DNA from: Bdellovibrionales bacterium
GTDB taxonomy: Bacteria > Bdellovibrionota > Bdellovibrionia > Bdellovibrionales > UBA1609
Length of the DNA stretch: 32,302 bases
Assembly: GCA_020850475.1 (NCBI GenBank)
Contig: JADZEO010000014.1
Span: 1 to 32,302, forward strand
Direction: 5' to 3'
Below the pieces are notes generated by a model, which made no database searches, was not told where the DNA came from, and worked only from the letters and a program-made list of their open reading frames with translations. Positions 1-32,302 of this stretch are shown one piece after another. The translations under genes were made by a program, and so were the position numbers. Position 1 is the first letter of the stretch; the number at the start of each line of letters is the position of its first letter.

Positions 1-120
1 CGGAGGCCCGCCTGCCGGAGGCCCGCCTGCCGGAGGCCCGCCTGCCGGAGGCCCGCCTGCCGGAGGCCCGCCTGCCGGAGGCCCGCCTGCCGGAGGCCCG
101 CCGGCCGGAAGGGCCGAGGC
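1..120. repeat. 15-bp GC-rich tandem repeat (minisatellite)
   Basis: Six perfect head-to-tail copies of CGGAGGCCCGCCTGC fill bases 1-90. A seventh copy with two changes (91-105) and a strongly diverged eighth (106-120) follow. The array starts at the first base, so it probably continues outside the window. Each unit contains the inverted repeat AGGC-CC-GCCT, so a transcript would form serial small hairpins. It sits 20 bp past the stop codon of the STAS gene. The period is a multiple of three, and one frame would read Gly-Gly-Pro-Pro-Ala, but no start codon or gene is visible in it here. Confidence 0.95.
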
Positions 121-139
121 CCGAATCGAATTTGATGAC

Positions 140-547
140 TTAAAGGAGCTTCGCCTGCGGCGGCTCGACTTCCGGAACTTCGGGCGTGGGCCGTTCGAAC
201 GGCACCGGCTGCCCGCCGGCCTTTTCTAAATCCCGGCGCGTGCGGAAGAGCTTCATGTTATCCAGAGTCGCGTAGATGTTGATTTGGCGCTTGATTTTTT
301 CCGAGGGCGAAAGCAGTGCAAACTGCCCCGCCAAACCCTGCAAACGCTCCGCAATACTGGCAAAGTACTTAATGGCGGGAAGGCTTAAAAATTGGGCATT
401 CTCCAAGTCCAGAACCAACTGCTTGTCCCCTCGCTCAACGAGGCTACTCACTTCGGCCCGCAATTCATCAAAATTGAACGAATCGATTCGGTCGAATACC
501 GTGATCACTGCCCAACTGGATTGTTTTTGAACTCGATAGCTACCCAT
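140..547 (-). CDS. STAS-domain protein (anti-sigma factor antagonist-like)
   Basis: This is a predicted small cytoplasmic regulatory protein of 135 residues. The STAS fold (SpoIIAA/RsbV type) covers about residues 10-115: an opening beta strand WAVITVFDRIDSFNF, the strand QLVLDLENAQFLS, then a helix and the strand FALLSPS. A Ser lies in the loop after the second strand, near where family members are phosphorylated, but the usual D-S-S-G signature is not kept. The C-terminal 25 residues are Pro/Glu-rich. The frame is open upstream to 652, but I chose the ATG at 547. The longer start would leave only 32 bp before the divergent prs gene, and a good promoter (557-585) lies inside the extra segment. 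No partner anti-sigma kinase is adjacent. The fold assignment is fairly sure; the target is unknown. Confidence 0.75.
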   Translation of the reverse strand: MGSYRVQKQSSWAVITVFDRIDSFNFDELRAEVSSLVERGDKQLVLDLENAQFLSLPAIKYFASIAERLQGLAGQFALLSPSEKIKRQINIYATLDNMKLFRTRRDLEKAGGQPVPFERPTPEVPEVEPPQAKLL

Positions 548-556
548 AGATCGGCA

Positions 557-585
557 ATTATTTGATTTATCACGCTCCTTGTCAA
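557..585 (-). promoter_or_regulatory. Candidate sigma-70 promoter for the STAS gene
   Basis: On the minus strand a perfect -35 box TTGACA (585-580) is followed after exactly 17 bp by AATAAT (562-557), five of six matches to the -10 consensus. Transcription would begin near 550, only a few bases before the ATG at 547, which implies a leaderless or nearly leaderless mRNA. This is read by eye from the sequence and there is no expression evidence. Confidence 0.5.
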
Positions 586-684
586 TCTCCTCGAGTCGAC
601 CTGGAAAAGAGTCCTCGGTCGGACGAATTCTCCAGTGGTTCCAGCTAGACATACTCGAGGGTTTGGGCTAGAAAATCTTCCACT

Positions 685-1632
685 ATGTCAGACCTCAAAC
701 TGTTCGCTGGAACTTCCAACCCGGAACTTGCCGCCCAGATCGCCAAAGAAGCTGGCCTGGAGCTCGGGCACTGCGATGTAAAGCGCTTTGCCGATGGCGA
801 AATCCAAGTTGAGATCCATGAAAGTGTGCGGGGCTGTAATGTTTTCATGGTGCAAAGCACCTGCCCACCAGTGAACGAAAACTACATGGAATTGTTTGTG
901 ATGATCGATGCCCTTCGCCGGGCCTCCGCCAATGAAATTACGGCGGTGATGCCTTACTACGGCTATGCTCGCCAAGACCGTAAAGTCGCTCCGCGGGCAC
1001 CGATTTCAGCTAAGTGCGTGGCTCAGCTCCTAAAGACGGCGGGCGCCGATCGCCTGGTCGTCGTCGATTTGCATTCTTCGCAGATTCAAGGTTTTTTTGA
1101 CGGTCCCTTTGACCACTTGTTCGCCATTCCCACTCTCGCCCGCACCTGGCGGGAAAAGTACGGTTACGGCGACCAATACGTGGTCGTTAGCCCCGATGCG
1201 GGCGGCGTAGAACGGGCCCGAGCCTTTGCTAAACGGCTCGAGGCTTCCATTGCCATTATCGATAAGCGGCGCTCAGGTCCCAACGAGGCCAAGGCCGTAC
1301 ACCTGATCGGTGACGTATCTGGCAAAATTGCGATTGTCCTCGACGACATGATCGATACCGCTGGAACCCTTTGCCAAAGTGTTGACAGCCTGCTTAAAAA
1401 TGGGGCAAAAAAGGTGTTTGCTGTTGCGACCCATCCAGTCCTTTCCGGTCCGGCCGTGAGCCGAATCACCGAAAGTGCCTTGGAAGAAGTCTGGGTCACC
1501 AATACGATCCCTTTGCGACCTGAGGCTCAGGCTTGTAAAAAGATTCGGGTGGTTTCGATCGCTCCCTTGGTGGCAGAGGCAATTAAACGCATCAACAGCA
1601 AAGATTCGGTCAGCGCATTATTTGAAATTTAA
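685..1632 (+). CDS. prs: Ribose-phosphate pyrophosphokinase
   Basis: PRPP synthetase transfers pyrophosphate from ATP to ribose 5-phosphate, giving PRPP for purine, pyrimidine, NAD, His and Trp synthesis in the cytoplasm. At 315 residues it has the normal bacterial length. Visible signatures are the catalytic flexible loop RQDRKVAPRAPISA near residue 95, the metal/ATP-site segment VVDLHSSQIQGFFD near 128, and the PRPP-binding loop IVLDDMIDTAGT near residue 218. The start MSDLKLFAGTSNPELA matches the family N-terminus, although no strong ribosome binding site precedes it. It opens a run of four same-strand housekeeping genes (prs, rplY, pth, ychF), an order common in bacteria. Identification is secure. 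Confidence 0.97.
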   Translation: MSDLKLFAGTSNPELAAQIAKEAGLELGHCDVKRFADGEIQVEIHESVRGCNVFMVQSTCPPVNENYMELFVMIDALRRASANEITAVMPYYGYARQDRKVAPRAPISAKCVAQLLKTAGADRLVVVDLHSSQIQGFFDGPFDHLFAIPTLARTWREKYGYGDQYVVVSPDAGGVERARAFAKRLEASIAIIDKRRSGPNEAKAVHLIGDVSGKIAIVLDDMIDTAGTLCQSVDSLLKNGAKKVFAVATHPVLSGPAVSRITESALEEVWVTNTIPLRPEAQACKKIRVVSIAPLVAEAIKRINSKDSVSALFEI

Positions 1633-1644
1633 GAGAGGTCTAAG

Positions 1645-2358
1645 ATGGCATCGCAAGAAACAATCGAACTCAAAGTTACCGATCGCGTTCAGGGCAAAGG
1701 CAACAACCGCCAACTGCGAATGAAAGAAATGATTCCCGCAGTCGTCTATGGACCCAAAATTGAAAACATGAATTTCTGTTTGCCCGAGCTAGAGGCCTAT
1801 CGTCTGGCCAAACACAAATTTGACAACGTGATCATCAGCCTGAAGTCGGACAACGCCAAGCTGAACAACCTCAAAGTGATGCGCAAAGATTTTGACGTTC
1901 ATCCTCTTTCTCGACGTCCACTCCACCTCGACTTTTACGCTCTTGATATGACTCAAACCGTTCGCATTAACGTCGAAATTCGTTTTGAGGGTAAACCGGC
2001 GGGTGCAGCTGAAGGCGGTCTCTTGAACATCATCAACCGCGACATCGAAATCGAATGTATGCCTGGTGACATTCCGGAAGCCATTGTCGTCGACGTTTCA
2101 AACCTGGGGTTGAATGAATCGATCCACGCCTCGGACCTCAAGCTTTCTGAGAAAATCAAAATGCTCACCGAACCCACGGCAACTCTGGCAACTTGTGCGG
2201 TCGCTCGTGAAGAAGCTCCGGCTGAAGTTCCAGCAGCGGCGGCTGAAGGGGCAGCGGCGGCTGAAGGGGCTCCCGCAGCGGCAGGTGCGGCTGGTGCTCC
2301 GGGTGCAGCAGCTCCGGCGGCTGAAGGGGCGAAAGACGCTAAAGGCAAAAAGGATTAG
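1645..2358 (+). CDS. rplY: 50S ribosomal protein L25 / general stress protein Ctc
   Basis: This protein binds 5S rRNA in the central protuberance of the large ribosomal subunit. The 237-residue form is the long Ctc type. An L25 beta-barrel covers about residues 1-95, with the landmark HPLSRRPLHLDFYAL. A second TL5/Ctc beta domain covers about 96-190, with RINVEIRFEGKPAGAAEGG and the segment MPGDIPEAIVVDVS. A roughly 48-residue Ala/Gly/Glu/Pro tail ends in Lys-Lys-Asp. The tail contains tandem DNA repeats (listed separately) and is longer and more Ala-rich than usual. An AGAGG ribosome binding site lies just ahead of the ATG, 12 bp after prs, so the two are very likely cotranscribed. The next gene, pth, starts 35 bp downstream. 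Confidence 0.95.
   Translation: MASQETIELKVTDRVQGKGNNRQLRMKEMIPAVVYGPKIENMNFCLPELEAYRLAKHKFDNVIISLKSDNAKLNNLKVMRKDFDVHPLSRRPLHLDFYALDMTQTVRINVEIRFEGKPAGAAEGGLLNIINRDIEIECMPGDIPEAIVVDVSNLGLNESIHASDLKLSEKIKMLTEPTATLATCAVAREEAPAEVPAAAAEGAAAAEGAPAAAGAAGAPGAAAPAAEGAKDAKGKKD
2233..2268 (+). repeat. 18-bp tandem repeat inside the rplY tail
   Basis: Two perfect adjacent copies of an 18-bp unit (2233-2250 and 2251-2268), each encoding about six residues of Ala-Ala-Ala-Glu-Gly type. A partial third copy (CGGCGGCTGAAGGGG) lies near 2317-2331. This points to growth of the Ala-rich tail by slippage. Confidence 0.85.
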
Positions 2359-2393
2359 GAGTACCCCTCCTTTCCTAGAGGATCAGCATATCC

Positions 2394-2975
2394 ATGTTAA
2401 TTATTGTTGGGCTGGGTAATCCGGGATCGAAGTATCAACTTACCCGCCATAACATCGGCTTTATGGCCGTTGATGCCCTCGCCCACTCTCTCAACGAAGC
2501 CGATTCGTTTCGGACTGAACACAAAGCCCTGACGGCCAAGGTTCGTATCGAAGGCCAAGCTGTGCTTTTAGCGAAACCGCAAACTTTTATGAATCTCTCA
2601 GGTGAGTCCGTCCAGGCGTTGTTAAGTTACTACAACAGCACCCCGGCCGAGCTCTTAGTCGTCCACGACGAAGTCGACTTGCCCTTTGCTTCGATTCGTT
2701 ACCAAAAGAGTCGCGGGCACGGCGGACACAACGGCATTCGCAATATCCATCAACTCTTGGGCACTCCCGATTATCAACGCCTCAAGCTCGGCGTGAGCCG
2801 TCCGTCGAACCCCCAAATGGAAGTCGCCGATTTTGTGCTGCAAAATTTTTCTTCAGACGAGCTTAAGCAGTTGCCGGACTTTCTCGCTCTGGCGGCCGAG
2901 AGTATTGAAGTGTTTGTCAAAGATGGCTTTGAGAAGGCCGCTACCCGCTACAACCGGACGACCGAAAGGAACTAA
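2394..2975 (+). CDS. pth: Peptidyl-tRNA hydrolase
   Basis: Pth cleaves the ester bond of peptidyl-tRNAs that drop off ribosomes and so recycles tRNA. The 193-residue protein has the family length. Visible active-site motifs are GLGNPG near residue 6, the catalytic His in TRHNIGF near residue 20, the NLSG segment around 68, HDEVDLP near 92 with its conserved Asp, and GGHNGIRNI near 111. The ATG at 2394 starts the canonical MLIIVGLGNPG sequence. It lies between rplY and ychF on the same strand, and the ychF ribosome binding site overlaps its last codons, so the group is probably one operon. Confidence 0.97.
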   Translation: MLIIVGLGNPGSKYQLTRHNIGFMAVDALAHSLNEADSFRTEHKALTAKVRIEGQAVLLAKPQTFMNLSGESVQALLSYYNSTPAELLVVHDEVDLPFASIRYQKSRGHGGHNGIRNIHQLLGTPDYQRLKLGVSRPSNPQMEVADFVLQNFSSDELKQLPDFLALAAESIEVFVKDGFEKAATRYNRTTERN

Positions 2976-2979
2976 AAAC

Positions 2980-4083
2980 ATGGCTTTACAGTGTGGAATC
3001 GTAGGACTCCCGAATGTCGGCAAGAGCACCCTCTTTAACGCTCTGACGAGTGCCAAGGCCGAAGCCGCCAACTACCCCTTTTGTACCATCGATCCCAACG
3101 TCGGGGTCGTGACCGTTCCGGATGATCGCCTCCCCAAAATCGCCGCAATTTTTAAGTCAGAAAAAGTCCTCCCTACCACAGTCGAGTTTGTCGACATCGC
3201 GGGGCTTGTTGCCGGTGCGAGCAAAGGTGAAGGCCTGGGCAACCAATTTCTCGGCAATATTCGCCAGACCGATGCCATCATTCATGTGGTGCGCTGTTTT
3301 ACCGACGACAATGTGGTGCACGTTTCCGGTAGTATCGACCCCCTTCGTGACATCGGCACGATCAACACCGAACTCATGTTGGCCGATTTAGACTCGGTCG
3401 ACAAACGCTATGCCCGGGTCGAAAAGGCCGCGCGTACGTCAAAAGACAAAAAACAGTTGGCCGAAGTCAGCGCTTGCGTGAAATTTCGTGACGCTCTTAA
3501 TGCCGGCCGTCCCGCGCGCTCAGTTGACCTGACCGAGGAAGAACAAGAAATTGCCCGCGAGTTTCATTTGCTCACCAGTAAACCGGTCCTTTACGTTTGT
3601 AACGTTGCTGAGTCCGAAATTGCCGATGAACAAGATTCCGCTTTGGTCGCGCAAGTCCGCAAGATGGCGGAGGCCGAAGGCAACAAAGTCATCCGTATTT
3701 GCAGTTCCATTGAGGCCGAGATCGCCCAACTCCCCGAAGCCGAGCGCCGAGACTTTCTTGAATCGGTGGGACTCAGTGAGCCCGGTTTGTTTCGTTTGAT
3801 TCGCGAATCCTACAAGTTGCTCAACCTCGCAACTTACTTTACCGCCGGCCCCAAAGAAACCAGAGCTTGGACGGTTAAGCTTGGCACCAAAGCCCCGCAG
3901 GCCGCCGGTGTCATCCACACTGATTTTGAGAAGGGCTTTATTCGCGCTGAGACCTACCACTGCGAAGACTTGTTTAAGGCCGGCACCGAAGCCGGAGTCA
4001 AAGAAGCCGGGAAGTATCGTCTCGAAGGCAAAGACTACGTCGTTAAAGACGGCGACGTCTTGTTTTTCCGCTTTAATGTGTAG
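2980..4083 (+). CDS. ychF: Redox-regulated ATPase YchF (Obg-family, OLA1-like)
   Basis: This is a TRAFAC/Obg-class P-loop protein of 367 residues that associates with ribosomes and hydrolyses ATP rather than GTP. The sequence shows the P-loop GLPNVGKST (residues 9-17), the G3 segment DIAGLVAGASKGEGLG (82-97), and NVAE (208-211) where GTPases have NKxD. This NxxE motif is the family hallmark for ATP preference. A TGS domain forms the C-terminus, with AGVIHTDFEKGFIRAE, and the protein ends in FFRFNV. The ATG at 2980 is preceded by AAAGGA inside the end of pth; the frame is open further upstream inside pth, but family alignment fixes the start here. Its last 11 bp overlap the end of the convergent acyltransferase gene. 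Confidence 0.96.
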   Translation: MALQCGIVGLPNVGKSTLFNALTSAKAEAANYPFCTIDPNVGVVTVPDDRLPKIAAIFKSEKVLPTTVEFVDIAGLVAGASKGEGLGNQFLGNIRQTDAIIHVVRCFTDDNVVHVSGSIDPLRDIGTINTELMLADLDSVDKRYARVEKAARTSKDKKQLAEVSACVKFRDALNAGRPARSVDLTEEEQEIAREFHLLTSKPVLYVCNVAESEIADEQDSALVAQVRKMAEAEGNKVIRICSSIEAEIAQLPEAERRDFLESVGLSEPGLFRLIRESYKLLNLATYFTAGPKETRAWTVKLGTKAPQAAGVIHTDFEKGFIRAETYHCEDLFKAGTEAGVKEAGKYRLEGKDYVVKDGDVLFFRFNV

Positions 4084-6190
4084 CGTCGCCGGGACCCACC
4101 CACTTCTTCATGATCTCTTTGAATTCTGGATATAGAACCAGAGCGGCATAGGCGCTCAGGTGAAAATCATCAATAAAAAGCGGCCGCCCCTCACGAGTAT
4201 TGGTACAAGGGTTGTCCGGACACAAAGTCTGAAATGGATCCCAAATTTCCACTCCATTAAACTCAGCCGAGAGAGCTTTCATACTTTCAAGGACAGGTCG
4301 CCGGATCTTTTCGAGCTCTTCGCGGTCAACTTGGTGCCCCCCTTGGCAGATAGGATTGTTGCGATTAAACCAATCAGCACACCGATAGAGCTGCGAGCGC
4401 ATCACCGGCGTGGGGGCGACGAACAGGACTTTGATTCCCTTGGCCGCTGCTCCTCGCAGCCAATTTCTTGCGTCGACAACTGCATCGGCGCGCCCAACCT
4501 CATAGCGAGGACTGTAAAGTGCTCGCCATAGATCCTTAACTTGAACCTCACCCTTGGGATTCAGGAAGTGGTCGATTCGAAAGCTCGGCAACACCACGAC
4601 ATCACCTGGCTGAGCGTTCCGCAAGGTCATGGCCGAGATTTCCTGACTAAACTCCCGGCAATCGGCGGTCCGGCTGGGGTCGGCCAATGGTTTGGCGAAA
4701 TCAATGAAGCCACAGCCCGGTTTAACATACGAAATTCCTTCGACTCCGTATTCTCCAGCGAGTTGGTCGATTAACAGATTTACGGCGTATACTGCCGAGT
4801 CTCCAATCACGAACACTTTCTTGGTTCCCAAAGTCTCTGGGCATTGTGTCGGGCGATAATGTGTTTCAAAGCCACCAAAAGGAAAATTGTAGGCATTTAA
4901 TACTTGGCACCGACGTTCCCCGGCCTCTGGGAAAGGCATTGCTCCAGTCGGGAACCAATCCCTAGGCGAGTTCATTACCACACTTAAGCTCAAAGAACTC
5001 CGATACTCCCGAATAAGTTCGGTCGCGCCCAATCCCAACCCGATTAACAATAAAAATCCTAGATTGCGCCGCCAAGCCTGGTGCCGACCAATCCAAATTC
5101 CGTAGCGCATCGGCGTTTCGACAAATTTGTAAGACAGCAGGGCCAGAGAGGTGAAAGTGAAGAGTGACGACAGCAACGGCCCAACTCCATTGAGGCCAAC
5201 CGTCCACTGCCACAAGACCAAGATCGGCCAATGCCAAAGGTACAGGGAATAGGATCGTTTACCTAACCAGACCAGTGTCGAAGAGGCGAGAAGTTTCTTA
5301 ACCCAAAAGTCCGTTGGTGATTCCCCCGCAACAACCAAAAGCACTGTGCCACTCACAGGAAGCAAGATCCAGGGCCACGGGCCACTCTTGGCCTCGGCCA
5401 ACCAAACGCTGGCTCCAAGGAGAACGAGGCCCAGTGTCGCCACACCGGATACCAACCGTCGAGAACTAAGGTCGGAGTGAAATAGGAACTTCTTCCACCG
5501 AGTGAACCGCTCGGAGTCTTTCGCCAAGCAAAGAAGAACGCCGGTACTAAGCTCCCAAAATCGACTTCCCAGGGAATAAAAAGCCACGTCAGGTTGTTTT
5601 TTTGCATACCAGATTGAGGCAACCAGCGAACCCAGCGCCAACGCTGCAAATCCCCCTAAAACCGCGCGGGTCGCTGACTTATTCTGACGGCGAGCCACCA
5701 CCCAGAGAAAAACGATGAGAGGTGCCACCACATAGAACTGTTCTTCGATACCGAGAGACCAGGTATGGGTAAAAGGATTGAAATCGTCCGTTGGGTCAAA
5801 GTACCGATGACTCAGATCCTGCAGCTTCCAGTTGCTTAAACCCCAAAAGGCAAATCTCCGAACACTGTCGTTGGCTCGGCTCAGCCAGGCATCCGGAATA
5901 AACAGCGTCGACAACACCGTGGTCACCGCTAACATCACGACTAAACCTGGAATGATGCGAGCGAGGCGACGCGAATAAAACTCGCTCAAAAAAGTTGCGA
6001 GCGACAGTGGGGGTTTAGCGATCAGCGACGAGGTCACCACAAAACCTGAGATCACAAAAAAAATGTCAACTCCCAGAAATCCCCCGGGCAGCCAAGCGCG
6101 ATTCAAATGGTAAACGATCACCGACAATACGGCGATTGCCCGCAATCCGTCGATGTCGGGGCGATAGGTTACGTCGACATGTTTAGACAT
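4073..6190 (-). CDS. Acyltransferase 3 (OafA/YrhL type) with C-terminal SGNH domain
   Basis: This is an inner-membrane O-acyltransferase expected to acetylate or acylate a cell-surface polysaccharide. The first ~380 residues are a multi-helix acyltransferase-3 domain: the N-terminal YRPDIDGLRAIAVLSV, with the family's RxxDxxR-like opening, then GGFLGVDIFFVISGFV, and FTHTWSLGIEEQFYVV with the HxWSLxxEEQFY signature. The remaining part is a predicted periplasmic SGNH hydrolase-like domain with the nucleophile motif VFVIGDSAVY and the C-terminal DDFHLS (Asp-x-x-His dyad). About 705 residues is normal for such fusions. I chose the ATG at 6190 because an upstream in-frame ATG at 6241 lies inside the terminator of the next operon; ATGs at 6202 and 6199 are alternatives. 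The gene stands alone, so the glycan substrate cannot be told from context. Confidence 0.9.
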   Translation of the reverse strand: MSKHVDVTYRPDIDGLRAIAVLSVIVYHLNRAWLPGGFLGVDIFFVISGFVVTSSLIAKPPLSLATFLSEFYSRRLARIIPGLVVMLAVTTVLSTLFIPDAWLSRANDSVRRFAFWGLSNWKLQDLSHRYFDPTDDFNPFTHTWSLGIEEQFYVVAPLIVFLWVVARRQNKSATRAVLGGFAALALGSLVASIWYAKKQPDVAFYSLGSRFWELSTGVLLCLAKDSERFTRWKKFLFHSDLSSRRLVSGVATLGLVLLGASVWLAEAKSGPWPWILLPVSGTVLLVVAGESPTDFWVKKLLASSTLVWLGKRSYSLYLWHWPILVLWQWTVGLNGVGPLLSSLFTFTSLALLSYKFVETPMRYGIWIGRHQAWRRNLGFLLLIGLGLGATELIREYRSSLSLSVVMNSPRDWFPTGAMPFPEAGERRCQVLNAYNFPFGGFETHYRPTQCPETLGTKKVFVIGDSAVYAVNLLIDQLAGEYGVEGISYVKPGCGFIDFAKPLADPSRTADCREFSQEISAMTLRNAQPGDVVVLPSFRIDHFLNPKGEVQVKDLWRALYSPRYEVGRADAVVDARNWLRGAAAKGIKVLFVAPTPVMRSQLYRCADWFNRNNPICQGGHQVDREELEKIRRPVLESMKALSAEFNGVEIWDPFQTLCPDNPCTNTREGRPLFIDDFHLSAYAALVLYPEFKEIMKKWVGPGDATH

Positions 6191-6230
6191 AGCTTTCATC
6201 ATCTTCCAGCAGCTGACTGGCAAAGCCAAC

Positions 6231-6262
6231 AAAAAAGCCATGGTTCCCGCTGAACCATGGCT
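6231..6262 (-). terminator. Rho-independent terminator of the sigma/VWA operon
   Basis: A perfect inverted repeat with 11-bp arms (6236-6246 and 6252-6262) and a 5-base loop is followed, reading the minus strand, by a run of six T (6236-6231). It lies 30 bp past the stop of the VWA gene. This is a textbook intrinsic terminator for that operon and separates it from the downstream acyltransferase gene on the same strand. Confidence 0.9.
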
Positions 6263-6291
6263 TCCGGCGAATCCCTGCCTAAAAAGAGCGA

Positions 6292-8433
6292 TTAATTGTT
6301 CACCCGACCACCTTTGAGTTCCTTGGCTCGTCGGACCAATTCAACAAATTCTTCGCGATAGGTGTCGCGCTGGCCTTTGACCTGCACCGCACCGCTCGCC
6401 CAATCCAAAACCTTTTCAAAACTGCTAGTGCCTTGATACTTGGAATTGCGCAGGATCATCCCGAAAGAGGCCACGGCCGTTGCAAACCGAAAATCACTGT
6501 CGGTCTGGCCCAACTCTTTGGCCTCAGCGTTGACCGGAACTTCGAGCAAGGTGCTCTTGTCCCCTTCGGGCTGCTTGTAGCGCAATTTCACGGTGAGCAA
6601 TTCTTGAGAGCCGGTACTGACTGGGGCGGCCGCCGTCTTTGGTTGATACTTAAGCGCATCCACCTTCGGCGAGCTGGCTTGACCCGCCGGAACCACTTCG
6701 TAGAGAGCGGTTACCGTGTGGCCCGTGCCAATTTCACCGGCATCCTTTTGGTCGTCGTTGAAGTCTTCTTTGTTGAGCTTGCGGTTTTCGTAGCCCAGCA
6801 GTCGGTACTGTGCGACTTGGGCCGGATTGAACTCAACTTGAATTTTGACGTCTTTGGCAATGGTCACCAAGTTGGCGCTTAACTGTTCGACGAAAACTTT
6901 TTTGGCTTCCCGATCATCGTCGATGTAAGCGTAATTGCCGTTGCCTTTATTGGCAAGTTGCTCAAGGGTGCCGTCTTTGAGGTTGCCCATCCCCAGACCC
7001 AAGACCGTCAGGAAGGTTCCCTCTTTGGCTTTAGTCTCAATCAAGCGGATCAAGTCACCGCGACTCGTGGTGCCCACATTAAAGTCGCCATCAGTGGCTA
7101 AGATCACGCGATTGACTCCACCTTTTACGAAGTTTTGCTTGGCTACCTGATAAGCCAAATCGATACCCGATGCGCCGTTAGTGGAGCCTCCGGCTTCGAG
7201 ACGCTCAAGTGATGCCAAAATCTCCGCCTTCTTTTCTCCCGAAGTCGGTGGCAAAACCAAACCAGAGGCGCCGGCATAGACCACGATGCTTACTTTGTCG
7301 CGGCCGTTAAGCCCATCTACGAGGAGCTTAAAAGCTCGCTTCAATAGCGGCAATTTGTTTTCATCCGCCATTGAACCCGAAACGTCCAACAAGAAGACTA
7401 AATTGGCCGTCGGCCGATCTTTGGTGACAATCTCGCGCCCTTTGAGCGCAATTCGCACCAAACGATTCTCTGACCAGGGCGAGCGAGCCACTTCGGTGTG
7501 GACGGCAAAAGGATGTGAACCCTTCGGAGGTTCATAGGCATAGGGAAAGTAGTTGATCAACTCTTCGATGCGGACGGCATCGACCGGAGGCAAAGAGCCG
7601 GACTGAATAAAGCGCCGCAGGTTGCTGTAGGAAGCGGTGTCCACATCGATGGAAAAAGTCGAAAGTGGATGATCCGTGACACTAACAAAGTCGGACTCCG
7701 GCAGATGATCATAGTCCTCACCGGTGGTGTAATAGTCGACTCCCGCGCCACCTTTACCGTAGCCGATCATCGCCTCACGAGATTGGGCCATCATCTTCGA
7801 CGGTGCGGCCGCCGGCGCTCCGGGCATCTGTCGCGCAAGCCCAGCCACGGCGCCTGTGGCACTTTGTACCTCGTTCGCCAAGCCGTCATATTCCTCACGT
7901 GCGGCAACGTCTTTTTTCCTCTCCGCCACCTGAACCCGCGCCTTCGCCTCTTCTGGTTCTGCAGGTGAGGCTAAAGTTGCAGTGGGAGGCGGAAGCTTCT
8001 TTTCATCGCGAATGTCGTCTTGATCGACAACGGGAATTTGCGAGGTCACAATTGGTTCTTGGGTGTTCATAATGGCCGCTTGCCGTGGGAGTAACACGAT
8101 GGCCGCAATTCCAGCTGCCACCAGTCCCCCGAGCGGAGCGAACATCCACCACTTCAAACTCCAGGAATTTCCGTGAGCTGATTCACTCGCCGAGTTGGTG
8201 GCCCGTTCTTGCCAAACTTGTTCTAAGCGCGTTTTTTCTTGTTCCGTAAGAATGGGTTTTTCTTCGGCTGCAAATTCGCTCTCCAGCAAAACCGCCGTTT
8301 GCTTGACTTCATCGACAAACTGACTGGCCTCACGGTCCTTTTTGAGGAGTAGTTCGATATTTTCTTTTTCTGAGCCGCTCAGTTCGCCCAGAGCGTACGC
8401 GGTCAATTTGGTTTTTTGCTTATCGTTCATCAT
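6292..8433 (-). CDS. VWA-domain (YfbK-like) protein with anti-sigma-like N-terminus
   Basis: Three regions are visible in the 713 residues. Residues 1-90 form an acidic helical segment (KLTAYALGELSGSEKENIEL) of the kind found at the start of ECF anti-sigma factors, followed by one membrane helix at about 95-116. A low-complexity linker runs to about 235. From about 240 onward it matches the YfbK architecture: a vWF_A N-terminal domain (STFSIDVDTASYSNLRRF), then a VWA domain with an intact MIDAS D350-V-S-G-S plus GGSTNGASG and ATDGDFN, then a DUF3520-like C-terminus. A metal-dependent adhesion domain outside the membrane could thus be linked to a cytoplasmic sigma-binding domain; this role is inferred. 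It overlaps the sigma gene by ATGA, with AAGGAGG six bases ahead of the ATG. A second ATG follows immediately at 8430. Confidence 0.88.
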   Translation of the reverse strand: MMNDKQKTKLTAYALGELSGSEKENIELLLKKDREASQFVDEVKQTAVLLESEFAAEEKPILTEQEKTRLEQVWQERATNSASESAHGNSWSLKWWMFAPLGGLVAAGIAAIVLLPRQAAIMNTQEPIVTSQIPVVDQDDIRDEKKLPPPTATLASPAEPEEAKARVQVAERKKDVAAREEYDGLANEVQSATGAVAGLARQMPGAPAAAPSKMMAQSREAMIGYGKGGAGVDYYTTGEDYDHLPESDFVSVTDHPLSTFSIDVDTASYSNLRRFIQSGSLPPVDAVRIEELINYFPYAYEPPKGSHPFAVHTEVARSPWSENRLVRIALKGREIVTKDRPTANLVFLLDVSGSMADENKLPLLKRAFKLLVDGLNGRDKVSIVVYAGASGLVLPPTSGEKKAEILASLERLEAGGSTNGASGIDLAYQVAKQNFVKGGVNRVILATDGDFNVGTTSRGDLIRLIETKAKEGTFLTVLGLGMGNLKDGTLEQLANKGNGNYAYIDDDREAKKVFVEQLSANLVTIAKDVKIQVEFNPAQVAQYRLLGYENRKLNKEDFNDDQKDAGEIGTGHTVTALYEVVPAGQASSPKVDALKYQPKTAAAPVSTGSQELLTVKLRYKQPEGDKSTLLEVPVNAEAKELGQTDSDFRFATAVASFGMILRNSKYQGTSSFEKVLDWASGAVQVKGQRDTYREEFVELVRRAKELKGGRVNN

Positions 8434-8957
8434 TTGAGCCCTCCTTGTACTGAGGGTTGAGCGGGGTGCAGGCGTTTGCGGATATGTTGGAGTCCCTCAA
8501 AAATCATCACACCCACATGGCTTTCACTGATTCCGGTCACCTGACTGATTTCCCGGTAACTGAGACCTTCTTGAAACTTAAGGCGCAAGACTTCCTGTTT
8601 GCGAGTTGGAAGTTCCGCCATGATCGCGAACACTTGCGAAGTGGTTTGGCGTCGTTCCACCGTCGCCTCCGGATCATCCGGCGACTTGGCTTGATCTGAA
8701 TCAAATGGGTTCATTCGACCCTCCTTCTTTAACACATCAAGGGCCCGGTTACGGCAGACGCGAAACAACCAGGGAGCCTCATGACCTGCGAGGCGCGCAG
8801 GGTCTTCTTGCCACAATTTGACGAAGGTTTCCTGAACAACATCCCGCGCGGATTGCTCAGGTAACAGTCGTGCAACATAGCGAAGCAGACGCCCCTCATA
8901 TTTAATGAGGGTTTCTTTGAGCCACTGAATCTTGTGGTCACCTGGTTTGTTTCCCAT
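8430..8957 (-). CDS. ECF-type RNA polymerase sigma-70 factor
   Basis: This 175-residue alternative sigma factor has the usual ECF length. Region 2 occupies about residues 15-85: LLRYVARLLPEQSARDVVQETFVKLW carries the DVVQETF core-binding/-10 segment, and APWLFRVCRNRALDVLKK follows. Region 4 covers about 115-165, with MAELPTRKQEVLRLKFQEG and the helix-turn-helix YREISQVTGISESHVGV. GGGAG precedes the ATG by about six bases. It is the first gene of a two-gene operon and overlaps the VWA/anti-sigma-like gene by four bases, so the two proteins are likely translationally coupled regulator and antagonist. The target regulon is unknown. Confidence 0.93.
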   Translation of the reverse strand: MGNKPGDHKIQWLKETLIKYEGRLLRYVARLLPEQSARDVVQETFVKLWQEDPARLAGHEAPWLFRVCRNRALDVLKKEGRMNPFDSDQAKSPDDPEATVERRQTTSQVFAIMAELPTRKQEVLRLKFQEGLSYREISQVTGISESHVGVMIFEGLQHIRKRLHPAQPSVQGGLK

Positions 8958-8994
8958 CTATCGCTCCCGTGTCCTGCTGTGTTAACGATGCTGG

Positions 8995-9060
8995 AGGGAT
9001 CTTTCTTAGGCTTTTTTGCAAAAAAATTATCACCCAGCATATTCTATTGAATTCCCCAGG
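8995..9060. promoter_or_regulatory. Divergent control region between the sigma operon and the CoA-transferase
   Basis: The gap between the two divergent genes contains a 14-bp perfect palindrome of six T, GC and six A (9012-9025). On the plus strand TTGCAA is followed after 18 bp by TATTCT, a weak candidate promoter for the CoA-transferase. On the minus strand GGAATTC lies 16-17 bp upstream of TGATAAT and could be an ECF-like or housekeeping promoter for the sigma gene. These boxes are weak and are offered as candidates only. Confidence 0.3.
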
Positions 9061-9106
9061 CAATCCTTTGGAAACTTTCTGGACAAGCGAAGCGAGATTA
9101 TGGACC

Positions 9107-10219
9107 ATGACAATTATGAAGAGCTTGGACGGAGCCCTCAGTGGAGTTAGGGTCATTGACCTTTCCCGCATCTTAGCTGGTCCCACGTGTACTCAAATCC
9201 TCGGGGACCTCGGTGCGGAAGTGATTAAAATTGAGAAACCCGGTACTGGTGACGACACTCGTGCTTGGGGCCCGCCTTACTGGGATCATACGTCGGCTTA
9301 TTTTTTGAGTGTGAACCGTAACAAGGATTCGCGATTTCTCGATTTTGCTCTCGCCGCCGATCGCCAGAAACTTTTGGAGTTGATTCGCGACGCGGACATT
9401 TTAGTCGAGAACTTTAAGACGGACGACCTCAAACGCTTCGGGCTTGACTATCAATCTCTGGCTCCGCAGTTTCCGCGCCTCATTTATTGTTCGATTACGG
9501 GCTTTGGATCGACCGGACCTTACAAAGATTTGCCGGGCTACGATGCCCTCGTGCAAGCAATGGGTGGCCTCATGAGTATCACTGGTCCCAATGCCGAAAC
9601 GCCGACCAAAGTGGGCGTGGCAATCACCGACCTTATTTCAGGCCTGTACGCCGGAACCGGAATTTTAGCGGCACTTCACGAACGCCAACGTTCGGGTTTG
9701 GGTCAGCATTTAGAAATTGCGCTCTTTGATTGCCAAGTCGCTAGCCTGGCCAATGTGGGCATGAACTTTTTGGTTTCCGGGAAAAGCCCCACTCCTCTCG
9801 GCAATCACCACCCGAGTATTGTTCCCTACGGAACCTATCCCTGTGCGGACGGTACTCTCATGCTCGCCGTCGGCAACGACCAACAGTATCAGCGATTGTG
9901 CCAAGTCCTGGGCGCGGGCCCCTGGAACTCCAACCAATACCAAACCAACCGCGACCGAGTTGAACACCGCCAAGTATTGGAAGCCATCATCGCCGAGCGC
10001 ACACGAACTGAAAAAATCGACTATTGGCTGAGCCGCCTGCAAGCAGCAAAAATTCCAGCTGGTCCCATTCAATCACTTGCCCAACTAAAATCAGATCCCC
10101 AGGTTTTGGCTCGCCAACTCTTCACCACCATGGATGACGGCAAAACACCTTGTATTGCGAGTCCGCTGCGTCTTTCGCGGACGCCCGTGCGAAAATACCG
10201 GGCCCCCCGCAAGCTTTGA
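9107..10219 (+). CDS. Class III (CaiB/BaiF) CoA-transferase, glutarate CoA-transferase-like
   Basis: Family III enzymes move CoA between carboxylic acids through an aspartyl-CoA intermediate. The 370-residue protein shows GVRVIDLSRILAGPTCTQ at the N-terminus, LGDLGAEVIKIEKPGTGDDT, SVNRNKDS, then YCSITGFGSTGPYKDLPGYD with D146 as the probable catalytic Asp, and SIVPYGTYPCADG. From memory of the family, the closest pattern is mammalian SUGCT (succinate/glutarate-CoA transferase). A glutaryl-CoA dehydrogenase gene lies 2.5 kb away, which supports a role in glutarate activation. The ATG at 9107 (or 9116) fits the family N-terminus; the open frame continues upstream to 8969 without family similarity. 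The C-terminus is 25-30 residues shorter than usual and ends just after a run of six C, so a frameshift is possible. Confidence 0.88.
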   Translation: MTIMKSLDGALSGVRVIDLSRILAGPTCTQILGDLGAEVIKIEKPGTGDDTRAWGPPYWDHTSAYFLSVNRNKDSRFLDFALAADRQKLLELIRDADILVENFKTDDLKRFGLDYQSLAPQFPRLIYCSITGFGSTGPYKDLPGYDALVQAMGGLMSITGPNAETPTKVGVAITDLISGLYAGTGILAALHERQRSGLGQHLEIALFDCQVASLANVGMNFLVSGKSPTPLGNHHPSIVPYGTYPCADGTLMLAVGNDQQYQRLCQVLGAGPWNSNQYQTNRDRVEHRQVLEAIIAERTRTEKIDYWLSRLQAAKIPAGPIQSLAQLKSDPQVLARQLFTTMDDGKTPCIASPLRLSRTPVRKYRAPRKL

Positions 10220-10424
10220 GCAACAATCTCAATTTGAGACACTCAAGGTTGATCCAAAGCGCGAGTTTTCCCAACTCATCCTCGACTCGAGTCTAGTCTT
10301 GTCCGATACTATATATGGTAGGGTGGTGTCGGGCGGGCATTTTGGTGCCGTGGTACCACTTTGTCTTTGCCCCACATCAACGCTCGTCGGTAAACGCGGT
10401 GATTTTACAAGGGGCCAATAATTT

Positions 10425-10943
10425 ATGACATACAAGTCAGTACCTGCGTGGTTAGGCTTAGCCTTTTTTACGATCCTTTGTTTTCACAATTGCAGCCAGG
10501 CTCCCATCAAGCACCAAAGCTTCCCACCCATCGGCGAATCGGTGGTGATTCCGCTCAACGAGACGGTCACTCTATCGAAGGCCGATGATTCTTATCGCCA
10601 TGTTCTCATCTACTTCACCATGGGGAGCGCCACTCTGGATTACGCTCCGGACGCCAAAGTTCAGTTCATCAGCCGCGAAGATCAGTCGGTGGTAGCGGAG
10701 TACACGGGTCAACAACTCAAAGAGATGTATCAAACGACCGGATGCCCAGACCAAGTCTCTGCCTTTTTAGAGAATGCCTTTGTCGGCGATACTTTGTTTT
10801 GCAACAATAGCCTTAATTTAGCGCAGGTGGGTGAATTTCGCATTATCCGCAGTGACAATAAGAAGAAAGTAGCCACGAGTTACACGGTGGAATTTTCGCG
10901 TAACGAATTGGATATGATTGCGCTCACGGTTAACGCGAACTGA
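10425..10943 (+). CDS. Exported protein of unknown function, possible lipoprotein
   Basis: I do not recognise the family. The 172-residue product starts with a short basic end and a hydrophobic helix (about residues 8-20). The sequence FHNCSQ follows, where C23 could be lipidated, although the lipobox is poor (Phe-His-Asn before Cys). The remainder looks like a small beta-rich domain with three further Cys (CPDQ and FCNN regions), so disulfides are plausible if it is extracytoplasmic. AAGGGG lies about 11 bases ahead of the ATG. The next gene, also a lipoprotein candidate, starts 45 bp downstream on the same strand, so the two are probably cotranscribed. Confidence 0.7.
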   Translation: MTYKSVPAWLGLAFFTILCFHNCSQAPIKHQSFPPIGESVVIPLNETVTLSKADDSYRHVLIYFTMGSATLDYAPDAKVQFISREDQSVVAEYTGQQLKEMYQTTGCPDQVSAFLENAFVGDTLFCNNSLNLAQVGEFRIIRSDNKKKVATSYTVEFSRNELDMIALTVNAN

Positions 10944-10988
10944 GTTCCTTTGATTTGAGACCAGCTTAACGGAGGGGATGGCCGTTTT

Positions 10989-12689
10989 ATGAAACAGGAT
11001 TTACGGACGAACAAGATCAAATTCGGATTTGTGGTACTCGCCAGTTGCCTCGCAATGGCTTGTACCGACGTCAAGTTTTCCACAGCACCCGACAATGCAA
11101 CAGGCCTCAATGATCCCGGCGGTGAAGACCCGGGGGGGAATCCCATTGGCGGCGGTAATCCCTTTGAACCTCCTCCTGGCTCGGGCGGCGGAGGCGGAGG
11201 TGGTGGTGGCGGTGGCGGTGGCGGTGGAGGCGGCGGCGGTGGTGGCGGCGGACCGATTCTTCCTCCTCCTCAGAATATCGGTGAGCCCAACCCCAGTAAC
11301 GGAATTTTTGATTTCCAAAGCGCGGTTAACAAAAACCATGTGTGGGTTGTCACCAATCTTAACGGTGGAAACAAAATCCACTTAATTACGGTCGAGGCTC
11401 CCGAATATCCAACCAAAGAGTGGTGGATTCCAAATGTGCCGAGCCATGGTAATCGTACTTATGTTTCCGAAGTTGGCTTGATCTTAGGTAAAGAAGGAGG
11501 AAGGGTCTATCGCATTGATCCCTCCCATCCCTCTGATCACAATTTCACTCCGGTTTGGCAAATTCCAGGAGCTGCGGGCGATACCCGCACCTGCACGACT
11601 TCATTTAAGCTCGGCGACGCCTCCTATGTGGGTATCGCTTGGGAGAACTCCAGCAACCACCGAATGTTTACGCGCATTCCGATTGACCTCACTAAGCCTG
11701 AGAAATTGGATCTTGATCGTAAGGAAACCGTCGATCTCGGCAACACCTCTGTTCAGGGTGGAAACCGTTGGAGTTACAGTTGCTTTATCGACCACCAACG
11801 GAAGTACTTTTGGTCCGGTTGGGCGTCTAATTCATCCTTCTTTGGCGTGAATGTGCAAACCATGACTGCTCTTGATCATACGGTTCATCCGCCCAACAAG
11901 GGCCATACCAATGTTTCGTTTGGCGACAAGTTGGCCGATCCGGCTCAAGGCAAAGACCCCTCGTATGCCATCGCGGGTGACGCGTTTGGTGATGTGCTCT
12001 CGGGCGTTGGTATGTACACCTTTGCTCACGAGACTCGTAACAAGTTGATCTATGGCTCCCAAAGTAACGCCAATAATTTGCTCATCGGTCGCGAGGAATG
12101 CTTCTCGACGTTGACGGATTGTACGGGAAAATTTGTGTCGACTGACCTCACATCGATTGGCCGCGTGGGCCCGATGAGTTCACTCAACGACGGACGCATG
12201 GTGGGGATTGTTCGTGGTACCAATTCCCAAGTCTATGTTATCTCCCCGTCCAATCCCGCTGACCTCACCCAACCGATCAGCGCCACTCGGATTAAGCAAG
12301 TGATGGGCGACGCCTACATGTATAATGACTTCACCGGTGGCAGTTTGTATTCACGCGATATTGATTTGCTCGTCGACCTGGCCGCGTTGTCGGGTTGGGT
12401 GCCCGACCACAAGGTGAAGTCTCTCTCGTTCACCTGGACAGCTCAAGCCGGCGGAAATGCCACTTGGAAGGGACTCACACTGAAGGCGCGTTGCTATTTG
12501 CGGGGCCAGACTCCTCCCGCCTTTGAAGAAGTCACCGGCATTAAGGACGCTGGGCAAACCACTTTGATTAATGTTTCCAGTTGCACCAATGCCATGGTCA
12601 ACACCTTGGAAATTCAAGTTCGCCCCGTGACCGGTGCCACCGACTTCACGCGCACCAGCCAAATCAAGATTTTTGGCTTACAAGAATAG
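10989..12689 (+). CDS. Large lipoprotein of unknown function with polyglycine tract
   Basis: The 566-residue product begins with a basic N-terminus and hydrophobic segment ending in the lipobox LAMAC, which predicts lipidation at C25. Residues about 40-65 are Gly/Pro-rich, then 23 consecutive Gly (DNA 11184-11252), then Pro-rich sequence. This looks like a flexible stalk lifting the rest of the protein off the membrane. The following ~350 residues contain repeated Trp/Gly/Asp beta motifs that could be a propeller. The last ~110 residues (from about LSFTWTAQAGGNATWKG) resemble a jelly-roll or discoidin-like beta domain. No catalytic motif is evident. GGAGGGG lies about 13 bases before the ATG. 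A cell-surface or periplasmic binding role is a guess. Confidence 0.75.
   Translation: MKQDLRTNKIKFGFVVLASCLAMACTDVKFSTAPDNATGLNDPGGEDPGGNPIGGGNPFEPPPGSGGGGGGGGGGGGGGGGGGGGGGGPILPPPQNIGEPNPSNGIFDFQSAVNKNHVWVVTNLNGGNKIHLITVEAPEYPTKEWWIPNVPSHGNRTYVSEVGLILGKEGGRVYRIDPSHPSDHNFTPVWQIPGAAGDTRTCTTSFKLGDASYVGIAWENSSNHRMFTRIPIDLTKPEKLDLDRKETVDLGNTSVQGGNRWSYSCFIDHQRKYFWSGWASNSSFFGVNVQTMTALDHTVHPPNKGHTNVSFGDKLADPAQGKDPSYAIAGDAFGDVLSGVGMYTFAHETRNKLIYGSQSNANNLLIGREECFSTLTDCTGKFVSTDLTSIGRVGPMSSLNDGRMVGIVRGTNSQVYVISPSNPADLTQPISATRIKQVMGDAYMYNDFTGGSLYSRDIDLLVDLAALSGWVPDHKVKSLSFTWTAQAGGNATWKGLTLKARCYLRGQTPPAFEEVTGIKDAGQTTLINVSSCTNAMVNTLEIQVRPVTGATDFTRTSQIKIFGLQE
11184..11252 (+). repeat. GGN triplet tract encoding 23 glycines
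   Basis: This is an uninterrupted run of 23 Gly codons, mixing GGC, GGT and GGA, inside the large lipoprotein gene. The mixed codons make it less slippage-prone than a pure microsatellite. It may still vary in length between strains and change the spacing between membrane anchor and folded domain. Confidence 0.95.
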
Positions 12690-12753
12690 GGGCTAACGTC
12701 AACAGCCCCAAAGTTGGTGAACCGCCCGCCCAGGATTTCGACCAGGGCGGCGG
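12689..12753. terminator. Hairpins between convergent genes
   Basis: Two inverted repeats fill the gap between the lipoprotein gene and the convergent acyl-CoA dehydrogenase gene. GGGGCT/AGCCCC (12689-12694 and 12704-12709) has a 9-base loop. A stronger GC stem pairs CCGCCCGCCC (12722-12731) with GGGCGGCGG (12745-12753) with one bulged C. Neither is followed by a clear T run on either strand, so intrinsic termination is only possible, not shown. Confidence 0.4.
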
Positions 12754-12762
12754 ACCCTTGAA

Positions 12763-13932
12763 CTAGCGGATGGCCGATTCGCCCGTGAGTTCCAGACCTA
12801 CAATCAGACGATGAATGTCTTCCGTTCCCTCGTAGGTATTAACTGTTTCCAAATTCATCATGTGGCGGATGACTGGATATTCATCGATGGTACCGTTGGC
12901 TCCGAGCATGTCGCGGGCGTCGCGAGCGACATCAAGGGCCATGCGGCAGTTGTTCATTTTAGCCATCGAAACCTGCCAGTGCTTCATCTCGCCCCGCTCT
13001 TTGAGGCGTCCCAATTGCAACACCAGCAGTTGGCCTTTAGTGATTTCCGTCGCCATTTTAACGAGCTTCGCTTGCGCGAGCTGATAGGCAGCCAAAGGCT
13101 TGCCGTCAAAGATGATGCGCTCCTTCGAGTAATTGAGGGCTTCGTGGTAGCAGGCATTGGCCGCTCCCAAAACACCCCAAGCAATGCCATACCGCGCTTG
13201 AGTCAAGCAGCTAAGGGCCCCTTTAAGCCCCTCGATGTTTGGCAGAATCGCGTTCTCAGGAACCACGCAATCTTCCATGTGCAGCTCACTGGTGACACTG
13301 ACTCGCAAAGCAAACTTGCCCTTCATTCGAGTCGTCGAAAATCCGGGGGTGTTGGTTTCTACGATAAATCCTCGGACGACGCCGTTGAGTTTAGCCCACA
13401 CGATTGCGATGTCCGCGGCACAGCCATTGGTAATCCACATTTTATTGCCGTTGAGCTTGTAACCACCGGGGACCTTTTCGGCCTTGGTCAACATTCCGCC
13501 CGGATTGGATCCAGCATCGGGCTCGGTCAAACCAAAACAACCAATGATTTCAGCTTTAGCTAAACGCGGAAGGTACTTCTTTTTTTGTTCCTCAGATCCA
13601 AAGGCATAGATGGGGTACATGACCAAAGCGCCTTGCACCGAGCAAAAGGAGCGAATGCCGGAGTCGCCACGCTCGAGCTCCTGGGTAACCAAACCATAGG
13701 CCACTTCACCCAAGCCTGGGCACTCATACCCTTGAAGGTTCGCGCCCAAAAGTCCGAGTTCACCGAACCGCGAAATCAAATGCGCAGGGAACTCCTCATT
13801 ACGATTCGCCTCTTGAAGTACGGGAATGACTTCTTCGCTGACAAATTCGCGAACAGTGCTGCGAATCATCAACTCTTCTTCGGTTAGAAGGCTGTCAAAA
13901 TCCATGTAGTTAAGTGATTCATAGGCGGCCAT
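12763..13932 (-). CDS. gcdH: Glutaryl-CoA dehydrogenase (acyl-CoA dehydrogenase family)
   Basis: This FAD enzyme oxidises and decarboxylates glutaryl-CoA to crotonyl-CoA in lysine, tryptophan or glutarate breakdown. At 389 residues it has the family length. Features typical of GCDH within the acyl-CoA dehydrogenases are ERGDSGIRSFCSVQ (about residue 87, with the substrate-binding Arg), GCFGLTEPDAGSNPGGM (about 151), and NTYEGTEDIHRLIVG near the C-terminus, where the catalytic Glu lies in YEGT. AGGAG precedes the ATG. It is 90 bp downstream of feoB on the same strand but functionally unrelated to it. The CoA-transferase at 9107 could supply its substrate. A related short-chain specificity cannot be fully excluded, but the Arg-containing motif supports GCDH. 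Confidence 0.9.
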   Translation of the reverse strand: MAAYESLNYMDFDSLLTEEELMIRSTVREFVSEEVIPVLQEANRNEEFPAHLISRFGELGLLGANLQGYECPGLGEVAYGLVTQELERGDSGIRSFCSVQGALVMYPIYAFGSEEQKKKYLPRLAKAEIIGCFGLTEPDAGSNPGGMLTKAEKVPGGYKLNGNKMWITNGCAADIAIVWAKLNGVVRGFIVETNTPGFSTTRMKGKFALRVSVTSELHMEDCVVPENAILPNIEGLKGALSCLTQARYGIAWGVLGAANACYHEALNYSKERIIFDGKPLAAYQLAQAKLVKMATEITKGQLLVLQLGRLKERGEMKHWQVSMAKMNNCRMALDVARDARDMLGANGTIDEYPVIRHMMNLETVNTYEGTEDIHRLIVGLELTGESAIR

Positions 13933-14022
13933 CGCGCTCTCCTTTGCTTACCCCAATTGCTAGCTTCTAGTCGTTCGGGTTTATCACCGCTCCTAGGTCA
14001 ATGCAAGGGGTCAAGCAGGGGG

Positions 14023-15933
14023 TCAATGGACTCCCAAAGCGCGTAGGCCGTGGACCACACCGACGGCAGCAAGATAGGCCGCTAGGTTAAAGGCCACCAA
14101 TTGCAAGAGGGCAAATTTCCAGCTCCCCGTTTCGCGAGAGGCCACGGCGGTGGTCGAAAGACACTGAAGTGCAATAATAAAAAAGACAATCAGTCCCGTC
14201 ACGGAGGCCACCGTAAACAACGGGCTCCCATCGGCCAATTTAGCCTCCGTCATGCGCGCCACCAAAGACTCACGCATGGAATCCTCATTATCGTCGGCGA
14301 CACTAAACACCACAGCCAAAGAGGAGACAAAAACTTCGCGGGCGGCAAAGGCAGAGATCAATCCAATCCCCACCCGCCAATCAACTCCCATGGGCGCAAA
14401 GACCGGTTCCACCAGTTGGCCCAACTGCCCCGCATAACTCTCACTCAGGCGAACACCTTCATCTTCACTTTGGTTGTTCGGGAAGGTCGTTCCCGCCCAA
14501 ACCACCAGAGCGAGGACAAAAATCACAGGCCCTGCCCGGCGGACATAAGAAAGGGTGCGATCATAAGCCCGGCGAATCACCGCCCGCAGGACGGGCCGAC
14601 GATAAACTGGTAACTCCATCAAGAAAAATGACCGATCCTGAACCTTCAAGATGCGATTGCCGATGGCCGCCGCAATTGCGCCTATCACCAGCGCGCCAAA
14701 ATAAATCACGGTCAAGGCCAGGCCGGCGATCCACGAGGGCTGGCCGTAAAACAAGAACAAAAGCAAAAGGGCATAGACCGGGAGTCGCGCACTACAACTC
14801 ATCAACGGAATAATAAACATCGTCAGCAGTCGCTCGCGACGTCCACCGATCGCCCGCGCGGCCATCATTGCCGGCACGGCGCAAGCATGCGCCGACAGCA
14901 GCGGCACAAAGGATCTCCCACTCATGCCCAACCAGGAAAAGGGGCGATCCATCATGGTCGCGGCCCTAGCTAAATACCCCGACTCCTCAAGTAGCGTGAT
15001 GCCGGCAAACAAAATAAAAATTTGCGGAACAAAAACCAAGACGGCCCCAAAACTGGCGAGCACCCCATTGGCCAAAAAATCAGCCACAATCGAACCCGGG
15101 GCCAACTCCAAAACCCATCCAGCTAAGGAACTAAATCCCTCGTCGATGGCATCCATGAAGGGCTGAGCCACCCAATAAATCGAGGTAAAAAGTAAACCCA
15201 TCACCAGCACAAAACTGACGACACCCCAAATCGGATGCAGCAAAGTTCGATCCCACCGCGCGGTTCGCGCCCGAGCATCACTCGCTCCCTGCTTTAAGCG
15301 GGCGTCCTCGCGCACCACTCGGCGCGCCAGATCGTCGGCCTCGCGAATTACGCCCTCGGTCTTTTGCGGTTCCCATTGAGTTAGACGTCGGGGTTGAATT
15401 GAGTCCGCTTGAGCGCCCAACCGCCTTCGCACCTCAATCACCAGTTCCAAAACTCCGCCACCCAGACGCCCGTCAATGAGCACCACTGGACAACCCAGCT
15501 CTTTGGCCAACAACTGGGCATCGAGCGATTTGCCCTGTTCTCTGAGCAAATCAATCATGGTCACGGCTAAAATCACTCGAAACCCCGACTCCAACAGCTG
15601 GCGGGTGACTAACAAGTGTCGCGCCAGTTGAGTGGCATCCGCCACCGACAACACCAACTCGGCCGAGCCAAACTGCGGATGCTGGTGAAGAGCTTTGACC
15701 GCGACATCTTCATCAAGTGATTTGGGAAATAAACTATAGACTCCCGGTGTGTCCATCAAGCGGACCGAGTCACCAAAGCGCTGATGGGTCACGCCCACTG
15801 AATAATCCACCGTGGAACCCGGGTAATTCACAGTGCTGTAGCGAAGGCCCGTCAACCAATTAAACAAAGTCGTCTTTCCGGAGTTGGGAGATCCGACCAG
15901 AGCTACGACGCCCGTATTTACAGCTGAATGCAT
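14023..15933 (-). CDS. feoB: Ferrous iron transport protein B
   Basis: FeoB imports Fe2+ across the inner membrane using an N-terminal NTPase domain. In the 636 residues the G1 loop GSPNSGKTT (14-22), G2-region NYPGST (37-42) and G3 DTPG (61-64) are intact. G4 reads TMID (125-128) instead of NxxD, and the G5 region LIDGRLGGG lacks the usual Ser-Ala. The membrane part starts near residue 225 and carries the gate motifs LLEESGYLARAATMMDR, GMSGRSFVPLLSAHACAVP (the conserved Cys in the pore helix) and PLMSCSARLPVY. The length is about 130 below E. coli FeoB and fits the shorter FeoB type. The start ATG overlaps the end of feoA by 16 bp, with AGAGG inside feoA as ribosome binding site, so the two are translationally coupled. 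Confidence 0.95.
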   Translation of the reverse strand: MHSAVNTGVVALVGSPNSGKTTLFNWLTGLRYSTVNYPGSTVDYSVGVTHQRFGDSVRLMDTPGVYSLFPKSLDEDVAVKALHQHPQFGSAELVLSVADATQLARHLLVTRQLLESGFRVILAVTMIDLLREQGKSLDAQLLAKELGCPVVLIDGRLGGGVLELVIEVRRRLGAQADSIQPRRLTQWEPQKTEGVIREADDLARRVVREDARLKQGASDARARTARWDRTLLHPIWGVVSFVLVMGLLFTSIYWVAQPFMDAIDEGFSSLAGWVLELAPGSIVADFLANGVLASFGAVLVFVPQIFILFAGITLLEESGYLARAATMMDRPFSWLGMSGRSFVPLLSAHACAVPAMMAARAIGGRRERLLTMFIIPLMSCSARLPVYALLLLFLFYGQPSWIAGLALTVIYFGALVIGAIAAAIGNRILKVQDRSFFLMELPVYRRPVLRAVIRRAYDRTLSYVRRAGPVIFVLALVVWAGTTFPNNQSEDEGVRLSESYAGQLGQLVEPVFAPMGVDWRVGIGLISAFAAREVFVSSLAVVFSVADDNEDSMRESLVARMTEAKLADGSPLFTVASVTGLIVFFIIALQCLSTTAVASRETGSWKFALLQLVAFNLAAYLAAVGVVHGLRALGVH

Positions 15934-16214
15934 AGGGCCTCTTGGCGTCGAATGGCAACCGTGGTTCCGTTCACCTCAACAATCAAGGGGTCTCCAAAGG
16001 GAGAACAACCTTTGAGGGTGATTTGGTGGCCCGCCACAAAACCCAGTTCTCGTAAGCGATCGACGACCAGGACCTCACCGGCCAAGCCGCGAATCACGCC
16101 CGAAAAACCAGCGGCTTGGTCAGCTAAACTGCGACCATTCGGGGAAGCCACTTCCTGCGCGAGGGCTGGTTCGATGAAGGGATTTGCTGAATAGGCATCC
16201 ACGTTAAGTTCCAT
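15918..16214 (-). CDS. feoA: Ferrous iron transport protein A
   Basis: FeoA is a small SH3-like cytoplasmic partner of FeoB. The 98-residue product has the core in its C-terminal two thirds: RLRELGFVAGHQITLKG followed by FGDPLIVEVNGTTVAIRRQEA, the classic FeoA pattern. The first ~35 residues are extra compared with typical FeoA of ~75 residues. The ATG at 16214 is used; a TTG two codons upstream (16220) is possible. No clear Shine-Dalgarno sequence precedes either. The gene opens the feoAB operon and is divergent from the porin-like gene. Confidence 0.92.
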   Translation of the reverse strand: MELNVDAYSANPFIEPALAQEVASPNGRSLADQAAGFSGVIRGLAGEVLVVDRLRELGFVAGHQITLKGCSPFGDPLIVEVNGTTVAIRRQEALCIQL

Positions 16215-16550
16215 AGCCAAAAGGGTTTAGCGCACACGAACCGATAGAGCAAAAACTTCGCTCACCAACGGCCAAGAACCGGGTTGCTGCAAGCGAAATG
16301 AAAATGCCGTCCTCCACTGAACATATTTTTTTATCGACCACTCACCACCCCAGGTTAAGGATCTTAGCACCAAGCTCTCATCTCAGTTTATAGGAGATCT
16401 CCTCTGACTCCCAAGTTTGTCCGACTTTTGGGGAATCCAACTGAAAACCCATTGAGAATCGTTTCACCTTGATTCGCCAATTGAAAACCAACTGGCATTG
16501 ACGAGTCTTAAGACTTCATTCACAAAGCTCAACTCAAGAAGGAGTCCCCG
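16215..16550. promoter_or_regulatory. Divergent intergenic region feoA / porin-like gene
   Basis: This 336-bp gap holds no credible gene. It contains two 12-bp perfect palindromes, AGGAGATCTCCT (16392-16403) and AGTCTTAAGACT (16504-16515), and the element TGAGAATCGTTTCA (16453-16466). The last resembles one half of a Fur box in its first seven bases, but its second half departs from consensus. For feoA, a candidate minus-strand promoter is TTAACC (16358-16353) with 17 bp to GATAAA (16335-16330). For the porin-like gene no convincing promoter was found. AAGGAG precedes its ATG. Iron control by Fur is expected for feoAB in general but is not demonstrated by these bases. Confidence 0.4.
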
Positions 16551-17825
16551 ATGCCAATTTTCACCCTTATTCTCGTTTTGGTCGGCTTGGTAACGCCAAC
16601 GGTGACCTTGGCGGCGAGCGAAACCGAGGAGTTGCGCACCCGCCTCGACGCCCTTGAAAACAAACATCAGCAAACCGTTCAGTCACTCACTGACGAGCTG
16701 GCCCAACTGAAGCTCCAAATGGCAGTGCCTGAACTCACCTCGAGTTCATACTCGGGCATGGGAGTCGCGGCCTCCAAGGTTTACTACTCTAAATCAGCGC
16801 TCTCCATCGGTGGGTACGGCGAAGTCGTTTACACTGACACCAAAAGCGGAACGGATTCCACCGACGCGTATCGTTTGGTCCCCTACATCGGATACCGGTT
16901 TGCCGAAGATTTGATCTTTAATGCGGAAATTGAGTTTGAGCACGGCGGCGCCAATGCCGGCGGCGCAGGCAAAGGTGAGGCGATTATCGAGTTTGCCTAT
17001 TTGGATTTTCTCCTCTCGAACCAGTTTAAAATTCGCGCCGGGCATGTGCTGATTCCAGTGGGGCTCATTAATCTTCTCCATGAACCTACCAACTTTCCGA
17101 CTGTGCAACGGCCGGAGGTCGAAAAAAATATCATTCCAAGTACCTGGCACGAAAACGGAGTCCTGGCTTATGGAGATTGGGGCCCTGTCCACTATTACCT
17201 GGGGGCCGTCAACAGTGGTGATGCAGCGAAGTTTTCGAAATCTTCGTGGATTCGCGGTACCCGACAAAAGGGAGCTGAAGCCAAGGCCGAAGATTTCTCT
17301 TACGTATTGCGCCTTGATTCAAACTCCCTCAATGACTTAACGGTCGGAGGTTCACTTTTTAGCGGCAAAACCTCGCAAGGCAATGACTCCTTAGGTGAGG
17401 CGGAAGTGCGCCTCGGCGAAGTTCACGCCACCTTCAAAGCCCACAATTGGGAATTCATGGCCCTCTATGCGGCGGGCGAGCTCTCCGACACAGATAAAAT
17501 TCGCACGACCCTTTCTTCCGCGCCGGTAATGGGAGCGAAAGTCAGCGGGTACTACGCTTGGCTCGGCTACGATTTGATGCGAGTCTTGAAGCCCGCCAGC
17601 CTCAGCAAACTGCCAATTTTTGTGAGCCACGAAAGCTACAATCTCCACGAAGAGGTCGAAAGCGGTCAGACCATTGACCCTGCGCTCGAGAAGGTGATTA
17701 CCACCGTGGGCTTAAACTACAAACCGGTGACCAACGTCGTGGTCAAAGCCAATTACCAGTTTCGATCCAATGAAAATGAAACCGAGGCCGATCGCTTTGA
17801 ACTTGGGCTGGGCTGGATTTTTTGA
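16551..17825 (+). CDS. Porin-like outer-membrane protein with coiled-coil N-terminus
   Basis: The 424-residue product has a signal peptide (cleavage about residue 21, VTLA-A). A heptad-rich helix from about 22 to 62 (ETEELRTRLDALENKHQQ) could trimerise or contact peptidoglycan. The rest is alternating-pattern beta sequence ending in Trp-Ile-Phe, a typical outer-membrane barrel terminus. The opening strands SIGGYGEVVYTD and YIGYRFAEDLIFNAEIEFEH, and the motif RAGHVLIPVGLINLLHEP, resemble phosphate-selective/DcaP-type porins. An AAGGAG site fixes the start. It is divergent from feoAB and 96 bp upstream of the FMN-binding gene. Substrate is unknown; context suggests a solute relevant to iron or electron transfer, but this is inference. 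Confidence 0.82.
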   Translation: MPIFTLILVLVGLVTPTVTLAASETEELRTRLDALENKHQQTVQSLTDELAQLKLQMAVPELTSSSYSGMGVAASKVYYSKSALSIGGYGEVVYTDTKSGTDSTDAYRLVPYIGYRFAEDLIFNAEIEFEHGGANAGGAGKGEAIIEFAYLDFLLSNQFKIRAGHVLIPVGLINLLHEPTNFPTVQRPEVEKNIIPSTWHENGVLAYGDWGPVHYYLGAVNSGDAAKFSKSSWIRGTRQKGAEAKAEDFSYVLRLDSNSLNDLTVGGSLFSGKTSQGNDSLGEAEVRLGEVHATFKAHNWEFMALYAAGELSDTDKIRTTLSSAPVMGAKVSGYYAWLGYDLMRVLKPASLSKLPIFVSHESYNLHEEVESGQTIDPALEKVITTVGLNYKPVTNVVVKANYQFRSNENETEADRFELGLGWIF

Positions 17826-17921
17826 CCGGCTGGCGAGGCGAGCCGCCCTCCCTTGGCTGGTGCATGGCATAGTTAACCTCCACACTGGACGGGCCTCATT
17901 TAGTCCCATAAGATATGTGGC

Positions 17922-18509
17922 ATGAAACGGCTGCGATCGATCTCTCGCTTAATTTTTGTTTTTGCGCTTAGTTGGCTAGTGGGCTTTTTGACCGTAGCCA
18001 GTCACGCGGAAATGCTCACGCCGCCAGATCAGGCGGCGAAACTATTGTTTCCCAAAGCCACCTCCGTGAACAAAGAAAGCGTGTTGCTCACCGCCGACGA
18101 AAAAAGCCAGGTGAGCAAAAGAGCGCGGGCCTCCGTCAAAGATTCGGTGTTCACATTTTATCGGGCTCAGGCCGACGGCAAAGACCTTGGCTTTGGTGGG
18201 ATCATCACTTCCATGGTCCGCACTAAGGATCAGACCTCGATGGTTTGAATTGATCCCGAAGGCAAGATCCTCGGCATTGAAGTCATTGCTTATTACGAAC
18301 CACCAGAATACCTGCCCAACAAAAAATGGCTGGAACTATTTAAAGGTAAACTTCCATCGGCGGACCTCAAGGCCGGTCGAGACCTCCCGATTGTCACCGG
18401 GGCTACCTTGACTACGGAAACCATGGCAGAAGCCGCTCGCGTAATTCGTGCCGTCTGGGAGGTCAAGTTCAAGGGTCAAACGCAAGTGAACTCAGGAAGT
18501 CATCCATGA
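17922..18509 (+). pseudogene. FMN-binding domain protein interrupted by in-frame TGA
   Basis: The frame encodes a signal peptide (hydrophobic residues about 10-27, ending SHAE), then an FMN-binding domain of the RnfG/NqrC type. Codon 109 (18246-18248) is TGA, but the same frame continues for 86 more codons with good family sequence: IDPEGKILGIEVIAYYEPP, then EYLPNKKWLELFKG, then LPIVTGATLTTETM. TGAT-x-T is the motif in which ApbE links FMN to Thr. The downstream gene overlaps the final stop by ATGA with AGGAAG upstream, which implies the full frame was translated. TGA is the ordinary stop of neighbouring genes and TGG encodes Trp, so the stop is real unless recoded or a sequencing error. Truncation would remove the flavin site. 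No strong ribosome binding site precedes the ATG. Confidence 0.82.
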
Positions 18510-19006
18510 GATTCTTAATGTCGCATGATCTCCGCCATAATTTCTACTTGCGAGTGCTCTTATTGGTCTACTTCGCCTCGCTGCTTTTGTTTTTAGCCCT
18601 CAATATCGAGCTCGAGCTCTTTCGATACGGCTTAACTCCCTCGGCTCTCATTGCCAACTTGCTCGGGAACGAGGAGCTGTTCATTCGCGCCAAAGATTTG
18701 ACCACCTTGATGACCGAAATCCACGTCAATTTGTTTTTGTATCCACTCGCCCAGCTGACGACCCTTTCGACTTTGGTTCACCTCAAGATGTCGGATCGGG
18801 CCAAGGTGATCGCGACTCTTTCCTCGACCGTTTTTATTTTGATGGACATCGGTGGAGTACTGCTCATTCGCTTTGTGGCGCCGTGGACGGCTTGGCTTAA
18901 GGTGATTGGGTTTTGGGGGTTTGAGGTCTCGATGTTTCTTATGGTCATAATGGTATTGGGTTATCTGTTAGGTAAACCCCAAGGGCATCCGGTACATCAT
19001 GGCTAA
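18506..19006 (+). CDS. Four-helix inner-membrane protein of unknown function
   Basis: I do not recognise a named family. The 166-residue protein has four hydrophobic helices at about residues 13-33, 70-92, 100-122 and 131-155. Helix 2 begins with EIH (H73) and ends at H92; other His lie at the N-terminus (H7, H11) and the C-terminus (PVHHG). These are possible metal or heme ligands. It overlaps the FMN-binding frame by ATGA and the next gene by 8 bp, so the three are translationally coupled. The likely role is membrane partner of the FMN-binding protein, inferred from context only. Confidence 0.75.
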   Translation: MRFLMSHDLRHNFYLRVLLLVYFASLLLFLALNIELELFRYGLTPSALIANLLGNEELFIRAKDLTTLMTEIHVNLFLYPLAQLTTLSTLVHLKMSDRAKVIATLSSTVFILMDIGGVLLIRFVAPWTAWLKVIGFWGFEVSMFLMVIMVLGYLLGKPQGHPVHHG

Positions 19007-19499
19007 GCAGTTTCACCTTATTATCGCCGCCTATGTTTTGCTGATGATCTTACACTTGGGCACCGCCCTCTTTCTCTTTGGTATGAAATTGGGTTGGTCA
19101 CCAGATTCGATTCAGAGTTTTTATCTTGGCGACAACCAAACCTATGCCGTGGGCCGCTCTCGTCTAGGACTCATCGAGACGGCAGTCCCTCATCTCGTCA
19201 GCATCGCCACGACGGCTTTTATTTTGAGCCACTTTTTATTGTTCGTTCCAACTGTGTCGACTCGGACCAAACTCATCATCGGAGCGTTGTTTCCGATCTC
19301 TGGCCTTGCCGACATTGCTGCCGGATTTTTTATTTTGTATTACGGCTCGGGATTTGTTTTCCTCAAATTTGCGTCTTTTATTATCTTCCAGTTAAGCTAT
19401 TTCGTCGTTCTTTGGATTTTACTTAAAGCTTCACTGTTGGAATCAGGCACTCCGCCCAAAGCCGGTGTTGTTCCAAAGGTGATTTCCCCAGCCAGTTGA
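18999..19499 (+). CDS. Four-helix membrane protein with di-heme-like histidine pairs
   Basis: The 166-residue product has four hydrophobic helices at about 5-28, 58-84, 91-115 and 118-144. Helix 1 carries H6 and H19 and helix 2 carries H65 and H78. Both pairs are 13 residues apart, close to the ligand spacing of helices that bind two stacked b-type hemes, so H6/H78 and H19/H65 could each hold one heme. That is a prediction from spacing; no family name is recognised. The start overlaps the previous gene by 8 bp. The last ~34 codons overlap the end of the convergent apbE gene by 103 bp. Context suggests electron transfer to or from the FMN-binding protein. Confidence 0.72.
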   Translation: MAKQFHLIIAAYVLLMILHLGTALFLFGMKLGWSPDSIQSFYLGDNQTYAVGRSRLGLIETAVPHLVSIATTAFILSHFLLFVPTVSTRTKLIIGALFPISGLADIAAGFFILYYGSGFVFLKFASFIIFQLSYFVVLWILLKASLLESGTPPKAGVVPKVISPAS

Positions 19500-20530
19500 T
19501 TGAAGTTGCGACTGACCACCGGTGGACCCTGCCGCGGGAATAACACATACGCCACGTGATTGAGCGAGCCAAATATCTTTTCGACGAGGCCTTGGGGCAT
19601 GACCGAAATGGCGGTCGCCAACGCATCCGCCAAAGTGTTGTCGCCCGCGACCAACACGGTTGCACTGATAAGCTCTTGAGCCGAGAGTCCAGTCTTAGGA
19701 TTAATCAAATGATTGATCGAGACATTTCCCTTAAACCGTCCGTAACCGCCACTGGTAGAAATCGCGAGGTTTCTCTCTCGGGCCACAAAGCTCGCAAGCG
19801 GAACTTTCGGATCAATGGGATTTTCGATCGACACTCGACACCGATCAAAACAACGGATGTCACCGCTTAAGGCCACCCGCCCTTCGGTCATTCCCGCAGC
19901 AGCGAGCCAAGCTGCGGCCTGGTCGACGGCAAAGCCCTTGCCGATACCGCCTAAATCCACCCGACCTTGGCCGCCGAGGAGGGTAACCTGGCGACCGTCA
20001 ATCGCGAGCGCGCGATAATCCACCGTCCGCAAGGCTCTGGCCACAGCGCCCGGCGACGGCGGCCGCGCCCGACCGTCGAGCGAAGCCGAAGAGAAATGCT
20101 CATCTTGATCTTCAAAGCGATAGACATCGTGAACCAAAGCTCCGACGGTGACATCAAAATACCCCCATGTCAGTTCGGAGATTTGCCGCGCGCGAGTGAG
20201 GATTTCAATGACCGCCGGATGACCAGCTTGCAGGTGAAATTCCCGATTGAGGCGACTGAGCTCGGAATCTTCCCGATAAGTCGAAAGAAGATGATCCAGC
20301 TCTTCAATTTTGGCAAAAGCCTCGACCACCTCGGCCTCGAAGGGGGTTGGGTACTGGACACTCGCCAGTGTTCCCATAAGCAAACGCGCCCTCGTTTTCA
20401 AGGGCTCGGGGGAAGTCGTCAGCGACTGAAAAGGCAAACTTTGCGTCCACCACCACGCACCCCCGACCAACCCCACCAAGAGGACGACGAACACATAATG
20501 GAGGCGAAATAGAGAGCGCTTCAAGGCCAA
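19397..20530 (-). CDS. apbE: FAD:protein FMN transferase (ApbE)
   Basis: ApbE uses FAD and Mg2+ to attach FMN covalently to Thr/Ser in (S/T)GAT motifs of exported or membrane flavoproteins. The 377-residue product has one N-terminal membrane anchor (about 11-28). Family landmarks follow: GTLASVQY near 53, RVDLGGIGKGFAVD near 200, ALSGDIRCF, the INHLINPKTG motif near 280, and ADALATAISV with the metal-site Asp/Thr. The only fitting start is TTG at 20530 (or TTG at 20524), since the frame is closed just upstream. It begins four bases after the oppC stop, so it is the last gene of the opp operon. An FMN-binding protein with TGAT lies 0.9 kb away in convergent orientation and is the obvious substrate. 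Confidence 0.93.
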   Translation of the reverse strand: MALKRSLFRLHYVFVVLLVGLVGGAWWWTQSLPFQSLTTSPEPLKTRARLLMGTLASVQYPTPFEAEVVEAFAKIEELDHLLSTYREDSELSRLNREFHLQAGHPAVIEILTRARQISELTWGYFDVTVGALVHDVYRFEDQDEHFSSASLDGRARPPSPGAVARALRTVDYRALAIDGRQVTLLGGQGRVDLGGIGKGFAVDQAAAWLAAAGMTEGRVALSGDIRCFDRCRVSIENPIDPKVPLASFVARERNLAISTSGGYGRFKGNVSINHLINPKTGLSAQELISATVLVAGDNTLADALATAISVMPQGLVEKIFGSLNHVAYVLFPRQGPPVVSRNFNQLAGEITFGTTPALGGVPDSNSEALSKIQRTTK

Positions 20531-20534
20531 GGAC

Positions 20535-21482
20535 TCAGGTTTTGCCCTTCATTTGCGGGTCAAAGGCATCCCGCAAACCGTCGCCGAAGAGCTGAAAGGC
20601 CAACATCGCCAAAAACAGCGCGACGCCAGGCCAGATCATAAGGTGGGGATAAGTGCGCAGCGACCGCCAACCTTCATTAGCCAAAACACCCCAACTCGAA
20701 AAAGGCGGCTGCAGGCCTAAGCCAATAAAGCTGAGAAAGCTTTCAAACAAAATGTTGCTGGGTATTTGATAAGTCAGCAAAACAATAATCGGACCCATAA
20801 TGTTGGGAATCACGTGCCGGATCACAATCCACGGACCCGAAGCGCCAAGAGCACGGGCCGCTTCAACGTAAGTCATCTCTCGAACTTGCAGGACTTGACC
20901 ACGTACAACCCGCGCCAAGGTCACCCAACCCACTACACTTAGAGCCAAAGTGATGCCGGTCAGTGCTTTGAGCTCGGGGTTTTCAAACATCTGTACACTA
21001 TCAAAAATTACTTTTACCAAAATCAACAAGACCAGAGTCGGAACCGAGTACAGAATGTCCACAAAACGCATCAGGACGGCGTCCATCTTGCCACCAAACC
21101 AGCCTGCCACCGCACCGACAAACACCCCAATCACCAAAGAGATAACGGCAGTAAAAATCCCCACTGCCATCGACATCCGCGCGCCAAAAATAATCCGCGA
21201 AAACAAATCTCTGCCCAGGGAATCCGTGCCCAACCAATTCTCAGCGGTCGGTCCCTGCAAGATTTTACTCATGTCTTGGATATCAAACGGGTATGGCGCC
21301 AATTGCTCAGCAAAAATCGCCACGAGGCACACCAACAGCACAAAGTAAGCTGACACCACGGCAGCTTTGTTCTTCTTAAGCCGTTTGATGGCATCTCCCC
21401 AAAGACTCTGCGGTTTTTTGCGTGGAACCGAGGGACTCACGGAGGGCGACTGAATCACGGCTGAGGTTGAACCTGTACTCAT
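20535..21482 (-). CDS. oppC: Oligopeptide/dipeptide ABC transporter permease OppC
   Basis: This is the second inner-membrane permease of a peptide-type ABC importer. The 315-residue protein has the N-terminal OppC_N helix (KNKAAVVSAYFVLLVCLVAI), then the signature ENWLGTDSLGRDLFSRIIFG near residue 80. The binding-protein-dependent permease domain follows, with the EAA-type loop YVEAARALGASGPWIVIRHV near 205 that docks the ATPase. Length matches the family. The ATG overlaps the oppB stop by four bases (ATGA), implying coupling. A ~30-residue Ser/Pro-rich N-terminal tail precedes the first helix. Confidence 0.94.
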   Translation of the reverse strand: MSTGSTSAVIQSPSVSPSVPRKKPQSLWGDAIKRLKKNKAAVVSAYFVLLVCLVAIFAEQLAPYPFDIQDMSKILQGPTAENWLGTDSLGRDLFSRIIFGARMSMAVGIFTAVISLVIGVFVGAVAGWFGGKMDAVLMRFVDILYSVPTLVLLILVKVIFDSVQMFENPELKALTGITLALSVVGWVTLARVVRGQVLQVREMTYVEAARALGASGPWIVIRHVIPNIMGPIIVLLTYQIPSNILFESFLSFIGLGLQPPFSSWGVLANEGWRSLRTYPHLMIWPGVALFLAMLAFQLFGDGLRDAFDPQMKGKT

Positions 21483-22588
21483 GTCAACTTAATCCTTGGA
21501 TCAAAGTAGGCGTACAACAAGTCGACGATCAAATTCGCAAAAACCAATACGAGTGAAAACACCAATGTAGTCCCGAGAATCAAAGGATAGTCCCGATTAC
21601 TCACGCTCTGAATTAAATGCTTGGCCATCCCGGGAACCGCAAAGATCAACTCAATTACAAATGATCCCGTCAAAACCCCAGCCACCAAGGGGCCAGAAAA
21701 AGTCAGAACTGGAATAAGTGAATTCTTGAGCACGTGTTTGTACAAAATCACCATTTCGCTCAGTCCCTTCGCGCGGGCCGTACGAATGTAGTCGGAGCGA
21801 ATCACGTCGAGTACACTCGACCTGGTCAGACGCGCAATCACCGCCGCCGGGCGCACTCCCAACGTGATGATGGGCAGAATGTAATACTCTGGGCCCTCCC
21901 AAAGAGCCGGAGGCAACCACTCGAGATAAAAGCTAAAAAACAAAATCAACAAAGGGGCCACCAAAAAACTCGGCAGCGCCACTCCACTGATGGCGGTGAT
22001 CATAGTCAAACTATCTGCCATCGTATTGTGGCGGGAGGCGGCGTAGACGCCCGCCGGAATCCCGATCAAAAACGAGATCAACAAGGCATAAATACCCAGT
22101 TGAACAGAACTCGGGAGAGTTTCCGCCAAAATGTCGGTGATGGGCCGCCCGATATATTTGTAAGACTCACCCAAATCCCCCTGAGCCAACTTAGCCATGT
22201 AGTCGAAGTACTGCTCATAGATGGGAGCGTTGAGTTTATACTTGGCCTCGATGTTGGCTTTCACTTCCGGGGGGAGAGCCTTTTCCTGGTCAAAGGGACC
22301 GCCAGGCACTAAGCGCAGTAACAAAAAGGTCAAGGTCGCAATGACCATCACCACGACCAATGCTTCACCGGTGCGCTTAAAGACATAGGTCACGAGTCCT
22401 TGAGTGATTGTAAAATGAAGGAAAGCTCCCAGGATCAACAGCCCATCGACAACGTACAGTGCGGTGGGAACTTCGAATCCGAAAAAATCCAGAAACAAAG
22501 TCACCAGCACGCACAGAGCGATCGGCAGGCCGATGAGCAAACTTTTATCCCAATCGGCCCCTAGAAAGAGAAGGATCTTTTCTTTCAC
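21479..22588 (-). CDS. oppB: Oligopeptide/dipeptide ABC transporter permease OppB with N-terminal extension
   Basis: This is the first permease of the importer. The canonical OppB sequence starts only near residue 66 (TYVFKRTGEALVVVMVIATL, then LLRLVPGGPFD). It continues through YKYIGRPITDILAETLPSSVQL to the EAA-like loop RTARAKGLSEMVILYKHVL and the C-terminal YAYFDPRIKL. The protein is 369 residues against about 306 in E. coli. The extra ~65 residues contain two additional hydrophobic helices (about 17-34 and 42-62). The start ATG overlaps the oppA stop by four bases, so the extension is not a wrong-start artefact from a distant codon. No OppD/OppF ATPase gene lies in the window. Confidence 0.93.
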   Translation of the reverse strand: MKEKILLFLGADWDKSLLIGLPIALCVLVTLFLDFFGFEVPTALYVVDGLLILGAFLHFTITQGLVTYVFKRTGEALVVVMVIATLTFLLLRLVPGGPFDQEKALPPEVKANIEAKYKLNAPIYEQYFDYMAKLAQGDLGESYKYIGRPITDILAETLPSSVQLGIYALLISFLIGIPAGVYAASRHNTMADSLTMITAISGVALPSFLVAPLLILFFSFYLEWLPPALWEGPEYYILPIITLGVRPAAVIARLTRSSVLDVIRSDYIRTARAKGLSEMVILYKHVLKNSLIPVLTFSGPLVAGVLTGSFVIELIFAVPGMAKHLIQSVSNRDYPLILGTTLVFSLVLVFANLIVDLLYAYFDPRIKLT

Positions 22589-24174
22589 TTAAGTGAAACC
22601 CCTTTAAACACAAACCGCTGCATTGAATTGAACGGGAAATCAACCACCCGAGGTGCTACCAACGAGTGGGCGACGGAAGCATAAATCGGTGCTACCGGCA
22701 CATCCTTTTCCGTCAGGATTTTTTGCGCCTCAGTGTAAACCTGAGCGCGCATTTCTTGAGTGGCAAGACCAACGGCCTTCGCGATGAGGTCATCAAACTC
22801 TTTGCTGCCCCAACGGGTGTGGTTGTTTTCGCTATAAGAAGTCATCAGGTTAAGAAAATTGTCCGGATCCGGATAGTCGGCCAACCAACCCAGGCGGAAA
22901 ATATGCGGAGGATCGGTCTTAAGTGACTTGAGGTAAACCTTCCACTCCTCGTTCTTAAGCTCCACATCGATTCCCAAATTTCGCTTAAGTTGTGCCTGAA
23001 TGTTTTCGGCAACTCGTTTGTGATCGTCGTTGGTATTAAAGCCGATTTCAATTTTAGGAAACTTGCTGCGATCTTTGTAGCCCGCCTGCTCTAGCAACTG
23101 CTTGGCTTTGTCGGGGCTGAATTCGGTTCCCATGTTGGGTTCATAGCCGAACATGCCTGGAGGCACCCAGCTGGTGAGAGGAATTTGACCCCCATCCAAC
23201 ATCTGAGTGACTTCTTTGCGATCAATCGCATGACTAATAGCCTTGCGAACGATTGGATTGTCTAGCGGCGGCTTTTTAACGTTGAAGCCGTAGTAGTAAA
23301 TCGAAAGAATTCCAGTCTCGCGATACTCTGCCCGCTTACGCAACTCCCGCAATTCGGTTGAAGGCAATTGGGTCTGAGCATCGATCTTACCGGCGTTAAA
23401 CAAGTTCAGCGCCGTCGAGAGTTCGTTGATCATATAGGCCAGAATGTGCTTGGTCTTGGCCTTTTCACCGTAGTAGCCCTCGTTGCGCTCAAGCACAATT
23501 GCCTTATCGTGGTCCCACACCTTCAGGGTATAGGCTCCCAGGGTGACAATCTTGCCGGGTTCGATCCACTGATCGCCGTGCTTGGCAATTACATCTAAAC
23601 GGACCGGAAAGGTCGAGTGGTGGGTAAGTAAGTACGGAAAATAGGCCGTGGGGCTGGTCAACTCAACTTTGAGTTCGCCCTTGTCGGTGACGCTCACGCC
23701 CACTTGAGAAAAATCGGTGAGCTTTCCTTCGTTAAACGGCCGAGCGTTTTTGATACCGTAAAGAAAATAAGCGTATTCCGCGGCGGTCGCCGGAGTCAGT
23801 AGGCGCTGCCAACCATCGATGAACTGCTGGGCGGTCAACTCCTGCCCGTCGGTCCACTTAACCCCTTTGCGAATGGTAAAAAACCAAGTTTGATTGTTGT
23901 TTTCGGCCCGCCATTCGGTGGCCAGAGCGGGCTTCAGTCCCAGCTCCTTGTCCGTCAAGTTGTACTCGACGAGGCCTTCCATCATGTTGTCTTGAATGAG
24001 CGCACTGGTGGTATCAGTCGACTTGTGCCAATCCAATGAGGGCGGTTCGGTTGAAATGTTGATCCGCAAGGTCGTGGCGATATCCAAGTCGTAATCAGCT
24101 TTTTTCTTCTTGGTGCAACCCGCGGTACCTAGAATCAAAGTTAAACTTAAAAGGGACATGAGGACTGCGCGCAT
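22585..24174 (-). CDS. oppA: Peptide ABC transporter substrate-binding lipoprotein OppA
   Basis: This is a solute-binding protein of family 5 (DppA/OppA) that captures peptides in the periplasm and delivers them to OppBC. The 529-residue product has a signal peptide with lipobox LGTAGC (Cys20), so it is membrane-anchored, unlike soluble E. coli OppA. Family landmarks are INISTEPPSLDWHKS near 40, the segment FTIRKGVKWTDGQELTAQ near 112, YYGFNVKKPPLDNPIVRKA near 295, and LGWLADYPDPDNFL near 434. AAGGAGG five bases before the ATG is an excellent ribosome binding site. It is the first gene of oppA-oppB-oppC-apbE, each joined by overlaps or a gap of at most four bases. Confidence 0.95.
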   Translation of the reverse strand: MRAVLMSLLSLTLILGTAGCTKKKKADYDLDIATTLRINISTEPPSLDWHKSTDTTSALIQDNMMEGLVEYNLTDKELGLKPALATEWRAENNNQTWFFTIRKGVKWTDGQELTAQQFIDGWQRLLTPATAAEYAYFLYGIKNARPFNEGKLTDFSQVGVSVTDKGELKVELTSPTAYFPYLLTHHSTFPVRLDVIAKHGDQWIEPGKIVTLGAYTLKVWDHDKAIVLERNEGYYGEKAKTKHILAYMINELSTALNLFNAGKIDAQTQLPSTELRELRKRAEYRETGILSIYYYGFNVKKPPLDNPIVRKAISHAIDRKEVTQMLDGGQIPLTSWVPPGMFGYEPNMGTEFSPDKAKQLLEQAGYKDRSKFPKIEIGFNTNDDHKRVAENIQAQLKRNLGIDVELKNEEWKVYLKSLKTDPPHIFRLGWLADYPDPDNFLNLMTSYSENNHTRWGSKEFDDLIAKAVGLATQEMRAQVYTEAQKILTEKDVPVAPIYASVAHSLVAPRVVDFPFNSMQRFVFKGVSLK

Positions 24175-24276
24175 GAGGGCCTCCTTAATTGAAGGCCCTT
24201 TTTCCCGGCTCCCACTGACAAAGTCAAGGAGTGTGGTTGAGAGAGAAAGTTGTCATCTGACGCTACGCACTGGTTG

Positions 24277-26757
24277 TTACAACGACTCCCAGGTCTCGCG
24301 CTGAGAAGGGCGAGTGATTTCAACCTTGATCGGTTGGGTGAGCCAGTCCATCTCGGGTCCGGTTTTGTTGTAAAGACTGGCGTAAATGGCGTAGTTTCGT
24401 AGCACTTTCTTTACATAGTTACGAGTTTCAATGAACGGAATGTGCTCGACAAACTCGTCCATTTCGAGCTTACCGAAACTCGCCAGCCAACTCTCCACTC
24501 GATGAGGGCCGGCATTGTAGGCCGCCGCCGCGAGAGGGACCATATTGTCAAATTTTCCCAGTAAGCGCTGGAGGTAGCGAATACCAATGCGAATATTAAC
24601 CTCGGGTTCGGTCAGCCTACGATCATTAAAGCTGGCATCGCCCATCAGACGTGCCATTTGCCGAGCCGTATTGGGCATCAATTGCATCAAGCCTTTGGCC
24701 CCGACGGGTGAGATCACGTCGTGGCGGAAGGAACTTTCCGCCCGCATAATTCCCCAGGCGAATTCCTTTTCGACCCCGAAGTCGCTGGTGTACTTTTCGA
24801 CGGACGGACGATAGGCCCGTGGGTAGGCATACTCCCAAAGATACCTGACGCCTTCGATCCCGTACTTTCCTCGTTGACCGGAAAAATGAATAATCCCGAT
24901 GTAACTAGAGCGATAGTAGGAATCGATCTGCTCGTAGGCGGCCATTAACATTTTGAGATAATCTTGATTGCGCGTCCGTCGTTCGATTTCGTAAAGTTCC
25001 CACCTCGCCCAATCCAGCAGCCCAATTTCAACCAGCAGGCTGGCGCGCTCAAACCGCAAACGCAACTCGGGATCTTTGAAGTCCGTAGCTGCAACCGTCT
25101 TTTCCTCACTTCCTTCGGTCTTCGGAATTTCCTCTGGACTGTCTGCGCTCGGCTCTTCGCCAGCGGCTTCATCGGCGGTGATAGAGATATTGTCTTCGCT
25201 TTCCTCTTCCTCGGGGATAGCATTGGTCGCGGCACTGGCAACTTCACCATTTACCGCTGGAGCTGCCTCGGGTGCATTGCCTGCCTCATCGATGATGATT
25301 TTTTCCAGCCCACCTTTAATGGGTTCCTCACTGCCCGTCGAGGCCAACCGACGATTTTGCTCGAGGTCCGGAATCATGCCTAAGCGGTTTTTTGCGGCGA
25401 TCGTATAGTAATCCACCAAGTGGTCTTTACTCAAAGCCGCAAAAATGGCGCGCGCCTCATCGAACTTTTCCATGCGAAAGAGCGCCATGGCTTTCCAATA
25501 ATTGATTTTCTCATTCGAGAAATTACGCCAGCCACGGCGAGCACGGCGGTCCTTTTTGATGTTCAAAATTTCGTCAAAACCGCCAATCGCCCCCTGATAG
25601 TCACCTTTAAGGTAGCGAATCCAAGAGAGGTGCCACTTGGAATCTCGACTCAACCCCGAGTTGGGATATTTGGTGATCAGTTGTTCGAATTTACGAGAGG
25701 CCCCGTCGTAATCCTGAAACTGATAGCTGAGGAAGGCGGCCTGAAAGAGGGCCTCGCGGCCTGACCGTGACTTGGGACTGGAATCGTGAGCTCGTTGATA
25801 GGCCCCCACGGCGGTTTGATATTCCCCGGCGCGAGCCGCGGCCTTGCCTAGTACCTCCAAATAACCAAATGAACTTTTGTGCTTTTCATAGTGAGGCAGC
25901 AACACCTTGAGTGCTTCGCTCGCAAAACCGTCGCTAATCAAAAAGTTGGCGAGCATCAAATCCACCACGAATGTCGCGGGCTCGCCTTTAGCATGCGAGC
26001 GCAGCGTATCGAGTTCTTTGCGAGCCCGTTCGGATTCGCCAGCCCATTGCAGACGGCGAATGCGCTCCTTTTGCTCATTAATCGTTACGAGACAATCCAT
26101 TTTTTTGCCCTTGTAGGGGGCCGAAGGTAAATCAATACCCCAATCATCGATGAGGGGATGAGACGGATACTTGGCGTAGAGCTTGCGCGCCCAATGGCAG
26201 GCCCGCCATTTGCGAGCGCGTTGCGATTCGACGTCGATCAGCCGCCATAAAACTTCAGGATAATTTTCATCTCGCCGCCAATGTCGTTCTAAAAAATGCA
26301 ACTCATTGTAGGCCGCCGCCCACCACTTGCGGTCCATCGCCATTTCGCTGGCCTGAAACTTAATCATAAAACCAAGATGTTGTGGCGGTCGCAACTTGAG
26401 GGCCCGCTGGTATTCCGCATCGGCTTCTTTGTATTGCTTTTTGGCCTGTAAGACTCGTCCTAAATAGTAGCGAACGTAATATTCCAGCGGACCAGGAAAG
26501 GTGAGCGCTTTAAGGAACTTGGTCTGCGCCCCATCGTACTTTTCGAGTTCAAAGGCCGCGACACCTTCGGCGAATGACTTTTGCCCGGTCTGAATGGGAC
26601 TCAAGGGAACTTTGACCGCCTCGAGAATGGACAGAGCGCCATTATAATCCTGAGCCGCAAACTTCTCGCGAACACCCTTGAAGACGCTGGTCTGCCCCGA
26701 AGCAGGCACCAACAAAAACCAAGAACTGAGGGTCAAACCCAGAACCCACCGACGCAA
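24277..26757 (-). CDS. slt: Soluble lytic murein transglycosylase (Slt-type) with TPR superhelix
   Basis: This enzyme cleaves the beta-1,4 MurNAc-GlcNAc bond of peptidoglycan in the periplasm, forming 1,6-anhydro ends. The N-terminal ~480 residues are TPR-like helical repeats (for example EYQRALKLRPPQ and KFEQLITKYPNSGLSRDSKW). An acidic, Glu/Ser/Ala-rich stretch of ~80 residues follows. The C-terminal ~170 residues are the catalytic SLT domain: FAWGIMRAESSFRHDVIS with the catalytic Glu, GAKGLMQLMPNTARQ, PLAAAAYNAGPHRV and ETRNYVKKVLRNYA. I prefer the TTG start at 26757. GGAGGG lies four bases upstream, and it gives a clean signal peptide MRRWVLGLTLSSWFLLVPASG. An ATG at 26778 has no usable ribosome binding site. 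About 826 residues is well above E. coli Slt70. Confidence 0.92.
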   Translation of the reverse strand: MRRWVLGLTLSSWFLLVPASGQTSVFKGVREKFAAQDYNGALSILEAVKVPLSPIQTGQKSFAEGVAAFELEKYDGAQTKFLKALTFPGPLEYYVRYYLGRVLQAKKQYKEADAEYQRALKLRPPQHLGFMIKFQASEMAMDRKWWAAAYNELHFLERHWRRDENYPEVLWRLIDVESQRARKWRACHWARKLYAKYPSHPLIDDWGIDLPSAPYKGKKMDCLVTINEQKERIRRLQWAGESERARKELDTLRSHAKGEPATFVVDLMLANFLISDGFASEALKVLLPHYEKHKSSFGYLEVLGKAAARAGEYQTAVGAYQRAHDSSPKSRSGREALFQAAFLSYQFQDYDGASRKFEQLITKYPNSGLSRDSKWHLSWIRYLKGDYQGAIGGFDEILNIKKDRRARRGWRNFSNEKINYWKAMALFRMEKFDEARAIFAALSKDHLVDYYTIAAKNRLGMIPDLEQNRRLASTGSEEPIKGGLEKIIIDEAGNAPEAAPAVNGEVASAATNAIPEEEESEDNISITADEAAGEEPSADSPEEIPKTEGSEEKTVAATDFKDPELRLRFERASLLVEIGLLDWARWELYEIERRTRNQDYLKMLMAAYEQIDSYYRSSYIGIIHFSGQRGKYGIEGVRYLWEYAYPRAYRPSVEKYTSDFGVEKEFAWGIMRAESSFRHDVISPVGAKGLMQLMPNTARQMARLMGDASFNDRRLTEPEVNIRIGIRYLQRLLGKFDNMVPLAAAAYNAGPHRVESWLASFGKLEMDEFVEHIPFIETRNYVKKVLRNYAIYASLYNKTGPEMDWLTQPIKVEITRPSQRETWESL

Positions 26758-26812
26758 ATTTCCCTCCGTGGAAAGCATCCCTATTCAACATTCTAAGCCA
26801 ACCAAAGTCGTT

Positions 26813-26841
26813 AGAAAACCCTGAGACCGGCCTAGTTTTCT
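26813..26841. promoter_or_regulatory. Inverted repeat in the slt/radA divergent gap
   Basis: AGAAAAC (26813-26819) and GTTTTCT (26835-26841) form a perfect 7-bp inverted repeat separated by 15 bp, close to the slt start. It may be an operator or a chance symmetry. No strong promoter boxes were seen for either flanking gene. Confidence 0.25.
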
Positions 26842-26970
26842 GCAGAGCATAAGGCGAGGCCAAACCGAACTTCGACCCTATTCCCATTAGACAGCAAGCC
26901 GTGGGGTTTCGGCCAATTCTCCGCGTTTTGCTTTTGAAACCCGTACTGGCCAATGGTAGGGGATGAATCT

Positions 26971-28413
26971 ATGGCAAAAACGAAAACTCTCTATGTCTGT
27001 CAGGAATGCGGGTCACAACGGCCACGCTGGGAAGGGCGCTGCCATGATTGCGGAGCCTGGAATTCGCTGGTCGAAGAAAAAATCGCCAAGGCGTCCAAGG
27101 CACCAGGGCGCGGCTGGACCATTGGCGGGGAACCCGAGGGCGGCCAAGCGCTGCAGTCGTTCAAACTCGATCAGCAACTGAGCGAACCGAGTGTTGACCG
27201 CATGGGCACGAGCTTTGGTGAGCTCGATCGCGTATTAGGGGGCGGCCTGGTTCCAGGCAGCTACACTTTGCTTGGCGGTGATCCGGGAATTGGTAAAAGT
27301 ACTTTGCTTTTGCAAATGGCGGGCGGACTGGCCCAGCAAGGTCATTCCATTTTATATGTGTCGGGTGAAGAAAGTGTCGCGCAAACCGCGCTGCGAGCGC
27401 GACGGCTGGGGATTCACTCGCAGCAAGTGGAGATTGCCAGCGAAAGCCGGATGGAAAATATCTTGGCCCTGGCCAATGCTAAACGTCCTGCCGTTTTGGT
27501 GGTCGACTCGATACAGACCGTTTATCTCTCCGACATTCAGTCCGCACCTGGTTCCGTCTCGCAAGTGCGCGAGTGTGCCGCTCACCTTATGGGTTTGGCC
27601 AAAGGTAGCAACTTGGCCGTGCTGATCATCGGTCACGTTACCAAAGAGGGAAATATTGCTGGCCCCAAAGTGCTCGAGCATATGGTCGACACGGTCTTAT
27701 CTTTTGAAGGCGATGCCAATCATCAGTTTCGCTTACTCCGAGCGCTTAAGAACCGCTTTGGTGCGACCAATGAGCTCGGCGTGTTTCAAATGGCAAATCA
27801 AGGCATGGAAGAAGTCGCCAACCCCTCGGAGTTATTTCTTGAGGAACGTGGCAGCGACCTCATTGGCTCGAGTGTCTTTTGCGCCATGGAGGGAAGTCGC
27901 CCGCTGTTGTGCGAAGTCCAAGCGCTCACTTCCTACAGTCCCATGGCCATGCCCCGTCGCACAGCGATTGGCTTTGACGTGGCCCGCGTGCATTTGCTGG
28001 TGGCGGTACTCGACAAACACCTTGATCTTAAACTTCATCAGAACGATGTCTTCGTGAACGTGGTCGGCGGCCTCCGGCTGACTGAACCCGCCGCGGACCT
28101 TGCGGTTGCAGCCTCACTTCTGAGTACGGCAGGTCAACAGGAGCTTGACCCGCGGACTTGCTTCTTTGGCGAGATCGGCCTCACCGGCGAAGTGCGGGCG
28201 GCGAACTTTTCAGAGGAACGGGTGCGCGAGGCTCTCAAATTGGGCTTCACCCGCTGTGTGCTTCCCGAATCAAACCGCAAGCACGTCAAACATTTTGTCG
28301 ACAAAAACCAAGCGCAATTTCTGTTCATCCGCAGTGTTAAAGAGCTGGAGAGGGCGCTCGGAGCAAAACGACCAAGAGTTAAAAGCCCCAAGGCCCCAGA
28401 AGCTTCCGTTTAG
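26971..28413 (+). CDS. radA: DNA repair protein RadA (Sms)
   Basis: RadA is a RecA-like DnaB-type branch-migration ATPase in recombination repair. The 480-residue product has the N-terminal zinc finger (Cys10, Cys13, Cys24, Cys27 in YVCQECG and CHDCGAWN), Walker A GGDPGIGKST near 102-111, and Walker B LVVDSIQT near 180. The RadA-specific LKNRFGATNELGVF motif lies near 255, and a Lon-protease-like C-terminal domain follows (about 300-460). Length matches the family. The ATG at 26971 has AGGGG eight bases ahead; an in-frame ATG 18 bp upstream is less likely. It is a single gene, divergent from slt. Confidence 0.96.
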   Translation: MAKTKTLYVCQECGSQRPRWEGRCHDCGAWNSLVEEKIAKASKAPGRGWTIGGEPEGGQALQSFKLDQQLSEPSVDRMGTSFGELDRVLGGGLVPGSYTLLGGDPGIGKSTLLLQMAGGLAQQGHSILYVSGEESVAQTALRARRLGIHSQQVEIASESRMENILALANAKRPAVLVVDSIQTVYLSDIQSAPGSVSQVRECAAHLMGLAKGSNLAVLIIGHVTKEGNIAGPKVLEHMVDTVLSFEGDANHQFRLLRALKNRFGATNELGVFQMANQGMEEVANPSELFLEERGSDLIGSSVFCAMEGSRPLLCEVQALTSYSPMAMPRRTAIGFDVARVHLLVAVLDKHLDLKLHQNDVFVNVVGGLRLTEPAADLAVAASLLSTAGQQELDPRTCFFGEIGLTGEVRAANFSEERVREALKLGFTRCVLPESNRKHVKHFVDKNQAQFLFIRSVKELERALGAKRPRVKSPKAPEASV

Positions 28414-28456
28414 ACTGAAGCGCGTTCTATCCGCGGCGAGAATCTGGCCACCAAAG

Positions 28457-29419
28457 CTACTGACGAACTAAAATCACGGTGCCCGTACGCCGAAAGTCAC
28501 CGACGCCCTGCTTGTGGTAGTAAACACCGACCAGACTAGTGAGACGCGGAGGTGCGTAGAGCTGAAAATACCCGTCACCGCCGTTGGCCTCGACAATAAT
28601 TCCCCGACTGCCACCGGCAAATGAAGTAAAATTCTTACTCAAATCCCCGGAGCTGCGCGAGTTAGAAAAGCGCTTGCCGTCTTTCGAGAGCTCAACATGA
28701 GCCTGGCCTTTGATCGCCTCGCCTCGCACTTCACCGTCGAAGCTCAGCTTCACATCCCAGCGTTTTTCATTCGGGTCGTCGAAATTGACAAAGCCCAAAA
28801 ATGAACCCTGCAAAGCCTGCACTTGCGAGGGATTCAGACTTCGCGCGGCCTTCAGTTGATCAAACAGATTTTTGACCGTGACCTTTTTGAGGAAGTCGTC
28901 GACATCTCCTTCTGAATCTAGATCTTCCAGTTGGGCCTCTTGTCTTTCCCAATTCAAAATTTTGCCCGATTTTTCGAGTGTCGGCTCAGCACCCCTTGAT
29001 CCGCCGAAATCTCCCTTGCCTTGACGAGTAAGGAGCGGTTGTGGGGTCTCCTCCAACTCCGGGGCCCGCCCTTCAGCGCTGGACTTTACTTGCTGCTCAA
29101 TTTCGGGAGACAACCGAATTCCCAAATCGGTTAATACCAGCAGCATCAATTTGCCGAGCAATTCATCGGCCTTTTGGTAACGAGCTCGTAAGTCTTTCAG
29201 GTTCAAATAATCCTGGTAATCACTGCGACTCAGTTCAACCACTTTCCCGCGGAGATCATCCAAGGTCGCCGAGTTATCCACCGGCTTTTCGTGGTCGAGT
29301 TGCAAGGGCGGCGAAGGACTCCGTGCCGATTCCTCACCTCGACGCTTTCCCCATTGGTAGGAGGTGGCACTCGCCACCGCGAGCAGTGCGACTCCTGCGA
29401 TCATTGTGCGCGCGTTCAT
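28457..29419 (-). CDS. Membrane-anchored protein of unknown function downstream of glpK
   Basis: I do not recognise this family. The 320-residue product starts with a hydrophobic helix (about residues 5-22, with no Cys for lipidation) that would anchor it with the rest outside the cytoplasm. Residues about 55-110 are a charged helical segment. A Pro/Glu/Gly-rich linker extends to about 150. The final ~150 residues look like a beta-sandwich, with phrases KRWDVKLSFDGEVRGEA and QLYAPPRLTSLVGVYYHK. GAGGG four bases before the ATG is a good ribosome binding site. It starts 7 bp after the glpK stop, so it is cotranscribed with glpK, although no functional link is evident. Confidence 0.75.
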   Translation of the reverse strand: MNARTMIAGVALLAVASATSYQWGKRRGEESARSPSPPLQLDHEKPVDNSATLDDLRGKVVELSRSDYQDYLNLKDLRARYQKADELLGKLMLLVLTDLGIRLSPEIEQQVKSSAEGRAPELEETPQPLLTRQGKGDFGGSRGAEPTLEKSGKILNWERQEAQLEDLDSEGDVDDFLKKVTVKNLFDQLKAARSLNPSQVQALQGSFLGFVNFDDPNEKRWDVKLSFDGEVRGEAIKGQAHVELSKDGKRFSNSRSSGDLSKNFTSFAGGSRGIIVEANGGDGYFQLYAPPRLTSLVGVYYHKQGVGDFRRTGTVILVRQ

Positions 29420-29426
29420 CTTGCCC

Positions 29427-30971
29427 TCACTTGCGAATGGCCTTCTTTTTAGTGGTCATAACAGCGCTCAATCCTCCATGGTACATGGCCTTAGCCACCG
29501 CACTTTGCCATTGAGTGATACGCTGATCCCGGGCCGAAGACTTCAACTCGGATTTAAATTCTCGATCCGCTTTCCATACTTGTGCAACTTCCTTGGTGCT
29601 GGGCCAAAAACCCACGCCGAGTCCGGCCAAAAAGGCCGCGCCCGCCGCCGTGGTCTCGATAAACTTGGGACGAATGAGAGTTGAGCCCAAGAAGTCAGCT
29701 TGCATTTGCATCAACAAATTGTTGGCACTGGCGCCGCCATCCACCCGCAACCCACGGAGCGAACGCCCCAGGTCCTTCTCCATGGCCCGCAAAATCTCGA
29801 CATTCTGAAGCGCCATCGCCTCAAGAGTCGCTCGCGCCAAATGGGCTCGGGTTGTTCCTCGAGTCAAACCGGTGATGAGGCCTCTGGCGTGGGGATCCCA
29901 ATAAGGCGCGCCCAAGCCTGCCAGCGCCGGAACAAACTCGACGCCCTCGGAGGAGCTCACCTGAGCAGCCAACGCCTCAACTTCGCTCGACTTGGCGAAA
30001 AACCCTAAGCCGTCCCGCAAAAATTGTACGGCGGCCCCACAAATAAAGGCGCCCCCTTCGAGCGCGTAGGTGAGATGCCGCTCGCCCTTCAGCTGCCACG
30101 CGACCGTGGTCAGGATTCCCGACTTTGATTTCACTGCCCGTCGCCCGGTGTTCATGAGTAAAAAACTGCCGGTTCCAAAGGTGCACTTCGCTTCACCATC
30201 GCGAAAACACGCCTGTCCAAACAGCGCCGCTTGTTGATCTCCAGCGATTCCGGCAATGGGGATTCCGTCCGGGAGGCCTGGCACACCGAGAGTCACCCCA
30301 AATTCCCCTGAGGATGGGGCAATCTCGGGCAACAGTTGTTTGGGCACGGAAAATATTTTGAGCAGTTCCTCATCCCATTGCCCGTTATGAATGTTCATCA
30401 ATTGCGTGCGGGAGGCGTTCGACACATCGGTCTTGTGGGACTTGCCCCCGGTCAGTCTCCACAGCAAAAAAGTATCAATGGTTCCGCCTGCCAACTCGCC
30501 TTTGTCGGCCTGTTTTCGTGCGCCTTTGACCTCATTTAAGATCCAGCGAAACTTCGAACCAGAAAAATAAGGATCGACAACCAGACCCGTCGTCTGCTGA
30601 ATGGTTGCGGCGGCCGCCTTGCGCTTGAGCGGCTCACAAAAGTCGGTCGTCCGGCGGCACTGCCAAACAATCGCATGGTAAATCGGTTGGTGAGTTTTAC
30701 GGTCCCACACCACCGTAGTTTCACGTTGGTTGGTGATGCCAATTGCGGCGATTTGATCGCCACGCAACGAGGCCTGTTCCAAAGCCTGGCGAATGGTCGA
30801 CAAGACCGACTTCCAGATGTGTTCAGGATTGTGTTCGACCCATCCCGGCTGGGGGTAAATCTGTTCGTATTCTTCATTAACCTTGGCCGCACAACTCCCG
30901 TCCTGATCTATAATACTTACAGTTGTCCCGGTTGTGCCTTGATCGATCGCCAAGATATACTTAGTAGACAT
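29427..30971 (-). CDS. glpK: Glycerol kinase
   Basis: GlpK phosphorylates glycerol to sn-glycerol 3-phosphate with ATP. The 514-residue protein matches FGGY kinases throughout: the phosphate-1 motif AIDQGTTGTTVSIID near residue 8, the glycerol-site segments GITNQRETTVVWD (near 78) and IVWQCRRTTDFC (near 102), DPYFSGSKFRWIL near 137, and AGIAGDQQAALFGQ near 244. ALEGGAFICGAAVQFLRD follows, then the ATP-site LRVDGGASANNLLMQMQAD near 405. It is 12 residues longer than the E. coli enzyme, mostly at the basic C-terminus. GAGGAAAGT precedes the ATG. It is divergent, by only 18 bp, from a glycerolipid-type acyltransferase. No glpF or glpD is present here. Confidence 0.96.
   Translation of the reverse strand: MSTKYILAIDQGTTGTTVSIIDQDGSCAAKVNEEYEQIYPQPGWVEHNPEHIWKSVLSTIRQALEQASLRGDQIAAIGITNQRETTVVWDRKTHQPIYHAIVWQCRRTTDFCEPLKRKAAAATIQQTTGLVVDPYFSGSKFRWILNEVKGARKQADKGELAGGTIDTFLLWRLTGGKSHKTDVSNASRTQLMNIHNGQWDEELLKIFSVPKQLLPEIAPSSGEFGVTLGVPGLPDGIPIAGIAGDQQAALFGQACFRDGEAKCTFGTGSFLLMNTGRRAVKSKSGILTTVAWQLKGERHLTYALEGGAFICGAAVQFLRDGLGFFAKSSEVEALAAQVSSSEGVEFVPALAGLGAPYWDPHARGLITGLTRGTTRAHLARATLEAMALQNVEILRAMEKDLGRSLRGLRVDGGASANNLLMQMQADFLGSTLIRPKFIETTAAGAAFLAGLGVGFWPSTKEVAQVWKADREFKSELKSSARDQRITQWQSAVAKAMYHGGLSAVMTTKKKAIRK
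30909..30914 (+). promoter_or_regulatory. Candidate -10 box for the acyltransferase inside glpK
   Basis: A perfect TATAAT on the plus strand lies inside the 5' part of the divergent glpK gene, 75 bp before the acyltransferase start. The 18-bp gap between the two genes cannot hold two promoters, so at least one must lie within a neighbour's coding sequence. The best -35 candidate, TTGGCC at 30883, is 20 bp away, which is a poor spacing, so this is tentative. Confidence 0.3.
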
Positions 30972-30989
30972 ACTTTCCTCGCACAGGTG

Positions 30990-31772
30990 ATGGTTTTCGT
31001 GAAGAATCCCGATGACTCAAAATCTAACGGATCGATTTTCGACCTAAAGGGCCTCGATCGCGAAGCTCTGCTGTATCGAGTCATGCCACGATTTGTGATG
31101 GAAATCATGCTAAAGTATCTGCGCCTCCACATCGAGGGGACCGAAAACCTGCCGCGGGAGGGCCGGGCGCTGATCTGTCCGAATCACTCGGGCTATTCGG
31201 GATTTGACGCTCTGATGATTGCCCACGAAATTCGCAAAGCCACGGGACGAGTGCCTCGAGTATTGACGCATCATTTGTGGTTTATCACCAAGACCACGGC
31301 TATTCCGGCCAACAAACTCGGATTTATCGAGGCGACCACCGCCAACGGACTTAAGTTTCTCAAAAAAAATCAAATGGTCATGATTTTCCCTGAAGGCGAG
31401 TACGGGAATTTTAAGCCCACCTCGAAGGCTTATCGGCTTCAAGAATTTAAGCGAGGATTTGTTCGCATGGCCCTGGAAACCAAATCACCGATTGTGCCGA
31501 CGATCGTCATCGGGGCCGAAGAAACTCATATTAATTTGTCTCGTCTTAAATTTTCCAAATACCTGCGCGGCTTGGTACTCCCTCTCCCCTTGAACGTCAT
31601 TCCTCTCCCCGCCAAATGGAAAATCAAATTTCTCGATCCCATCTATCTCCCCTACAAACCCGAGGCGGCAAGCGACACCGAGTTGGTTCACGACATTTGT
31701 TTCGACATCCAAGAGCGCATGCAAAAGGCGATCAATCAAGAGCTCGCCAAACGAGATTCCATCTTTCTTTAG
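30990..31772 (+). CDS. Lysophospholipid/glycerol acyltransferase family protein (PlsC-like)
   Basis: This is a predicted membrane-associated acyltransferase of the LPLAT superfamily, 260 residues. Block I reads NHSGYSGFD: His66 and Asp73 are separated by six residues (HX6D), as in the MGAT-like branch, rather than the HX4D of classical PlsC. Block III is MIFPEGEYGNFKP (FPEG 133-136) and block IV is IVPTIVIGAEE (168-178). The substrate is probably an acylated glycerol or lysophospholipid. The divergent glpK makes a glycerolipid role plausible but does not prove it. The ATG at 30990 is chosen; a GTG at 30999 and upstream codons remain possible because no clear ribosome binding site is seen. Longer upstream reading in this frame is antisense to glpK and not family-like. 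Confidence 0.85.
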   Translation: MVFVKNPDDSKSNGSIFDLKGLDREALLYRVMPRFVMEIMLKYLRLHIEGTENLPREGRALICPNHSGYSGFDALMIAHEIRKATGRVPRVLTHHLWFITKTTAIPANKLGFIEATTANGLKFLKKNQMVMIFPEGEYGNFKPTSKAYRLQEFKRGFVRMALETKSPIVPTIVIGAEETHINLSRLKFSKYLRGLVLPLPLNVIPLPAKWKIKFLDPIYLPYKPEAASDTELVHDICFDIQERMQKAINQELAKRDSIFL

Positions 31773-31808
31773 GAAAATTGCACCGCCAAGAGCGCGCGGC
31801 ATGAGTGA

Positions 31809-31912
31809 GGTTCTCGGGCGCGGTTCTCGGGCGTGGTTCTCGGGCGTGCTTCATCAGCGAAGTGCTTCGGCGCGGTTCTCGGGCGTGCTTCATCAGCGAA
31901 GTGCTTCGGCGC
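31809..31912. repeat. 13-bp and 39-bp tandem repeats
   Basis: Two 13-bp units of GGTTCTCGGGCG plus C or T (31809-31821, 31822-31834) are followed by two perfect 39-bp units (31835-31873 and 31874-31912). Each 39-bp unit begins with the same 13-mer, so the period is 13 or three times 13. Within the 39-mer, CTTC-ATCAGC-GAAG and GAAG-TG-CTTC can form small hairpins. The array lies between the acyltransferase gene and the partial transposase gene. Confidence 0.92.
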
Positions 31913-31970
31913 CCGTCTTGAGCGAGGTTCGGGCCAGCCCCATCGCCTGGAGCCCAAACCCATTTCGCTC

Positions 31971-32015
31971 AGCTCAGCTCAGCTCAGCTCGGTTCAGCTC
32001 GGTTCAGTTCAGTTC
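31971..32015. repeat. Pentanucleotide repeat (AGCTC/GGTTC type)
   Basis: Nine consecutive 5-bp units of the form RGYTC occupy this stretch: four AGCTC, then GGTTC, AGCTC, GGTTC and two AGTTC. The pattern suggests slippage followed by point mutation. It lies 24 bp beyond the end of the partial transposase gene. Confidence 0.85.
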
Positions 32016-32038
32016 CAGACTGCTGCTGGCAGGTCCGG

Positions 32039-32302
32039 CTATCCAGTTTCGCAATTGGGGAAGAAATCAAACCCCTCGACCCGATTGAGCGCCTGCCAGC
32101 GATTTTTGTCAAAGTAGCGGCGAATGATCACGAACGTCCTGCGTCCCGACGCCATGATTTTAGTGAAGGGGCGAGCGTCCCAAAATCTTTCTGTGGTTGC
32201 CAGCGGATTTCCTCTTTGGCATCCCAAGATCCGTCTGGGAATCAGGCCGGAGATCGTCCTAAGAAAGCGCGCAAGTTGCCGCCGATGCCGACACTTCACC
32301 AA
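32039..32302 (-). CDS. REP-associated tyrosine (Y1/IS200-like) transposase, C-terminal part
   Basis: The frame is open at the right edge, so the N-terminus, including the HUH motif and probably the catalytic Tyr, lies outside. The 87 visible residues match the C-terminal half of RAYT proteins. A basic helix (RRQLARFLRTISGLIPRRIL) is followed by RFWDARPFTKIMASGRR, where the FW-x-RPF and GRR pattern is typical, and then by the amphipathic segment RRYFDKNRWQALNRVEGF resembling Y-x-x-x-N-x-x-x-A. RAYTs act on short palindromic REP sequences. The repeats at 31809-32015 lie at its 3' side. Similarity was judged by eye. Confidence 0.65.
   Translation of the reverse strand: MVKCRHRRQLARFLRTISGLIPRRILGCQRGNPLATTERFWDARPFTKIMASGRRTFVIIRRYFDKNRWQALNRVEGFDFFPNCETG

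Follow-up and report, generated by a model that had tools for sequence, protein, structure and literature searches.

A candidate dimeric electron-carrier family of the inner membrane in a recurrent gene cassette with a porin, an FMN_bind protein and ApbE

Several membrane partners of periplasmic flavoproteins have been described. In the main text of one survey (PMC8238504), MsrQ-like, PepSY-like, NapH-like, DsbD and NQR/RNF-like components fill the operon role of membrane partner to a periplasmic FMN_bind protein and ApbE. Another (PMC11334425, main text) reports experimental evidence that flavinylation-linked DUF4405 binds heme b and that the heme sites of FezC are formed by homodimerization, and it counts about half of ApbE-bearing genomes as being without a previously characterized extracytosolic electron-transfer system. 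The flavinylation motif is D-x-x-[ST]-G-A-[ST], in which changing the Asp to Ala has minor effects only (PMC12052999). The main texts of both surveys leave porins unmentioned, and that of PMC8238504 does not mention FeoB either. Here we describe an unnamed membrane protein family that is a candidate partner for ApbE-bearing genomes of the uncharacterized kind.

The window (the whole stretch of DNA analyzed, 32,302 nucleotides) holds the following features.

14023..16220, minus strand: FeoB and FeoA, divergent neighbors judged to be outside the module (Pfam E-values 9e-42 and 5e-15)
16551..17825, plus strand: porin-like outer-membrane protein, first gene of the cassette (Pfam Porin_O_P, 1.8e-4, 21.3 bits against a cut-off of 20.9)
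17922..18509, plus strand: gene for an FMN_bind periplasmic protein, with one in-frame TGA inside (Pfam FMN_bind on the read-through frame, 1.3e-5, 26.2 bits against a cut-off of 22)
18246..18248, plus strand: in-frame TGA stop, codon 109 of the FMN_bind gene
18396..18407, plus strand: T-G-A-T flavinylation motif, T159-T162 (codons 159-162)
18506..19006, plus strand: memA, a protein of four transmembrane (TM) helices keeping only family H73
18722..18724, plus strand: memA His73 codon, invariant in memA, fused N-halves and single forms
18999..19499, plus strand: memB, a four-TM paralogue keeping family H75 and H88 (profile match to memA and the single form)
19191..19193, plus strand: memB His65 codon (family H75), invariant in memB, fused C-halves and single forms
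19230..19232, plus strand: memB His78 codon (family H88), invariant in the same three sets
19397..20530, minus strand: ApbE flavin transferase (Pfam ApbE, 1e-55)

This layout confirms the initial annotation, which had placed a porin, an FMN-binding protein and two four-helix proteins in one coupled set, with ApbE converging on it and FeoAB diverging from it. The porin, FMN_bind, memA and memB genes stand in tandem with overlapping starts: the FMN_bind stop and the memA start share an ATGA (18506-18509), and 8 nt are common to the memA and memB genes. The apbE gene overlaps the 3' end of memB, and similar convergent arrangements were seen at L007/L024, L015, L017 and L043. By eye, the FMN_bind protein has a signal peptide, ApbE an N-terminal membrane anchor and the porin an N-terminal coiled coil. 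A promoter scan found nothing.

Searches for the cassette were seeded by the membrane proteins alone and were therefore unbiased by the flavoprotein. Across 73 loci in three phyla, the FMN_bind gene of the cassette was present at 71 (7/7, 30/30, 25/26 and 9/10 by search set), and 28 of 30 genomes carrying the FMN gene also encoded ApbE. The recurrence of the cassette across phyla in these searches confirms that it exceeds chance, and it supports the earlier proposal of a flavin-based redox module with ApbE, for which co-occurrence of the membrane protein homologues with FMN_bind and ApbE genes had been suggested as a check. Judging by record titles, the membrane family occurs in at least seven named groups; 66 of 136 Aquificota genomes carry it, as do 59 of 237 from the phylum to which locus L028 belongs. 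A porin of the same family adjoins the cassette at most loci with enough flanking sequence, and the window porin is 41 to 49% identical to those in the same position at four relatives. We detected no additional recurrent flanking gene: among 119 flanking open reading frames, no Pfam family appeared in more than three, and a second check agreed. Our literature search found no paper joining FMN-binding proteins, porins and ApbE, nor one doing so with Aquifex. The initial annotation could name no system described with this exact set of genes, which agrees with the silence of the main texts of the two surveys on porins.

The membrane proteins belong to one family, encoded by one gene (the single form, for example in Methylococcales, L021), by two genes in tandem (the form in the window) or as a fused eight-TM protein (for example in Aquificota). 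AF2 models of relatives give four TM helices per unit, with TM2 spanning residues 65 to 90, H73 and H75 near one of its ends and H88 near the other. In the single form these are three invariant histidines (46/46 each). After duplication they are divided: H73 is kept in memA (13/13) and in fused N-halves (28/28), while H75 and H88 are kept in memB (13/13) and in fused C-halves (28/28) and occur in none of the 13 memA sequences and 28 N-halves. In the 28 fused proteins, H73, H75 and H88 are the only invariant histidines. A tree built without the histidine columns still fell into two parts, one joining memA to the N-halves and one joining memB to the C-halves. The initial annotation had drawn attention to two histidine pairs in memB with identical 13-residue spacing, H6/H19 and H65/H78. 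Both spacings are exact in the window; the second pair proved to be the invariant H75/H88, the first is not kept in other aligned memB proteins, and memA contributes the single H73. Single forms also conserve the polar residues E70, E115, R122 and K132, the last of which is found in all memB proteins and in both fused halves.

In a gammaproteobacterial form of the family, the loop between TM1 and TM2 contains an inserted c-type heme domain. This form matches the family over TM2-TM4 with a profile probability of 98, has lost H88, and in several genomes lies next to a gene for a triheme cytochrome c. The position of the insert in this subfamily supports a periplasmic TM1-TM2 loop.

Known families offered no close relative. 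Neither memA nor memB reached the cut-off of any Pfam family, and the membrane proteins had no match among Pfam, NCBIfam and PDB sequence families, including PF01794 (MsrQ-like/ferric reductase-like) in Pfam. A weak hit of memB to Gpr1_Fun34_YaaH (24.9 bits against a cut-off of 25) was absent from single forms and was rejected. Fold searches against solved structures with Foldseek and VIA-align returned best matches at the background expected of helical bundles. The top Foldseek match for the fused form, heme A synthase CtaA (6a2j), was at noise level (E 0.17, TM 0.20) and was set aside; CtaA was not among the VIA-align matches shown. CtaA consists of two four-TM halves related by duplication, as does the fused form, but in each half of CtaA the histidines are spread over more than one helix, whereas the invariant histidines of this family all lie on TM2. 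Overall, no heme-binding family was matched by sequence or fold, an observation that weighs against a heme.

Among known systems, DUF4405/FezC come closest: these too are small, ApbE-linked membrane proteins with centrally conserved histidines. DUF4405, however, has six TM helices and four histidines, whereas the family described here has four helices and three histidines on one of them, and the histidine spacing is 14 residues in the DUF4405 helices read here compared with 15 or 13. DUF4405 (PF14358) gave no match at E-values up to 1 for memA, memB and 12 single forms, and a profile-profile comparison gave a probability below 1% with a DUF4405 profile of only two proteins. On an ideal helix, a 13-residue spacing would set H75 and H88 about 140 degrees apart, which is less apt than the 14 residues of the DUF4405 helices read here and counts against the electron-carrier reading proposed below. 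The MsrQ-like, PepSY-like, NapH-like, DsbD and NQR/RNF-like families share the operon role, but none was found in the cassette. The cassette FMN_bind protein resembles the RnfG/NqrC type in its domain and in a TGAT-type motif near the C terminus, but it stands alone in the periplasm without Rnf/Nqr partners.

The most likely function of the gene set is electron transfer across the inner membrane. We postulate that the four-TM protein is a dimeric membrane electron carrier, probably binding heme b, that connects a flavinylated periplasmic protein with the quinone pool, and we assign this reading a probability of roughly 0.58. In its favor are the co-occurrence with FMN_bind and ApbE genes, the invariant histidines near both ends of TM2 and their division after duplication, the tree, the cytochrome c form and the DUF4405/FezC precedent. 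The heme, the dimer, the electron donor, the direction and the acceptor are all putative in the scheme that follows. The single gene would give a homodimer, the duplicated genes of the window an A/B heterodimer, and the fused gene one eight-TM chain. One or two b-type hemes would be bound by the TM2 histidines, H73 and H75 lying toward the periplasm and H88 toward the cytoplasm; the heme on the periplasmic side would probably bridge the dimer interface, with H73 from one subunit and H75 from its partner as ligands. The way in which the three histidines are divided between paralogues points directly, and testably, to the residues that would have to meet at the putative interface. Electrons from quinol would pass to the membrane protein and on to the periplasmic protein bearing ApbE-attached FMN; the acceptor that would take them from this protein may come in by way of the porin. 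The initial annotation had likewise suggested a flavin/heme module with a quinol-to-FMN reductase; a heme is likely. Against this reading, the histidines of the duplicated form are odd in number, so that one site would be without a second histidine.

A wider version of this idea, to which we give about even odds, is that the family represents a new class of dimeric transmembrane cytochrome b by which, across many phyla, ApbE-flavinylated periplasmic proteins are coupled with the quinone pool. A three-histidine homodimer would have been duplicated, with its histidines shared out (H73 versus H75/H88), the pair would later have been fused, and one branch would have swapped the flavoprotein for a built-in cytochrome c.

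An alternative hypothesis, which we consider unlikely, is a heme-free quinone:flavoprotein oxidoreductase in which the conserved His, Glu, Arg and Lys would bind and protonate quinone and electrons would go straight to the FMN protein. The conserved E70, E115, R122 and K132, the odd histidine number of duplicated forms and the lack of a heme-family match would all suit it, but H75 and H88 sit close to the two ends of a single TM helix, as would be expected of a cross-membrane carrier rather than of one quinone site, and the existence of the cytochrome c form hints at a partner that exchanges single electrons. Less probable again is a non-redox role, in which the four-TM proteins would anchor, insert or fold the porin or the flavoprotein. 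The strict coupling of the genes, the very small size of the proteins and the absence of a known cofactor family are compatible with it, yet a chaperone or anchor would hardly account for the neat division of three invariant histidines among paralogues or for the cytochrome c fused to the protein in one branch.

Least probable of all is a ferric reductase that reduces periplasmic Fe3+ and feeds Fe2+ to FeoB, as the initial annotation had proposed from the divergent FeoAB: flavinylated systems do co-localize with iron transporters elsewhere (PMC8238504, main text), and one distant cassette (L033) has a gene of the FUR family some 2 kb upstream, but the window is alone among 151 loci in this adjacency, the other 150 (many showing only about 1.5 kb on each side) having no FeoA and no true FeoB near the cassette, only weak GTPase matches of at most 40 bits compared with 1385 for the window FeoB, and we found no Fur box and no iron genes common to the flanks. 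The iron-uptake neighbor appears to be coincidental.

The FMN_bind gene of the window is the only copy in this genome, and it is interrupted. The initial annotation was right that it carries a TGAT motif, but the in-frame TGA at codon 109 precedes that motif, so the flavin site, predicted at T162, lies beyond the stop. The protein is truncated before the flavin site, and therefore the local copy may not work. A selenocysteine or cysteine reading of the TGA was rejected, given that relatives have F, L or Y there and that TGA also terminates neighboring genes; the stop arose either from a nonsense mutation, which would be recent, or from a mistake in the assembly. Like the loss of H88 from the cytochrome c form, the broken gene is an observation that runs against the electron-carrier reading. 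The read-through product is 40% identical to the intact relative at locus L002. Covalent FMN on cassette FMN_bind proteins is predicted from the domain, the motif and the presence of ApbE in the genome. The flavinylation motifs of inspected relatives are of the TGAT, SGAT or AGST type, in keeping with the pattern [STA]G[AS][ST], to which the TGAT of the window also conforms, and the canonical Asp, which is Pro in the window protein, is often Pro or His in cassette FMN_bind proteins.

The initial annotation of this region named FeoAB, a porin-like gene, an FMN_bind gene, two membrane protein genes, and a converging apbE, all of which we found as described:

ahead of the porin-like gene, - strand, FeoA and FeoB
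16551-17825, + strand, porin-like protein
17922-18509, + strand, FMN_bind protein, with one in-frame TGA at 18246-18248
18506-19006, + strand, memA
18999-19499, + strand, memB
19397-20530, - strand, apbE, converging on memB and overlapping its end

The stop codon of FMN_bind and the start codon of memA overlap in an ATGA, and there is an 8-nt overlap between memA and memB, which makes joint translation of these three genes probable. The convergent overlap of memB and apbE spans about 100 nt (19397-19499), and similar tail-to-tail layouts occur at loci L007/L024, L015, L017, and L043 in other genomes. Three genes immediately downstream of apbE and in the same orientation (20535-24174) have, by eye, features of a peptide-type ABC transporter (two permeases and a substrate-binding protein). 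A predicted lipoprotein-like protein of 566 aa, encoded at 10989-12689, contains a stretch of about 23 glycines close to its N terminus.

The TGA precedes the TGAT motif. The sequence beyond it is still well conserved relative to that of an intact relative (L002), the codon reads F, L, or Y in relatives, and a search of the genome found no second FMN_bind copy. The TGA is either a nonsense mutation of recent origin or an error in the sequence.

With memA or memB as the query among relatives, the order porin-FMN_bind-memA-memB recurred in a few genomes of the same family and in two further genomes of the same order. A genome-wide FMN_bind alignment scan yielded 30 loci, with record titles that name Bdellovibrionota, Aquificota, Binatia, Deltaproteobacteria, Elusimicrobia, Myxococcales, Methylococcales, and Planctomycetes, nearly all of which also had a porin and a membrane protein. 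The exception, L029 (5956-6570) in planctomycete Poly30, has a porin and an FMN_bind protein of the cassette type, with no membrane partner found nearby. To avert circularity, we used the membrane protein as the sole query and found it in 59 of 237 genomes from the phylum of L028 and in 66 of 136 Aquificota. The expected co-occurrence of membrane homologs with FMN_bind and ApbE was borne out: an FMN_bind gene adjoined the membrane gene at 7/7, 30/30, 25/26, and 9/10 examined loci, and ApbE was encoded in 28 of the 30 genomes that the FMN_bind scan had returned. The genes of the cassette are conserved together as a unit. In FMN_bind proteins of the single-gene group (L031, L016, L032, and others), AG[AS]T replaces [ST]GAT and the first motif position is H or D, variants that offer a possible test of ApbE specificity.

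It had also been suggested that the module could supply Fe2+ to FeoB. This idea is unsupported, since FeoAB adjoins the cassette only in the window among 151 loci (many of the other 150 show only about 1.5 kb on each side, and several show a single place more than once), no Fur box was found nearby, and the flanking genes of the cassette loci have nothing in common. Iron reduction by the module itself could still occur.

Searches of Pfam, NCBIfam, and PDB sequences gave no family match for the membrane proteins. MemA, memB, and the single-gene form are mutually homologous (profile probabilities of 92, 99.9, and 99.7), and in Aquificota there is also a fused form, about 310 residues long, whose coding sequence begins before the FMN_bind gene ends. 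AlphaFold2 gave confident models of the fused (pLDDT 90.8, pTM 0.85) and single (pLDDT 89.3, pTM 0.81) forms, with four transmembrane (TM) helices per unit and a short helix between TM1 and TM2; fold searches returned only helical-bundle background.

In a joint alignment of single forms, memA, memB, and fused halves (L031 numbering), H73, H75, and H88 were present in 46/46 single forms. H73 was kept in memA (13/13) and fused N-halves (28/28), which never had H75 or H88; these two were kept in memB (13/13) and fused C-halves (28/28), with H73 absent from all memB and retained in only 3 of 28 C-halves. The three histidines were thus divided between the copies upon duplication. A tree computed without these three columns, from a short search and with several long branches, grouped memA with N-halves and memB with C-halves, the two groups lying on either side of the single form, as expected from a single duplication and a later fusion. 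Of the two histidine pairs highlighted initially, H65/H78 of memB is conserved and corresponds to H75/H88, and H6/H19 is not conserved, its equal 13-residue spacing being due to chance.

The split of H73 and H75 between subunits suggests that the two subunits together hold a cofactor across their interface, at the membrane's periplasmic end, with H88 marking the cytoplasmic end. The simplest account is that the membrane protein is a dimeric electron carrier that holds heme b by histidines, and its main rival is a heme-free quinone site in the same protein. Under the heme account, quinol would pass electrons to heme b in the dimer and from there to the flavinylated periplasmic protein and a further acceptor; the donor, direction, acceptor, and role of the porin are read from gene order only. 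ApbE-linked DUF4405 proteins, which bind heme b, and FezC, which forms such sites as a homodimer, are a close precedent (PMC11334425), although DUF4405 has six TM helices and four histidines and no detectable similarity to the present family. An eLife 2021 survey (PMC8238504) and an mSystems 2024 paper (PMC11334425) list a number of membrane proteins as partners of flavinylated proteins, and their main texts do not mention porins. The present system is flavinylation-based, and its membrane component comes from an unannotated family.

In Pseudomonadota, the phylum of L021, 34 of 349 sampled genomes carry a membrane protein that is divergent from the single form, in which the match is confined to TM2 to TM4 and the reading frame is longer (about 240 to 270 residues where read). 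The six variants inspected (L123 to L128) have a CxxCH motif in the stretch from TM1 to TM2, some 40 residues ahead of TM2, and they retain H73 and H75 and lack H88; no FMN_bind, porin, or apbE gene was found near them, and a triheme cytochrome c gene adjoins some. They apparently form an undescribed cytochrome family in which TM1 and TM2 are separated by an inserted c-type heme domain. Because c-type heme attachment occurs on the periplasmic side, this insert shows the TM1-TM2 loop to be periplasmic, and it suggests that the membrane domain has a redox function. The variant occurs in up to three copies per genome and, in the two loci checked, sits between CCA-adding enzyme and HemN-like genes.
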